Assembly: GCA_013416395.1 (NCBI GenBank)
Contig: JACCEP010000003.1
Location: 434,001 to 498,000, forward strand
Direction: 5' to 3'
Source of the DNA: Alcaligenaceae bacterium
Lineage (GTDB): Bacteria; Pseudomonadota; Gammaproteobacteria; Burkholderiales; Burkholderiaceae_B
Length of the DNA: 64,000 bases
Positions 1 through 64,000 of the stretch are shown in pieces. The stretch's first letter is position 1. Every line of letters starts with the position of its first letter. The translations under genes and the position numbers were made by a program. The notes under the pieces were generated by a model. The model saw only the letters and a list, made by a program, of their open reading frames with translations, did not search any database and was not told the origin of the DNA.

Positions 1-809
1 CACAAATCAGCGGGGTAACGCCCTCCCTCGCTGTCGATCAGGTGTTTTTCTTCAACCGCAGCAACGCGTACTGACGTATAAACGGTGACGCCGCGCTCTT
101 CAAGTAGCGAGCGTGCAGCGGTGGACATTTTGGGAGGAAGGTTGGACAGAATACGATCGGCCCCTTCAAGCAAGGCGATATGGCAGTCATGGCCTGGATC
201 AAGCTGGTCAAGCCCGTAATAAGTAAAGCTGGCGTAAGCCTCAAGCAGCTCGGCAGCCAGCTCAACGCCGGTTGCACCTCCACCCACGATAGCGATGTTT
301 ATAGGCTTGCCTTCGCCCATCGCCTTGTTGCGATTAGCCATGCTGAGCGCATGCAGCAGCTTTAAGCGAAAATGCTCAGCCTGCTCGGTAGAATCAAGTG
401 CGGTGGCATATTGGGCGGCGCCCGGTGTTCCGAAAAAATTTGACTTGCTGCCCACTGCCATCACCAAGGTGTCGTACGCAAGCACGCGCTCAGGCAACAC
501 CTCATCGCCTGTGTCGGCATGAACTGGCCCTATCGTTATGTGTTTGCCAGCACGATCCAGGCTCTGCAGCGCCCCATGCACAAACGAAAAGCCGCAGTCT
601 TTGGCCAGCATAAAATACGAAAGCCCTTCGCGGTGTATATCGAGTGTGCCTGCGGCAACCTCATGCAACGATGGCTTCCAGATATGGGTATCATCTTTGT
701 CGACCAAAAATACATGCCTGGGCCCGTATCGCCTGCCCAGATTAGCCGCCAGTTCGAGGCCGCCGGCGCCTCCGCCGACAATGACTACACGGTGTAATGG
801 TTGCGTCAT
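1..809 (-). CDS. ndh: Type II NADH:quinone oxidoreductase (NDH-2), 3' end beyond window
   Basis: Read on the minus strand from ATG at 809, this stays open to the left edge (about 269 codons), so the C-terminus is missing. The N-terminus has a FAD-binding Rossmann motif (VGGGAGG, residues 11-17) and a second dinucleotide motif, VGGGATGVELA, near residue 165, as expected for NAD(P)H binding. Two-Rossmann architecture and the HIWKPSLHEVAAG segment fit single-subunit NDH-2, which oxidises NADH and reduces membrane quinone without pumping protons. The membrane-anchoring C-terminal part cannot be seen. It is divergent from the MFS gene. A related pyridine nucleotide-disulfide oxidoreductase is possible but less likely. 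Confidence 0.85.
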   Translation of the reverse strand, partial: MTQPLHRVVIVGGGAGGLELAANLGRRYGPRHVFLVDKDDTHIWKPSLHEVAAGTLDIHREGLSYFMLAKDCGFSFVHGALQSLDRAGKHITIGPVHADTGDEVLPERVLAYDTLVMAVGSKSNFFGTPGAAQYATALDSTEQAEHFRLKLLHALSMANRNKAMGEGKPINIAIVGGGATGVELAAELLEAYASFTYYGLDQLDPGHDCHIALLEGADRILSNLPPKMSTAARSLLEERGVTVYTSVRVAAVEEKHLIDSEGGRYPADL

Positions 810-973
810 TACGCACCTAGCCCTTGGAAGTAGAAGTTGATATTAAAACACGAGGTTTCGCGGTTGCACGCGCTTTGCGGCACACAGATCAAATGCGTTA
901 CGGGGCCGCATATTACCGCACCTTGGGCGTATATCTCGCCACAAACGCTGGTTTTTGGTGTTCAATACCAGAC

Positions 974-2254
974 ATGACAATCCGCCACGCCTCACCCGAC
1001 GCCATTGAATCGCCTTATGCGTGGGCGCGGCTATTTGTTTCGCTGCTTATTATGACGATAGGCAGTTCTGGCATGTATACGATTACCGTCGTATTGCCAC
1101 AAATTGAAACCGAGTTTTCGGTGAGCCGGGGCGACGCATCCCTGCCCTATATGCTGACGATGATAGGCTTTGGCCTGGGTTCGGTGCTCATGGGCCGCTT
1201 TGCCGATATGTTCGGCATTTTTCGCACCATTATCTTTGGCGCAGTGTGCTTGGGCGGCGGGTACTGGATGGCGGGTGCTGCACAAAGCCTGCTGGCTTTT
1301 TCCATAGCCCAGGCTTTGCTTATCGGCATTGGTGCAGCGGGCAGTTTCACACCACTGGTTGCCGACACGTCACAATGGTTTTACCGGCGTCGTGGCATAG
1401 CGGTGGCCATTTGCATGAGCGGCAACTACCTGGCAGGTACGCTTTGGCCACCCGTCGTACAGCATTTTATTGAATCCGCAGGCTGGCGCCTGACCTATCA
1501 AGGTACGGGTCTGTTCTGCCTGGTCAGCATGCTTGCGTTGTCATGGATGTGCAGGCTTCGTCCACCTGTGAGCAGCACAGGCCTTAAAACGCACAGCAAT
1601 GGCCCTGTTCGTCGTTTCGCCCAGGAAGCCGCCAGTTCAAACCCGGCACGACCGCTAGGCTTTAGCCCCGGTGCTCTGCAGGCACTGTTATGTATTGCAG
1701 GCGTTGCGTGCTGTGTAGCCATGGCCATGCCTCAGGTGCATATCGTGGCCTATTGCATGGATTTGGGTTTTGGCGCGGCACGCGGCGCACAAATGCTGTC
1801 ACTGATGTTGGGTCTGGGCATAATCAGTCGCCTGGGCTCAGGCTGGATCTCCGACCATATTGGCGGTCTGCGCACGCTATTGCTTGGTTCCGCATTACAG
1901 GGGCTGGCACTATGCATGTTTTTGGCAGGCAACGGCCTAGTCTCGCTTTATGTAATCTCAGGCATGTTTGGTTTGTTTCAGGGCGGCATCGTGCCCGCCT
2001 ATGCACTGGTTGTACGTGAGTATTTTTCGCCGCGCGAAGCCGGTGCCCGCGTGGGCGTCGTACTCATGGCCACGCTTTTTGGCATGGCTCTGGGCGGCTG
2101 GATGTCAGGGGTTATCTATGACGCCAGTGGCTCGTACAAGGCCGCCTTCATCAACGGTATAGGTTGGAACCTGCTCAATGCCAGCATCATGATGATGCTG
2201 ATCTACCGTGCACGGCGCGGCCTGCAGCGCACCGAAGGCCTGGCGCAGGCGTAA
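974..2254 (+). CDS. MFS transporter, 12-TM type
   Basis: The protein has 426 residues from the ATG at 974. The frame is open further upstream to a TTG at 824, but those 50 residues are polar and lack the character of a membrane protein, so 974 is preferred. It is hydrophobic throughout, with about 12 membrane segments and an MFS motif-A-like loop (GRFADMFG) between segments 2 and 3. The general build resembles the oxalate/formate antiporter and monocarboxylate branch, but the substrate cannot be read from sequence. It stands alone, divergent from the NDH-2 gene, and is followed by a GC-rich hairpin. Confidence 0.8.
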   Translation: MTIRHASPDAIESPYAWARLFVSLLIMTIGSSGMYTITVVLPQIETEFSVSRGDASLPYMLTMIGFGLGSVLMGRFADMFGIFRTIIFGAVCLGGGYWMAGAAQSLLAFSIAQALLIGIGAAGSFTPLVADTSQWFYRRRGIAVAICMSGNYLAGTLWPPVVQHFIESAGWRLTYQGTGLFCLVSMLALSWMCRLRPPVSSTGLKTHSNGPVRRFAQEAASSNPARPLGFSPGALQALLCIAGVACCVAMAMPQVHIVAYCMDLGFGAARGAQMLSLMLGLGIISRLGSGWISDHIGGLRTLLLGSALQGLALCMFLAGNGLVSLYVISGMFGLFQGGIVPAYALVVREYFSPREAGARVGVVLMATLFGMALGGWMSGVIYDASGSYKAAFINGIGWNLLNASIMMMLIYRARRGLQRTEGLAQA

Positions 2255-2315
2255 CCGCGCCAACCACATCACTTTTTCAGCCCGGCAGAGGACTCGGTCA
2301 CACAAGCGCGACCCC

Positions 2316-2342
2316 GGCCGGGCATGCAGGCCCGGCCTTTCT
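2316..2342 (+). terminator. Putative terminator after the MFS gene
   Basis: A perfect 8-bp GC-rich stem (GGCCGGGC / GCCCGGCC) with a 6-nt loop is followed by a short T-rich tail (TTTCT). It lies about 60 bp after the MFS stop codon. The weak T tract limits confidence. Confidence 0.5.
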
Positions 2343-2386
2343 CGTCCTCACGCGATGCGCGCAGTGCGCATCGCTTCCTGGGCACC

Positions 2387-2420
2387 AAAAAAAAGATTGG
2401 CCGTCTTTCGACAGCCAATC
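2387..2420 (-). terminator. Intrinsic terminator of tRNA-Leu
   Basis: On the minus strand a hairpin with arms GATTGGC / GCCAATC and an inner TCG-AAAGA extension is followed by eight T. It starts about 12 nt after the tRNA 3' end, as expected for a monocistronic tRNA unit. Confidence 0.85.
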
Positions 2421-2431
2421 TTTGTATTCGG

Positions 2432-2516
2432 TGGTGCCCAGGAGAGGACTCGAACCTCCACACCTTGCGGCACATGGACCTGAACCATGCGCGTCTACCA
2501 ATTCCGCCACCTGGGC
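2432..2516 (-). tRNA. leu tRNA: tRNA-Leu (anticodon CAG)
   Basis: The minus strand gives an 85-nt cloverleaf with acceptor stem GCCCAGG / CCTGGGC, discriminator A and an encoded 3' CCA. The anticodon stem CATGG / CCATG encloses the loop TTCAGGT, giving anticodon CAG, which reads CUG. A long variable arm, typical of class II tRNAs (Leu, Ser), follows, and the T arm contains GTTCGAGTC. A sigma-70-like promoter lies upstream and a strong terminator downstream. No integrase or direct repeat was seen, so it does not appear to be used as an attachment site here. Confidence 0.96.
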
Positions 2517-2530
2517 ACTGCATGCTTAGC

Positions 2531-2559
2531 ATGGTAACTAGACCATATTTTCGCATCAA
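2531..2559 (-). promoter_or_regulatory. Candidate sigma-70 promoter for tRNA-Leu
   Basis: On the minus strand TTGATG and TACCAT are separated by 17 nt. The -10 box ends about 15 nt before the first base of the tRNA. Spacing is ideal and the match to consensus moderate. Confidence 0.5.
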
Positions 2560-2690
2560 TCTCTCTAACAAGAGAGGCGCAATCATAACAGAGTCTAAAA
2601 GCTTTTTCGGGCCAAGCAATAAATATTTTCATTCACCACTAATCACCGTTGCTAACACGGGTTAGTTAGCGGGCACTTCGGGTTTATCCT

Positions 2691-2745
2691 TATGAAAATT
2701 TGTTTTCATATCGATTACATTCATGTAAATTCATTATCCTAAAAT
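2691..2745 (+). promoter_or_regulatory. Candidate operator/promoter of the peptide cluster: two perfect palindromes
   Basis: Two perfect inverted repeats lie next to each other: TATGAAAA-N4-TTTTCATA at 2691-2710 and TTACAT-N2-ATGTAA at 2715-2728. A possible -10 box, TAAAAT, follows at 2740-2745. AT-rich palindromes of this kind are typical binding sites of MurR/RpiR regulators, and such a regulator is the first gene downstream, so autoregulation is inferred. A third, looser repeat (GCTAAC...GTTAGC) is at 2651-2670. Binding is not shown by sequence alone. Confidence 0.5.
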
Positions 2746-2783
2746 CACGCCACTTCACACCAGTCCCAAGGCCTTTCACTACT

Positions 2784-3683
2784 TTGAACTCGCACCTTTC
2801 ATCCGCGCATGCCGAGCCCGTAACGATTGCCGGGCGGATCTCAAGCACGATGTCGACCCTTAGTGCGTCACATCGACGCATGGCCGACTACGTGCTTGCG
2901 CATCCATTCAAAGTAGCCATGATGACCATCGACGAGTTTGCGCAAGAATGCCAAGTGTCGATTGCCACGGCTAACCGTTTCGCACGGGCACTTGGGCTGC
3001 TAGGCTATGCGCAATTTCGGGCCGAGCTTGCACGCGGCTTCGAAGAAAACCTGAAGCCTGTGGAGCGCCTGCGCCTGGAGCGAGGTAAGGCCGCCTCAGC
3101 CGCTGACATCTTCGCCGCGTCAATCTATGAAGATCAGCGCAATTCAGAGCTCACACGCATGTCCCTGAGTGCAGAGCAATGCGAACGTGCTGTACAGGCA
3201 GTCCTGGACGCCAAACGCGTTTTTATTATTGGTTTCGGATCCAGTGGGTTCCTTGCCGGCCTGCTTCAGCGCGGTCTCAGCCTTCACTGCGCCATGGTCG
3301 AGTCATTGGCCGGCCCGGGAGGCGTCTCCCATGCCGCGCGTGAACTTTCACGTATTGGGTCCGACGACTTGGTTATTGCCATTGCCTTTCCTCGTTATCT
3401 GGCCGACACCATTACATTGGTCAGGGCGGCCAAAAGCAAGGGCGTTGCTGTACTCGCTATAACCGATAAACCTTCGTCGCCACTCGCACCGCTGGCCGAT
3501 ATTTGCTTGTATGCACACAGCCAACGCCAGCTTCTGTCCAACTCCGAAACAGCGGTCTTGGGCATGATCGAAGCTCTGTCTGCAGCTGTTGCCCACAAAT
3601 CCTCGCATTCCGTTACCGCGGCTGCCTTGCTCACCGAGTCGGTGATGCCCTGGCTGATTCATGGAGAAAGAAAAAATGATTAA
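2784..3683 (+). CDS. MurR/RpiR-family transcriptional regulator
   Basis: The protein has about 299 residues if translation starts at TTG 2784. The frame extends upstream to 2700, but that part overlaps the palindromes and a likely -10 box, and no in-frame ATG precedes the DNA-binding domain, so the start is uncertain. An N-terminal RpiR helix-turn-helix (around ISTLSASHRRMADYVL and VSIATANRFARALG) is followed by a SIS domain (RVFIIGFGSSGFLAG; LVIAIAFPRYLADTI). SIS domains usually bind phosphorylated sugars or related ligands. It overlaps the isoaspartyl peptidase start by 8 nt and probably regulates the peptide cluster it heads. Confidence 0.85.
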   Translation: MNSHLSSAHAEPVTIAGRISSTMSTLSASHRRMADYVLAHPFKVAMMTIDEFAQECQVSIATANRFARALGLLGYAQFRAELARGFEENLKPVERLRLERGKAASAADIFAASIYEDQRNSELTRMSLSAEQCERAVQAVLDAKRVFIIGFGSSGFLAGLLQRGLSLHCAMVESLAGPGGVSHAARELSRIGSDDLVIAIAFPRYLADTITLVRAAKSKGVAVLAITDKPSSPLAPLADICLYAHSQRQLLSNSETAVLGMIEALSAAVAHKSSHSVTAAALLTESVMPWLIHGERKND

Positions 3684-4650
3684 GCCTGTGTTGGCGATAC
3701 ATGGCGGCGCTGGTGCCATTGCCCGCGCCCAGATAACACCTGAAACACGTGAGCAGTATGAATACGCGTTGCGCCACGCTCTGGCTGGTGGCGAGCGCGT
3801 GCTCGCAGAGGGTGGGCTCGCGCTGGACGCTGTCGCCGAAGCCGTGCGCCTGCTTGAAGAGTGCCCTTTATTTAATGCAGGGCATGGCGCCGTTTTTACC
3901 CGTGACGCAGAACATGAGCTAGATGCCGCAATCATGGATGGGCAGTCACTGCGCTGCGGCTCTGTTGCAAACGTCAGAACGGTGCGTAACCCTATTCTCG
4001 CTGCGCGAGCTGTCATGGAACACAGCCCTCATGTTTTCTTCGTCGGCCACAATGCCGACGCATTTGCACGCGCCCAAGGTCTGGCGTGCGTAGATCCAAC
4101 TTTCTTTTCCACAACAGCACGACGTGAGCAGCTTGAGGCGGCACAACGATCGGGAAGTGAAACCATTATTCTGGATCATGATTCAGCGGTATCGAACACA
4201 GATGGCCAGACCGCAGCGCCAATCGACGAAAGCAACAAAATGGGTACAGTAGGAGCCGTGGCGCTCGACAGCTATGGCAATCTCGCCGCTGCCACCTCCA
4301 CAGGCGGCATGACAAACAAATGGCCAGGGCGCATCGGTGACAGCCCCATCATCGGGGCCGGTTGCTACGCAAACAATAAAACGTGCGCGGTCTCCACGAC
4401 AGGCAAGGGAGAAGCGTTCATACGGGCCGTTGCAGCCTATGACGTTTCTGCACAAATGGAATATGCGGGCCGCTCGCTAGAACAGGCAACCAATCAGTTG
4501 ATACACAGCAAATTACCCGCAATGGACGGTGCGGGTGGACTGATCGCTATTGATGCCCAAGGCAATATAGCCATGCCTTTCAACACAGAAGGCATGTATC
4601 GCGCTTACGTGGTGTCGGGTCAGGCACCATTCGTAGCAATACACCGATAA
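3676..4650 (+). CDS. iaaA: Isoaspartyl peptidase / plant-type L-asparaginase
   Basis: This 324-residue Ntn hydrolase of family T2 starts at ATG 3676, 6 nt after a GGAGAAAG ribosome site. A frame extension to 3661 is unlikely to be used. The precursor is expected to cut itself between Gly190 and Thr191 (KMG-TVGAVALD), giving alpha and beta subunits with Thr191 as nucleophile; the later GGMTNK and GAGCYA segments are conserved in the family. Such enzymes hydrolyse isoaspartyl (beta-aspartyl) dipeptides and asparagine in the cytoplasm. In E. coli iaaA also precedes gsiABCD. Here the order is the same, with the regulator added in front. Confidence 0.93.
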   Translation: MIKPVLAIHGGAGAIARAQITPETREQYEYALRHALAGGERVLAEGGLALDAVAEAVRLLEECPLFNAGHGAVFTRDAEHELDAAIMDGQSLRCGSVANVRTVRNPILAARAVMEHSPHVFFVGHNADAFARAQGLACVDPTFFSTTARREQLEAAQRSGSETIILDHDSAVSNTDGQTAAPIDESNKMGTVGAVALDSYGNLAAATSTGGMTNKWPGRIGDSPIIGAGCYANNKTCAVSTTGKGEAFIRAVAAYDVSAQMEYAGRSLEQATNQLIHSKLPAMDGAGGLIAIDAQGNIAMPFNTEGMYRAYVVSGQAPFVAIHR

Positions 4651-4748
4651 CTAAAATTTTGCAGCACGGGCGGGGCTTGGCAGGCGATAGGTCCAGCCAT
4701 TGTGCTTCCCGCCCTGTAGAAAACTATTCTTATGGATGAACTGGGTTA

Positions 4749-6845
4749 ATGACGGCAGCAAATACCTCTAACCTCTCGCTTGAAGAAAACCGCGTATTGC
4801 GCGTTGATGACTTGAGCGTGCAGTTTAAGAGTGCAGAACGCACGCTGGACGCGGTAAAACATCTGTCTTTTCATGTAGACCGTGGCGAAACGCTGGCTAT
4901 CGTAGGCGAATCCGGTTCCGGCAAGTCAGTAACGTCGCTGGCACTGATGCGACTCGTCCATTACGGTGGCGGCCATCTGCTTGGCGGCACTATGCTGCTA
5001 TCCCGGCGAAATGGTCAGGTCATTAACCTGGCCACCGCAAATGGAGCTCAGCTGCGTTCCGTACGCGGTGCAGATATGGCGATGATTTTCCAGGAGCCCA
5101 TGACGTCGCTTAACCCCATATTTACGGTTGGAGACCAGATCGCCGAAACACTATGCCTGCATCAGGGCATGAGCATGCGCAAGGCCTTGGCCGAAGCCTT
5201 GCGCATGCTTGATCTGGTACGTATTCCCGATGCCAAAAACGTGCTTGGACGTTATCCCCATCAGTTGTCAGGTGGCATGCGACAACGCGTCATGATTGCC
5301 ATGGCACTGGCATGCAAGCCAGCGTTGCTGATTGCAGACGAGCCGACTACAGCCCTTGATGTCACGATACAGGCGCAGATACTTCAGTTAATCCGGGAGC
5401 TGCAGCGTGAGATGAACATGGGCGTCATCTTCATTACCCATGACATGGGCGTTGTTGCTGAAGTGGCGGATCGCGTACTGGTTATGCTGCGCGGCGACAA
5501 AGTTGAATCAGGCCCAGCTCAGCAGATTTTTGACCAACCCACCCATCCCTACACGCGCGCATTGCTGGCTGCGGTTCCACGACTGGGCTCCATGCGTGGC
5601 ACTGATGCTCCAGAGCATTTCCCGGTGCTGTCTGCGACAGCCAGTGACGCAGAAGCGGCAATCTATGCCACGGCACAACGCGACGAGTATGCAGCACGGC
5701 AGAAAAGTACAGGTTCAGGCGCAAGTACAGACGCAAGCACAGGTTCAGGTTCAGGTACCAACACAGGCACAGGTACGGGCACAGGCAGCAGTACCAACCT
5801 CGACACAAGCGCAGACACCAGCAGTACAGGCACGAGCAAACGTACGGGCACCAACGCAGACAGCGGCACCGACTTCATCCAGCCCAAAAGCATGGTGGAC
5901 CACATCAGCCCAGCCACAATGCAGCGAGGCGAGCCAATACTGCGGGTGCGCGAACTGTGTACACGATTTGATATACGTACTGGTATCTTCAGTCGTGTAA
6001 CGCGACGTGTGCATGCCGTCGAGAAAGTCAGTTTCGACCTGTACCCGGGAGAAACTCTTGCACTCGTGGGTGAGTCGGGTTGTGGCAAGTCAACAACCGG
6101 TCGATCCTTGCTAAGGCTGGTTGAAAGCCAGAGCGGAGAAATTGAGTTTCAGGGCCAGCAAATCGCTCAGATGCGAGGCCCAGCCTTGCAGACGTTGCGT
6201 CGAAACATACAGTTTATTTTTCAGGATCCCTTTGCCTCACTTGATCCACGCATGACCGTAGGTTTTTCAATTGTCGAACCATTACTTATTCATAAAGTGA
6301 TGTCGCCAAGCCAGGCCAGAGAACGTATGACATGGCTTCTGGATAAGGTCGGCCTGCCGCCCGACGCGGCACAACGCTATCCGCACGAATTTTCAGGCGG
6401 CCAGCGCCAGCGTATATGCATCGCCAGGGCGCTTTCGCTAAACCCCAAGGTCGTCATCGCAGACGAGTCGGTTTCCGCACTTGATGTTTCCATACAGGCC
6501 CAGATCGTGAACCTGCTCATGGATCTGCAGCGCGAAATGGGCATTGCCTTTCTTTTCATCTCGCACGACATGGCGGTGGTCGAGCGTATCAGCCATCGTG
6601 TTGCCGTAATGTACCTGGGCCAGATCGTTGAGATAGGACCCCGACGTTCAATATTTGAAAACCCGCAGCATCCATATACCAAGAAACTGATGGCAGCAGT
6701 GCCCATCGCGGACCCCTCGCGCCGTCACCTCGACCGGAAATTACTGGTCGGAGAAGTACCCAGCCCAATAAGAAGCGTTGGCGACGAACCCGTCGTACTG
6801 CCTTTGATAGAAGTAACGGCTGGTCATTATGTAGCACACCATTAA
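4749..6845 (+). CDS. gsiA: Peptide/glutathione ABC transporter, dual ATP-binding protein (GsiA-like)
   Basis: The 698-residue protein carries two complete ABC ATPase domains, as in E. coli GsiA. The N-terminal half has Walker A GESGSGKS (residues 53-60), signature LSGGMRQR and Walker [11 protein letters not shown]. The C-terminal half has GESGCGKS (about residue 440), FSGGQRQR and [10 protein letters not shown]. Each is followed by an oligopeptide-type C-terminal motif (HPYTRAL; HPYTKKL). It should power the gsiC/gsiD permease. The linker, about residues 320-375, is a low-complexity Ser/Thr/Gly tract encoded by hexamer repeats, absent from typical members. It lies 98 nt after iaaA, with a possible GGGCGGG/CCCGCCC stem between. 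Confidence 0.93.
5703..5850 (+). repeat. In-frame degenerate hexamer repeat within gsiA linker
   Basis: About 25 hexamers of the ACAGGT / ACAGGC / TCAGGT type lie head to tail, in phase with the reading frame, encoding alternating Thr/Ser and Gly. Copies at 5710-5800 are the most regular, and those after about 5810 are more diverged. Because the unit is six bases, gain or loss of copies would change linker length without shifting the frame. Confidence 0.8.
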
Positions 6846-6879
6846 CCCGATGCTTTTTTAGTTGTTTGGAGGACCAAGC

Positions 6880-8427
6880 ATGAAACACTTCAAGATCAAA
6901 AACTCGATACTGGCATTAAGCTTCGCTGCAGGCATATTCGGTGCATTGCCAGTTATGGCAAGTGAGGACGTAACCGTAGCGGTTGAAATTGCCCTGGATT
7001 CACTCGATCCCTACAACACCAACTCTACACTCGCGCAAGCAGTTGGAAAAAGCTACTACGAAGGCTTGTTTCAGTTCGACAAAGACCTCAAAGTGCAGCC
7101 CCTACTCGCCGAAAGCGCTCAGCCTGGCGACGATGGATTAAGCTACACGATCAAACTGCGCGATGGCGTCAAGTTCCAGGATGGCACAGACTTTAACGCC
7201 GAGGCGGTCAAGGTCAATCTGGACCGTGTGCTGGATAAGTCCAACGGCCTGGCTCGCTACAACCAGTTCAGCCGTATTGAAAAGGTCGACGTCATCGACC
7301 CGCTCACGGTCAAGATCACGCTGAAAGAACCGTTCTCCGCTTTCGTTAACGCGCTGGCCCATCCGTCAGCCATGATGATTTCACCGACAGCCCTCAAAAA
7401 ATGGGGTAAGGACATTACCTTTCACCCTGTCGGCACCGGGCCTTTCGAGTTTGTTGACTGGAAGCCCGCCGAATACGTAAAGGTCAAGAAGTTCGATGGG
7501 TATTGGAACAAAGGCTACCCAAAGATTGACACACTGACATTCCGTACCGTAACGGACAACAACACGCGGGCAGCGATGGTGCAAACTGGCGAAGCGCAGT
7601 TCGCGTACCCCCTGCCCTTTGAGCAGGCAAAGCTTCTCGAGAAGAACGACAAGCTTGAAGTTGTGGCAGCGCCGTCTATCATCGCACGCTATATCTCGAT
7701 GAACATGCTGCACAAGCCCTTTGATGATGTGCGCGTTCGCCAAGCCATTAATTATGCAATTAACAAAGAAGCTCTGGCCAAAGTAGCGTTTGCCGGTTAT
7801 GCCTTCCCTTCGCAAGGGGTGGTTCCACAAGGGGTCGCCTATGCCAAGAAGATGGACCCCTGGCCTTATGACGTAAAAAAGGCCAAGGAGCTTCTGAAAG
7901 AAGCTGGTTACCCTGACGGCTTTTCAAGCACACTGTGGTCTGCCTATAACGATGGCACTTCAGCCAAAGTCGTGCAGTTCTTGCAGCAGCAATTAGGCCA
8001 GGTTGGCATCAAGGTGTCGGTCGAACTGCTGGAGTCTGGCCAGCGTGTTCAGCGTGTGCAGTCAGCAAAAGATCCTGAGACAGCGCCGGTACGTATGTAC
8101 TATGCGGGCTGGTCGGCATCTACAGGGGAAGCAGACTGGGCATTACGCCCCTTGCTGGCAACCAGCGGTTGGCCGCCTGTATTTAACAATACGGCGTACT
8201 ACTCCAACAAGAAGGTTGACGATGCCATTGAAAAGGCATTGCTGACGACTGACGATGCCAAGAAACAAGCACTTTACGATACCGCCCAGGATCAAATCTG
8301 GAAGGACGCTCCGTGGGCATTTCTTACCACCATCAAACTTCTGTCAGTACACAACAAGAAGTTGACGGGTTTCAATGTCATGCCCGATGGGTCTTTTCAG
8401 TTTCAAGACGTAGATCTTAACCCCTGA
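6880..8427 (+). CDS. gsiB: Periplasmic peptide/glutathione-binding protein (GsiB-like)
   Basis: The 515-residue family 5 solute-binding protein starts at ATG 6880, preceded by a GGAGG ribosome site. A classic signal peptide (KHFKIKN, then a hydrophobic core) should be cut near VMA-SED, releasing it to the periplasm. The body has the usual features of dipeptide/oligopeptide/nickel-type binding proteins (LDSLDPYNT; GTGPFEFVDWKP; VRQAINYAINKEAL). It delivers substrate to gsiCD. Sequence resemblance is to GsiB, but exact ligand specificity cannot be read; glutathione or other short gamma/beta-linked peptides are possible. Confidence 0.92.
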   Translation: MKHFKIKNSILALSFAAGIFGALPVMASEDVTVAVEIALDSLDPYNTNSTLAQAVGKSYYEGLFQFDKDLKVQPLLAESAQPGDDGLSYTIKLRDGVKFQDGTDFNAEAVKVNLDRVLDKSNGLARYNQFSRIEKVDVIDPLTVKITLKEPFSAFVNALAHPSAMMISPTALKKWGKDITFHPVGTGPFEFVDWKPAEYVKVKKFDGYWNKGYPKIDTLTFRTVTDNNTRAAMVQTGEAQFAYPLPFEQAKLLEKNDKLEVVAAPSIIARYISMNMLHKPFDDVRVRQAINYAINKEALAKVAFAGYAFPSQGVVPQGVAYAKKMDPWPYDVKKAKELLKEAGYPDGFSSTLWSAYNDGTSAKVVQFLQQQLGQVGIKVSVELLESGQRVQRVQSAKDPETAPVRMYYAGWSASTGEADWALRPLLATSGWPPVFNNTAYYSNKKVDDAIEKALLTTDDAKKQALYDTAQDQIWKDAPWAFLTTIKLLSVHNKKLTGFNVMPDGSFQFQDVDLNP

Positions 8428-8487
8428 TACGGGACTCTTGCGTGGCCACCCCAATCTGAAAAAGGGGTGGCCGCGCTCAGCAATACC

Positions 8488-9408
8488 ATGATTACATACA
8501 TCATCAAACGACTGCTCGGCATGATTCCCACACTGATTCTGGTTGCAGTGGTGGTTTTTCTGTTCGTGCATGCCTTGCCCGGCGACCCCGCCAGGCTCGC
8601 CGCTGGCCCCGAAGCCGATCAGGCGACGGTAGAAGTAGTGCGCCACAAGCTGGGCCTTGATCTGCCGCTTCCTCAACAATTTGTTCATTATGTAGAGCGA
8701 CTGCTGCATGGTGATTTGGGTAATTCGCTTCGTACGCGACGTCCCGTGGCCACTGAGATCGGCGAACGTTTCATGCCCACGATGCTGCTGACGCTTACCA
8801 GCATGGTCTGGGCAGTTGTGTTTGGGCTCGTGGTTGGCGTCATCTCGGCCGTATGGCGCAACCGCTTGCCGGACCACATCGGGATGACAGCCGCAGTCTC
8901 GGGTATTTCGTTTCCTGCTTTTGCGCTGGGCATGGTCCTGATGCAGATATTCTCGGTGCAGCTCGGATGGTTTCCTACGGTGGGAGCAGGAAGCTGGCTG
9001 CATTACGTGCTGCCCTCCATTACGCTGGGTGCCGGTGTGGCTGCCGTTATGGCACGCTTTACACGAGCGGCCTTCATCGAAGTGATGCAGGAAGACTATG
9101 TCCGCACGGCACGCGCCAAGGGGCTTGCCGAACGGGTTGTCATTATTAAGCATACGTTTCGCAATGCCCTCATTCCCGTCGTCACAATGATGGGATTGCA
9201 GTTTGGGTTTCTCTTGGGCGGCTCCATTGTTGTCGAAGCCGTATTTGCCTGGCCGGGCATGGGTAGTCTTCTGATCGATGCGGTCAACATGCGTGACTAC
9301 CCTGTTATTCAGGGGCTGATTCTGCTGTTTTCGCTCGAATTCATCGTCATCAATCTGGTCGTCGATGTGCTGTACGGCCTGATCAATCCAACCATACGCT
9401 ACAAATAG
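8488..9408 (+). CDS. gsiC: Peptide/glutathione ABC transporter permease (GsiC-like)
   Basis: The protein has 306 residues from ATG 8488, exactly the length of E. coli GsiC and very similar along its length ([45 protein letters not shown] end). A GTG 21 nt upstream is in frame but would add residues not seen in the family. It has six membrane segments and the permease EAA loop around [14 protein letters not shown], which docks on the ATPase. It partners with gsiD, whose start lies 9 nt downstream. Confidence 0.93.
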
Positions 9409-9417
9409 TTGCCCGCC

Positions 9418-10314
9418 ATGACACAAACCGCCTCCATAAGCCCTGCGTCCACTCAGTCTGACGCGCCTGTACGCACACCGATGCGGGAGTTCTGGCGTAA
9501 ATTCCGCAAGCAAAAGCTGGCAATGTGGGCAGGCGTATTCGTGCTGCTGCTGATATTGCTGGCCATTTTCGCACCCCTGATTACGCCCTACGACGCTGAA
9601 AACTATTTCGACTACGACTTTCTGAACAGCCCCCCTTCATGGTTGCACTGGATGGGTGTGGATTCGTTGGGGCGTGATATCTTCAGCCGGGTACTTATGG
9701 GTTCCCGTATATCGCTGGCAGCAGGCTTTGTATCGGTGGCGATGGGAGCGCTGGTTGGCACGGTTATGGGGTTGCTTGCTGGCTATTATGAAGGCTGGTG
9801 GGATCGTATCACCATGCGCATCTCAGACGTGCTGCTGGCTTTCCCAGGCATTCTTCTGGCGATCGGGGTTGTTGCGGTACTGGGCTCGAGCATGGTGAAC
9901 GTAATCATTGCCGTTGCCGTGTTCAGCGTACCGGCATTTGCACGACTCGTGCGCGGCAGTACCCTGGCGATCAAAAGCATGACCTATATCGAGGCTATGC
10001 GCAGCATAGGGGCCTCAGATGCGGTCATTATATTTCGCCATATTCTTCCAGGCACGATCTCGCCTATTGTGGTGTATGGCACCATGCGCATTGGCACCTC
10101 CATAATCACCGCTGCCAGCTTGTCATTTCTTGGCATGGGTGCGCAACCGCCAACGCCCGAATGGGGCGCCATGCTCAACGAAGCACGCTCCGACATGCTG
10201 CTGGCACCGCATGTGGCAATTTTTCCAGCACTGGCAATATTTTTAACAGTGCTCGCTTTTAATCTGTTGGGTGACGGTTTGCGTGATGCGCTGGATCCAA
10301 AAATAGATCGATGA
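9418..10314 (+). CDS. gsiD: Peptide/glutathione ABC transporter permease (GsiD-like)
   Basis: This 298-residue inner-membrane permease starts at ATG 9418. A polar N-terminus precedes [15 protein letters not shown], a typical OppC/DppC-type entry. The [11 protein letters not shown] motif, the EAA loop ([13 protein letters not shown]) and the terminal [15 protein letters not shown] are all present. It forms the heteromeric channel with gsiC. It is followed 12 nt later by the P1 peptidase, consistent with co-transcription. Confidence 0.93.
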
Positions 10315-10326
10315 CCGTATCCCCTT

Positions 10327-11406
10327 ATGACAAATAGCAATTACTTTGAAGCGCCTCGAGTCGGACGTTTACCTTTCGGCAAGCGCAATAGCATAAGCGA
10401 CGTACAAGGTGTAACCGTCGGCCATGCTACGCTCTGTGACGGCAATATCCAGACTGGCGTTACCGTCATTCGTCCCCACGACGATGATCTCTTTCTGCAG
10501 AAAACCCCCGCTGCAGCATGCATTATCAATGGCTTTGGCAAAAGCATTGGATTAATACAGGTACATGAACTGGGTGTCGTCGAAACGCCAATTGCGCTAA
10601 CCAACACGTTTTCGGTTGGCCAGATTGCTACGGCCCAACTGCGTCAGGCCATCGCGCAGCATCCGCAGATTGGCCGCGAATGGCCTACGGTCAACCCGCT
10701 GGTGCTCGAATGCAATGATGGCTATCTAAACGATATACAGGCATTTTCTGTCAACGAAGCGCACTATCATGAAGCCTGTCAGCACACGACGCCAGACTTC
10801 CAACAAGGGGCCGTAGGTGCTGGCCGCGGTATGTCAAGTTTTCACCTCAAGGGCGGAATTGGTTCAGCCTCCCGCATTGCAGCGTGTACAGATGGCCAGT
10901 ACACCGTAGGTGCGCTGGTTCTTGCCAATTTTGGCAGACTCACCAATCTGACAGTAGCTGGGCAGTCATTGGGCGCCGAACTGGCGGCCAAGCTATTCTC
11001 AAATGCGCCAGAGGATTTATTAGAGCAAGACAAGGGCTCCATTATCATCTTGCTGGCAACAGACGCACCGCTGGACACGCGCCAGCTTGGTCGGGTGTCC
11101 AAACGTGCAGCCGCTGGCCTTGCGCGCACAGGCTCCGTCTATGGGCATGGCAGCGGTGACATCGCACTGGCTTTTAGTAACGCATATCGCATCCCTGCCC
11201 TGGCTTCCCAACCTATGCCCACGCTCGCCATGCTGCATGAAACTGAGCTTGATGCTTTGTTTGAAGCCACTGCCGAAGCAACAGAACAGGCGATTGTTAA
11301 TGCGCTGTGGTCTGCCGCCACAGTAACAGGCCGGGACGGGCACCGACGCAGAGCGATCACTGAGCTGTTGCCGAACTGGCGCGAACACCTCGCTGTAAAA
11401 CCATGA
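10327..11406 (+). CDS. P1-family N-terminal nucleophile aminopeptidase (DmpA/BapA-like)
   Basis: The 359-residue protein belongs to MEROPS family P1, which includes L-aminopeptidase/D-esterase DmpA and the beta-peptidyl aminopeptidases. Family landmarks are ISDVQGVTVGHATL near the N-terminus, VGAGRGM, and KGSIIILLATDAPL. Self-cleavage is expected between Gly237 and Ser238, leaving a beta chain of about 122 residues with Ser238 as nucleophile, in line with DmpA and BapA. These enzymes release N-terminal residues, and some members accept D-amino acid amides or beta-amino acids. Its place after the transporter suggests it processes imported peptides in the cytoplasm. It has no signal peptide. 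Confidence 0.88.
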   Translation: MTNSNYFEAPRVGRLPFGKRNSISDVQGVTVGHATLCDGNIQTGVTVIRPHDDDLFLQKTPAAACIINGFGKSIGLIQVHELGVVETPIALTNTFSVGQIATAQLRQAIAQHPQIGREWPTVNPLVLECNDGYLNDIQAFSVNEAHYHEACQHTTPDFQQGAVGAGRGMSSFHLKGGIGSASRIAACTDGQYTVGALVLANFGRLTNLTVAGQSLGAELAAKLFSNAPEDLLEQDKGSIIILLATDAPLDTRQLGRVSKRAAAGLARTGSVYGHGSGDIALAFSNAYRIPALASQPMPTLAMLHETELDALFEATAEATEQAIVNALWSAATVTGRDGHRRRAITELLPNWREHLAVKP

Positions 11407-11422
11407 GTACATTCTTCTGCAT

Positions 11423-11520
11423 AAGCGATAAGCCATAGGCCACGGGCCATTAGTCAAAAGCCAAAAGCTACAAGCTACAAGCTATAGGCTATAAGCCATG
11501 AGCCATGAGCCATAAGTCTG
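11423..11520. repeat. Degenerate heptamer tandem repeat, 14 units
   Basis: Fourteen consecutive 7-bp units stay in perfect register through the gap between the P1 peptidase and the D-aminopeptidase gene. The consensus is about RAGCYAT; examples are AAGCTAC twice at 11465-11478 and GAGCCAT twice at 11500-11513. No open frame or regulatory motif explains it. It begins 16 nt after the upstream stop codon and ends 84 nt before the next start. Confidence 0.85.
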
Positions 11521-11604
11521 GCTTACGGCCCCGGTTCACCACGACCGAATTTCATCAAGCACTTACGCCTTGCATCCTATTTCCATCATTTCTTGAAGCC
11601 AACT

Positions 11605-12426
11605 ATGAAAATCCTTGTTTCTGTCGATATTGAAGGTATTGCAGGCGTTACGCATGCTGAGCAAGTGCGCAGCGGCAACCCTGAATACGAACGGGCCCGC
11701 AGGTGGATGACGGCTGAAGCCGACGCCGCTATACGGGGGGCATTTGATGGCGGTGCCACAGAAGTGTTCGTTAATGACTCACACGGGGGCTTTCGCAACC
11801 TGTTGCTCGATCACATGGACGAACGCGTGCAGAGTATTACCGGCAAGCCGCGCTACCTGGGCATGATGTCAGGCCTGGAGCAAAATTGTGATGCGGTATT
11901 TCTAATCGGGTACCACTCTGGAGCTGGCACGCGCGGCGTGCTGGCGCATACCATCAATAGTTTCGCGTTCAGGCGGGTCGTCGTAAACGGTATCGAGCTC
12001 AATGAGGCGGGGCTTTATGGTGCGCTGGCAGGTGAAATGGGCGTGCCTGTTGCGCTTATGACGGGCGATGATGTGTTCATCACCGAAACACAACAACATT
12101 TTCCGGGCGCTTTGGCGGTGCAGACCAAACAGGCCCACGGGCACGCCAGCTGTATATCGCTTTCGCCAGCGCATGCCAGCAGCTTGATACGCAAGGCAGC
12201 CACCGAGGCGGTGTCGTTGGTTTCATCTCTGCACCCCTACCGTTTGCCCGGCGATACTTTCAGCTGCGAACTCACTACGCAAACCAGCGGGCAAGCCGAT
12301 TTGTTTTGCCAGTTGCCCATGCTGATACGACTCGATGCAACCTCTTTATCTTTTCAGGCCAACAGTATGGAACACATCATACGCATGTTGAACAGCCTGT
12401 CTGCCATGTCTTTCATGCTGCGATAA
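11605..12426 (+). CDS. dppA: M55-family D-aminopeptidase (DppA-like)
   Basis: This 273-residue zinc peptidase starts at ATG 11605; TTG at 11593 is in frame but poorer. Asp8 and Glu10 (VSVDIEG), His60, His104 and Glu134 match the metal ligands known from Bacillus subtilis DppA, and His115 matches its catalytic histidine. DppA forms a decamer and cleaves D-Ala-D-Ala and related D-residue peptides in the cytoplasm. It ends the peptide cluster, suggesting that the imported peptides include D-residues, for example from cell-wall turnover. No clear intrinsic terminator follows it. Confidence 0.9.
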   Translation: MKILVSVDIEGIAGVTHAEQVRSGNPEYERARRWMTAEADAAIRGAFDGGATEVFVNDSHGGFRNLLLDHMDERVQSITGKPRYLGMMSGLEQNCDAVFLIGYHSGAGTRGVLAHTINSFAFRRVVVNGIELNEAGLYGALAGEMGVPVALMTGDDVFITETQQHFPGALAVQTKQAHGHASCISLSPAHASSLIRKAATEAVSLVSSLHPYRLPGDTFSCELTTQTSGQADLFCQLPMLIRLDATSLSFQANSMEHIIRMLNSLSAMSFMLR

Positions 12427-12630
12427 GGTTCAATTTACAGCGCACACTTACAAACACCATCCGAGCACACTGTAAAGCTAAGCTACAGAGCAAGCTTTCA
12501 GGCACCGCCGTGAGCACATTGTTTCCCTGAGCAGATAAAACATCTGCGGCTGTCGGAATAGGTCGTTTGTATACCGACGCGAGCTGATGCCGCTTGTGCG
12601 TGCCCCATCATCTCACGCAACACTTATCCA
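12427..12630. other. Intergenic region between convergent dppA and ppsA
   Basis: I see no gene here. The only structure noted is a short stem GCAGAT-N5-ATCTGC at 12531-12547 without a T tract on either strand. It may act as a weak end for the plus-strand cluster. Confidence 0.4.
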
Positions 12631-12676
12631 TAAAAAACACCCCAAACACTGAAAGAGAAATCCAGGGTTTGGGGTG
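12631..12676 (-). terminator. Intrinsic terminator of ppsA
   Basis: Arms CACCCCAAAC / GTTTGGGGTG form a perfect 10-bp stem with a 19-nt loop. On the minus strand it is followed by six T. It lies about 80 nt after the ppsA stop codon. On the plus strand no T run follows, so it serves ppsA only. Confidence 0.85.
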
Positions 12677-12753
12677 CGTTGTACCAGGCGCAGCCCTGTG
12701 TAATCAGCCAGCAGAGCGATACTCGAAAGAATATCGCCTTTACACCTGCCCGC

Positions 12754-15123
12754 TTACTTGGCGATAGCCAGGCGCTGCCATGTATCAACCACGGTATCGG
12801 GGTTGAGCGACATGGACAAAATGCCTTCGTCACGCAACCAATCAGCCAGATCAGGGTGATCGCTGGGGCCCTGACCGCAGATACCGACATACTTGCCCGC
12901 CTTGAGGCAGGCCTGTATGGCACGACGCAACATAAACTGCACAGCCGCATCACGCTCGTCAAAATCGGCAGCCAGCAGCTCCATGCCTGAGTCACGGTCA
13001 AGCCCCAGGGTAAGCTGAGTCATGTCGTTCGAGCCTATAGAGAATCCGTCGAAATACTCAAGAAACTCCTCAGCAAGAATGGCGTTGGATGGAACCTCGC
13101 ACATCATGATGACGCGCAGCCCATTTTCACCTCGAGCCAGGCCGTTTTTAGCCAGTAAGTCGATCACTTTGGCGGCCTGTGGCAAGGTGCGTACAAACGG
13201 CACCATGATCTCGACGTTGGTAAGCCCCATTTCGTCGCGCACCTTCTTGAGCGCTTCACATTCCATGCGGAAGCACTCTTCGAACTCTTCGGAGACGTAA
13301 CGCGACGCGCCACGGAAGCCCAGCATGGGGTTCTCTTCTTCAGGCTCGTAACGAGAACCACCTACCAGCTTGCGGTATTCGTTAGATTTAAAATCAGACA
13401 GACGCACGATGACGGGCTTGGGGTAAAACGCCGCTGCCAGGGTACTTATGCCTTCGGCCAATTTCTCTACAAAAAAGGCACGCGGGCTGGCGTAACCACG
13501 GGCAGCAGACTCGACAGCCAGCTTAAGCTCGCCATCAACATTTGGGTAGTCGAGCACAGCTTTGGGGTGCACGGCAATGTTGTTATTAATGATGAACTCA
13601 AGTCGGGCCAGACCGACGCCGTCATTGGGAATTTGCGAGAAATCAAAGGCCAGTTGTGGATTGCCCACGTTCATCATGATCTTGAGGCCGATTTCGGGCA
13701 TTTGCCCCCATTTGACCTCTTCGATTTCGGTTTCGATCAGGCCATCATAGATTCGACCTTCATCGCCTTCGGCGCAGGAAACCGTAACTTCAAGCCCATT
13801 GCCCAGCACGTCGGTAGCATGCGCGCAGCCCACAACCGCCGGAATGCCCAACTCACGCGCAATAATTGCGGCGTGGCAGGTGCGGCCCCCACGATTGGTA
13901 ACAATGGCAGATGCCAGCTTCATGACGGGTTCCCAGTTAGGGTCTGTCATGTCGGTAACAAGAATATCGCCGGCCTTAACCTTATGCATTTCAGAAACGT
14001 CAGCCACCACACGCACACGACCCGAGCCGATTTTTTGGCCAATGGCGCGCCCGGTAATCAGCACGTCGCCAGTCGCTTTCAAGCGATAGCGTTCTTGCAC
14101 GTCATTGTGCGAAGTTTGTGACTTAACGGTTTCAGGACGTGCCTGAAGGATGTAGATTTTTCCGTCTATGCCATCGCGGCCCCACTCAATGTCCATGGGA
14201 CGCTGATAATGGTCTTCAATAATGACGGCATAACGGGCAAGCTCGATGACCTCTTCGTCAGTCAGTGAGTAACGATTGCGCTCCGAAACAGGCACGTCAA
14301 TAATACGTACGGCCTCACCGGAAACACGTTCAGCGTCAAATTCCATTTTAAGCAGCTTGGAACCAATGCGGCGGCTGATGATGGGGTAATGGCCTGACTT
14401 TAATGTAGGCTTGAAAACGTAAAATTCATCAGGGTTGACGGCGCCTTGGACGACGGTTTCGCCCAAGCCATACGACGAGGTAATGAACACCACGTCTTTA
14501 AAGCCTGATTCAGTGTCGAGCGTAAACATAACGCCGGCGCTACCGCAGTCGGAACGCACCATGCGCTGAATGCCAGCCGACAAGGCTACCTCAGCGTGCG
14601 CATAACCCCGGTGCACGCGGTATGAAATAGCGCGATCGTTGTACAACGACGCAAACACGTGCTTGATCTTGTCAAGCACGTCGTCGATGCCAACCACGTT
14701 AAGAAACGTTTCTTGTTGGCCAGCAAATGACGCATCAGGAAGGTCTTCAGCGGTTGCCGATGAACGCACGGCAAAGCTGCCCTTGCCGTCGGCGTCGAGC
14801 TCGGCGAACGCAGTGCGGATCGCTTGCTCGAAGTCGGCGTGAAAGGGCGTATCAACAATCCATTGGCGAATTTCAGACCCGGCACTCGCCAGCTCGCGCA
14901 CATCGTCAGAGTCGAGTGTGCTAAGCCTATCGGCAATGCGTTGATCCAGACCGGTTGACTTTAAAAAGTCGCGAAAGGCGTCGGCGGTAGTTGCAAACCC
15001 GCCTGGCACTCTGACACCGGCTTCAGCCAGTTGGCTGATCATCTCACCTAGTGATGCGTTTTTACCTCCTACCGAGTCGACATCCGTCATGCGGAGTTGC
15101 TCGAAAGACGCTACATAAGACAT
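12754..15123 (-). CDS. ppsA: Phosphoenolpyruvate synthase
   Basis: The 789-residue enzyme converts pyruvate plus ATP to PEP, AMP and phosphate, a gluconeogenic step. The N-terminal ATP-binding domain ([31 protein letters not shown]), the phosphohistidine domain (GGRTCHAAI, His417) and the C-terminal PEP/pyruvate barrel ([23 protein letters not shown]) are complete and in the usual order. Thr415, two residues before the catalytic His, corresponds to the threonine that the PpsR protein phosphorylates in E. coli. It is divergent from ppsR. ATG 15123 follows an AGGTGA ribosome site. Confidence 0.97.
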
Positions 15124-15432
15124 AAGTCACCTATAAGTAAAAAAAAGCAAGTTTGCTTAGCGCACCATGACCCTGATTGGGATATGGGCCACATGCGCTA
15201 GGCAAACCAGCCTTACCTGCTGCCTCGGTGACCATGAGCAGCAGGCTGTGTCTACAGGGCAGTGAATACCCTTGGATGATGCTTGTTGACACTGAAACCG
15301 CGTTCTGGCCTGATGTTAGCCTAGGCGTTACACTACCTAGTCCGTTTACGGCGACCAGAATCGCTGTTAACCTTCGCGATTGTACCGTTTATCGGCCCTG
15401 ATGCGCTCACTTTACTTCCTGTTTCCTCTCCC
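15124..15432. other. Divergent ppsA/ppsR intergenic region
   Basis: These 309 bp should hold promoters for both genes. I found no convincing -35/-10 pair: TTGACA at 15286-15291 lacks a good partner. A hairpin CCTGCTGC-N14-GCAGCAGG lies at 15216-15245, and an AT-rich hairpin plus T run sits just before ppsA. No ORF looks real. Confidence 0.45.
15139..15158 (-). promoter_or_regulatory. Terminator-like hairpin in the ppsA leader
   Basis: On the minus strand AAGCAA-AC-TTGCTT runs directly into a T tract, ending about 15 nt before the ppsA ATG and just before its ribosome site. It could be an attenuator, but the stem is short and AT-rich. Confidence 0.3.
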
Positions 15433-16266
15433 ATGCCTGAAACCCTAATCGAACGCACCGTCTTTGTCGTTTCTGACAGCACCGGCATCACTGCCGAAAC
15501 CTTCAGTAATTCTGTACTTTCGCAGTTTGACAAGGTCAAATTCGAAGCCATTCGCATTCCTTTCATTGACACGCTCGACAAAGCCAAAGCCGCTGCTGTG
15601 CGTATCAATCGCTGCGCCGAGGAACAACAGGCACCTCCCTTGGTGTTCAGCACCCTGGTTGATCCCGAGGTTGCTCTTATCATCAGTTCGTCTAACTGCA
15701 CCTTTCTCGACCTGTTCGGCACGTTTGTGCAACACATTGAGCAGGCTTTGGACATGAAATCCAGCCATTCAGTGGGTCGTTCGCACATGGGCGGGCTATC
15801 GAAGCAGTACAACGCCCGTATTGACGCCATTAATTTCAGCCTGGCGCACGACGATGGGCAGTTTGTGCACGGCCTGGAGCAGGCAGACGTGATTCTGGTA
15901 GGGGTGTCACGCTGCGGAAAAACACCCACCAGTCTCTATTTGGCCATGCAATATGCAGTCAAGGCAGCCAATTTTCCGCTTATTCCCGAAGACTTTGATC
16001 GCGACTCATTGCCCGCCACACTGGCTCCCTATCGCAAAAAGCTTTTTGGCCTGTCTATTCATCCTGACCGCCTGGCCGAAGTGCGCCACGAACGACGCCC
16101 CAATAGCGAGTACGCATCTATTAAACAATGCCGCCAAGAGGTCGCCGATGCAGAGCGCCTGATGCGCATGGAGGGCATCCCCTGGCTGTCGACAACCACT
16201 AAGTCGATTGAAGAGATTTCTACCAAAGTGCTTGACGAGGTGGGACTAGACCGCCGCATTTACTAA
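15433..16266 (+). CDS. ppsR: PEP synthase regulatory protein (bifunctional kinase/pyrophosphorylase)
   Basis: The 277-residue protein belongs to the DUF299/PSRP family. It inactivates PEP synthase by ADP-dependent phosphorylation of a threonine and reactivates it by phosphate-dependent dephosphorylation. The N-terminal VFVVSDSTGITAETF signature and the P-loop GVSRCGKT (residues 157-164) are present, as are the C-terminal YASIKQCRQEV and IEEISTKVL segments. Divergent pairing with ppsA is common in betaproteobacteria and identifies its target. Length is normal for the family. Confidence 0.96.
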   Translation: MPETLIERTVFVVSDSTGITAETFSNSVLSQFDKVKFEAIRIPFIDTLDKAKAAAVRINRCAEEQQAPPLVFSTLVDPEVALIISSSNCTFLDLFGTFVQHIEQALDMKSSHSVGRSHMGGLSKQYNARIDAINFSLAHDDGQFVHGLEQADVILVGVSRCGKTPTSLYLAMQYAVKAANFPLIPEDFDRDSLPATLAPYRKKLFGLSIHPDRLAEVRHERRPNSEYASIKQCRQEVADAERLMRMEGIPWLSTTTKSIEEISTKVLDEVGLDRRIY

Positions 16267-16375
16267 TACGATTAACGCTGAAGCACAGGCGCTTTATAAT
16301 CCGCTAAAGCCTAAAGCGTCTGATCAGTCATATCCACCACCCTGCTCGCCTTGCGTAGTGGCTCGTCGCTGCAAA

Positions 16376-17242
16376 TTAAGATACCAACAAGGCCTGGCGG
16401 CGCTGTTCAAACAGGCAAATACCCGCTGCCACCGCAACGTTTAGTGATTCGACCTCGGCAACCTGCGGAATAAACACACGCAGGTCTGCCAGCGCCAGCA
16501 ACTCAGAAGATGCGCCCTGACCCTCATTGCCCATCAACCACGCGCAGTGTGCAGGCAGCGTTGCCGTGAACAGTGAATCGGCACCCTCTAGCGCCGTGGC
16601 CACTAAGGGTATATCGAGCCGCTCATGCAAGCCCTGCAAATTTGCGTGCTCGTATATCGCCATGACGAAGTGGGCCCCTTGGGCACTGCGCAAAACTTTA
16701 GGCGACCAGGCCGCTACACACCCCTCTGAAAAATACGCATGCTGGATACCTGCTGCTGCTGCCGTGCGCAGCAAGGTGCCCGCATTGCCAGGGTCTTGCA
16801 CCCGGTCAAGCCAGATGCAATTGTGCTCGATACGCGCTGGAATTTTCGAAACCGGCGTTTGCGCCACAAAAAACACGCCCTGCCCATGCTGTACCTGTGA
16901 CAACGCATGGGCAAGGCGTGGGTCGCAGGTGTAGCCTACCCCATGCGCAAGCATAGAAGCCAAGACCTGCAACTCAGTATTTACCGCCAAGCGCTCCGCA
17001 TCAAACAATGCAATTTGAGGCATGCCCTGGTGCTGCAGCCAGGCCTGGCACAAATGAACACCCTCGAGCAAAATGGAGCGACCCTCATCGTAGCTATCGC
17101 CCTGGTCGCCGTAAGGAACAGCGTCGTGCTGTGTATGCCCGACCGCAGACGCTTGGGGCTTATCTATTAGGGCTCGTTTGCCGGCGGCAATACGCTGCAG
17201 CTGTTTGAAGAGCGGGTTATCGCGCGAACTTATGTGCTTCAT
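16376..17242 (-). CDS. TrmH/SpoU-family RNA 2'-O-methyltransferase
   Basis: The 288-residue protein has the SPOUT knot motifs: [31 protein letters not shown] and a C-terminal [18 protein letters not shown], which bind S-adenosylmethionine. The N-terminal domain ([16 protein letters not shown]) resembles the RNA-substrate-binding domain of 23S rRNA methyltransferases such as RlmB and AviRb, but the exact site is unknown. Residues about 24-50 form a polar insertion ([15 protein letters not shown]) between strand and helix. Its ATG overlaps the rnhB stop (ATGA), so it is the last gene of the lpx block. Confidence 0.9.
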
Positions 17243-17871
17243 GAACCAACCGCAAGATCAAGCAGCCGCCGTACGGGCGCAAAGCTGCGTCGGTGGGCCG
17301 GGCATGGGCCATGAGCGAGCAGCCTTTCAAGGTGCATTTTGGTGCCATACCCTTTGTGCTGATCAAAGCTGTACTCAGGGTACTGTTGATGCAGCAGCAT
17401 GCAATCTGCGTCACGCGCGGTTTTGGCCAGTATCGAAGCTGCGGCAATTGCCGCCACCGTCGCATCGCCACCGATCACAGGCTCGGCCACACAGGCCATG
17501 CCCTGCGGCACGCGATTGCCATCGATTAGCGCTTTATCTGGCTGCACAGACAGGCCTTCACAAGCACGTCGCATCGCCAGCATGGTGGCCTGCAAAATAT
17601 TCAGTGTGTCGATTTCTTCAACACTGGCGCTGGCAATGCAGTAGGCTACAGCCCGTTCGCGAATGACAAGGCTAAGTGCCTCACGGTGCAATGCTGTCAG
17701 TTTTTTGGAGTCATTTAGCCCTACGATGCGACAGCCTGGCTCGAGAATAACGGCAGCCGCATACACGGGCCCTGCCAGTGGCCCCCTGCCCGCCTCGTCA
17801 ATGCCGGCAACGTGCAGGCCAAGATGATCATCGGTGCTGAACAGACCAGGCTGGGCCGCGCGCCTAGGCAT
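17239..17871 (-). CDS. rnhB: Ribonuclease HII
   Basis: The protein has 210 residues from ATG 17871. The frame is open further to 18084, but that part lies inside lpxB in another frame and is spurious. The signature [14 protein letters not shown] gives the first catalytic acids, and NDSKKLT, DGNRVP and the [10 protein letters not shown] segment complete the RNase HII fold. It removes RNA from RNA-DNA hybrids and misincorporated ribonucleotides. It overlaps lpxB by 8 nt at its start and the methyltransferase by 4 nt at its end, so translation is probably coupled. Confidence 0.95.
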
Positions 17872-19084
17872 GACCTGCCTGCTGCAAAATAGCCTGTGCG
17901 GCCAATGCGGGCGTGTCACGGCGCAACGTTTCATGCATAAGCATGAAGCCTTCGGCCACCTGATCGGCATAGTGCTGATCGGTAAGCGCCTTCCATGTAG
18001 CTTCAGCCAGCGCTGCCGGCGTAGCATCGTCTTGCAGCAGTTCAGGCACCACAAAATCACGCGCCAAAATATTCGGCAGCCCAACCCATGGTACAGACGG
18101 CCGAGCCTGACCCGATTTCCATTCCATCAGCCGTTTCATCATGGGTGACAGTACGTAAGAAATAACCATAGGCCGTTTGAACAGGCTGGTTTCCAGAGTT
18201 GCCGTACCACTGGCGACAAGCACGGCGTCAGCGGCCTCCATGACGTTCCAGGCAGCCGGGCGTGCGTCGTTTGCGGAGAACAGCTGGGCCGTAATGGGGT
18301 CTTGCGTTGCTGCGCCCGAGTGCTGATCGATGATGAGGCAATTGGGCAAAGGGTAAGTGCGCAGTATGGCTTCGAACTCTTTGCGGCGCTTGATATTGAC
18401 CATGGGCACCAAAAACTGCAGGTTAGGGTCTTGCCGGGCCAATATTTGTGCTGCCTGTAGAAACCGGGGTGCCAGCAGGTTGATCTCTGAGGAGCGACTG
18501 CCAGGCAAAATGGCCAGTACCCGAGCCGAAGGGTCTACACCCAGATATTTACGGGCGGTAACCTTGTCAGGTTGCATAGGGATGACACCTGCCAGCGGAT
18601 GCCCTACATAGGTAACCGGAACCCCTTCTTTCTGATAGATTTCTTCTTCAAATGGAAACAGCACCAACATGTGGGACACGGCTGCGCGTATCTTGTGTAT
18701 ACGCTCGTAACGCCAAGCCCATATTGATGGACCCACAAAATGTACCGTCGGAATACCCGCCTGCTTAAGCTGAAGTTCGAGCCGCAGATTAAAGTCTGGG
18801 GCGTCTATGCCGACAAAGACGTCAGGCTTGTCGTTAAGCCAACGTTTTTTAACATTGAAATACGTATTTAGCAGCCCCGGCAGGCGTTTGAACGCATCAA
18901 CATAGCCAAAAACAGTCAGTGCATCCATGCTGTGCCAGGCATCCAACCCCTGGCGCGCCATGGCCGGGCCACCGATACCGGTGTAAAGACTTCCAGGGGC
19001 CTGCTGCTGCAGGCCTTGCATAACGCGGGCCGCCAGCAGGTCGCCAGATGGTTCACCCGCTACCATGCCGATATGCATGGTCAT
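17864..19084 (-). CDS. lpxB: Lipid-A-disaccharide synthase
   Basis: This 406-residue GT19 glycosyltransferase joins UDP-2,3-diacylglucosamine and lipid X to form the lipid A disaccharide at the inner membrane. The N-terminal GEPSGD motif, [20 protein letters not shown] and the C-terminal [10 protein letters not shown] and VGLPNI segments are all conserved. ATG 19084 overlaps the lpxA stop as ATGA, supporting this start, though a second ATG lies two codons in. Confidence 0.97.
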
Positions 19085-19875
19085 GCCCTGGCAATGCCGC
19101 GCGAAGATGCGGCCAGAAAATCAACCAGTGGCGCGAGCGCTTCAGCGGTGGCGGGCTGTTGCTGACTGATCACTCTGATCTGCGCACAAGCCTCGTCAAC
19201 CGACAGCTTGCGGCGATACACAAGTTTGTAGGCTTCCTTGAGCGCCGCAATGGCCTCTGCACTAAAGCCCCTGCGACTGAGACCTTCAGAATTGATTCCT
19301 ACAGGGCGAAATGGGTCGCCGGCACCAATAACATACGGGGGTATGTCTTGCCGTATGGAACTGGTGCCACCGATCATGGTGTGCGCGCCGATGCGTACAA
19401 ACTGGTGTACGGCCGACAGCCCACCCACAATAGCCCAATCGCCAATATGAATGTGGCCTGCAAGTTGAACACTATTGGCCAAAATAACCTGATTACCCAC
19501 TTGGCAATCGTGCGCAATATGCACGTATGCCATGATCCAGTTGTCATCACCCAGACGCGTCACGCCAACGTCTTGGGCTGTGCCCGTATTGATGGTTACA
19601 TACTCGCGGACGGTATTGCGGTCGCCAATTTCAAGCCGTGTGGGCTCACCGCCATATTTTTTGTCTTGCGGCGCGCCACCAATGGAGCAGAACCGGTAAA
19701 ACATATTATTGGCGCCGATGGTGGTATGGCCATCGATCACGCAGTGCGGCCCAACAGTGGTGCCCGCACCCAGAGTTACATGTTCCCCAATGATGCTATA
19801 GGCACCAACGGTGACATCATCGGCCAGTTTTGCTCCGGTCGAGACGATGGCGGTGGGGTGTATTCGTTCAGACAT
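19081..19875 (-). CDS. lpxA: UDP-N-acetylglucosamine acyltransferase
   Basis: The 264-residue left-handed beta-helix protein transfers a 3-hydroxyacyl chain from ACP to UDP-GlcNAc, the first step of lipid A synthesis. Hexapeptide repeats run from residue 2 to about 185, with the catalytic His122 in [10 protein letters not shown] (His125 in E. coli), followed by a helical C-terminal domain. The fabZ stop overlaps its start by 8 nt and lpxB overlaps its end by 4 nt. Confidence 0.97.
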
Positions 19876-20326
19876 TGTCTTCGAGCACGCGAATGGCGCA
19901 CATGATTTTGGCTTCTGCCGCTACCTGCCCATCGACAGTCGCCGTAGCGGTGTATTTACAGATTTTACGGCTGATTTTGTCTGCGGTAATCTCTAAACGC
20001 AATTGATCTCCCGGCACAACCGGGCGACGAAAGCGCGCACCATCCACCCCAACCAGATAATACGCAATTTTTTTGTCGGCCGGATTAACATCTTCCTGGC
20101 CTTCAAATGAAAACAACGCAGCGGCCTGCGCCAGAGCCTCAATAATGAGCACCCCAGGCATCACCGGGTGATGCGGAAAATGCCCGGTAAAAAAAGGCTC
20201 GTTCATTGACACGTTTTTGATGGCCACAATGCTCTTGCCTGGCACCATTTCGAGCACACGATCAACCAGCAGCATCGGATAACGATGCGGCAAGCGCTCC
20301 ATGATTTGTTTAACGTCGAGTTCCAT
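19868..20326 (-). CDS. fabZ: 3-hydroxyacyl-ACP dehydratase
   Basis: The protein has 152 residues from ATG 20326. The frame continues upstream into lpxD, but [17 protein letters not shown] is the normal start of the family. The hot-dog fold motif [20 protein letters not shown] supplies His49 and Glu63, the catalytic pair. It dehydrates 3-hydroxyacyl-ACP in fatty acid synthesis and competes with LpxA/LpxD for the same substrate. The gap to lpxD is 62 nt. Confidence 0.97.
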
Positions 20327-20388
20327 TTTTTTGGGTATCCTGCCTGCTTGCGGCGCCAGCATGAGCGTGGCGCTTGGTGGAAAAATAA

Positions 20389-21483
20389 TTACGGTTTGTT
20401 TTTTTCGGCGGCCCTGACACGGCGGCGCAATTGCGATAACTGCCCGAGTACGGCTGCGTTTCGTTGCCATTGGACATGTTCATCAAACGGGTAAACCCCG
20501 GTGTAACGCCCCGGCTTGGAAACATTGGAAGTAATGGCAGTACCCCCCGACACATGCACATCGTCGCCCAGCACCAGGTGGCCTGACAGCATTGCCGCCC
20601 CGCCTATGGTGCAACGACTGCCTATGGTGGTTGAGCCCGCCACACCCACGCAAGCCGCCATGGCGGTATGATCGCCAATTTTTACGTTGTGCCCGATCAT
20701 GATCTGGTTATCGAGTTTGACCCCATTGCCAACCAGCGTGTTTTCGAGTGCGCCACGGTCAACCGTGGTATTGGCGCCGATTTCGACATCATTGCCCAGC
20801 TCAACACCGCCGATCTGGGCGATTTTGGCCCAGGCCCCGGGCTCGTTGTGCGGGTCAGGCGCAAAACCAAAGCCATCTGCCCCCAGTACGCAGCCCGAAT
20901 GCAAAATGGCACGGTCACCCACACTGACATGGTGATAGAGCGTGACACGTGCATGAAGCAGACAGTCACGGCCTAGCGAACTTGCAGCGCCGATGAAACA
21001 CCCTGGCCCCAGACGCGTACCCTCACCGATGTGCACATCGTCTTCGATGACACACAGGGGGCCTATGCTGACGCCTGGCCCGATTTGGGCCGATTGTGCC
21101 ACGATGGCACTGGGGTGAATGCCTTTTTCGAGCGCATTAAGCCTGTGCTGGTCAAACCATTGCGCCAGCAGGGCATACATAAGATAAGGCTCACTGCACA
21201 AGACCACACGATAGTCATGATCAGGCGTCGTGTAAGCCTGATAGGCGGATTGCGTCATGATGACAGCAGCCGCCTTGCAGTGGTTTAACTGTTCGTGCAG
21301 GCGCGGATTGGCCAGAAAACTGACTTCATCGCGGCCAGCCGACACCAAAGAGCCCAAGCCCCTGATCAGGGGCCCGGGCTCGTCGGCGGAATCAATCAGC
21401 TGCCACTCCAGACCTGCGGTATTAGCTTCAGCGAGCAACTGCTGCAACGTAGGCGCCTGTTCAGGCGCTAGCAATACCGGCAT
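20389..21483 (-). CDS. lpxD: UDP-3-O-acylglucosamine N-acyltransferase
   Basis: The protein has 364 residues: an N-terminal uridine-binding domain ([13 protein letters not shown]) followed by a long left-handed beta-helix of hexapeptide repeats. The conserved catalytic region is [23 protein letters not shown]. It adds the N-linked 3-hydroxyacyl chain in lipid A synthesis. It starts 6 nt after skp ends, the usual arrangement bamA-skp-lpxD. Confidence 0.97.
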
Positions 21484-21489
21484 CTTGGA

Positions 21490-22044
21490 TTAACCGCCCA
21501 GGGCTTTCATGACCTGATCGGTAATGTCTACCCGTGGGCTGACAGTGACGGCATCTTGCAGAATTAGGTCGTAACCCTGCTGTTCAGCAATCTTTTTGAT
21601 GGCTGCATCGGCACGCTCGACAATGCTGGAGAACTCTTCATTGCGGCGGCGGTTGAAGTCTTCTTGGAACTCACGACGTTTGCGCTGCAGATCAGAGTCA
21701 AGGTCGGCGAGCTTACGCTGGCGTTTGATGCGGTCAGACTCGGAAATGACGGGAGCGTCTTTGTCGAGCTTTTGTGCCTCGCTGCGCAACTGGTTTGCAA
21801 GGCTTTGCAGTTCAGTGTCGCGCTTTTTGAATTCAGCTTCAATTTTGGCCTGTGCTGCTTTGGCTGGCTTGGAGTCGCGCAAAATGCGCTCAGTACTCAC
21901 GAAGCCGATTTTGGTGGCCTGGGCATGAACGGGTGCCGCGATAGCAACGCTCATACCAAGTGCTGCTGCCAGCACGAGTGCCCGATTGCTGCGACCGATG
22001 CCATCGGCAACGGAAGTAAGTTTTAATGCGAATTTAGACTTCAT
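21490..22044 (-). CDS. skp: Periplasmic chaperone Skp/OmpH
   Basis: This 184-residue precursor has a long signal peptide ending near PVHA-QATK. The mature part opens with KIGFVSTERIL, then a charged, coiled-coil-rich region (residues 65-145) forming the tentacles of the trimer, and ends with the conserved VSPRVDITDQVMKAL. It binds unfolded outer-membrane proteins in the periplasm and hands them to BamA, encoded just upstream. An AAGGTAG ribosome site precedes ATG 22044. Confidence 0.95.
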   Translation of the reverse strand: MKSKFALKLTSVADGIGRSNRALVLAAALGMSVAIAAPVHAQATKIGFVSTERILRDSKPAKAAQAKIEAEFKKRDTELQSLANQLRSEAQKLDKDAPVISESDRIKRQRKLADLDSDLQRKRREFQEDFNRRRNEEFSSIVERADAAIKKIAEQQGYDLILQDAVTVSPRVDITDQVMKALGG

Positions 22045-22106
22045 GAAAAATCTACCTTGCGAAAATGCATAGATAAAAAAGCTATTGTGCCATTAAATAC
22101 GCTGTA

Positions 22107-24443
22107 TCAGAAACCAGTGCCGATCTGGAACTGGAATGCCTGCTTGTCGTCGCCCTTCTTGGCGTTGAGTGCCCGGCCCCATGACAGCTGCAACGGCCCC
22201 AGTGGCGATTGCCATGAGAAACCTAAGCCAGCAGCGTACTTCCAGCCGCATGGATCTTCGGCATAGTTGTCAACACCGCGCATACAACCACCTGCGGTGT
22301 TGTCTACACGGCCTGCATCGGCAAAGATGAACCAGCGCAGGGTGCGGTCACGCGTAGCTCCAGGAAACGGCAAGTATAGCTGTACGTTACCTACGATGCG
22401 ACGGGAGCCGCCAAGATAATCGTTAGAACCTGTATCGCGTCCACCCAGCGATGCGCCCTCATAACCGCGTACGGAGCCAATGCCGCCACCGTATACGTTT
22501 TTGATGACCGGAAAGTCTTTGTCGCCATAGGAACGACCCCAGTCGAGCAGACCGTTAAAGGCCAGGGTAAAGGAACGGCCTAGTGGCAGGTAGTACTGTT
22601 GCTGCGCGCTGAGCATGTAGTACTGGAGGTCTAGCGTAGAAACATCTGCAGACAGACGGGTGTAGTTACCCTTGGTTGGAACCAGGGCACTGTCGCGCGT
22701 ATCTTTGGACCAGCCCACGTTAAAAATAACGGCATTGGTCGACTCGCCGTACTGGTCGACGAAGTTTTTATAAGCCTGAGGCGTGGTGTCGCGCAGATTG
22801 CTAAGCTTGTTGTTCTCGAAGCTGACGCCGGCAAAAACACGATCACTCTCTGAAATAGGCACGCCGAAATTAAGCCCGCCACCCATAGCGGTTACCCGAT
22901 AGTCGCCATCAGAGTAGTCGTTGTCATAAGGCGTGGTGCGACGATAGTAGAGCGAAGTTGTCTTGCTGATGCCGTCGCGGGTCCAGTATGGATCAGTATG
23001 CGAAACAACCACAGCGCGGTTGGTTTCGCTGGTGTTGACCTGCAGAGAAAGCGTGTTACCGCTGCCGAAGATGTTGTCCTGGCTAATGCCTGCAGACAAC
23101 ATAAGCTTGTCGGTAGACCCGTAACCAACCCCCAGGTTGATAAGGCCCGTGGGCTTCTCTTTGACGTTGACGTTGATGTCGATCTGATCGGTTGACCCAG
23201 CCACCGGTGCTGTAGTGACGTTGACTTCGTTGAAGTAACCAAGGCGATCAACGCGATCGCGTGACGCTTTAATGGCATCACCGTCGTACCAGGCGGCTTC
23301 CTGCTGGCGCAATTCACGCCGTATAACTTCGTCACGCGTACGCGTGTTGCCACCAACCTGTATGCGTCGAACATAAACGCGCTGGCCAGGATCAACAAAA
23401 AACGTAAGGTCAGTTTCATGCGTAGCCCGGTCAAGCACCGGGTTGGGGTTGACGTTGGCAAACGCATACCCCAACGTACCGAGGTACTCGGTAATGGCCT
23501 TGACGGTTTGGTTGACCTTGGCAGCCGAGAATGTTTCACCTGCCTTGATATTTACCAAAGGCTCGATCTTGTCGTTAAGGTCAAGCAGCTCGCCGGCGAG
23601 CTTTACGCTACGTACGGTATAGGGTTCGCCTTCGTGAACCGTATAGGTAATGAAAATATTCTCGCGGTCTGGCGAGATCGACACCTGCGGCGCTTCGGCA
23701 GAATACTCAAGATAGCCACGATCAAGGTAAAAGGAGCGAAGCCGCTCTACATCGCCCTCGAGTTTTTCGCGCGAATACCTGTCGGTATTGGTATACCAGG
23801 TCATCATGCCGTTGGTCGTGAGATCCATTTCTTTGAGCAAGGTACCTTCTTTAAAGGCCTTATTGCCCACGACGTGGATTTCGCGGATTTTGGCGCGGCC
23901 GCCTTCGAAGATTTCGAAACTTACACCCACGCGATTACGCGGCAACGGCGTAATAATGGGATTAACTTCAACACCGTACTTGCCCTTGGACAAATACTGT
24001 TGCTCGATTTCGAAACGCGCGCGCTCAAGCATGGCATTATCAAACACGCGCCCCTGCCCAAAACCAACCTTGGCCAGCGACTGCGTAATGGCCTTGGCGT
24101 CGAACTCGCGCATGCCATTAAACGTGACCGATGCAATCGTGGGGCGCTCTTCGACCGTAACCACCAACACATTATTGCTGGTATCGATACGCACGTCGTT
24201 GAAGAAACCTGTGGAGTAAAGCTTCTGTATGGCTTCGGCAGCCTGGGCTTCGGTAAACTGCTCGCCGACTTTAACAGGCAGATAGCTGAAAACCGTGCCT
24301 GCGTCAACGCGCTGAATGCCCTGTACCTGGATGTCTCGCACCACGAAAGGTGTAAACGCATTTGCAATGCCTGGTATGAGCAGTGCTGCCAGCAATGCGG
24401 GAAGACCGCGTCTGACAAAGTGTAGTTTCCGGCTAAACGACAT
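22107..24443 (-). CDS. bamA: Outer membrane protein assembly factor BamA
   Basis: The 778-residue Omp85 protein has a signal peptide cut near NAF-T or ANA-F, five POTRA domains (about residues 30-430) and a C-terminal 16-strand barrel. The barrel carries the conserved VRGYEGASLGGRD lid-loop motif and ends in F (QIGTGF), as outer-membrane barrels usually do. It inserts beta-barrel proteins into the outer membrane. It lies 53 nt after rseP and 62 nt before skp. Confidence 0.97.
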   Translation of the reverse strand: MSFSRKLHFVRRGLPALLAALLIPGIANAFTPFVVRDIQVQGIQRVDAGTVFSYLPVKVGEQFTEAQAAEAIQKLYSTGFFNDVRIDTSNNVLVVTVEERPTIASVTFNGMREFDAKAITQSLAKVGFGQGRVFDNAMLERARFEIEQQYLSKGKYGVEVNPIITPLPRNRVGVSFEIFEGGRAKIREIHVVGNKAFKEGTLLKEMDLTTNGMMTWYTNTDRYSREKLEGDVERLRSFYLDRGYLEYSAEAPQVSISPDRENIFITYTVHEGEPYTVRSVKLAGELLDLNDKIEPLVNIKAGETFSAAKVNQTVKAITEYLGTLGYAFANVNPNPVLDRATHETDLTFFVDPGQRVYVRRIQVGGNTRTRDEVIRRELRQQEAAWYDGDAIKASRDRVDRLGYFNEVNVTTAPVAGSTDQIDINVNVKEKPTGLINLGVGYGSTDKLMLSAGISQDNIFGSGNTLSLQVNTSETNRAVVVSHTDPYWTRDGISKTTSLYYRRTTPYDNDYSDGDYRVTAMGGGLNFGVPISESDRVFAGVSFENNKLSNLRDTTPQAYKNFVDQYGESTNAVIFNVGWSKDTRDSALVPTKGNYTRLSADVSTLDLQYYMLSAQQQYYLPLGRSFTLAFNGLLDWGRSYGDKDFPVIKNVYGGGIGSVRGYEGASLGGRDTGSNDYLGGSRRIVGNVQLYLPFPGATRDRTLRWFIFADAGRVDNTAGGCMRGVDNYAEDPCGWKYAAGLGFSWQSPLGPLQLSWGRALNAKKGDDKQAFQFQIGTGF

Positions 24444-24496
24444 CCTGGAGGATCCTCGGGCGATTAAATAGTGGAAGATTGTAAGTCACAACGCCT

Positions 24497-25828
24497 CTAG
24501 CTGAAAAGGCGCGAAAAATCGTTAAAGAACGCCAGGCCCATCAACGCAACAAGCAGACCAAGCCCAACACGCTGCCCGTTTTCTAGCCATTTTTCAGGAA
24601 CAGGCTTGCCGCGAATAGCTTCGACAGCGTAGTACATGAGATGCCCGCCGTCCAGCATGGGGATCGGCAACAAATTTAACACGCCTATGCTGACACTGAT
24701 TAGTGCCAGAAACCCTATATAGGCTGCCAGACCGATACGCGCCGTCTGACCGGCGTAATCTGCGATAGTAACCGGGCCGCTGACATTTCGCAGAGAGATA
24801 TCGCCAACAACCATGCGACCCATCATTTTCAGCGACAACCAAACGGTGTCAACCGTGCGTGTAACGCCGCGCCTGGCGCTATCAAACAGACCATAACGAA
24901 CGGTAACCATTGGAAAATCAGCGCCCAGCATAACGCCAATGCGCCCCACTTCGCGACCGTCGGCTGATTCGGCCTTGGGTGCCACGGTTAGTGCAACGGG
25001 CGCACCATCGCGCAGCACCGTCAATGGCACAGACTTGCCCGCATGCTCCTGGATGTGCTTGATAAACACCTGTGCAGTCGGTTGCTGGACACCTTCAACG
25101 CTAAGAATAATATCGCCTTCGCGCAAGCCAGCGTGCGCACCAGGGCTGCCCACATTGACGCTTTTTACGACGGGCCGTGGCAAGGCAAGGGCAAGCCCCG
25201 CCTCGGCCATGGGGTCTGCACCATCGGGCTCGATCTGGTCTGCCTGAAAACGCAAGATACGTTCTCGCTGCGCGCCGCTCTCGCCTTCGACCGTTACACT
25301 CGCTTCCCCCCCGCTGGTAACCGCGTCAAGCAGCTGCCAGCGCACCTCGCTCCAGGATTTGACGGGCTGGTCATTAACCGCCAGTATGCGGTCCCCACCC
25401 AACAGGCCGGCCTGTTCTGCTGCGGTACTGTGCGCAGGAGGAGCAAGCACGGCTGCGGGCTCGCTTGTGCCCATCAGGTTCAGCAGCGTATACAGTATGG
25501 CCGCCAGTAACAGATTGGCGAAAGGGCCAGCCATGACGATGGCACTGCGCTGACCCAGGGTTTTACGGTTAAACGCCTGATCCGCCTCGGCAGGCGATGC
25601 CCCCTCAGGGGCGTCATCGAGCATTTTTACGTACCCGCCCAGGGGTATGGCCGAAAGTGCCCATTCTGTGCCGTGCCTGTCGGTACGACGTGCAAGCACT
25701 TTGCCAAATCCGACCGAAAAGCGCAGTACGCGAACGCCACAAAGCCGGGCAACCCAATAGTGGCCCAGTTCGTGAAAGGTAACTAAAACGCCAAGTGCGA
25801 GGGCAAAGGCAATCAGGGTAAAAAGCAT
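24497..25828 (-). CDS. rseP: Site-2 membrane metalloprotease RseP
   Basis: The protein has 443 residues from ATG 25828, which has an AGGA site upstream; the frame extends to a TTG at 25870 overlapping dxr, which is unlikely. The zinc motif HELGH (residues 19-23) is in the first membrane helix and the third ligand is in NLLPIPMLDGG near the C-terminus. Two PDZ domains lie between. RseP cleaves anti-sigma factor RseA and remnant signal peptides. Neighbouring bamA and skp belong to the envelope stress regulon in other bacteria. Confidence 0.95.
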   Translation of the reverse strand: MLFTLIAFALALGVLVTFHELGHYWVARLCGVRVLRFSVGFGKVLARRTDRHGTEWALSAIPLGGYVKMLDDAPEGASPAEADQAFNRKTLGQRSAIVMAGPFANLLLAAILYTLLNLMGTSEPAAVLAPPAHSTAAEQAGLLGGDRILAVNDQPVKSWSEVRWQLLDAVTSGGEASVTVEGESGAQRERILRFQADQIEPDGADPMAEAGLALALPRPVVKSVNVGSPGAHAGLREGDIILSVEGVQQPTAQVFIKHIQEHAGKSVPLTVLRDGAPVALTVAPKAESADGREVGRIGVMLGADFPMVTVRYGLFDSARRGVTRTVDTVWLSLKMMGRMVVGDISLRNVSGPVTIADYAGQTARIGLAAYIGFLALISVSIGVLNLLPIPMLDGGHLMYYAVEAIRGKPVPEKWLENGQRVGLGLLVALMGLAFFNDFSRLFS

Positions 25829-25851
25829 GGAATCCTGGAAAAAATCGCGCG

Positions 25852-27054
25852 TCAGACGACCGACGTACAAAGCTCTATGGCGATGCCTCGGGCACGTGCG
25901 TCGAGCTCGAGCACATCTTCGAGCGTGTCAGGCCCCGGCAAACTCTGCCGGGCAACCCGGTCAAGACTCGCCTCAATAATGCGCGCGATCTGAGTATAGC
26001 CAATTTGTTCTTTCAGAAATCGATCTACAGCCACTTCATTGGCGGCATTTAAGGCGACACAGGATGCCTGCCCCTCGACCAGCGCCTCAAACGCCAGCCG
26101 CAAGCAAGGGAACCGGGCGTAATCGGGGAGTTCGAAGTCAAGGCGACCCAGTGCAGCAAGCTGGAGCAAGCCCACCCCGCTTTCGATACGCTGCGGAAAC
26201 CCCAGACCGTAAGCAATGGGCGTGCGCATGTCGGGCTGACCCAATTGCGCAAGAATGGAGCCGTCTTCATATTCGACCATGGAATGCACCATGCTCTGCG
26301 GGTGAATCAACACCTGGATGCGATCAACAGGCATGGCAAAAAGCCAGTGAGCCTCAATGACCTCAAGCCCCTTGTTGAGCATGGTAGCGGAGTCTACCGA
26401 AATTTTACGGCCCATGCTCCAGTTAGGGTGCGCACATGCCTGATCGGGCGTAACGTGATCCAGCTGGTCAAGTGCCGTGCACCGGAACGGCCCACCCGAA
26501 GCCGTAAGCAGCAGGCGGCGCACCCCTTTTGCAGGCTCGATCGGCGCCGACGCTGACGCATTGGTTGGCAGACACTGAAAAATGGCGTTGTGCTCGCTGT
26601 CTATGGGTAGCAGTTCGGCCCCATGATTGCGCACCGTACGCATAAACAAACCGCCTGCAGCCACGAGCGCTTCTTTGTTGGCCAGCAGCACGCGCTTGCC
26701 CGCCTGGGCAGCAGCAAGTGCCGACGGCAAGCCTGCAGCGCCGACAATAGCAGCCATGACGGTCGTAACCTCGGGATCAGCGGCCGTATCGGCCAGTGCC
26801 TGAGCGCCAACGCGAATTTCGGGAAGCGGCCTAGCGGCTGGCCAGGCCTGTATAAAGCGAGCACGGGCGGCTGTGTCGACGACAATAACAACGGGGGCCG
26901 ATGTGGCGGCAGCCTGGGCAGCCAGCCGCTCAACGCGGCTGTGCGCGCTCAAGGCATACACGGCCATCGAATCAGGATGGCGAGCGATGACGTCAAGTGT
27001 ATTTTCGCCAATGGAACCGGTAGAGCCCAACACACACACGCGTTGAAATTTCAT
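25852..27054 (-). CDS. dxr: 1-deoxy-D-xylulose 5-phosphate reductoisomerase
   Basis: The 400-residue enzyme makes 2-C-methylerythritol 4-phosphate using NADPH, the committed step of the MEP isoprenoid pathway. The N-terminal NADPH motif [37 protein letters not shown] and the metal/substrate segment LTASGGPFR are all present. Its ATG overlaps the cdsA stop (TGATG). Its product feeds the substrate of UppS, encoded two genes upstream. Confidence 0.97.
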
Positions 27055-27914
27055 CAGACTGGAAGCCCCGTCAGTAACAAAGCCAGTGGCGCCACGGGCA
27101 ACAGCGCATCAATACGGTCGTAGACGCCACCATGGCCGGGCAGGAGTTGGCTGGAGTCTTTAACACCTGCACGCCGCTTGAGCAATGATTCAAATAGGTC
27201 ACCCACTATGGAGATCGCTGCCAGACCCATGGCAATAAGTATGACGATGCCGACCGGCCAACGCAAGGCCAGTGTCGCACCAAAGCTTCCGGGCCAATAC
27301 GCGCTGATCAACACCCAGGCCGTGGCAGCCACAACGCCGCCCACGGCGCCCTCCCAGGTTTTGCCGGGACTAACCTTGGGGGCCAGTTTGTGACGCCCTA
27401 TCGCCCTGCCGACAAAATAAGCGGCGATATCGGCAAACCAGATGAGGGCCAACAGGGATACCAGATACCAGGCGCCGTGCAGCAAATAGAGCTGCACCAG
27501 TGACGCCCAGACGGCCAGAACGGCGAAGATACCAAATAAACTAAGCCAGCCACAATGCGCCTTGTGCTGCGCCTGCCCGCGCACAACCATGGCCGTGGCG
27601 GCTGCAACCCAGATAATGGCCACACCGGGTATAACCCAGAAGTTAAGCCAGCTTCGCAGCTCTAGAGCCCAGGGCGCGGGCGTTGTAGCAAGCCATTGAA
27701 AAGCGACTGCCAACATTGCCAACCCCATGAGCACGCCCAATACGGCGGGCATGGCACCTGATGTCTTTGACCAGGTGAGCCGCAGCCACTCGAAGAGTGC
27801 ACAGCCGGCTGTAATGGTAAGCAGCAGCACTAACGGCCAAGGGCTGGCAGCAAGCAATGCCCCCAGCAGTATCACGAGAAGGATAATGGCAGTGATGATG
27901 CGCTGCTTGAGCAT
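27054..27914 (-). CDS. cdsA: Phosphatidate cytidylyltransferase
   Basis: The 286-residue integral membrane protein has about eight hydrophobic segments and makes CDP-diacylglycerol from CTP and phosphatidate for phospholipid synthesis. The family signature near the C-terminus is clear: [14 protein letters not shown] and [12 protein letters not shown] followed by [15 protein letters not shown]. It sits between uppS and dxr in the typical order. Confidence 0.96.
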
Positions 27915-27927
27915 TCAACAACCTCTG

Positions 27928-28689
27928 TTAGTTTTTTGCGGCGAGCTGGGCGCTGGTGCGCCCAAAGCGGCGCTCCCGGGCCTTGTACCATTCGATAGCG
28001 GCGTCAATTTGCGCCGTCCCGAAATCGGGCCAGTAATCGGGCGAAAAATAAAGCTCAGTATAGGCGAGTTGCCAGATGAGAAAATTGGAAATGCGCTGCT
28101 CGCCACCGGTACGAATGAACAGATCGGGTTCGGGCGCATAGGCCATGGACAAATACGGCGCTAGCGCTGCCTCGTTAAGGTCGCCCGGGTTCTGCGCGAG
28201 GTCGGGCCGATCTTCAAGTAAGCGCCGCATCGCTTGGAGGATATCCCAGCGACCGCCATAGTTAGCTGCAATGGTAAGCACCAGCGCTGAATTATGAGCC
28301 GTGCGCGCCTCGGCCTCACGAATAAGTTTTTGCAGACCGGGCTCAAATGCCGAGAGGTCGCCCACGATACGCAGCCTGGCACCGCGCTTATCGAGCTTCT
28401 TGACTTCTTTTTCAAGGGTTTGAATAAAAAGCCGCATGAGCAACGATACTTCTTCGGCCGGTCTGCGCCAGTTTTCGGAGCTAAACGCAAACAGCGTCAG
28501 GTATTTGATACCGTGGCGGCCACAGGCTTCAACAACGCGCCGTACAGCTTGCACGCCTCGTACGTGCCCCGCTGTGCGGGGCAGAAACCGGCTTGTGGCC
28601 CAACGCCCGTTACCGTCCATAATTATGGCAAGATGGCGCGGGACGTCGGTGTTATCCGGAATAACTAATGTGGTAGAACTGCCGGGCAT
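27928..28689 (-). CDS. uppS: Undecaprenyl diphosphate synthase
   Basis: The protein has 253 residues from ATG 28689; an in-frame TTG lies four codons upstream. The cis-prenyltransferase motifs are complete: [10 protein letters not shown] with catalytic Asp25, [11 protein letters not shown], and the C-terminal [16 protein letters not shown] and [12 protein letters not shown]. It makes the C55 lipid carrier for peptidoglycan and O-antigen. The gap to frr is 21 nt. Confidence 0.96.
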
Positions 28690-28710
28690 ATAGCGTTTCA
28701 AAACTGGCGG

Positions 28711-29271
28711 CTACACCGTCATGATCTCGGCTTCTTTAGCCGCAACGAGCTTGTCAATTTCAGCTACGTGTTTGTCAGTGAGCTTTTGCACGTCATCTTG
28801 TGTGCGACGCTCATCGTCTTCACTGATTTCTTTATCTTTGACCAGTTTTTTGAGGGTTTCATTAGACTCGCGGCGTATATTTCGCACGGCGATTTTGGCG
28901 TCTTCGCCCTCGTTACGCACTACCTTGGTCAGATCGCGCCGACGTTCTTCGGTAAGCGCAGGCATGGGCACACGAATGCTTTCGCCCATGGAGATGGGGT
29001 TGAGCCCCAGGTCGGAATCACGGATAGCCTTTTCAACAGGCCCTGCCATGTTTTTTTCCCATACCTGCACATTAATTGTGCGGGCATCAACCAAGTTGAC
29101 ATTGGCAACCTGACTGACAGGCACGGGCGAGCCATAGTACTCGACCATTATGTGATCAAGAATGCCGGCGTGCGCACGGCCGGTGCGAATTTTTGCAAGG
29201 TTGGCCTTGAGCGTATCTATTGATTTGCCCATGCGTGACTCTGCCGAATTTCTGACCTCTGAGAGACTCAT
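28711..29271 (-). CDS. frr: Ribosome recycling factor
   Basis: The 186-residue protein, from ATG 29271, matches the family length. The conserved core [40 protein letters not shown] and [10 protein letters not shown] are clear. It works with EF-G to split post-termination ribosomes. The gap to pyrH is only 13 nt, so they are co-transcribed. Confidence 0.97.
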
Positions 29272-29284
29272 TACAATTCCTTCG

Positions 29285-30001
29285 TCAAACGTGTACCAGG
29301 GTGCCTTCGTCTTCGCCCAAAACGGCACGTTTCAGGGCTCCTGGCTTATTAATAGAAAATACCTTGATGGGTAGCTTTTGGTCGCGACACAATGCAAACG
29401 CCGTGGCATCCATAACCTCAAGACGACGCACAATGGCCTCATCGAAGCTGATGCGTGCATAGCGTGTGGCATCGGGGTCTTTATTGGGGTCGGCACTATA
29501 AATGCCGTCAACCTTGGTCGCCTTGAGCACGATTTCTGCGCCAATTTCTGCGCCACGCAGCGCTGCTGCCGTGTCAGTGGTAAAAAACGGGTTGCCGGTA
29601 CCCGCAGCGAACACAACCACTTTACCCTCTTCGAGGTAACGCAGCGCTTTAGGACGTATGTAGGGCTCGACGACCTGGTCTATATTGAGTGCCGACTGGA
29701 CACGAGTGTCAATGCCGCGATGTTTAAGGGCATCTTGCAAGGCAAGCGCGTTCATGACCGTAGCCATCATACCCATATAATCGGCTGTGGCGCGATCCAT
29801 GCCCTGAGCCCCAGGCGCCAGGCCTCGAAAAATATTACCGCCACCGATCACAATAGCCAACTCGACGCCCAGCGTCGCAACTTCGGCTATCTCTTCAGTC
29901 ATGCGTAATATGGTGGCGCGGTTGATCCCAAAGGCATCTTCGCCCATCAGCGCTTCGCCGGACAGTTTGAGCAAGACGCGCTTATACGATCTCGTGGTCA
30001 T
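29285..30001 (-). CDS. pyrH: Uridylate kinase
   Basis: The protein has 238 residues from ATG 30001; nine upstream codons open from TTG but lack family similarity. This amino-acid-kinase-fold enzyme phosphorylates UMP to UDP. Motifs are [39 protein letters not shown] and [14 protein letters not shown] terminator for rpsB-tsf lies upstream at 30176, so pyrH needs its own promoter in the 200-nt gap; TACACT about 40 nt before the start may be a -10 box, but this is weak. Confidence 0.97.
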
Positions 30002-30175
30002 AGGTAGTTTCCCAGGTGAACAATCCAACGAAAGTGTAAGCCAGACCCAGGCCCGCGTGTATGTACAGACCTGGATTATTTCGCCGAAGCCTAATGAGGC
30101 TGCGGCAGGTCGGAGGCGGCTGAAGGAAAATACCTGACCAGTCGCCGATCGAGCCAGGCTCGACCGGGCCTGGTG

Positions 30176-30197
30176 AAAACAGGCAAGAGCTTGCCTG
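30176..30197 (-). terminator. Intrinsic terminator of rpsB-tsf
   Basis: On the minus strand arms CAGGCAA / TTGCCTG with a GCTC loop are followed by TTTT. It lies 20 nt after the tsf stop codon and separates rpsB-tsf from pyrH, perhaps with read-through. Confidence 0.75.
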
Positions 30198-30216
30198 CCT
30201 GAAGAAGCATTACGCC

Positions 30217-31092
30217 TTAATTGCCGCCTGCTGCAGCAGCAACTTCAGCGGCGAAGTCTTCGGATTTTTTCTCGATGCCTTCACCCACAACATAAAGCGT
30301 ATAGCGCGAAATGCTGGCACTTTTTTCTTTAAGCATCTGCTCAACGGTTTGTTTGTCGTTTTTGACAAATGGCTGCGAAAGCAAAGTAACCTCTTTGAGG
30401 AATTTTTGCACGCTGCCTTCTACCATTTTGGCGACGATCTCGGCAGGCTTGCCTGATTCAGCAGCTTTTTGCTCGGCAACCGAACGCTCAGCGGCGATCG
30501 CCTCAGGCTCAACACCGCTGACGTCAAGCGCCTTAGGCTTGGTGGCAGCAATGTGCATGGCCAGATCTTTACCTGTTTCTTCTGGGCCGGAAAAGTCAAC
30601 CAATACACCAATTCTGCCGCCATGAACGTAGCTGGCGAGCTGGTTGGTGGTTTCGAAACGCTGGAAACGACGCACAGCAAGGTTTTCGCCGATTTTGCCT
30701 ACCAAAGCCGCGCGAGTGGTTTCAACCGTACCTTCACCCATGGGAAGCTCAGCCAATGCGGCTGTGTCAGACGGATTTTTTTCAGAAACGAGCGTGGCCA
30801 ACTGGTTGACGAAACTGATGAAATCGTCGTTTTTAGCCACAAAATCTGTTTCGCAATTAATTTCGATTACAGCGCCGGTTTTGCTGTCAGGAGCGATGTA
30901 AAGGCCAATGAGGCCCTCAGCGGTAACGCGTGTGGCGGCTTTGCTGGCTTTGTTGCCCAGCTTGACGCGGAGAATCTCTTCGGCGCGGGCCATATCGCCT
31001 TCAGCTTCGGTGAGCGCTTTTTTGCACTCCATCATGGGAGCGTCGGTTTTCACGCGCAGTTCTTTAACCATGGATGCGGTAATTTGAGCCAC
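30217..31092 (-). CDS. tsf: Translation elongation factor Ts
   Basis: The protein has 291 residues from a GTG start at 31092, six nt after GGAG. The frame runs on to 31218, but the family begins at [12 protein letters not shown]. The N-terminal UBA-like module, [19 protein letters not shown] and the [11 protein letters not shown] core, which contacts EF-Tu, are conserved. It recycles EF-Tu-GDP. It is preceded by rpsB with a 183-nt gap containing GC-rich stems (GCCCCGG-N5-CCGGGGC at 31118-31136). Confidence 0.97.
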
Positions 31093-31275
31093 TATGTTCT
31101 CCAGTATTTTAAGACACGCCCCGGACAGGCCGGGGCAAATGCGGGTGACAGACAGACCCGTCACCAACGCCGTGCGGCGGGATGTGCCGACCTTAAACGC
31201 ACGCCCGGCGCGACACACTGGGTGCCGGTCGGGCTGGCCTGATCGACGGGGCGGGCCCCGCCCGCCCGTAGCAGC

Positions 31276-32025
31276 TTATTCGCGCTCGTCTTCGACTTCG
31301 ACGAACTCTTCGTTGCCTTCGGAGATCTCTTCGACCAGACCATTGAGGGCCTGTTCACGACCTTCGAGGATGGCGTCAGCCATGCCGCGAGCGTACAGAA
31401 CGATCGCCTTGGCCGAGTCATCGTTGCCAGGGATTACATATTCAACGCCGTCTGGCGAGTGGTTGGTATCGACCACGCCAACCACCGGAATACCCAAAGT
31501 GCGGGCTTCGGCAATAGCAATTTTGTGGTAGCCAACGTCAATGACAAACAGCGCGTCAGGCAGGTTGTTCATGTCTTTGATACCGCCAATGCCCTTATTG
31601 AGCTTGGCAAGTTCACGTTCGAACATGAGGGCTTCTTTTTTGCTGGCGGTTTCTGTGCTGCCTTCAGCGAGCTGGCCTTCCATTTCTTTTAGGCGCTTGA
31701 CCGAGCTTTTGACCGTTTTGAAGTTGGTCATCATGCCGCCCAGCCAACGACTGTCTACATAAGGCATACCACAGCGCGCAGCTTCAGCGGCAATGGTTTC
31801 ACGCGCAGCGCGCTTGGTACCAACAAAAAGCACGGTGCCGCCCTTGGCCGCGATCTGGCGCACAAACTTGGTGGCCTCTGCGTATTTGGCAACAGTTTGC
31901 TCAAGGTTGACGATGTGGATTTTATTACGCTGACCAAAGATGTAAGGTGCCATCTTTGGGTTCCAGAAACGGGTTTGGTGGCCAAAGTGCACACCAGCTT
32001 CAAGCATTTCGCGCATTAAAGACAT
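31276..32025 (-). CDS. rpsB: 30S ribosomal protein S2
   Basis: The protein has 249 residues from ATG 32025 with a GGAGAG ribosome site; the longer frame to 32079 is not used. The start [25 protein letters not shown] and the [17 protein letters not shown] and [19 protein letters not shown] segments are diagnostic. The C-terminus is acidic. An E. coli-like rpsB-tsf pairing follows. The roughly 190-nt leader contains a perfect palindrome (32079-32094) that could take part in autoregulation by S2. Confidence 0.98.
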
Positions 32026-32078
32026 GATACTCTCCAAGGGTTGGGTCTTGTACCGGGGCCTGTATCTATTGGCAAGCA

Positions 32079-32094
32079 CCTGCTTTAAAGCAGG
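32079..32094 (-). other. Hairpin in the rpsB leader
   Basis: A perfect 16-nt palindrome, CCTGCTTT/AAAGCAGG, lies about 55 nt before the S2 start codon. S2 leaders in other bacteria carry regulatory structures. Whether this is one cannot be decided from a single sequence. Confidence 0.35.
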
Positions 32095-32189
32095 CAGCTA
32101 AACTAAGACACCCTTTAAGTGGCCCGGCACGCGATTTTGATTATTGGCCTGCCCAAAGTGGCAGCCAAATAGGCTTCTCTGAAAAGCGG

Positions 32190-32216
32190 TTTACAAATTT
32201 CAGGAAAGCCTATAAT
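32190..32216 (+). promoter_or_regulatory. Candidate sigma-70 promoter for map
   Basis: A perfect -10 box TATAAT at 32211-32216 follows a TTTACA -35-like box at 32190-32195, with a short 15-nt spacer. It is 34 nt before the map start codon and overlaps the opposing rpsB promoter. Confidence 0.55.
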
Positions 32217-32244
32217 TCTACTATTATTTCCACACTGTAAGCAA
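32215..32244 (-). promoter_or_regulatory. Candidate sigma-70 promoter for rpsB
   Basis: On the minus strand TTGCTT and TAGAAT are separated by 18 nt. The boxes share bases with the map promoter, so the two divergent units may compete for polymerase. Confidence 0.45.
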
Positions 32245-32250
32245 GCGACT

Positions 32251-33063
32251 ATGATTCCACTCGTTACCGATCCCGCCGACCTCGAAAAAATGCGCGCCGC
32301 CTGCCAGGTTGCTGCGTCAATTCTAGATTTTCTCGCTCCTCACGTGCGTGCGGGGGTGACAACCGGCGAGCTTGATCGGCTATGCATCGATCACATCACT
32401 AATGAGCTCAAGGTTGAGTCTGCAACCGTAGGCTACGCACCCCCTGGCTATACCCCCTTTCCCGCCTCCATCTGCACCTCGGTCAACCATGTAATCTGTC
32501 ATGGCATCCCAGGCGACAAGGTGCTCAAAAATGGTGACATCATGAATATCGACGTCACTATTATCAAAGACGGCTGGTTCGGCGACACCAGCCGCATGTT
32601 CTACATCGGTGAGCCATCCATTCTGGCCCGGCGTCTCGTCGAAACGACCTACGATTGCATGTGGTTGGGCATTGAACAGGTACGCCCGGGCGCCACACTG
32701 GGTGATATTGGCCATGCCATACAGAAACACGCCGAAAAACAGGGCTTTTCAGTCGTACGCGAATATTGCGGCCATGGCGTGGGCCGTAAGTTTCACCAAG
32801 ATCCGCAGGTGCTGCATTACGGCAAACCCGGCACAGGCACCAAGCTGGAGCCTGGCATGATCTTCACCATTGAGCCCATGATCAACGCCGGCCGCCGCGA
32901 TATCCGCACCCTTGCAGATGGCTGGACTGTCGTTACGCGTGACCACAACCTATCGGCCCAGTGGGAGCATTCGCTGGTTGTTACCGACACAGGCTATGAA
33001 GTGCTCACGGTATCTGAGGGTATGCCCCAGCCACCCGCCTTCGTCAAGGCAGTTGCCGCCTGA
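32251..33063 (+). CDS. map: Methionine aminopeptidase, type I
   Basis: The 270-residue cytoplasmic metalloprotease removes the initiator methionine from nascent proteins. The five metal ligands are visible in DVTIIKDGWFGDTSR (two Asp), GHGVGRKFH (His), FTIEPM (Glu) and WEHSLVV (Glu). There is no zinc-finger extension, as expected for the bacterial type. It is divergent from rpsB, a common arrangement, and is followed by glnD 65 nt later. Confidence 0.97.
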   Translation: MIPLVTDPADLEKMRAACQVAASILDFLAPHVRAGVTTGELDRLCIDHITNELKVESATVGYAPPGYTPFPASICTSVNHVICHGIPGDKVLKNGDIMNIDVTIIKDGWFGDTSRMFYIGEPSILARRLVETTYDCMWLGIEQVRPGATLGDIGHAIQKHAEKQGFSVVREYCGHGVGRKFHQDPQVLHYGKPGTGTKLEPGMIFTIEPMINAGRRDIRTLADGWTVVTRDHNLSAQWEHSLVVTDTGYEVLTVSEGMPQPPAFVKAVAA

Positions 33064-33128
33064 AGCCTCACATACCCGGCGTGGACAACCCCCCTCCGGC
33101 AGGCCCACGCCGGCATGCCATTCCCGCC

Positions 33129-35714
33129 ATGAACGCTCCATCACTCACCGTCCTGCGTGATCAGCTAGCCAGTCGTCGAGCCGACGCCATTACGGCATTT
33201 CGCAGTCATTTGCGGCCCGACACCCTGCTTACCGCATTGCGTCGCGTTACCGACCAGGCATTACGCGGCCTGGTGCGCCTGCACCCGCTGCCTGCGGGCG
33301 CCACCCTGGCTGCCGTGGGCGGCTATGGGCGTGGCGAGCTGTTTCCGTTTTCAGACGTAGATGTATTAGTGCTGCTTCCGCATCAGCCTTCGCACGAAGA
33401 AAGCAGCCAGATCGAAACGTTAATCGCTGCAATGTGGGACCTGGGCATTGAGCCTGGCCACAGTGTGCGCACTATTGAAGATTGTCAGCACGAAGCCGCC
33501 AACGATATTACCGTCGAGACCTCATTGATGGAATCTCGCTGGCTGATTGGCAGCCGCAGTTTGCTGCGTGAGCTGCAGGCGATCATGCTTGATCAGCTCG
33601 ACCCGCAATCGTTTTTTCAGGCCAAACGCTCTGAAATGCAACAGCGCCACGCCCGGCACCAAGACACCCCCTATGCGCTGGAGCCCAACTGCAAAGAAGC
33701 TCCAGGTGGCTTGCGCGACCTTCAAGTGGCTCTTTGGGTTGCGCAGGCGGCAGGTTTGGGGCGAACCTGGAAAGAAGTTGCTCGTACCGACTTGCTGACC
33801 GCCGCCGAGTTTCGCAGCCTGCGGCGGGCTGAACAGGCCTTCAAGCGCCTGCGCATCGAACTGCACTTGCTGGCAGGGCGACGTGAAGACCGCGTGCTGT
33901 TTGACCTGCAACCGGGGCTGGCCACCATTTACGGGTTTGAAGCCACGCGCAGCAGACGCCCCAGTGAGCTACTTATGCAGCGGTACTATTGGGCGGCCCG
34001 CGTGGTAAGCCAGCTTAATATTATTTTGATGCAGAGCCTCGAAGAGATTTTATTTCCGCTTCCTGAAGACCAGGTGCGCACGATTGATGATGATTTTTTC
34101 GCGGTACGCGGGCACTTGGGCATATTCCGTGATGATGCGTTCGAGCGTAACCCTGCCCTGCTGTTTCGCGCATTTCTGGTCATGCAGGACCACGAAGATA
34201 TCACTGGCATTACTGGGCAGACCATGCGGGCTATGTGGCATGCACGCAGACTGATTGACGCGCAGTTTCGCCGCAACCCGGTAAACCGCAGACATTTTCT
34301 GCAAATGTTTCAGCAGCCACGCGGTATTGTGCATGCGTTGCGGCGTATTACCATGCTGAATATTCTGCCACGCTATTTGCCGGTGTTTCGCCGCATTGTC
34401 GGGCAAATGCAGCATGATCTGTTTCATGCTTACACGGTAGACCAGCATATTCTCATGGTTATCCGTAATTTACGCCGCTTCACCATGCCCGAGCATGCCC
34501 AGGAATACCCGCTCGCCAGCCATCTTATCGCTGATTTCGACCGCCACTGGCTGCTGTATATTGCCGCCCTTTTTCATGACATTGCCAAAGGCCGCGGCGG
34601 CGATCATTCTGAATTGGGCACAATTGAAGTGCGGCGGTTTTGCATACAGCACGGCATTGAAGGCGAAGACCGCTCCTTGCTCGAGTTCTTGGTGCGCCAG
34701 CACCTAACCATGTCTATGGTTGCCCAGAAACGAGACCTGTCAGACCCCGATGTCGTCCGCGAATTTGCCATGTGTGTTGGCAACGAGCGCCGCCTTACCG
34801 CGCTGTACCTGTTGACAGTGGCCGATATACGCGGAACCAGCCCTAAAGTCTGGAACTCCTGGAAGGGTAAGCTGCTAGAAGACCTTTATCGGCAGACGCT
34901 AAACATGCTTGGTGGCGCGCAACCCGATACGCACACCGTACTGGCACAGCGCAAAGAGGCGGCAGCCACTGAAATCCGCCTGATGGGGCTGCGCAATGAA
35001 AGTCGTGATCAGTTCTGGAGTCAACTCGATATCGCCTATTTTCTTCGCCATGAAGCTAGCGAGATTGCCTGGCACACCCGGCAGCTTTATTACCGGGTCA
35101 ATTCAGATGTGCCCGTTGTAAAGGCACGTGTGCTGGATCAGAACGAAGCCCTGCAGGTTATGGTTTATACGCGTGATCGGGCCGACCTTTTTGTGGATAT
35201 CTGCCGGTATTTTGACCGTCGCGCACTAAGTGTGCAAGATGCGCGCATTCATACTACCCACCACGGTTGGGCACTTGACAGCTTTATTGTGTTGCTTGCC
35301 TCACACGATAAAGACTATCGCTCAAATGCTTCACTCATCGAGCACGAACTCGGGCAAGCACTTATGCCGGTCGAAACCCAAGAACCCAAGGCAGCCATGC
35401 AACGCGTGATGCGCCAACGCGGGTCTCGTCGCGCCCGGGTGTTTCCTATAGTGCCGAACGTCGTCCTTCAACCTGACGAGCGTAGCGCTTCGTGGCGTTT
35501 ATCCATCACATCGGCCGACCGGCCCGGGCTTCTGTACAGCCTGGCCCAGGTATTTGCGCACCATGGCATTGATCTGAAAATGGCCAAAATCATGACGCTG
35601 GGTGATCGCGTAGAAGATATCTTTATTATTGAAGGTGCCGTACTCGGCCACCCCCGTTTGCAGCTCCAGTTTGAGCGACACTTGTTCGAAACACTCGATA
35701 ACGCGAGCAGTTGA
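33129..35714 (+). CDS. glnD: Bifunctional [PII] uridylyltransferase/uridylyl-removing enzyme
   Basis: The protein has 861 residues from ATG 33129; a GTG at 33081 is in frame but adds a proline-rich tail unlike the family. Domains in order are a nucleotidyltransferase (GGYGRGELFPFSDVD, residues 64-78), a GlnE-like helical linker, an HD hydrolase (HDIAKGRGGDHSELG, about residue 482) and two C-terminal ACT domains (LSITSADRPGLLYSLAQVF in the second). It senses glutamine and modifies PII signal proteins, setting nitrogen metabolism. The map-glnD order is common in proteobacteria. Confidence 0.96.
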   Translation: MNAPSLTVLRDQLASRRADAITAFRSHLRPDTLLTALRRVTDQALRGLVRLHPLPAGATLAAVGGYGRGELFPFSDVDVLVLLPHQPSHEESSQIETLIAAMWDLGIEPGHSVRTIEDCQHEAANDITVETSLMESRWLIGSRSLLRELQAIMLDQLDPQSFFQAKRSEMQQRHARHQDTPYALEPNCKEAPGGLRDLQVALWVAQAAGLGRTWKEVARTDLLTAAEFRSLRRAEQAFKRLRIELHLLAGRREDRVLFDLQPGLATIYGFEATRSRRPSELLMQRYYWAARVVSQLNIILMQSLEEILFPLPEDQVRTIDDDFFAVRGHLGIFRDDAFERNPALLFRAFLVMQDHEDITGITGQTMRAMWHARRLIDAQFRRNPVNRRHFLQMFQQPRGIVHALRRITMLNILPRYLPVFRRIVGQMQHDLFHAYTVDQHILMVIRNLRRFTMPEHAQEYPLASHLIADFDRHWLLYIAALFHDIAKGRGGDHSELGTIEVRRFCIQHGIEGEDRSLLEFLVRQHLTMSMVAQKRDLSDPDVVREFAMCVGNERRLTALYLLTVADIRGTSPKVWNSWKGKLLEDLYRQTLNMLGGAQPDTHTVLAQRKEAAATEIRLMGLRNESRDQFWSQLDIAYFLRHEASEIAWHTRQLYYRVNSDVPVVKARVLDQNEALQVMVYTRDRADLFVDICRYFDRRALSVQDARIHTTHHGWALDSFIVLLASHDKDYRSNASLIEHELGQALMPVETQEPKAAMQRVMRQRGSRRARVFPIVPNVVLQPDERSASWRLSITSADRPGLLYSLAQVFAHHGIDLKMAKIMTLGDRVEDIFIIEGAVLGHPRLQLQFERHLFETLDNASS

Positions 35715-35745
35715 TATAAACTCTTTCTTTTTGCCGGCACGCTCA

Positions 35746-35774
35746 CGCTTGGGCCTCATTATCATGCCCAAGCG
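35746..35774. repeat. Perfect 9-bp inverted repeat after glnD
   Basis: CGCTTGGGC-N11-GCCCAAGCG lies about 30 nt after the glnD stop. No T tract follows on either strand, so it is at best a weak terminator or RNA-stabilising structure. Confidence 0.45.
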
Positions 35775-35853
35775 CAATGCCGTACCAGGCTCTTTAGTCT
35801 GTGCTTTTCAACGTGCGGCACCTAGCAAAACTCCACTACTATTCGGTTCATTC

Positions 35854-36339
35854 ATGACGCTTCGCAACCATGCCTTATTGCACCTTATTGCCCTGCTATG
35901 CGTAGGTGCTGTCGGGTTTGCCCTTGTCACACAGCATGTATTTGGCATGCGCCCCTGCGCCTGGTGTGTGCTGCAGCGGCTTATGTTTTTGTTGATTGCC
36001 GTAGTGTGCTGGGCGGGGGTGCTCCTTACGCGGTTTAAGGCTAGCTTTGCGCGGCTGTCAGCTGGCTTGGTGGTATTGCTAAGCATGGGGGGCATTGCGG
36101 CAGCCTGGTATCAGTATGCCGTGGCTTCCATGATGTTTTCCTGCGATCGCACCTTTGCCGACCGCTTCATGGTTAGCAGTGGCCTTGACGCTGGCGTACC
36201 ATGGCTTTTTGGCATTTTTTCCACGTGTATGGACGCGCGCGTCACCCTGTTGGGTGTCGAGTACGCCTTGTGGAGCATGGGGCTTTTTGCAGTTATCGGC
36301 GTGCTGGCGTTGACGAAGCTGCTGCGCCGCGCCGACTAA
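35854..36339 (+). CDS. dsbB: Disulfide bond formation protein B
   Basis: The protein has 161 residues from ATG 35854; the frame is open back into glnD but only this part is hydrophobic. It has four membrane segments with two periplasmic cysteine pairs: Cys35-Cys38 (PCAWC) and Cys97-Cys125 (SCDRT; STCMD). It passes electrons from DsbA to quinone to keep periplasmic disulfide formation running. No dsbA lies nearby. Confidence 0.92.
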   Translation: MTLRNHALLHLIALLCVGAVGFALVTQHVFGMRPCAWCVLQRLMFLLIAVVCWAGVLLTRFKASFARLSAGLVVLLSMGGIAAAWYQYAVASMMFSCDRTFADRFMVSSGLDAGVPWLFGIFSTCMDARVTLLGVEYALWSMGLFAVIGVLALTKLLRRAD

Positions 36340-36489
36340 GCGCCATAACGCAGCCACAGGCGCCCAAATCGCCTCTGCCAGCATGCGCTCACAGCTGGCG
36401 GCCTGGCGATTGCCCACCCATTACACACGAGCCAGACAAAGCGCTCTCTGAACGAGCACTATGGTCCGGTACAAGCTGTTCAGTTTAGA

Positions 36490-37989
36490 TCAGTCTTGTT
36501 TACCGCTTGTGGCCATTTCGCCCGCCGCCGGGCGCTCACCACGGGTACGGCTCAGGCGCTCAAGGTAGGCATCATCAATGTCGCCAGTAACATACTGCCC
36601 GTTAAAGCAAGACGATTCGAATGCCTGCATGTGAGGGTTAAGATCGCGAATGGCTTGCTCCAGATCGCCCAGCTCTTGGTACACAAGGCCATCAGCACCG
36701 ATTTCTTGGGCAATTTCGCCGGTGTCTCGTCCGACCGCAATCAGTTCTGCCTGTGTGGGCATGTCAATGCCGTATACGTTCGGAAACCGTACGGGTGGCG
36801 CCGCCGACGCAAAAAACACCTTGTTGGCACCTGCTGCGCGAGCCATATCGACGATTTCGCGGCTGGTGGTACCACGTACGATGGAATCATCGACCAGCAG
36901 CACGTTTTTGCCACGAAACTCCATGTCTATGGCACTGAGCTTTTGGCGTACCGATTTTTTGCGCACTGCCTGACCCGGCATAATAAATGTGCGACCTATA
37001 TAACGGTTTTTGATGAAACCTTCGCGATAATCAAGACCGAGCCGCGAAGCCAGTTGCATTGCTGAAGGCCGGGACGAATCAGGAATAGGCATGACGACGT
37101 CGATATCACCAAGTCGCAAGGCCTTGGCGACATTGTCGGCAAGATACTCACCCATGTGAAGACGGGCATGGTAAATAGACACCTTATCCATGACAGAGTC
37201 GGGGCGCGCAAAATAAACGTACTCGAACGCGCAGGGAGTAAGCATGGGCGCTTCAGCACATTGCCGGCTGGTCAGATTGCCGTCGAGGTCAATAAAAATC
37301 GCCTCGCCGGGTGCAATGTCACGTTCAAGTGTGTAGCCGCAACCCGTAAGCGCAACCGACTCGGACGCAATCATCCATTCTTTACCCTTAGCGGTGTGCA
37401 TAGAGCCCAAACACAAAGGGCGAATACCATGCGGATCACGAAAGGCGACCATGCCATAGCTGGCGATTTGTGAGATAACGGCATAAGCACCCCGCGCACG
37501 CCTGTGCACGGCGCTGACTGCCCTGAAAATGGCATCGTCATCGAGCGTGGAGCCATGCGAGGCCTCTTGCAACTCGTGGGCGAACACGTTGAGCAAGACT
37601 TCGGAGTCTGAGTTGGTGTTGATGTGCCGACGGTCTATGCGAAAGAGCTCTTCGCGCAACTCACGCCAGTTGGTTAGGTTACCGTTATGCACGAACATGA
37701 TGCCAAACGGCGCATTGACATAAAACGGTTGAGCCTCGTCGACGCTTTCGCTGGAGCCCGCCGTGGGGTAACGCACCTGACCCAGGCCGCTAGCGCCCGG
37801 CAACGAACGCATATTACGCGTACGAAACACGTCGCGCACCAGACCGTGCGCCTTGTACATATTAAAAAACTGCTCATGTGACGTCGAGATACCCGCTGCA
37901 TCCTGGCCTCTGTGCTGTAGCAACAGAAGGCTGTCATAGATCAGCTGGTTGACGGGGCCGGCGCCAGCCACCCCTACGATTCCGCACAT
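36490..37989 (-). CDS. purF: Amidophosphoribosyltransferase
   Basis: The 499-residue enzyme makes 5-phosphoribosylamine from PRPP and glutamine, the first step of purine synthesis. Cys2 (MCGIVGVAG) is the glutaminase nucleophile, and there is no propeptide. The PRPP loop is [14 protein letters not shown], and the Fe-S cysteines of the Bacillus type are lacking, so it is the E. coli type. It follows cvpA by 22 nt. Confidence 0.97.
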
Positions 37990-38011
37990 CGATGTATTCC
38001 TGTAATGATGA

Positions 38012-38500
38012 TCAATACGGTAACCAGGACGCTACACTGGGGGGCAGGAGAAGCTTGATCTCCAGAATACCCCTGACGGCAGCGCCTGAGAGCCTGGCTT
38101 GTTGCCACCAGGGTTCCTTGGGCAGTTCGGTATAGCCGGCCAGGCCGACCAATACCAATACAAATACCAGGCCGCGCAAAAAACCGAACAGGGCGCCGAG
38201 CCCATGATCAGCGGGCGTCAGACCGGTTTTTGCAATAAGCGCGCCAAGCGTGATGTTGACGAGGCCTACCAGCAGCAGAACGCAGAAAAACACAGCCGCA
38301 TACGCTGCACCTGCGCGCACCAGCGCATTATCGAGCCACTGTACTAGCCATTGTGAGACTATGGGCCCCCACCAGACGGCCGCCATGAACGCGACCACGA
38401 AGGCGACAAGCGAGAGCAGTTCTTTGACGAGACCACGCAAGAGCCCGAGAAATGCGGACACTACCAGTATGGCCAGGACAAGATAGTCGAACGAGGTCAC
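38012..38500 (-). CDS. cvpA: CvpA family protein
   Basis: This 162-residue membrane protein has four hydrophobic segments and the CvpA family start [21 protein letters not shown]. coli CvpA is needed for colicin V production and envelope robustness, but its biochemical role is unclear. GTG start 38500 overlaps the stop of the SPOR gene (GTGA). It precedes purF, as in E. coli. Confidence 0.93.
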
Positions 38501-39330
38501 TTAGCGGAGATGAAGCCGTTGTCGTAGCCGAGTGCGCGCAGGCGCGCCTGTGCTGCCTGGGCTGCCTCGCGTGAAGGGAATGGGCCGACACGCAGACGGT
38601 ATGTGGTTTTACCTCCTGAGCTTGCGCGCTCAACATAGGTATTGGTTACGCCCGATGCCACCAGCTTGTCACGGCGTTGTTTGGCGTCGTCGTCAGTGCT
38701 GTACGCAGCAATCTGCAATGTAAAATTGCCAGAAGCAGCCGGCGCACCAGACTTCTTGGGTGGGGTACGGCCTTCAAGCATGGCTAAAGCCACCGCACCA
38801 TCATCAGTGCGCTCGACTGGTTGCTTGGCAGCAGGCTTGGGGCTTGGTGCCGGTTCGGGTTTGGATTCGTGCTTGGGTTCAGGTTTAGGTTTTGGCGGTG
38901 GTGCCGCTTCAGCCCTGGGAGGCTCTGCAGCTGCGGTTTCAACCTGACCATCTGGCGCAGGAGTTGCCGTGGCAGCCGTACTGCTGGTGCCGTCATCGAC
39001 AGACGCAACGTGATCGGCATCGGGTTGCTGAATGGTGCCCGAGAGTGTGTCGCTGCCTGCCTGTGCAAGCGCCCCTGCCCCCTCGTTGATAACCGGTGGG
39101 TCTATGGTGGGCATGACGACAGGCGTGGCGTCTTGCTCTGGCGTCGTGGAAGTGTCAAACAACATCGGCACCACGATAACCGCAACCAGCACGAGCGCCA
39201 GTGCGCCGATCAGTCGGCGTCGCGCCCGGCTTCGCAACTCGTTCGCCTGCGCCTCGCTCGAGAGTGAAGACCGGGAGCCCGTGCGGCGCTCGGACCCGGA
39301 AGCGGACTCATTACGAGAAAACAAACCCAT
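38497..39330 (-). CDS. SPOR-domain protein (DedD-like)
   Basis: The protein has 277 residues from ATG 39330; frame-open residues upstream are ignored. A charged cytoplasmic start is followed by one membrane helix (LIGALALVLVAVIVVPMLF), a long Pro/Ala/Lys-rich periplasmic linker (PPPKPKPEPKHESKPEP) and a C-terminal SPOR domain (FTLQIAAYSTDDDAKQRRD...RLRVGPFPSREAAQA). SPOR domains bind denuded septal peptidoglycan, so a role in cell division is likely. Position between folC and cvpA matches E. coli dedD. Confidence 0.92.
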   Translation of the reverse strand: MGLFSRNESASGSERRTGSRSSLSSEAQANELRSRARRRLIGALALVLVAVIVVPMLFDTSTTPEQDATPVVMPTIDPPVINEGAGALAQAGSDTLSGTIQQPDADHVASVDDGTSSTAATATPAPDGQVETAAAEPPRAEAAPPPKPKPEPKHESKPEPAPSPKPAAKQPVERTDDGAVALAMLEGRTPPKKSGAPAASGNFTLQIAAYSTDDDAKQRRDKLVASGVTNTYVERASSGGKTTYRLRVGPFPSREAAQAAQARLRALGYDNGFISAK

Positions 39331-39502
39331 TTCTGAAAACCTATCTTGTATGCAGGCGGACGCATGGCGCACCGCCACAGGGTGATTTACACCGTCGCAA
39401 ACGACGGCGCATCATCGCCGCAAACTGCGGGGGCATCTGGCGCCAGACTGCTGTTTTAATGGCTGACCAATGCGTAAAAACCTGCCAGACTCTGGCTAGC
39501 CG

Positions 39503-40921
39503 TCAATTTACCGGACGACCAAGCCCGTTCAGTATAGGCCCCACGGTTGCAAACGAACCAAACACGAGAATTCTATCATTCCCCGACATCTGTTTTTGTG
39601 CCTCAGCAAACGCCTGCAGCGGATTGTCAAAATTTGACACCGTTACGGCCTTGGCAGCAACAAGTGGTTGCATGGCGGGGCGTATGCCTGGCGCTTCGGC
39701 AGGCTCACTGACGATGCCGCCTGCCGCCGTGACGCGCACGCGTTCAGGAGGCGCGACTGACTCGCTGCTCTGGGCGCTGCTGGCAAGGACCTGGCGTACG
39801 ATTTGTGCCAGCGCCTCACCCGACATGCCCCGAGGTTGTGGCAGGCTGGCGCAATACCAATGGTCAACCCGGCTTGCAAGCCGGGCAATGACGGCGGCGG
39901 CGTCTTTGTCTTTCATCATGCCGACGACGGCATGCGTACCCGTAAAATGCCCCATGTTGTCAAGATTTTGACCAAGCGCTGCGGCGGCGTGCGGGTTGTG
40001 CGCCACGTCAAGAACGATTGTAGGCATGCCAGGTAAAATCTGCAGGCGGCCAGGCAAAGCAACCTGTGACAGCCCCAAGCGCACGTCTTGTTGCGTTACA
40101 ACAATGCGGGGACGCAGCGCGTCAAGCGCTGCAAGCGCTGCACAGGCATTAATAAGCTGGTTTGCGCCACGCAACGAAGGGTATGCAAGGCCAGAACGGC
40201 GCCGCCCTCTTGCGCCAAATGCCCATTGCTGCCGATCTCCCGAGTAGTTAAAGTCTTGACCAAAACGCCAAAGGTCGGCACCGATCTCTTCAGCGTATTG
40301 CGCTACGCTGTCGGGAGGCATGGGGTCTGCACAAATGGCAGGCTTGCCAGGGCGGAAAATGTGGGCTTTTTCCCAGCCTATCTTTTCGCGGGTATCGCCC
40401 AAATAGTCAGCATGGTCGATGTCAACACTGGTGAGAATGGCGCAATCAGCATCTACAATATTTACGGCATCAAGACGCCCACCCAGGCCCACCTCAAGCA
40501 CCGCTACGTCTACCTGATCGCGTTCAAACAGCAGCAAGGCGGCCAGCGTCGCGTACTCGAAGTAGCTGAGCGTAATATCGCCGCGCGCATCTTCGATTTT
40601 GCAAAACTGTTCGACAATGTCTGCATCGCTGGCAAACTCACCGTTTACACGTATGCGTTCGTTGAAATCAATTAGATGGGGTGAGGTGTAAAGCCCGACC
40701 TTGTAGCCCGATGCAAGCAGCATGGCGTCGAGCATGGCGCACGTAGAACCCTTGCCATTGGTACCTGCAACAGTAATGGTGATATAGGGAAACGTGAGCG
40801 CCAGGCTGGTGGCAACTGCCTTGACGCGCTCAAGGCCCAAATCTATGGGTTTGCTGTGGGCGGTTTCGAGGTAACTAAGCCAGTCTTGCAAAGACGCGGT
40901 GGAATCGGGACGTGTAGGCAT
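39503..40921 (-). CDS. folC: Bifunctional dihydrofolate/folylpolyglutamate synthase
   Basis: The 472-residue Mur-ligase-like enzyme joins dihydropteroate with glutamate and extends the polyglutamate tail. The P-loop is VAGTNGKGSTCAMLDAML, followed by YTSPHLIDFNERI, LEVGLGGRLDAVN and LDVAHNPHAAAAL. It is slightly longer than E. coli FolC because of an extra segment near residues 385-425 (APPERVRVTAAGG). The gap to the SPOR gene is 172 nt, in which I see nothing clear. Confidence 0.96.
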   Translation of the reverse strand: MPTRPDSTASLQDWLSYLETAHSKPIDLGLERVKAVATSLALTFPYITITVAGTNGKGSTCAMLDAMLLASGYKVGLYTSPHLIDFNERIRVNGEFASDADIVEQFCKIEDARGDITLSYFEYATLAALLLFERDQVDVAVLEVGLGGRLDAVNIVDADCAILTSVDIDHADYLGDTREKIGWEKAHIFRPGKPAICADPMPPDSVAQYAEEIGADLWRFGQDFNYSGDRQQWAFGARGRRRSGLAYPSLRGANQLINACAALAALDALRPRIVVTQQDVRLGLSQVALPGRLQILPGMPTIVLDVAHNPHAAAALGQNLDNMGHFTGTHAVVGMMKDKDAAAVIARLASRVDHWYCASLPQPRGMSGEALAQIVRQVLASSAQSSESVAPPERVRVTAAGGIVSEPAEAPGIRPAMQPLVAAKAVTVSNFDNPLQAFAEAQKQMSGNDRILVFGSFATVGPILNGLGRPVN

Positions 40922-40933
40922 GATGCGTATTGA

Positions 40934-40975
40934 ATAAAAACATAAACGGCAGGTGCTGATAGTAGCACCTGCCGT
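40934..40975 (-). terminator. Intrinsic terminator of the pyruvate dehydrogenase operon
   Basis: A perfect 12-bp stem, ACGGCAGGTGCT / AGCACCTGCCGT, with a 6-nt loop is followed on the minus strand by a T-rich tail (TTATGTTTTTATT). It lies 40 nt after the lpdA stop. Confidence 0.85.
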
Positions 40976-41012
40976 GTTGGGACGGTAGTAAAAACCCTGA
41001 TGCTTGGGGCGT

Positions 41013-42830
41013 TTACCGACGCTTCACGGGCGGAAGATCCGTGCAGCTTCCTTCCGCCACCTCGGCGGCCATGCCGATGGACTCACCCAACGTGGGATGT
41101 GGGTGTATGGTTTTGCCGATATCGACGGCATCAGCCCCCATTTCAATGGCAAGGACGACTTCGCTGATGAGGTCGCCCGCATTCGTGCCGACGATACCGC
41201 CACCAAGAATGCGATGAGATTCGGCATCAAACAGCAGCTTGGTAAAGCCTTCATCGCGCCCATTGGCGATTGCACGCCCTGAGGCAGCCCAAGGGAAAAG
41301 CCCCTTGGTGATGGCCACGCCGTTTTTCTTGGCGTCGTCTTCTGTAAGACCAACCCAGGCAATCTCGGGGTCGGTGTAGGCCACCGACGGGATGACACGG
41401 GCATCGAAATAACTCTTCTGCCCGGCAATGACTTCAGCAGCCACATGCCCCTCGTGTACGGCTTTATGCGCCAGCATGGGCTGACCGACAATATCGCCAA
41501 TGGCGTAAATGTGCGGTACGTTGGTGCGCATCTGACGATCAACCTCAATAAAGCCTCGATCGGTAACAGCAACGCCTGCCTTGTCGGCACCAATATGCTT
41601 GCCATTAGGCGAGCGGCCTACAGCCTGCAGCACGACGTCATAACGCTGTGCTTCTTTGGGTGCGTTTTCACCTTCGAAACTTACCCAGATCCCGTCATCT
41701 TTGGCCTCGGCACCGACTGTTTTGGTGTTGAGCATGACATGATCAAACCGGCCGGCGTTCATTTTTTGCCATGCCTTGACCATATCGCGGTCGGCACCAA
41801 GCATGAGGCCGTCCTGCATTTCGACCACGTCGAGCCTGGCACCCAGCGCAGAGTAAACGGTACCCATTTCCAGACCAATAATGCCGCCACCGACAATAAG
41901 CATTTTTTCAGGAATGTTGGCCAGTTTGAGCGCGCCGGTGGAGTCAACCACCCGTTCATCGTCAGGCAAGAACGGCAGTTTTACCGACTGACTGCCTGCA
42001 GCGATAATGGCAGACGCAAACTTGACCGTTTTTGCGCTGCCATCTGGCTGACTGACGCGCAAATGGTTTGCGTCGGCGAATTCACCATTGCCTGTTATAA
42101 CGGTTACTTTACGGGCTTTGGCCATGCCTGCCAGACCCGTGGTCAGCTTGCTGACTACCTTGTCTTTGTACGCCCTGACGCCGTCCAGATCGATTTGGGG
42201 CTTGCCAAAGATAATGCCGTGCGCCGAAAGCGACTGTGCTTCTTCAAGCACAGCCACCGTGTGCAACAGCGCTTTGGATGGTATGCAGCCTACGTTCAGG
42301 CATACCCCACCCAGCGTGTCATAGCGCTCGACCAGCACTACAGAAAGGCCCAGGTCAGCGGCCCGGAACGCGGCCGAGTACCCGCCCGGGCCGGCACCCA
42401 GAACCAGAACATCGCACTCAGCATCGACACTGCCGCTATAGCTGGCAGCTACAGGCGCTGGAGCAGCACCCGTGCTGCCGGCCGCCGCGGTGGTGGCAGC
42501 CGTACCGGCAGCCCCTGCAGCGGTCTGCCCGCCCGCTTTGCCAGCGCCAGCGGCGTTTTTACCGTCTGCCGTAGCTGCTTGCGGTTTTTGGCTGGACGGC
42601 TCGATAACCGCCATGGCGGAGCCCTCAGTAACCTTGTCACCGATCTTGACCAGCACCTTCTTGATGACCCCGCCCTGACTGGCAGGGATTTCCATGGAAG
42701 CCTTCTCCGACTCAACGGTGATCAGGCTTTGCTCTGGCTCGATGCTGTCGCCAACCGCCACCAGCACTTCAATAACCTCAACTTCGGCGAAGTCGCCGAT
42801 ATCGGGCACGTTCAGTTCGATTGTGCTCAT
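41013..42830 (-). CDS. lpdA: Dihydrolipoamide dehydrogenase (PDH E3) with N-terminal lipoyl domain
   Basis: The 605-residue flavoprotein reoxidises lipoamide in the pyruvate dehydrogenase complex. Unusually long for an E3, it begins with a lipoyl domain (VESEKASMEIP, Lys43) joined by an Ala/Gly-rich linker (residues 80-135) to a standard E3: FAD motif LGAGPGG, redox disulfide GGVCLNVGCIPSK (Cys177, Cys182), an NAD-binding domain and a C-terminal dimer domain with HPHPTLGES. Lipoyl-bearing E3s are known from Neisseria and other betaproteobacteria. It begins 9 nt after aceF. Confidence 0.96.
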   Translation of the reverse strand: MSTIELNVPDIGDFAEVEVIEVLVAVGDSIEPEQSLITVESEKASMEIPASQGGVIKKVLVKIGDKVTEGSAMAVIEPSSQKPQAATADGKNAAGAGKAGGQTAAGAAGTAATTAAAGSTGAAPAPVAASYSGSVDAECDVLVLGAGPGGYSAAFRAADLGLSVVLVERYDTLGGVCLNVGCIPSKALLHTVAVLEEAQSLSAHGIIFGKPQIDLDGVRAYKDKVVSKLTTGLAGMAKARKVTVITGNGEFADANHLRVSQPDGSAKTVKFASAIIAAGSQSVKLPFLPDDERVVDSTGALKLANIPEKMLIVGGGIIGLEMGTVYSALGARLDVVEMQDGLMLGADRDMVKAWQKMNAGRFDHVMLNTKTVGAEAKDDGIWVSFEGENAPKEAQRYDVVLQAVGRSPNGKHIGADKAGVAVTDRGFIEVDRQMRTNVPHIYAIGDIVGQPMLAHKAVHEGHVAAEVIAGQKSYFDARVIPSVAYTDPEIAWVGLTEDDAKKNGVAITKGLFPWAASGRAIANGRDEGFTKLLFDAESHRILGGGIVGTNAGDLISEVVLAIEMGADAVDIGKTIHPHPTLGESIGMAAEVAEGSCTDLPPVKRR

Positions 42831-42839
42831 ATACGGCTC

Positions 42840-44600
42840 CTAAAGTGCAATGCGACGGAAGTCGGACAACAGGCTACCCAAGTAGGCATTAAAGCGCGCC
42901 GCCGAAGCACCATCAATAACGCGGTGATCATAGGACAAGGACAGCGGAAGCATTAAACGAGGCACGAACTTTTTGCCGTTCCAGACCGGTTCATGAGACG
43001 ACCGTGATACGCCGAGAATGGCCACTTCAGGGGCATTAATAATAGGGGTAAATGACGTACCACCTATGCCACCCAGAGACGAGATGGAAAAGCAGCCGCC
43101 CTGCATTTGTGCTGGCGAAAGCTTGCCGTCGCGAGCCAGCTTGGCCAGTTCGCCCATTTCTTTGGCAAGTTCAAACACGCCTTTTTTGTCTGCATCACGA
43201 ATGACAGGAACCACCAGCCCGTTGGGCGTATCCGCCGCAAAGCCAACGTTGTAGTACTGCTTGAGCACGAGGTTGTCACCATCGAGCGATGCGTTGAACT
43301 CGGGAAACTTCTTGAGTGCCGCCACAACCGCCTTGATAAGAAAGGCCAGCATCGTCACTTTGGCGCCCGATTTTTCATTCTCTTTATTAAGTTGCTGGCG
43401 TAGTTCCTCAAGCTCGGTGATATCTGCCAGATCGTTGTTGGTAACGTGCGGGATCATCACCCAGTTGCGATGCAGGTTGGCACCGGATATTTTCTTGATG
43501 CGCGAGAGCGGCTTGGTTTCGATATCGCCGAATTTGGCAAAATCAACCTTGGGCCAACCCAGCACACTGAAACCACCCTCTGCGCCTACCGATGCAACGG
43601 CGGTGGCGCTTGCGCCGTTAGCAAGCGCATTTTTAACGTGCTGACGTACGTCATCTTGGGTAATGCGGTCTTTGGATCCCGAACCTTTGACCGTGGCAAG
43701 GTCAACGCCAAGTTCACGGGCAAATTTACGCACGGAGGGAGAGGCATGCGGCAGGTTGCGTAAAGGCACATCGACGCTGCCGTAAGCTTCTGTAGGTGAA
43801 TGGCGTTCAGGTGGCGTCGACGCCAACTCGCCTGCTGCAGACGACGGCTCGGCCTGAGTTGCTGCCGGTGCAGCGCTAGTGGCCTTGGAACCTGTGTCAG
43901 CGGCCTTGGCAGCTTCGGGCTGCGCCTTGGCTGGTGTACTTGAAGATGGAGCAGGTGCTGCGGCTGCCGCACTTACGCCGGCTTTGCCCGTAGACTGAAG
44001 CTCGAGGATATCGCTACCCTCGTTAACCTTGTCGCCAAGCTTGACGAGAATAGCCTTGACGACACCCGCTGCCGTGGAGGGAACCTCCATGGAGGCCTTG
44101 TCAGACTCAACCGTAATAAGGCTTTGCTCGGCCTGGACGGTGTCACCCACTTTAACCAGAATCTCAATAACTTCGACATCTTTTGCGTCGCCGATATCGG
44201 GCACCGATACCGTGAGGCGCTCGCCGCCAGAGGCGGCTGGTGCCGGCGCAGCCGAGTTGTCTTGAACCGCGTTGCTTTCTGCTTTACTTTCAGAACCCTG
44301 GGCCTGCGGGGCTGCAACACTTTTGCCCTCAGGAACAGATGCCGGGGCAGCGTCGCCGCCCTCTTGTTCGACATCAATAATGACTGTGCCTTGGCGGATT
44401 TTGTCGCCGACCTTGACCTTGATGGATTTGATCACGCCCGCTGTGGGCGATGGAATTTCCATCGACGCTTTGTCGGATTCAACGGTAATCAGACTTTGCT
44501 CTGCCGTGATGGTGTCGCCCTCGGAAACCAGCACCTCAATGACTTCAACCTCGTCGAAGTCACCGATATCCGGAACCTTAATTTCGGTGGTGTTGCTCAT
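42840..44600 (-). CDS. aceF: Dihydrolipoamide acetyltransferase (PDH E2), two lipoyl domains
   Basis: The 586-residue E2 core of pyruvate dehydrogenase has two lipoyl domains with lipoylated lysines Lys44 and Lys168 (both in DKASME), separated by Ala/Pro/Ser-rich flexible linkers. A peripheral subunit-binding domain follows ([16 protein letters not shown]), then the catalytic domain ending in [12 protein letters not shown], whose His is catalytic. It transfers acetyl groups to CoA. The gap to aceE is 13 nt. Confidence 0.97.
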
Positions 44601-44613
44601 TTTTTATCCCCCC

Positions 44614-47322
44614 TCAAGCGTGATGCGGATTGGCTTTGGCCGGATTGATGCCGTACTTCTTGATGGCTTCCGACACTTTTGTGAGGGGTAGCTTGCCCTC
44701 ATCGGCCAAGCTGCGCAAGGCGGCCAGCACGACAAAATTACGGTCGATTTCGAAGTGTTCACGAAGTTTATGACGGTAATCAGAGCGCCCGAAACCATCT
44801 GTACCCAGGTTTCTGTAGATGCGGCCCGAAGGAATGAACGGACGAATCTGATCGCTATAAGATTTAACGTAGTCAGTGGAAGCAATAATGGGCCCTGCGG
44901 TGTCCATGAGCTGACGCGTTACATAAGACACCTGCTGCTCGGCTTCAGGGTTGAGCAGATTGTGACGCTCGCAGTCAAGGCCGTCACGACGCAACTCGGT
45001 AAAGCTGGTGGTACTCCACAGGTCAGAGCCCACGCCCCAGTCTTTTTCGAGCATTTCTTGCGCTGCAAGCACTTCGCGCAAGATAGTGCCCGATCCCATA
45101 AGCTGAACACGAGGCTGCTTGCTGTCGCCCACTGACTTGAACTTGTACATGCCCCGTATGATGCCTTCCTCGTCACCAGACACAAGGCCGGGTTGCGGGT
45201 AGTTTTCGTTCATGACGGTGATGTAGTAATAAACGTTTTCTTGATTTTGAATCATGCGCCGCAGGCCGTCCTGGATGATGACAGCAAGCTCGTGACCAAA
45301 CGTGGGGTCGTATGACACGCAATTGGGGATGAGCCCGGACATGATGTGGCTATGCCCATCTTCGTGCTGCAAGCCCTCGCCGTTGAGCGTGGTACGCCCA
45401 GCCGTGCCGCCCAGCAGGAAGCCACGCGCCTGCATGTCACCTGCTGCCCACGCAAGATCGCCCACACGCTGGAACCCGAACATCGAGTAATAGATGAAGA
45501 ACGGGATCATGATGCGGTTATTGGAGGAGTACGACGTGGCGGCTGCCATCCAGGAGCTGAACGCGCCCGCCTCGTTAATACCTTCCTGCAACAGCTGACC
45601 GTTTTCGGTTTCGCGGTAATACATGACCTGTTCTTTATCGACAGGCACGTACTTTTGCCCTTCGGGAGCATAAATGCCGATCTGACGGAACAAGCCTTCC
45701 ATGCCGAACGTACGCGACTCATCGGCCAGAATGGGCACGACGCGTGGGCTGAGTTCTTTGTCACGCAGAATCTGATTAAGAATACGGACGAACGCCTGCG
45801 TAGTGGAAATTTCGCGGCCTTCAGCGGTGGGCTCGAGCACTGCCTTGAACGCCTCGAGCTTTGGCGCCGTGAAATGCTCGTCAGCCTTCATGCGGCGACG
45901 GGGAAGAAAACCGCCGAGCGCATTGCGGCGTTCGTGCAGGTATTTCATTTCGGGCGAATCTGCCGACGGTTTGAAGTACGGAAGATCGTCAAGCTTGTCG
46001 TCAGGTACCGGGATGTTGAAACGGTCACGGAACTCACGCACGGAGTCCATGTCGAGTTTCTTTTGCTGGTGCGTGGGGTTTTTGGCCTGACCGACATGGC
46101 CCATGCCATACCCTTTAATGGTCTTGGCCAGAATGACGGTGGGCTGGCCCTTGTGGTCAGATGCCGACTTGAATGCGGCATATACCTTGTAGGGGTCATG
46201 ACCACCACGGTTCAGGCGCCAGATATCCTGGTCGCTCATGCGGCTGACCATTTCAAGCAGCTTGGGGTGTTTGCCAAAGAAGTTTTCGCGCACGAATTTT
46301 CCGTCGTGGGCTTTATAGGCTTGATATTCGCCGTCAACGGAATCTTCCATGACGCGACGCAAAATGCCTTCTTTGTCGCGGGCAAGCAGAGGATCCCAAT
46401 AACCGCCCCAGATCAGCTTGATGACATTCCAGCCGCTGCCACGGAAATCGCCTTCGAGTTCCTGGATTATTTTGCCATTGCCGCGCACCGGCCCATCAAG
46501 CCGTTGCAGGTTGCAGTTGATGACGAAGATCAGGTTATCGAGCTTTTCGCGCGAAGCCAGACCAATTGCGCCGAGGGACTCGGGCTCGTCCATTTCGCCG
46601 TCGCCGCAGAATACCCAGACTTTGCGATTGCTGGTGTCAGCGATACCGCGGGCGTGCAGGTATTTGAGAAAGCGAGCCTGATAAATAGCCATCAATGGGC
46701 CAAGGCCCATTGAGACAGTGGGAAACTGCCAGAAATCTGGCATGAGCTTGGGGTGCGGGTACGAAGACAGGCCCTTGCCGTCAACTTCTTGCCTGAAGTT
46801 ATTAAGCTGATCTTCAGTGAGACGGCCCTCAAGAAACGCGCGGCCGTACATGCCAGGCGATGAATGGCCCTGGAAGTACACAAGATCGCCGCCGTTGTTT
46901 TCGGTTTCACCATGCCAGAAATGATTTTGCCCGCAACCAATCATGGTGGCCATCGAGGCAAAGGAGGCAATATGACCGCCAAGGTCGCCGCCATCGGGTG
47001 GGCTGTGGCGGTTGGCCTTGACAACCATGGCCATGGCGTTCCAGCGCACATACGAGCGTATACGCTCTTCGAGCACGATATCGCCCGGATACTGAGGCTC
47101 CAGCCCTGGTGGGATTGTGTTTACATAGGCCGTGTTGGCCGAGAAGGGAATATGGGCACCCGAACGGCGCGCCAGATCAATAAGACGCTCAAGCAAAAAG
47201 TGGGCGCGTTCCGGACCTTCACGATCAAGAACAGCTTCGAGCGCTTCGAGCCATTCTTGGGTTTCCAGGTCATCGTCGCTAAGTGAGGTTGCCATATTCT
47301 TGGCCTGTTCTAGAGAGGACAT
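44614..47322 (-). CDS. aceE: Pyruvate dehydrogenase E1 component (homodimeric type)
   Basis: The 902-residue thiamine diphosphate enzyme decarboxylates pyruvate and acetylates the E2 lipoyl group. The ThDP motif is GDGEMDEPESLGAIGLASREKL...NCNLQ. GHSSPGMYGRAFLEGRL and the central DGEGLQHEDGHSH-like segment (GEGLQHEDG) mark the single-chain AceE type. It starts the operon with an AGGAG ribosome site and a good promoter about 140 nt upstream. Confidence 0.97.
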   Translation of the reverse strand: MSSLEQAKNMATSLSDDDLETQEWLEALEAVLDREGPERAHFLLERLIDLARRSGAHIPFSANTAYVNTIPPGLEPQYPGDIVLEERIRSYVRWNAMAMVVKANRHSPPDGGDLGGHIASFASMATMIGCGQNHFWHGETENNGGDLVYFQGHSSPGMYGRAFLEGRLTEDQLNNFRQEVDGKGLSSYPHPKLMPDFWQFPTVSMGLGPLMAIYQARFLKYLHARGIADTSNRKVWVFCGDGEMDEPESLGAIGLASREKLDNLIFVINCNLQRLDGPVRGNGKIIQELEGDFRGSGWNVIKLIWGGYWDPLLARDKEGILRRVMEDSVDGEYQAYKAHDGKFVRENFFGKHPKLLEMVSRMSDQDIWRLNRGGHDPYKVYAAFKSASDHKGQPTVILAKTIKGYGMGHVGQAKNPTHQQKKLDMDSVREFRDRFNIPVPDDKLDDLPYFKPSADSPEMKYLHERRNALGGFLPRRRMKADEHFTAPKLEAFKAVLEPTAEGREISTTQAFVRILNQILRDKELSPRVVPILADESRTFGMEGLFRQIGIYAPEGQKYVPVDKEQVMYYRETENGQLLQEGINEAGAFSSWMAAATSYSSNNRIMIPFFIYYSMFGFQRVGDLAWAAGDMQARGFLLGGTAGRTTLNGEGLQHEDGHSHIMSGLIPNCVSYDPTFGHELAVIIQDGLRRMIQNQENVYYYITVMNENYPQPGLVSGDEEGIIRGMYKFKSVGDSKQPRVQLMGSGTILREVLAAQEMLEKDWGVGSDLWSTTSFTELRRDGLDCERHNLLNPEAEQQVSYVTRQLMDTAGPIIASTDYVKSYSDQIRPFIPSGRIYRNLGTDGFGRSDYRHKLREHFEIDRNFVVLAALRSLADEGKLPLTKVSEAIKKYGINPAKANPHHA

Positions 47323-47461
47323 TAATTGTCTCCTGTCATGGAAAGGGTGGATGCCGCATGTTGTCTACATTACCCGTGCTTGGTGTTTGGTTTCGTTATA
47401 CCTTATACCGGCGCGTGTATGCGAATTTAGTCTTGTGTATGAAATACGCGAGAACCTCCCC

Positions 47462-47490
47462 ATTCTAGGAAAGACCCGCCGCTTGTTCAA
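47462..47490 (-). promoter_or_regulatory. Sigma-70 promoter of aceE-aceF-lpdA
   Basis: On the minus strand TTGAAC and TAGAAT are separated by exactly 17 nt. Both boxes differ from consensus by one or two bases. The leader would be about 135 nt long. No PdhR-type operator was recognised. Confidence 0.65.
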
Positions 47491-47614
47491 GCAAAATTTC
47501 ATTTTATGGTATGGCTTTTTACAATGTGAAAAATACAGCGACCAGTTACGGTCTAAAATGCGATATTGATACGACAGGCCCTCTTTGCGCGCGCTCCGCG
47601 CTATACATGCACCC

Positions 47615-49372
47615 ATGGCTGCCAATTCCAAAAAATCCCTGATCCCGACAACCTTCTATGAGCAGGCCCACAACACACGGCGCGGCGTGTACTGGCTTAC
47701 TCCGGTTGTTGTGTTGATTCTGTACCTTTGCGTCATGGGGGTATTTTTCTGGCTGCAGCGTCTGCAGAGCGACAGCGTCATGTTCATAACCATTGATCAA
47801 GAAACTCGCCAGCAGCGGCTGCTGATGGTGGTTGTTGCCCTGTCGTGCGTTATTGTGTTCAGCCTGCTTGCGCTCTGGCGCTACACGCGCTTTCGCACAC
47901 GGGCCGAAGCAGCCCTCATTGCCGAAACAGGCTTTCGGCGCGCCATGGAAAACTCCATGTCCACCGGCATGCGGGTGTTTGATATGCATGGTCGCATCGC
48001 CTATGTAAACCCGGCGTTCTGCCGCATGATAGGCTGGAACGAGGCCGATCTCATCGGCCGTACCACGCCCTTCCCTTACTGGGTGCCAGGGCGTCACGCG
48101 CAACATCAGGAAACCCTCGACATTCTGTTGTCGGGCCGTACGCCCAGCAGTGGGCTTGAGGTCGAAGCCCAGCGGCGCGACGGTTCGCGTTTTACGGCAC
48201 GCATGTATGTGTCCCCGTTGCGTGATCCCAACGGCGAGCAGATCGGCTGGATGACCTCCATGACCGACATTACCGAACCCAAGCGCATTCGCGAGGCGCT
48301 TACGGCTGCCCACGAGCGTTTCATGACGGTGCTCGAAGGCCTGGATGACGCCATATCGGTCGCGGCAGACACGGCCGAGGGGCTGGAACTCTTGTTTGCC
48401 AACCGAACCTATCGGCGTTTTTTTGGCGCGCAATCAAGTGGCCATGCCGAACTGCTGGGCGGAAGGCTGGGCAGGTTTACCGACGAAACGGTAGAAATTT
48501 ATTCTGAATCAGCACAACGCTGGTTTGAAGTACACCACCGTATTCTTGCCTGGACTGATGGCCGTCGGGTTCGTCTTCAGGTGGCACGCGACATTACCGA
48601 GCGCCGCAAGCACGAAGAAGCCTCGCGACGGCAAGAAGAAAAAGTTCAGCTAACCAGTCGCCTTACTACCATGGGCGAAATGGCATCATCGCTGGCCCAC
48701 GAGTTAAACCAGCCGCTCACCGCCATCAGCAATTACAGCATGGGCGCCGTCGCAATGCTCAAGTCAGGCAATAGCGACCCCGAGCGCTTGCTGGTCGCGC
48801 TGCAAAAAGCCGCCGAGCAGGCCGAACGGGCAGGTAAAATAATCAGCCGTATCCGCGAATTCGTAAAGCGCAGCGAGCCGCGGCGCCAGCGTGTTCCAGC
48901 CATGCGCATTGTTGAAAACGCGGTGGGGTTTGCTGATATCGACGCACGCAAGCGCCAGATCACCATCGCACTTGACATGCCAGAAAGCATTCCCGACGTC
49001 ATGGCTGACCCTATACTTATCGAACAGGTATTATTAAACCTGCTCAAAAATGGCGTAGAAGCCATGGAACAAAGCGATTATCGTACGCTGCATCTTGTCA
49101 TCACAGATCAGGAGGCGCTGGTTGAATTTGCAGTCATAGATCGTGGCCACGGATTGCGTGACCCTAATCGCCTGTTTGAACCGTTTTACAGCACCAAGTC
49201 CGAAGGGCTCGGCATGGGGCTTAATATTTGCCGCACAATCATAGAATCCCACCATGGTCGCCTCTGGGCTAGTGCCAACCCCGATGGGGGCACGATATTC
49301 AGGTTTACCTTGCCCCGCGCCACGCCACAAGCGGCCAGTTCGTCAGAAGACACTCAGGAGTTGCATGCATGA
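47615..49372 (+). CDS. PAS-domain sensor histidine kinase (FixL/DctS-like)
   Basis: The protein has 585 residues from ATG 47615. Two membrane helices (about residues 27-45 and 60-82) flank a very short periplasmic loop of about 15 residues. Two PAS domains follow (GMRVFDMHGRIAYVNPAFCRMIGW and a second near AISVAADTAEG), then the HisKA box with His362 (SLAHELNQPLTAI) and an ATPase domain (LLNLLKNGVEAME; GLGMGLNICRTI). It phosphorylates the downstream regulator, with which it overlaps by 4 nt. The signal is unknown. It is divergent from the pyruvate dehydrogenase operon, which makes central carbon status a plausible cue, but that is inference. Confidence 0.9.
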   Translation: MAANSKKSLIPTTFYEQAHNTRRGVYWLTPVVVLILYLCVMGVFFWLQRLQSDSVMFITIDQETRQQRLLMVVVALSCVIVFSLLALWRYTRFRTRAEAALIAETGFRRAMENSMSTGMRVFDMHGRIAYVNPAFCRMIGWNEADLIGRTTPFPYWVPGRHAQHQETLDILLSGRTPSSGLEVEAQRRDGSRFTARMYVSPLRDPNGEQIGWMTSMTDITEPKRIREALTAAHERFMTVLEGLDDAISVAADTAEGLELLFANRTYRRFFGAQSSGHAELLGGRLGRFTDETVEIYSESAQRWFEVHHRILAWTDGRRVRLQVARDITERRKHEEASRRQEEKVQLTSRLTTMGEMASSLAHELNQPLTAISNYSMGAVAMLKSGNSDPERLLVALQKAAEQAERAGKIISRIREFVKRSEPRRQRVPAMRIVENAVGFADIDARKRQITIALDMPESIPDVMADPILIEQVLLNLLKNGVEAMEQSDYRTLHLVITDQEALVEFAVIDRGHGLRDPNRLFEPFYSTKSEGLGMGLNICRTIIESHHGRLWASANPDGGTIFRFTLPRATPQAASSSEDTQELHA

Positions 49373-49992
49373 CTACAATTCAAGCGCCAAGCACGATTTT
49401 TATTGTTGACGATGACGAGGCCGTACGCGACTCGCTGCGTTGGCTGCTCGAGGCTAATGGCTATCGCGTTCGCAGCTTCAGCGGGGCAGAAGAATTTCTG
49501 AACGCCTATGAGCCCGACCAGGTTGGCGTACTCATTGCCGACGTGCGTATGCCAGGCATGAGCGGCCTTGAGCTTCAAGAAGAACTTATTGCACGCAAGG
49601 CCCCGCTGCCTATCGTCTTTATCACCGGCCACGGTGATGTACCCATGGCGGTTTCCACCATGAAAAAAGGCGCCATAGACTTTCTCGAAAAGCCATTTAA
49701 CGAAACCGACTTGCGTAACATCGTGGCACGCATGCTTGAAGAAGCCACCGAGCGCGTCAGCCAGGCACAGGCACAGAAAAACCACGAGGCAGTTCTCAGT
49801 CGGCTTACGGCGCGTGAACAGCAAGTGCTCGAGCGCATAGTCGCCGGGCGTCTCAACAAGCAGATCGCCGGCGACCTCAACATCAGCATAAAAACCGTCG
49901 AAGCGCATCGCGCCAACATTATGGAAAAACTCGAAGTCACCACTGTTGCCGACCTAATGAAAATCGCGCTAACGAAAGAGACCACAGCATGA
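49369..49992 (+). CDS. FixJ/NarL-type response regulator
   Basis: The 207-residue protein has a receiver domain with acidic pocket DDDE (residues 14-17), phospho-acceptor Asp58 ([11 protein letters not shown]), conserved Thr in FITGHGD and Lys in EKPF. A LuxR-type helix-turn-helix follows ([43 protein letters not shown]). Its ATG overlaps the kinase stop, and its own stop overlaps the folD start (ATGA both times), so all three are translationally coupled. Targets are unknown. Confidence 0.93.
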
Positions 49993-50864
49993 GCGCACGC
50001 ATTATCGATGGGAAAACACTGGCAGATTCGGTCAAGGCCGATGTGGCTGTCCGTGTGCAACAGCTTAAGCAGCAAGGCGTGGTGCCCGGCCTCGCGGTCG
50101 TGCTGGTCGGTGACGATCCCGCGTCGCAGGTTTACGTACGTAACAAAGCTGCTGCCTGCGACAAGGCAGGGCTACATTCAAGCGTTATACGTCTTAATGC
50201 CGACGTCACCGAAGAGCAATTGCTCGATGAAGTACGCAAGCTCAACAACGACAACGCCGTTCATGGCATTCTTGTCCAGCTGCCCTTGCCTGGTCACATG
50301 AACTCTGCGCGCGTCATCGAAACCATAGACGCGCGCAAAGATGTCGATGGCTTTCACATCAGTAACGCCGGCCTGCTCATGACGGGTCAGCCCTTGTTCC
50401 GGCCCTGCACACCCTACGGCATCATGAAAATGCTTGAGTCCGAGAATGTGTCATTGTGGGGTGCCGAGGTCGTTATCGTCGGGGCCAGCAACATCGTGGG
50501 CAAGCCCATGGCCATGCTTACGCTGGCAGCTGGCGCTACGGTCACCCTGTGCAACTCCAAAACCCGTGACCTGGGCGCACAAACCCGTCGTGCCGACGTA
50601 TTAATCGTGGCAACCGGCAAGCCCGGCATGGTAACCGGCAGTATGATAAAACCCGGTGCCGTGGTGATCGATGTAGGCATTAACCGCAACGAGCATGGCA
50701 AATTGGTTGGTGACGTTGACTTCGCTTCAGCCAAAGAAGTGGCTAGTGCCATTACGCCGGTACCCGGAGGCGTAGGGCCCATGACCATCGCCATGCTGCT
50801 GGTCAACACGCTTGAAGCCGCCGAACGCAGCCAGCAATCTGCAGCATCCGCAGCTACGGTCTAA
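49989..50864 (+). CDS. folD: Methylenetetrahydrofolate dehydrogenase/cyclohydrolase
   Basis: The 291-residue bifunctional enzyme interconverts 5,10-methylene- and 10-formyl-tetrahydrofolate. Conserved blocks are [24 protein letters not shown] with the catalytic Lys, [56 protein letters not shown] and [16 protein letters not shown]. It is complete. The 4-nt overlap with a response regulator gene is unusual company for a housekeeping enzyme. Confidence 0.97.
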
Positions 50865-50923
50865 CCGCAGGCACAGACACACGCCCGTGATGCACGGCCA
50901 CCTGCCCCCAAACGGAATTTCCT

Positions 50924-53002
50924 ATGTCTACTACTAACCCTTTGCTCGCGTCCATCGACGGGCTGATCGACTATTCTGCCATTCAGCCCAGCCATATCGA
51001 GCCCGCCATCAAAGCGCTCATTGAAGAAACACGAGTGGCGGTGCAACACAGTGCAGATCCGGCTTTGCCCGCGCAATGGGACGCCATCGTCGATCCGCTT
51101 GAAGACGTCTCTGGCAAACTCTGGCGGGCATGGTCTGTGGCAGGGCATCTTAATGCCGTGGTCAATACGCCCGAACTGCGTGCCGCGTATAACGCCTGCT
51201 TGCCCCTGGTCACCGAGTTCTCGACCTGGGTTGGCCTGCACACCGGTCTGTATGCCCAATACAAGCGCCTGAAGGCCTCAGAGGCATTCGCAACGCTGTC
51301 AAGCGAACGCCAGCGGGTCATAGAGCTGGCATTGCGTGACTTTAGGCTGAGCGGTGTTGAGCTCGAAGGCGAAGCCCGCGCGCGTTATGCCGAGGTTTCA
51401 GACCAGCAGGCCCAGGCTTCACAGAAATTTTCCGAAAACGTGCTTGACTCCGTCGACCAGTGGTCGCTATATATTCACGACCAGGCCAGGCTGGCCGGGC
51501 TGCCTGCAGACGTGGTCGAAGCAGCGCGTATCGCCGCTCAGGAAGACGGCAAGGATGGCTGGAAACTGGTGTTGAAGATGCCCTGCTACCTGCCCGTCAT
51601 GCAGCATGCCCGCGATGCCAGCCTGCGCCAGGAAATGTACCGTGCCTATTCAACCATTGCGTCTGAACAAGGGCAGCCACAACTCGACAATTCTGCGCTT
51701 ATTGAACAACTGCTGGGGCTGCGCGCTGAAGAGGCAGCCCTGCTCGGCTTTGACAGTTACGCGGCATTGCGTCTCGAAACCCGTATGGCAGAAAATGCCA
51801 CGCAAGTGCTGGGTTTTTTGCGCGAGTTGGCCGCCAAGGCCAAGGCATTTGCCATCAAAGACTTGGCCGTGCTGCGTGAGTTCGCTCATCAAAACCTTGG
51901 CATGGACGAACTCCAGCCCTGGGATATTACCTTCGCCTCCGAGCGCATGCGCGAAGAACGCTACGCCTACTCTGAAGAAGAGGTCAAACAATACTTTACG
52001 GAACCTCAGGTATTGAAAGGCTTGTTCGGCGTCATTCATACTCTGTTTGGCGTCAGCTTGCGCCGCTGCGATGCACCGGTATGGCATGAAGACGCCCAGG
52101 CATTCGAGGTTGTCACTGCCGACAACACCGTGTGTGGCACGCTTTATATTGACCTTTATGCCCGCCAGGGCAAACAAAGTGGTGCCTGGGTCGACAGTGA
52201 GCGCACACGCCGCCTGAGCACACACGGTTTGCAGACGCCGGTCATCTGGCTAACCTGCAACTTCTCCAGACCGCAGAGTGGCAAGCCTGCATTGCTTACT
52301 CACGACGATGTCATCACGCTATTTCATGAAACCGGCCACGCACTGCACGCATTGCTGTCGCAGGTGAGTGAGCCCGGCGTATCGCCGTTTGCCGCTGTTG
52401 AGTGGGACGCCATTGAACTACCTTCGCAGTTCATGGAAAACTTCTGCTGGGAATGGCCTGTGCTGCGTGGCCTGTCTGCGCATGTAGATACTGGTGAGCC
52501 CTTGCCGCGTGAGCTGTTCGACAAGCTACTGGCAGCGCGTAATTTTCATAGTGGCATGCAGACCCTGCGACAGGTCGAGTTCGCGCTGTTTGATATGTTA
52601 ATTCACCACCAATCGCAAGGCCTGTCGATACAAGCGGTTCTTGAAACTTTAACTGAAGTGCGAAACGAAGTCGCTGTATTGTTCCCACCCGAGTGGCATC
52701 GCTTTCCTCACAACTTCTCTCACCTGTTTGCGGGCGGTTATGGGGCTGGCTATTACAGCTACAAATGGGCTGAGGTGCTGTCTTCCGACGCCTATGCTGC
52801 ATTTGAAGAAAATGCGCAAATAGGGCCTGACGGCTTGCCCGACTTGCTTGATGCCAAAACCGGGCAGCTATTTCTCAAAGAAATACTGGCAGTAGGCGGT
52901 GCACGACCTGCCAGTGAGTCTTTTGTAGCGTTCCGTGGACGCCAGCCTTCAATTGACGCGCTTTTGCGCCACAGCGGGCTGGTCACTGAAACAAACGCGT
53001 AA
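50924..53002 (+). CDS. prlC: Oligopeptidase A (M3 family)
   Basis: The 692-residue cytoplasmic zinc metallopeptidase has its HExxH motif at His468-His472 (LFHETGHALHALL), with the third ligand Glu in the following FMENFCWEW helix. It degrades short peptides, including cleaved signal peptides in E. coli. Length and C-terminal GAGYYSYKWAEVLSSDAY are typical. It follows folD by 59 nt. Confidence 0.95.
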   Translation: MSTTNPLLASIDGLIDYSAIQPSHIEPAIKALIEETRVAVQHSADPALPAQWDAIVDPLEDVSGKLWRAWSVAGHLNAVVNTPELRAAYNACLPLVTEFSTWVGLHTGLYAQYKRLKASEAFATLSSERQRVIELALRDFRLSGVELEGEARARYAEVSDQQAQASQKFSENVLDSVDQWSLYIHDQARLAGLPADVVEAARIAAQEDGKDGWKLVLKMPCYLPVMQHARDASLRQEMYRAYSTIASEQGQPQLDNSALIEQLLGLRAEEAALLGFDSYAALRLETRMAENATQVLGFLRELAAKAKAFAIKDLAVLREFAHQNLGMDELQPWDITFASERMREERYAYSEEEVKQYFTEPQVLKGLFGVIHTLFGVSLRRCDAPVWHEDAQAFEVVTADNTVCGTLYIDLYARQGKQSGAWVDSERTRRLSTHGLQTPVIWLTCNFSRPQSGKPALLTHDDVITLFHETGHALHALLSQVSEPGVSPFAAVEWDAIELPSQFMENFCWEWPVLRGLSAHVDTGEPLPRELFDKLLAARNFHSGMQTLRQVEFALFDMLIHHQSQGLSIQAVLETLTEVRNEVAVLFPPEWHRFPHNFSHLFAGGYGAGYYSYKWAEVLSSDAYAAFEENAQIGPDGLPDLLDAKTGQLFLKEILAVGGARPASESFVAFRGRQPSIDALLRHSGLVTETNA

Positions 53003-53073
53003 TACCAGACCGCACCGAACATACCGCGTCTGGGTGTGTTTGTCGGGTTCGCCCGTACCGGAGTCTTTTACCC

Positions 53074-53694
53074 ATGATTACCCTGTTGTTCCGCCTGCTG
53101 CGTCGGCTTTCCATTTTCGCCATGTTTGCACTCCCTCTGGGCGTGCTGCTGACACCTGCTGCAGCATCTGCCCAGGCTGATGAGGCCATACACCCGGTGC
53201 GCGGTTTTCTGCCTGATCTGAAGTTCACGCTGGAAGGCGCTGGCGGAAAAACCTACACGCAGGATGATTTCAAAGGCAAGACGGTACTGATGTTTTTTGG
53301 TTATGCCAGTTGCCCCGACATCTGCCCTACCACGATGGCGCAGCTAGCCCACGTGATGGAAGGTTTAGGCGATCAAGCCAGCAAGGTGCGTATTATCTTT
53401 GTTAGCGTAGACCCACACCGTGACACACCCGAACTGTTGCAGGCATACGTAGATGCCTTTGACAGTAATGCCATAGGCCTGACCGGCACAGAAAAACAGG
53501 TGGCCGATGTTGCCCGCCGCTATCGGGTTGCCTACCAGATCGAAAAACCTGACCCTAAGAGCCCCGATACCTACGAAGTCGCGCACAGTCGCGGTGTGTA
53601 TTTTTTTGATGCCAAGGGCCGAGCACGGTTGCTGGCCGCTGACACCGAGTCTGTTGAGGCTCTCACAGCCAGCGTGCGCAAGGTATTGCAGTAA
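53074..53694 (+). CDS. SCO1/SenC family copper chaperone
   Basis: The 206-residue protein has an N-terminal signal sequence or anchor (hydrophobic residues 12-30, ending ASA-QAD) and a thioredoxin-like domain. Copper ligands are Cys80 and Cys84 (SCPDICPTT) and His171 (VAHSRG). Sco proteins help assemble the CuA centre of cytochrome c oxidase. No oxidase genes lie in the window. It ends just before a convergent flavoprotein gene. Confidence 0.92.
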   Translation: MITLLFRLLRRLSIFAMFALPLGVLLTPAAASAQADEAIHPVRGFLPDLKFTLEGAGGKTYTQDDFKGKTVLMFFGYASCPDICPTTMAQLAHVMEGLGDQASKVRIIFVSVDPHRDTPELLQAYVDAFDSNAIGLTGTEKQVADVARRYRVAYQIEKPDPKSPDTYEVAHSRGVYFFDAKGRARLLAADTESVEALTASVRKVLQ

Positions 53695-53707
53695 CACTGA
53701 GGTGGAT

Positions 53708-53733
53708 CGGGCCTGTCTTACGCGACAAGCCCG
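53708..53733. terminator. Possible shared terminator hairpin between convergent genes
   Basis: CGGGCCTGTC-N6-GACAAGCCCG forms a 10-bp stem with one mismatch in the 46-nt gap between the sco and flavoprotein genes. Neither strand shows a T tract. Confidence 0.35.
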
Positions 53734-53740
53734 GCACGAA

Positions 53741-55177
53741 TCAAACGTTATTGACAGCCTGTTCGCACTCGCGCACGTAGTCAAGTTCAGCTTCGGCAAG
53801 GTGCCGCGCAGCCTGACGAAGTGCCGTACGCAAGCCCTCTTCGACCACAGGATGGTAAAACGGCATTTGTATCATCTGCGCAATCGTCAGTTGGCTTTGA
53901 TGCGCCCAGGCCAGTAAGTGGGCAATATGCTCCATGGCTGGACCCGCCATTTCGGCGCCCAGAAAACGGCCATCAGAAACGCGGGCATAAACACGCAGCA
54001 TGCCCTGGTTTTTTAGCATGACCCTGGATCGACCTTGATTGGCAAAACTGACTTGCCCGCATACCACCCCCGCTGAGGCCAGTTCTTTATAGCGCGTACC
54101 AACCCATGCCAGCTGCGGGTCGGTAAACACGACAGCCATGGGCGTGCGACGCTTGCCTGGTACAACCTTGGGCCAGACAGCTGCATTACCGCCGGCTATA
54201 TGACCATCATCAGCCGCTTCGTGCAGCAAGGGCAAAATACTGTTGACATCGCCCGCTATAAAAATGGGGGTATCACCCAGTTGCAGGGTTTCGGCGTCAT
54301 ACTCGGGCATGCCGCGCTCGTCCAGCGCTGCCTTGGTGTTTTGCAGGCCAAGTCCGGAAAGGTTAGGATGCCGTCCGGTAGCGACTAACACGTATTCGAA
54401 GTGTTCAGTGGTTTCTGCCTGGCCTTTGCGCTGTAGCCTTACTTGGACCTGATCGCCTTCCCTGTGTGCGCCCAGTACCTGGGAATCAAGCCGTAGATCA
54501 AGCTCTTGCTCGAACGCTGCGGCGGCACTTGCCTTGACTTCGGGGTCTGCCAGCCCACCCAGGCTGCTGCTGCGGTTGATAAGGCAAGTTCTGACACCCA
54601 GCCTGGACAGCGCCTGGCCGATTTCGAGCCCGATTACGCCCGACCCAACCACCAGCACGCTGCGCGGCAGTGTTTGCCAGTTGAACACGTCATCATTGAC
54701 AATGGCACGATCACCCAGCGCTGCATAGATGTCAGGAACTACCGGCGAAGTACCCGTGGCAATGACAACCCTGGTGGCCTGAATTTCGGTGTGGTCGTCA
54801 ACGTGCAGCACGGTGTCAGACACAAAACGCGCGTAGCCTCTCACCTTGTCGTCAGCCGGAATACCTTCAACACTTTCGAGCACAAAGCCAACAAAGCGGT
54901 CGCGCTCACGCCTGACGCGATCCATGACTTGCTCGCCATCTATGCGCACGCCTTCTACGTGCACGCCAAACGGGGCGGCCGTTGCCGCGGTGTGGGCAGC
55001 GTCAGCCGCCGCGATCAACAGTTTGGACGGCATGCAGCCAACACGTGCGCATGTGGTGCCGTATGGGCCACCTTCGATCAAAATGGCATCAAGGCCAGCC
55101 GTCTTAACGGCGCGGTACGCGGACATCCCCGCCGTGCCCGCTCCGATAATAGCCACATCTGTTCTTAACTGATTCAT
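53741..55177 (-). CDS. Dihydrolipoamide dehydrogenase-like flavoprotein (orphan)
   Basis: The protein has 478 residues from ATG 55177 with a GGAG site; the frame runs to 55351 but the extra part lies over the nitroreductase gene. FAD motif AIIGAGTAGM, redox disulfide TTCARVGCMPSK, NAD motif VVGSGVIGLEIGQAL and the C-terminal YHPVVEEGLR pair are all there, so it is a class I disulfide oxidoreductase. Unlike lpdA it has no lipoyl domain and no E1/E2 partners. Its electron acceptor is unknown. It follows the nitroreductase by 28 nt. Confidence 0.85.
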   Translation of the reverse strand: MNQLRTDVAIIGAGTAGMSAYRAVKTAGLDAILIEGGPYGTTCARVGCMPSKLLIAAADAAHTAATAAPFGVHVEGVRIDGEQVMDRVRRERDRFVGFVLESVEGIPADDKVRGYARFVSDTVLHVDDHTEIQATRVVIATGTSPVVPDIYAALGDRAIVNDDVFNWQTLPRSVLVVGSGVIGLEIGQALSRLGVRTCLINRSSSLGGLADPEVKASAAAAFEQELDLRLDSQVLGAHREGDQVQVRLQRKGQAETTEHFEYVLVATGRHPNLSGLGLQNTKAALDERGMPEYDAETLQLGDTPIFIAGDVNSILPLLHEAADDGHIAGGNAAVWPKVVPGKRRTPMAVVFTDPQLAWVGTRYKELASAGVVCGQVSFANQGRSRVMLKNQGMLRVYARVSDGRFLGAEMAGPAMEHIAHLLAWAHQSQLTIAQMIQMPFYHPVVEEGLRTALRQAARHLAEAELDYVRECEQAVNNV

Positions 55178-55205
55178 CTTCCCGCTCCAAATGGTAAACG
55201 AGGCC

Positions 55206-55793
55206 CTAGACACCCGACCATTCGGTGACATAATCGTGGAAATCAGGACGTTCCATGGCTGGCATCTGATTGATGGGCGTGCCCAGTGAAACATACCCCA
55301 TGAAGATGTAGTCGAGTGGGTCAAAGCCCAGGTCTTCGGCAACCTCGTCAATATAGGTACCTAAACCGGTGCTCCAGAAGGCGCCGTATCCAAGCATATG
55401 AGCCGCGTTCAACATATTGGTGACAGCCGCACCGGTGGCCAGCATGCGCTCGCGTTCGGGGATTTTGGTATTGGCGTGGTCCAGGCGGCACGCCACGGCA
55501 ATAAGCATAGGTACCTTAGCCAGCCAACGGCGCACGCTTTCTTCTTTGCCTGGTGCCAGTTCGATACCCGCTTCTTTGGTGCGAGACAACGTCATCTCGG
55601 CCAGCTGGCCAACCGCATCGCCACGAATAACGGCGAAGCGCCAGGGGCGTAGCCGACCATGATCTGGCGCGCGCATGGCGGCTTCGAAAATGAGGGAGAG
55701 CTCGTCTTCGGAAGGTGCAGGAGCCTGCACTAATTTTACAGAACGACGGCTTAGCAGACTATCAACAGGTGCTACCGATACAGATACAGACAT
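55206..55793 (-). CDS. Nitroreductase family protein (YdjA-like)
   Basis: This 195-residue FMN enzyme starts at ATG 55793, which overlaps nothing but lies right after the pdxJ stop, with its ribosome site (GAAAGGG) inside pdxJ. Conserved parts are SRRSVKLV, APDHGRLRPWRFAVI and the GYGAFWSTG segment, as in the small YdjA group. These proteins reduce nitroaromatics or quinones using NAD(P)H, and the natural substrate is often unknown. Likely co-transcribed with pdxJ and the flavoprotein. Confidence 0.88.
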   Translation of the reverse strand: MSVSVSVAPVDSLLSRRSVKLVQAPAPSEDELSLIFEAAMRAPDHGRLRPWRFAVIRGDAVGQLAEMTLSRTKEAGIELAPGKEESVRRWLAKVPMLIAVACRLDHANTKIPERERMLATGAAVTNMLNAAHMLGYGAFWSTGLGTYIDEVAEDLGFDPLDYIFMGYVSLGTPINQMPAMERPDFHDYVTEWSGV

Positions 55794-55795
55794 TT

Positions 55796-56596
55796 TCAAC
55801 CCTTTCTTAATAATGCTTTCATGTCGCGGATGGCCTTTTCCCAGCCATCGAATACGGCACGGGCCACAATGGCATGACCGATATTCAATTCGACAATGCC
55901 GGGCAATGCGACGATAGGCCCAACATTGTTGTAATGCAGGCCGTGGCCTGCATTAACCCGCAAACCATGCCCTACGCCCTGTGCGACTGCTGAGCGCAAT
56001 CGTGCAAGCTCGAAACCTATGGCCGGTGACTGCGCGGCAGAATCGGAAGTGAGCGCTGTGACCACCTTGTACGGCGCAGGCGTGCCGTCGGAGACGGGCG
56101 CCATGATCAGCCTCTCGGCGGCTTCGGCATAGGCACCGGTGTGCAGTTCAATAACCGTTGCGCCTGAGCGAAACGCAGCATCAACTTGATCTGCTTCAGG
56201 ATCTATAAAGAGCGACACACGTATGCCTGCGTCTTGCAGTTGCACAACCGCCTGACGAACAAGCTCAAAGTGACCAGCGACATCAAGACCGCCCTCGGTC
56301 GTGAGTTCTTCACGTTTTTCTGGCACCAGGCAGACATCATGCGGGCGCACCCTGCAGGCAATAGCCAACATTTCGGGGGTGACTGCACATTCTAGATTCA
56401 TGCGCGTGCGCAGCAGTGGCAAAATGGCATCTACATCGGCATCCTGGATATGACGCCGGTCTTCCCGCAAGTGCAGCGTGATCAGGTCCGCCCCAGCCTC
56501 TTCGGCCCGCAATGCGGCCTCGACGGGATCGGGATACGTTGTGTGTCGCTGCTCGCGCAAGGTTGCGACATGATCAATATTTACGCCCAACTCCAT
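55796..56596 (-). CDS. pdxJ: Pyridoxine 5'-phosphate synthase
   Basis: The 266-residue TIM-barrel enzyme condenses 1-deoxyxylulose 5-phosphate with aminoacetone phosphate, the last ring-forming step of vitamin B6 synthesis. [46 protein letters not shown] and GHGLHYNNV are all conserved. It is about 20 residues longer than E. coli PdxJ owing to an insertion around [17 protein letters not shown]. recO-acpS, often nearby elsewhere, are not here. Confidence 0.96.
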
Positions 56597-56733
56597 CTAT
56601 AGCCTCGCCTTCGTGGTTGCAAAAATGAACAAAGCCCATTATCGCCTTTTATGCCAGCCTTGTCCCCCGCCGCCCTGCCCATGCAAAACCAACGAAAAGA
56701 AATGCCCAAGGATAGATTGTGCTTGTGAATAGC

Positions 56734-56756
56734 AAAAAGCGACCTGTTTTGGCCGC
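56734..56756 (-). terminator. Intrinsic terminator after the small ORF
   Basis: On the minus strand GCGGCC / GGTCGC (one G-T pair) with a 6-nt loop is followed by five T. It lies 25 nt after the small ORF stop and supports minus-strand transcription through that ORF. Confidence 0.6.
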
Positions 56757-56781
56757 CTTGTATCTATTCGCCCCCGACGAT

Positions 56782-56949
56782 CTATTTAGCTAGCTCATAG
56801 ATCTTCTTGGCTTGTTGCATGGCCTGTTGAGCGTCCTGATAGGCGAACGATTCAGCCAACCGATAATCAGCTAAAACGCGCTTGGCATGAAGATCCCTGC
56901 AGATATACCCGATCTGTCTCGATTTGATTTTCAGTTCTGAATTCGACAC
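56782..56949 (-). CDS. Small hypothetical protein (about 55 aa)
   Basis: I do not recognise a family. A GTG start at 56949 gives a 55-residue basic protein beginning SNSELKIKSRQIGYICRDLHAKRV and ending in a helical, Gln/Ala/Lys-rich stretch (DAQQAMQQAKKIYELAK). The frame extends to ATG 56988, which would give 68 residues with a less protein-like start. Neither start has a clear ribosome site. The amphipathic composition and a downstream minus-strand terminator favour a real gene. It lies alone between the RND operon and pdxJ. Confidence 0.45.
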   Translation of the reverse strand: MSNSELKIKSRQIGYICRDLHAKRVLADYRLAESFAYQDAQQAMQQAKKIYELAK

Positions 56950-56995
56950 GGTAGGAGTGCTGAGGGCGTGCCCAGCCGGGCGCATCATTAAGTAC

Positions 56996-57031
56996 GCCGC
57001 TGCACCAGAAACCAGTGCAGCGGCGGTTTTT
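56996..57031 (+). terminator. Plus-strand terminator-like hairpin
   Basis: A perfect 10-bp stem, GCCGCTGCAC / GTGCAGCGGC, with a 9-nt loop is followed on the plus strand by GG and five T. There is no plus-strand gene upstream. On the minus strand it follows the outer-membrane factor gene but lacks a T tract. Confidence 0.5.
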
Positions 57032-57061
57032 GCCTACCTGCGGATACCGGGCCGTAATCGT

Positions 57062-58657
57062 CTAAGGATTGGTACCCTGAACTTCACCGTGCACACGGCC
57101 AGGTTCGGTACCTGGCACTGGTTTGGCCGTGTCTTCGAGCCAGCCACCACCAAGGGCCTTGTACAGCTCGACCCGGTTCATCAGAGAATCCATGCCTGTT
57201 TGCAGAAAGGATTGCTGCACGGTGTACAAATTTACCTCAGCATTTTGCACCTGCAGAAAACTGTCTACACCCGTCTCATACCGTAATTGGGCAAGCTTGA
57301 GCGACTCTGCTGCAGAGGCTTCAACCGCCCGCAGTGCGTCAAGCTGATCAGCATAAGTGGCCTCGCCCGCCAGCGCATCGGCCACCTCACGAAACGCGGT
57401 CTGGATGGCTTTTTCATACTGCGACACAGCAATGTTTTTGCGTGCCTCGGCCACTTCCAGATTGCCCCGCACGCCACCGGCAAAAATAGGGATTTGTATT
57501 TGCGGGGCGTACTGCCAATAACGCTGCCCCGAACCAAACAGCCCACCAAGCTGAGGGCTGGCAAAACCCAGCAGACCCGTAATGGATATATTTGGGAAGA
57601 ATGCCGCCCTGGCCGCACCGATGTTGGCATTAGCCCCCAGCAATGCATTTTCGGCACCCATAATGTCGGGACGCCGTTCAAGCAACTCTGAAGGCAGACC
57701 TACAGGGATTGCGGCAAGTACTTGGTCGCGGCTGAATGTACCGGGTTTGGGAAGAGTATCGGGCAACTGCACACCGAGCAGCAACTGCAGGGCATTGAGC
57801 GCCTGCGCTTCTGAACGCCGTATGCCCGCCAGGTCAGCACGTACGGTATCAAGCTGCCCTCGCGCCTGAGCCAGATCGAGGGCGGAGGCAATACCGGCAT
57901 CGTAACGCGCCTTAACGAGTGCCAGCGTGTTTTTGCGTGAGTCTATCGTACGTCGCATCAGCGACTCAAGATCTTGTGCCGTGCGCAGCCTGAAATAGGC
58001 TTCGGCCACCTGTGACACCAGATTGATGTGCACCGTGCGCCGCCCTTGGGCTGTCGCCAGATATTGCTGGAATGCTGCCTCGCTGAGATTGCGAACGCGT
58101 CCGAAAAAGTCGAGCTCAAAGGCGGTCAAGCCGATGCCGGCCATGTACGAGCGTGCCACGCTGGGCGAGCTGGACCCGCCCATACGCATGTTTTCGGGAG
58201 AACGCGTGACCTGCGCATTAGCGCCTGCGCCTATGGTCGGAAACCGATCACTCTCGGCCACACCATATTGTGCACGCGCTTCTTCAACACGCTCCACGGC
58301 GATACGCATATCGCGATTATTGGCGAGTGCCAGCCTGATCAGCGCCTTGAGCCGTTCATCGGTGAAGAATTCAGCCCAGCCCAGATCGGCGCTAACAGCC
58401 GCCGAAGGTGCTACCTGCGCCGCACTGCGCGGCCCAGCATTGGTGACTGAGCCGGCGTCAGGGTATTGCTGCGGTATCGGCGCATCAGGGCGCTCATAAT
58501 GCGGTGCGAGCGAGCACCCCCCCAGCGTCATCGCGATCAGCGTCGGCAGGGCAGCACGGCGCAATACTCTGCTTGTCGTGTACCCGCGCGCTGGGCGCGG
58601 TGGTACGGCCGGGCGCTGCAACACATCAAGACTTTGGTTCAAGATACCGTCATTCAT
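57062..58657 (-). CDS. RND efflux outer-membrane factor lipoprotein (OprM/NodT family)
   Basis: The 531-residue protein forms the TolC-like exit duct of a tripartite pump. A lipobox (TLGGC-S) near residue 48 follows a longer than usual polar N-terminus, and two outer-membrane efflux domains follow. ATG 58657 overlaps the pump stop (ATGA), supporting that start despite the extension; an inner start closer to the hydrophobic core is possible. Conserved segments include FELDFFGRVRNLSEAA and RRPDIMGAENALLGANANIGAARAAFFP. Confidence 0.92.
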   Translation of the reverse strand: MNDGILNQSLDVLQRPAVPPRPARGYTTSRVLRRAALPTLIAMTLGGCSLAPHYERPDAPIPQQYPDAGSVTNAGPRSAAQVAPSAAVSADLGWAEFFTDERLKALIRLALANNRDMRIAVERVEEARAQYGVAESDRFPTIGAGANAQVTRSPENMRMGGSSSPSVARSYMAGIGLTAFELDFFGRVRNLSEAAFQQYLATAQGRRTVHINLVSQVAEAYFRLRTAQDLESLMRRTIDSRKNTLALVKARYDAGIASALDLAQARGQLDTVRADLAGIRRSEAQALNALQLLLGVQLPDTLPKPGTFSRDQVLAAIPVGLPSELLERRPDIMGAENALLGANANIGAARAAFFPNISITGLLGFASPQLGGLFGSGQRYWQYAPQIQIPIFAGGVRGNLEVAEARKNIAVSQYEKAIQTAFREVADALAGEATYADQLDALRAVEASAAESLKLAQLRYETGVDSFLQVQNAEVNLYTVQQSFLQTGMDSLMNRVELYKALGGGWLEDTAKPVPGTEPGRVHGEVQGTNP

Positions 58658-61600
58658 GCTTGATCCTCATGGTGTTTTACATCATGTCCCGATGCGGGCG
58701 GCGTAGTAGGTGGCGTACCGCCATCATGGTTTGACGCTGAATCCTTGCCAATAACCTTGATCTTAGTCTTGAACAGTCGCAACACCACAACAAAGAACAC
58801 TGGCACGAACAACACCGCCAGTGGCGTTGCCGCCAGCATACCGCCCAATACACCAAAACCAACAGCATTCTGGCTGGCAGAGCTGGCGCCAGTAGCCAGG
58901 GCAAGTGGAAGCACCCCAAGAATAAAGGCAAATGACGTCATGAGAATTGGCCGGAAACGCAGGCGTGCCGCGTGTACCGTCGCCTCAACCAAGCCCATCC
59001 CCTCAGCATGAAGATCTTTGGCAAACTCGACAATCAGAATCGCGTTTTTGGCCGCCAAACCAATCACCGTTACCATGCCAACCTGGAAGTACACATCATT
59101 CGACATGCCTTTACTGGCAATCATGAGCACCGCTCCAAGCATACCCAAGGGCACAGCCATAAGTACCGAAAGCGGAATGGCCCAGCTTTCATACAACGCC
59201 GCCAACACCATGAAGACGATCAAAATTGACAGTGCCATCAGAATGCTGGTCTGGTTGCCCGCCTGGATCTCTTGATATGACAGGCCTGTCCACTCGAATC
59301 CGATACCAGCCGGCAATTGTGCGACCAGTCGCTCCATTTCGGCCATGGCGTCACCGGTTGCGTACCCCGGCTTCGCAGCCCCACCGATACGCACGGTTTC
59401 GTAGCTGTTATAGCGCACCACCTGCACCGGGCCTGTCGTCCAGGAAGTCGATACAAACGATGCCAACGGCACCATCTTGCCCTCATTATTACGGGCGTTG
59501 AGCTTGAGAATATCGTCGACTGACATGCGCTGGTCCTGCTCCGCCTGCATCCAGACGTTCTGCACCCAGCCCTGATTGGTAAAGTTGCCCAAATAAGACG
59601 AGCCCAGCGAGCTGGAAATCAGCGCAGCCGCCTCGGAAAAATCAACGCCCAGTGCTGCCGCTTTCTCCCGGTCTATATTGACCTTAAGTTGTTTGCCGCC
59701 TGCCAGGCCCGTAATACGCGTGTCAGCAAGAATCGGGCTCTTTGCGGCCAGCTGCAGCAATTGCTGTGAGGCTGCGGTTAAGGCTTCATGACCGAGGCCG
59801 CCCCGATCTTCGAGCCGCAAATCAAAGCCTGTTGCATTGCCCAGTTCAGAAATGGCTGGAGGCGTAATGGCAAACACCATTGCGTCCGGTATGCCAAACA
59901 GCAGATGCTGGGTTCCTTTGGCCGCTAGCGCCTGTGCAGAGTTTTCGGGCCCTGGTCGTTCGGAAAAATCCTTAAGGGTCACAAACGCAAGTGCGGCATT
60001 CAACCCGTTACCGTTAAAACTGAAGCCCCGTATGGCAACGATGTTCTCGACCTGCGGCTGAGCCATGAAAAAGTCTTCAACCTTATTAATGACTTCAAGC
60101 GTGCGATTAGCGGTTGAGCCCGCGGGCAGTTCGATGTTGGTAATAAGATAGCCTTGGTCTTCTTCAGGAAGAAACGACGTAGGCAAGCGCATGTACATCC
60201 ACCCAAGCACTACCAGCAACAGCAGGTAAACGAGCATCATGCGCCCGCCACGCTTCAGGCTTTTTGATACCCAGCTCTCGTATTTATCGGTCGTACGATC
60301 GAAAGAACGATTGAACCATCCGAAAAAGCCACGTTTTGATTCGTGCTGACCTTTGGGAATGGGCTTGAGCAGGGTTACGCACAAGGCAGGTGTAAATGTC
60401 AGGGCCAGAAGGCCCGAAAACATAATGGAGACTGCCATGGCGACCGAGAATTGCCGGTAAATAACGCCCACAGAACCCGACAGAAAAGCCAGTGGCAAAA
60501 ACACCGTGGAAAGCACCAGGGTGATGCCTATAATTGCACCACTGATCTGCGGCATCGCCTTGCGGGTGGCCTCTTTTGGAGAAATGCCCTCTTCGACCAT
60601 GATGCGTTCGACGTTCTCGACCACCACAATGGCATCATCAACCAGAATCCCGATGGCCAATACCATGGCAAACATGGTGAGCACGTTGATTGAAAACCCT
60701 AACGCCATCATGACGGCAAATGCACCGAGAATGGCTACCGGCACCACCAAGGCCGGAATCAATGTGTATCGCACGTTCTGCAAAAACACGAACATTACGA
60801 TAAACACCAGCACCATGGCTTCTAACAGCGTGTGCACCACCTGCTCGATAGAAAGCTTTACGTAGGGCGATGTATCGTAAGGTATGGCGTAGGTAATGTT
60901 TTCAGGAAAAAACTGTGACAATTCCTTCAGTTTTGAGCGAACACCTTCGGCCGTGGACAGCGCATTGGCGCCCGGTGACAGAGCGATGGCGAAAGCCGCC
61001 GTGGGTTTTCCGTTAAGGCGGGCACCAAACTGGTAATTGTCAGAGCCCACCTCGATGCGGGCCACGTCTTTCAGCGTTACCGCCGAACCATCGACATTGG
61101 AACGCAATACGATGTTGCCGAACTCTTCAACGGTAGCCAGTTGACCATTGACGATAATGGGTGCCGACACGCGCTGCGATTCGGGGTTGGGTGGCGAACC
61201 CAGAATGCCACCAGAAATTAGCAGATTTTGCTGCTTGATGGCGGCGTTGACTTCTTGGGCACTAATATTGAACCCCGTCAGCTTGTCTGGATCGAGCCAG
61301 ATGCGCATGGCACGAGGCGAGGCAAACAGCTGAAAACTACCCACGCCCGGAACGCGCGCAACCGAGTTTTGAATCGAACGGGTAATATAATCGGCGAGCG
61401 CTGTTTCGTTCAACGTACCATCAACGGATGACAGCCCTACCACCATCAGAAAGCCAGTATTTGCTTGAGCCACTTGTAGGCCCTGTGCGGTCACAGCCGC
61501 AGGTAATTTGGAGGTGACGTTGGCCAGCCGGTTCTGGATATCGACTTGCGCCAGGTCGGGATCAATACCCGGTTTGAACGTTGCGGTGATCTGCGCACTG

Positions 61601-61857
61601 CCGTACGAGTCACTGACAGACTCATAGTAAAGCAAGCCTTTGGCGCCATTTAACTCGTTTTCGATGATGCTGGCCACCGTGGTCGAAACATCTTCGGCTG
61701 AAGCGCCGGGGTACGTCGCGCTAATGGTTATGGTTGGCGGGGCCACATCGGGGTACTGGGATACGGGCATGTTGGGAATCGCCAGGATTCCTGCCAGCGC
61801 GATGCCCAGGGCCACAACCCACGCAAAGATCGGACGGTCAATAAAAAACTGCGGCAT
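58654..61857 (-). CDS. RND multidrug efflux permease (HAE1, AcrB/MexB-like)
   Basis: The 1067-residue inner-membrane proton antiporter has twelve membrane helices and two large periplasmic loops. The proton-relay residues are visible as the Asp pair in GILVDDAIVVVENVER and the Lys in AAKNAILIVEFAKDL. Its start MPQFFIDRPIFAWVVALGIALAG is typical of AcrB relatives. It exports hydrophobic drugs, dyes and similar compounds together with its adaptor and outer-membrane factor. The gap to the adaptor gene is 63 nt and contains a strong hairpin. Confidence 0.96.
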   Translation of the reverse strand: MPQFFIDRPIFAWVVALGIALAGILAIPNMPVSQYPDVAPPTITISATYPGASAEDVSTTVASIIENELNGAKGLLYYESVSDSYGSAQITATFKPGIDPDLAQVDIQNRLANVTSKLPAAVTAQGLQVAQANTGFLMVVGLSSVDGTLNETALADYITRSIQNSVARVPGVGSFQLFASPRAMRIWLDPDKLTGFNISAQEVNAAIKQQNLLISGGILGSPPNPESQRVSAPIIVNGQLATVEEFGNIVLRSNVDGSAVTLKDVARIEVGSDNYQFGARLNGKPTAAFAIALSPGANALSTAEGVRSKLKELSQFFPENITYAIPYDTSPYVKLSIEQVVHTLLEAMVLVFIVMFVFLQNVRYTLIPALVVPVAILGAFAVMMALGFSINVLTMFAMVLAIGILVDDAIVVVENVERIMVEEGISPKEATRKAMPQISGAIIGITLVLSTVFLPLAFLSGSVGVIYRQFSVAMAVSIMFSGLLALTFTPALCVTLLKPIPKGQHESKRGFFGWFNRSFDRTTDKYESWVSKSLKRGGRMMLVYLLLLVVLGWMYMRLPTSFLPEEDQGYLITNIELPAGSTANRTLEVINKVEDFFMAQPQVENIVAIRGFSFNGNGLNAALAFVTLKDFSERPGPENSAQALAAKGTQHLLFGIPDAMVFAITPPAISELGNATGFDLRLEDRGGLGHEALTAASQQLLQLAAKSPILADTRITGLAGGKQLKVNIDREKAAALGVDFSEAAALISSSLGSSYLGNFTNQGWVQNVWMQAEQDQRMSVDDILKLNARNNEGKMVPLASFVSTSWTTGPVQVVRYNSYETVRIGGAAKPGYATGDAMAEMERLVAQLPAGIGFEWTGLSYQEIQAGNQTSILMALSILIVFMVLAALYESWAIPLSVLMAVPLGMLGAVLMIASKGMSNDVYFQVGMVTVIGLAAKNAILIVEFAKDLHAEGMGLVEATVHAARLRFRPILMTSFAFILGVLPLALATGASSASQNAVGFGVLGGMLAATPLAVLFVPVFFVVVLRLFKTKIKVIGKDSASNHDGGTPPTTPPASGHDVKHHEDQA

Positions 61858-61885
61858 GTGTGCTCACTGTTGAAGCGTTAACGCA

Positions 61886-61904
61886 GCGGGCCCAATGGGC
61901 CCGC
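61886..61904. other. GC hairpin between adaptor and pump genes
   Basis: GCGGGCCC-AAT-GGGCCCGC is a perfect 8-bp stem with a 3-nt loop. There is no T tract, so it may protect or process the mRNA rather than end it. Confidence 0.4.
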
Positions 61905-61920
61905 AAGATTTGGCTGCTTA

Positions 61921-63279
61921 TCAGCCCTCGGTCTTGGCTTTTGATGCAGGGGCACCATCAGGCGCTTTGTTCGCATCGCCTGCCGCCCCACCTACGTCAG
62001 TGTTGGCAGCCGCGGCTGCGGGTTTGTCGGCAGGTGCCTGCTTGCCCGGCTCTGCCGGCGCTTCCCCTGCCTGGGCGTTAGCGCCCTGGCCCGGTTTGGC
62101 GGCTGCGCCGGCGCCCGGCTTAGCTGGCTTTTTGCCAGGCTGCCATGGCATAGGCTGGACCTGGGCTCCCGGACCAATCTTCTGGAAGCCTTCTACAATA
62201 ACAACGTCTCCGGCAGCAAGCCCTTTATAGATGACATACCCGCCATTAACCAAGGGGCCAAGCGCTACCGTCATGGGAGCAACCTTACCGTCTTTGATCA
62301 CCATGACACTGTTCAAGCCATCGGCTGTGCGCTGAACGGCCTGTTCTGGAACGATAAGGGCTTTTTCATCTGTGCCCTGCTCAAGACGGACCCGCACATA
62401 CATGCCAGGCAGCAGAATCTGATCAGGGTTATCAAACAGTGCGCGTAAATTTACTTGCCCCGTTGTTGGGTCAACGCTAACACCTGAAAACAAAAGCTTG
62501 CCTTTGTGCTCATACTCGGAACCGTCCTCAAGCAGCACCTGAGCGAGCGCCGAGCCGTCTTCCGACTGCGTGAGTTCCCCACTGGCGAGCGCCTTGCGCA
62601 GGTTCGCCAGCTGCATGGTTGAACGGGTGATATCCACATAGACGCGATCAAGCTGCTGCACGACGGCCAATTGCGTGGCTTCAGTAGCACTGACCAAAGC
62701 ACCTTCGGTCACCATCGATTTGCCGATGCGCCCGTCAATCGGCGACTGAATTTTGGTGTAGTCCAGATTGATTGTGGCTGACTGCAGATCAGCCTTCGCT
62801 GCAGCCACGGACGCCTCTGCCTGCGCTGCGCGTGCCGCCGCATCGTCATACTCTTGGCGGCTGACGGCATTTGCCTTGATTAACTTGGTATAGCGATCGG
62901 CAAGCAGACGTGCGCTACGCACATTGGCTTCAGCATTTTTGAGCTGGGCGGCAGCCTGATCACGCACTGCAGTGTAAGGTGCAGGGTCAATGGTAAACAG
63001 CAACTGCCCTTCTTTTATATCGCTGCCTTGCTCGAAATTAATCTCTTGAACAATACCGGTGACCCGCGCGCGAATCTGCGCATCTTTGACCGCTTCAACA
63101 CGACCTGGCAATTCGACAAAAATTTCAGTTTTGCGCGGCTCAACGGTGACGACGCTAACCGGAACTTTCATCCCTCCTGGGGCTGGTTGGCTTTTCTCAC
63201 CGCACGCAGCAAGCAAAAAGAGAGATGAAAACAATACTACGCGCGCTTGCTGCCAGGTAGGCAGGCGAAGATTCGGCAT
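61921..63279 (-). CDS. RND efflux periplasmic adaptor lipoprotein (AcrA/MexA-like)
   Basis: The protein has 452 residues from ATG 63279; an in-frame start seven codons earlier is possible. Signal peptide and lipobox (LLAAC-G) predict a lipid-anchored periplasmic protein. The barrel-sandwich/lipoyl domain, alpha-hairpin (ARAAQAEASVAAAKADLQSA) and membrane-proximal domains are in order (ARVTGIVQEINFEQGSDI; SPIDGRIGKSMV). The last 70 or so residues are an Ala/Pro/Gly/Lys-rich tail (KKPAKPGAGAAAKPG), longer than usual. It links the pump to the outer-membrane factor. No TetR-type regulator lies beside it. Confidence 0.94.
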   Translation of the reverse strand: MPNLRLPTWQQARVVLFSSLFLLAACGEKSQPAPGGMKVPVSVVTVEPRKTEIFVELPGRVEAVKDAQIRARVTGIVQEINFEQGSDIKEGQLLFTIDPAPYTAVRDQAAAQLKNAEANVRSARLLADRYTKLIKANAVSRQEYDDAAARAAQAEASVAAAKADLQSATINLDYTKIQSPIDGRIGKSMVTEGALVSATEATQLAVVQQLDRVYVDITRSTMQLANLRKALASGELTQSEDGSALAQVLLEDGSEYEHKGKLLFSGVSVDPTTGQVNLRALFDNPDQILLPGMYVRVRLEQGTDEKALIVPEQAVQRTADGLNSVMVIKDGKVAPMTVALGPLVNGGYVIYKGLAAGDVVIVEGFQKIGPGAQVQPMPWQPGKKPAKPGAGAAAKPGQGANAQAGEAPAEPGKQAPADKPAAAAANTDVGGAAGDANKAPDGAPASKAKTEG

Positions 63280-63356
63280 CAGGGACTCCCGGTCGACCAC
63301 AGCGCCGATGCCGACGCCATTGTCTATTTCTTAGTGTTTTATAAGGGGTAAAGTAT

Positions 63357-63391
63357 ATAGGTAATCTCCAGATGTAAGTAGTGATACCTAT
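63357..63391. promoter_or_regulatory. Inverted repeat between efflux operon and BON lipoprotein gene
   Basis: ATAGGTA and TACCTAT are perfect reverse complements separated by 21 nt in the 200-nt divergent gap. They could be half-sites for a regulator of the efflux operon. Evidence is the repeat alone. Confidence 0.3.
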
Positions 63392-63481
63392 TTCGTTGTG
63401 TTTCAAACTCTGCTTAGGCACGCAATTTGCCGCCCTGTTATTGTCACTGTTGACTACTCAATTTAAAACCAAGGAGGTAGC

Positions 63482-63802
63482 ATGATTAAATCCAGGACCG
63501 CCCAGCTTTTGCTCGCCATTGCTGCGGCCATGACACTTGGTGCCTGCGCTCATCAACAACCCGAGCAGCGCAGCGCCACCGAATACAGCGATGACACGAC
63601 CATAAACGCTCAGGTTCAGGCCGCTGTACTTGGCGTGCCTGGTGTTCATGCCAATAATATCCAGATTGATACGTACGAAGGCGTGGTCAAGTTGCGCGGC
63701 AAGGTCGACACCCAGGCGGCAGCGCAAAATGCCATTCAGGCAGCACGTCAGGTCGCTGGCGTTAAGTCAGTGGATTATGACATTGACGTAGTACCAAAAT
63801 AA
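63482..63802 (+). CDS. BON-domain lipoprotein
   Basis: This 106-residue protein has an excellent AAGGAGG ribosome site, a signal peptide with lipobox (LGAC-A at about residue 22) and one BON domain (DDTTINAQVQAAVLG...VVKLRGKVDTQAAAQNAI...GVKSVDYDIDVV). BON domains are thought to bind phospholipid surfaces, and such lipoproteins (OsmY/DolP-like) help outer-membrane integrity. DolP has two BON domains, so this is a shorter relative. It is divergent from the efflux operon. Confidence 0.9.
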   Translation: MIKSRTAQLLLAIAAAMTLGACAHQQPEQRSATEYSDDTTINAQVQAAVLGVPGVHANNIQIDTYEGVVKLRGKVDTQAAAQNAIQAARQVAGVKSVDYDIDVVPK

Positions 63803-63881
63803 ACAATGTTTCTTCGCTTTGAACAGTAGGCTATGTCGCGCTCCCGATCAACCCCGCCAAAACTTGTCGGCGCCCTTTACT

Positions 63882-63922
63882 GCCTGCTTACTCCGCTTTC
63901 AGCGTAGGCGGAGTAAGCAGGC
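63882..63922. repeat. Perfect 15-bp inverted repeat
   Basis: GCCTGCTTACTCCGC and its exact reverse complement are separated by 11 nt, between the BON gene and the convergent gene at the right edge. It may be a shared terminator for both, but no T tract follows on either strand. Confidence 0.6.
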
Positions 63923-63928
63923 CAAGTG

Positions 63929-64000
63929 CTAAGGCTTGACTTCCAGATTGGGACTAATCAAAGGATCAAAATCTTGCCATTGTCCATCGCGCCATTGGCC
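63929..64000 (-). CDS. C-terminus of an unrecognised protein (5' part beyond window)
   Basis: On the minus strand the frame is open from the right edge to a TAG stop at 63929-63931, giving 23 residues ending DFDPLISPNLEVKP. The amino-acid pattern looks protein-like, and position next to a strong hairpin suits a gene end. No family can be named from this fragment. Confidence 0.4.
   Translation of the reverse strand, partial: GQWRDGQWQDFDPLISPNLEVKP

Follow-up and report, generated by a model that had tools for sequence, protein, structure and literature searches.

The 98-bp tract at positions 11423-11520 of the window, by which we mean the whole 64,000-nucleotide stretch of Alcaligenaceae DNA analysed here, is a degenerate heptanucleotide tandem repeat in the gap between two peptidase genes (Table 1), and it adds a new, worn example to the heptanucleotide simple sequence repeats, a class already known. 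The explanation that we consider very probable is that it is an ordinary long simple sequence repeat, born by slippage, since decayed, and tolerated as a spacer rather than acting as a control element. The gene pair lies downstream of a family 5 solute-binding protein gene and two permease genes, all on the plus strand. The identity of the M55 gene was tested here to the level of the Pfam family, dppA being the name given to it in the initial annotation, and its start, the ATG at 11605, was placed by comparison with congeners.

Table 1. Coordinates of the array, the gap that holds it and the adjoining genes in the window
Feature	Position	Strand	Basis
Upstream gene, Peptidase_S58 family, 359 aa	10327..11406	+	ORF; Pfam PF03576, E 5.5e-114
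Intercistronic gap, 198 bp, contains the array	11407..11604	+	flanking gene ends
First thirteen degenerate heptamers near RAGCYAT, no indel, fifth worn	11423..11513	+	unit layout, TRF
Fourteenth, worn unit AAGTCTG, 4/7	11514..11520	+	unit layout
Downstream gene, Peptidase_M55 (D-aminopeptidase)	11605..12426	+	Pfam PF04951, E 6.1e-95

Laid out from 11423, the tract falls into 14 in-phase heptamers with no indel, namely AAGCGAT, AAGCCAT, AGGCCAC, GGGCCAT, TAGTCAA, AAGCCAA and AAGCTAC (units 1-7), followed by AAGCTAC, AAGCTAT, AGGCTAT, AAGCCAT, GAGCCAT, GAGCCAT and AAGTCTG (units 8-14). TRF placed the array at 11420-11516 with period 7, 13.9 copies, 77% matches, 0% indels and a score of 68, which confirms the fourteen units without a phase break that had first been described. 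Twelve of the 14 units agree with RAGCYAT at five or more of the seven positions, the fifth and the last being worn to 4/7, and none of the four units tried beyond the array on each side exceeds 3/7. The consensus is AAGCCAT with 79% identity, from which the array departs by 21 substitutions, 15 transitions and 6 transversions; zero indels over 98 bp with that many substitutions may be more regular than plain decay leaves. Over ten units, the array carries 1.39 bits of period-7 information per column; the highest values reached were 0.77 in 150 simulated second-order Markov windows of the same size as the window and 0.79 in mononucleotide shuffles (one per source from this genome), and the array is thus far above chance. 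Seeding of the array by the stop-codon context of the upstream gene was considered and rejected, as the two are out of phase (compared by hand).

The array is not a coding repeat, since it lies in the intercistronic gap and has stop codons in all three plus-strand frames. It is not a REP element or structured RNA either: Rfam gave no match up to E 1 in 10000-13000, and a search for inverted repeats in 11300-11700 found one pair only, of 12 nt and 83%, at 11487-11530. A CRISPR array is excluded by units that abut without spacers, and a G-quadruplex heptamer repeat was rejected because a GGG run occurs in 1 of the 14 units only. The first three of these exclusions had been made in the initial annotation and stand. 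The tract has the features of a heptanucleotide long simple sequence repeat, with head-to-tail 7-bp units running longer than chance, a non-coding position between genes, and a sporadic, lineage-specific presence (1/20 family genomes with the gene pair).

This last figure comes from a comparison of the same gap in relatives, for which 61 genomes of the family were sampled, our own included, with an M55 cutoff of E 1e-40. The M55 gene was found in 19 of the 61 and the S58 gene lay just upstream of it in 19/19; a further congener, G001, was added with its two loci counted once, which gave 20 family genomes with the pair. Within the genus, a DNA search with the pair matched four of five genomes, our own included, and the pair gave no DNA match in the fifth, congener G002. 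At 198 bp, the gap here is wider than in any of the 19 other family genomes, where it ranges from -4 to 124 bp, in agreement with the earlier description of an otherwise compact operon. The two genes overlap by four bases in 6/20 family genomes, and among the congeners with the pair, G001 and G003 show this overlap (ATGA) and G004 has a gap of 48 bp. The array was absent from 19 of the 20 gaps, whose sequences were inspected by eye, and because it is absent from the same gap in the 19 other family genomes examined, it most likely arose at this gap in this lineage. The operon persists without the array in the relatives examined.

The location does invite a regulatory explanation, namely that the array is a copy-number-variable spacer whose heptamer number tunes M55 translation or mRNA stability by phase variation. 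Within a compact operon, the array keeps apart two co-directional genes that overlap by ATGA in two of the three congeners with the pair, and tandem repeats in general can change copy number. However, the units have diverged to 79% identity, and imperfect arrays slip less than perfect ones. Moreover, 19/20 of the family genomes examined with the pair do without the array, a scan of 11300-11700 showed neither promoter-like nor terminator-like sites, and the adjoining gene is a peptidase of a transport operon rather than a surface antigen. The RNA of the gap folds slightly better than shuffles on the plus strand (z -1.85, 10/200 shuffles as good) and no better on the minus strand (z 0.35). We therefore regard a regulatory spacer as improbable, and the regulatory roles initially proposed, tuning of dppA among them, are unsupported, given the lack of promoter or terminator matches, a plus-strand fold that is only slightly better than shuffles, and the presence of the array in 1/20 family genomes with the pair.

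The widened gap could also be explained by a small mobile element that inserted at the ATGA overlap and carried the array as cargo. A 4-bp target duplication would account for the ATGA seen at each end of the 198-bp segment, but ATG and TGA are required there anyway by the two genes, the sole inverted pair in 11300-11700 lies inside the segment and not at its ends, and 11400-11540 has no second copy in this genome. A mobile element is thus hardly likely at all.

It had been proposed that one length in all isolates, together with a lack of other arrays in the genome, would make the tract a chance relic; on the second point, further arrays do exist in this genome. RAGCYAT-type units occur at two more places in its 5.08 Mb, on contigs C11 (about 204860) and C33 (about 579800), and the three places adjoin different genes, as judged by sight. 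The C33 array (L013:1450-1620; C33 about 579757-579930) consists of about 19 very degenerate heptamers, NNGCYAT on the minus strand, with one 1-nt insertion (units counted by eye), and occupies a divergent gap whose flanking genes, named from their translations by sight, are aldehyde-dehydrogenase-like and LysR-like. A profile model of the array, partly built from these three known places, found no further place at E <0.01 among the 150 of 1264 first-look candidates scored, and in a 464-kb sample of the genome (the window plus 20 stretches) the window array was its single match. In a first period scan of this sample at a threshold of 72%, period 7 gave two arrays (that of the window and one of a different unit), period 14 one, period 5 one, period 6 three and period 12 two, and periods 4, 8-11 and 13 gave none. 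An information-based scan for periods 5, 7, 8, 10, 11 and 13, which covered the same sample plus the stretches L003 and L013, gave four places at period 7, which include the period-14 array and L013, a single array at period 8, and three stretches at period 5, of which one is a GCTTG repeat. Across 385 kb sampled from 20 further genomes of the phylum, there were no period-7 arrays at the 72% threshold, and the information-based scan found one A+T-rich period-7 stretch and two period-5 stretches.

Several arrays of other units were seen along the way. On C11 they are a degenerate heptamer array of a GCCYTGW-type unit between co-directional ORFs (L177:3073-3161), a short GCTTG pentamer tandem repeat (L177:7079-7115), and a period-14 array of A-rich units (GAAGAATACAGACA; L184:18969-19105). 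On C33, a period-8 array (L170:19330-19450) alternates units near AGTACTCA and AGTTAACA, which amounts to a 16-bp super-unit.

In the genus, congener G002 has one array of the RAGCYAT-type unit, next to what look like other genes, judging from their translations by sight. The units of this array (L146:1495-1600, contig C51) change along its length from RAGCYAT-like through GAACTGC to CCGACCA-like, as read by eye. In congener G003, two adjacent weak profile matches (C19:422926-422991; L235 and L238; E 0.17 and 0.58) may be a worn array. Across the family, a 3-unit pattern with at most two mismatches hit 20/200 genomes versus 12/200 for the reversed control, and most single hits may be chance; overlapping hits occurred only in genomes G000, G002 and G053.

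The unit is not confined to this family. The exact four-unit RAGCYAT pattern occurs in at least 118 stretches of a species-representative collection, and the phyla among the matches listed, taken from record titles, include cyanobacteria, gamma- and deltaproteobacteria, Bacteroidetes, Planctomycetes, Chloroflexi, actinobacteria, Nitrospirae and candidate phyla. Many of the 118 matches listed are from metagenome-assembled genomes, and 25 come from a genome already present. In 90 of these 118, the four matched units do not differ from one another, where 3.7 would be expected if the two free positions of RAGCYAT varied independently, and the Y position alternates in four more; such uniform or alternating units are what slippage or unequal exchange would leave. 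A transition-biased origin was rejected, because the 15 transitions versus 6 transversions of our own array are met by 153 versus 130 at the five unconstrained positions of 492 units flanking the 118 matches listed. Exact arrays of the unit are nevertheless rare and sporadic in the phylum: an exact 24-base stretch was found in 2/299 genomes (0/299 for the reversed control), a count that misses our own array, which is too degenerate for the exact pattern. In viral contigs, the RAGCYAT unit occurs in 13 stretches against 2, 1, 0 and 9 for four rearranged units, which suggests a weak preference for it, with one control close. Matches in four phage records (E about 7) were dismissed as chance. Six 14-base doublets of the unit were tried against the literature, and the texts within reach held a single occurrence, in an amylase expression study.

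The gene context of the 118 matches listed was called with a simple purpose-made ORF caller. Among them, 79 have a called gene on either side, and the gap is convergent for 30 of these, co-directional for 39 (23 sense, 16 antisense) and divergent for 10; a further 19 lie inside a called ORF, some of these ORFs perhaps being spurious, and 20 lack a gene on one side. When gaps of 60-1000 bp are considered, 29/73 of the matches listed are convergent, versus a 16% share of background gap length (p ~1e-6; Fisher p 5e-5 by gap counts), 10/73 are divergent versus a 27% length share (p 0.01), and the co-directional ones are 20 sense and 14 antisense (n=34, p 0.39). With a stricter ORF caller, the convergent share of the matches listed is 26/70 (p ~2e-5; Fisher 5e-4). 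When each genome contributed a single array (93 of the 118 matches listed, the other 25 being set aside), the result was 24/61 convergent versus 15% (p ~2e-6), 8/61 divergent versus 29% (p 0.007), and 17 sense versus 12 antisense (p 0.46). The excess in convergent gaps fits either a sequence that is tolerated away from promoters or a role at 3' ends. The lack of strand preference among co-directional arrays disfavours a general role at the mRNA level, and the absence of a sense/antisense bias among the matches listed likewise leaves the regulatory proposals of the initial annotation without backing.

These distributions also bear on whether the tract is a DNA- or RNA-binding array in which each heptamer is a putative protein site. 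Direct heptamer repeats do serve as protein sites for some regulators. The best-kept positions of our array are 3 (14/14), 6 (13/14) and 4 (12/14), and the unit family is found at three places of this genome and in many phyla, all of which would suit such sites. Against this, the search of the 5.08-Mb genome turned up only three places, whose neighbouring genes differ to the eye; none of the three congeners with the gene pair shares the place in the window; and the matches listed show no strand preference and are depleted from divergent gaps. A binding array is thus very unlikely.

In comparison with what has been published, the array is less unusual than its first description suggested. Heptanucleotide repeats are described as the most frequent kind of long simple repeat in most prokaryote genomes, and polymerase slippage has been proposed as their cause (PMC4679880, PMC4692102), the former source citing a 2007 survey of prokaryotes by Mrazek et al. 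The statement that heptameric repeats are uncommon in proteobacteria is not supported, given the over-representation of heptamers in many bacterial genomes (PMC4692102; survey cited in PMC4679880), and the above 24-base count in 2/299 genomes is in line with sporadic presence. A further source describes 4-11 bp repeats as normally or weakly over-represented (PMC4060949), and heptamer terms had no match in a B. pseudomallei tandem-repeat paper (PMC1853098) and a 2025 survey (PMC12699852). Our array shares with heptanucleotide long simple sequence repeats, as they are described in PMC4679880 and PMC4692102, the 7-bp tandem unit, the intergenic position, the sporadic presence and slippage as the proposed origin, but its units have diverged, and a perfect-repeat search would miss most of it. 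The TAACTGA direct repeats of Beggiatoaceae, Cyanobacteria and some Bacteroidetes, as presented in PMC4679880, are likewise intergenic heptamers with one unit in distant phyla, and both they and our array have stop codons in the forward reading. However, a single genome has 169 sets of them, many of which closely precede start codons (PMC4679880), whereas our array has a different unit, found at three places in its genome. The GGGAATC and GGGGA(T/C)T repeats of Xanthomonas and Nostoc, as described in PMC4692102, are also degenerate intergenic heptamers that vary between related species, but they are G-rich and can form quadruplexes, whereas 1/14 units here contains GGG.

If the array was born by slippage, a short piece of the gap sequence would have expanded in 7-bp steps by slipped-strand mispairing, or by unequal recombination, most likely after the species split from its sequenced congeners. 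The array would then no longer have been homogenised, would have decayed by point mutation, and would now act as a tolerated spacer. A likely side effect is that the M55 start is no longer directly coupled to the S58 stop, because 198 bp now lie between two genes that share an ATGA overlap in two of the three congeners with the pair. We infer the origin, the direction and date of the change, its neutrality and the loss of coupling from the comparison of sequences. Slippage alone would not explain a preferred unit, and the counts in viral contigs hint that the unit may not be random; the excess in convergent gaps and the slightly better plus-strand fold are further points against this reading. 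A different reading, to which we give a small chance, is that something in replication, repair or 3'-end function prefers RAGCYAT and its close variants, and that tandem arrays of this favoured heptamer therefore form repeatedly across bacterial phyla at the 3' side of genes; the array described here would then be one worn example.

For this genome, the array is of little import, as it is probably a lineage-specific repeat that widens a conserved, often overlapping gene pair. The occurrence of one heptamer in unrelated phyla, together with its excess in convergent gaps, bears on the wider question of why 7-bp repeats, and perhaps certain units, form in bacteria. Elsewhere in the window, positions 5705-5798 hold overlapping short tandem repeats with periods of 6, 12, 18 and 30, perhaps a coding repeat.
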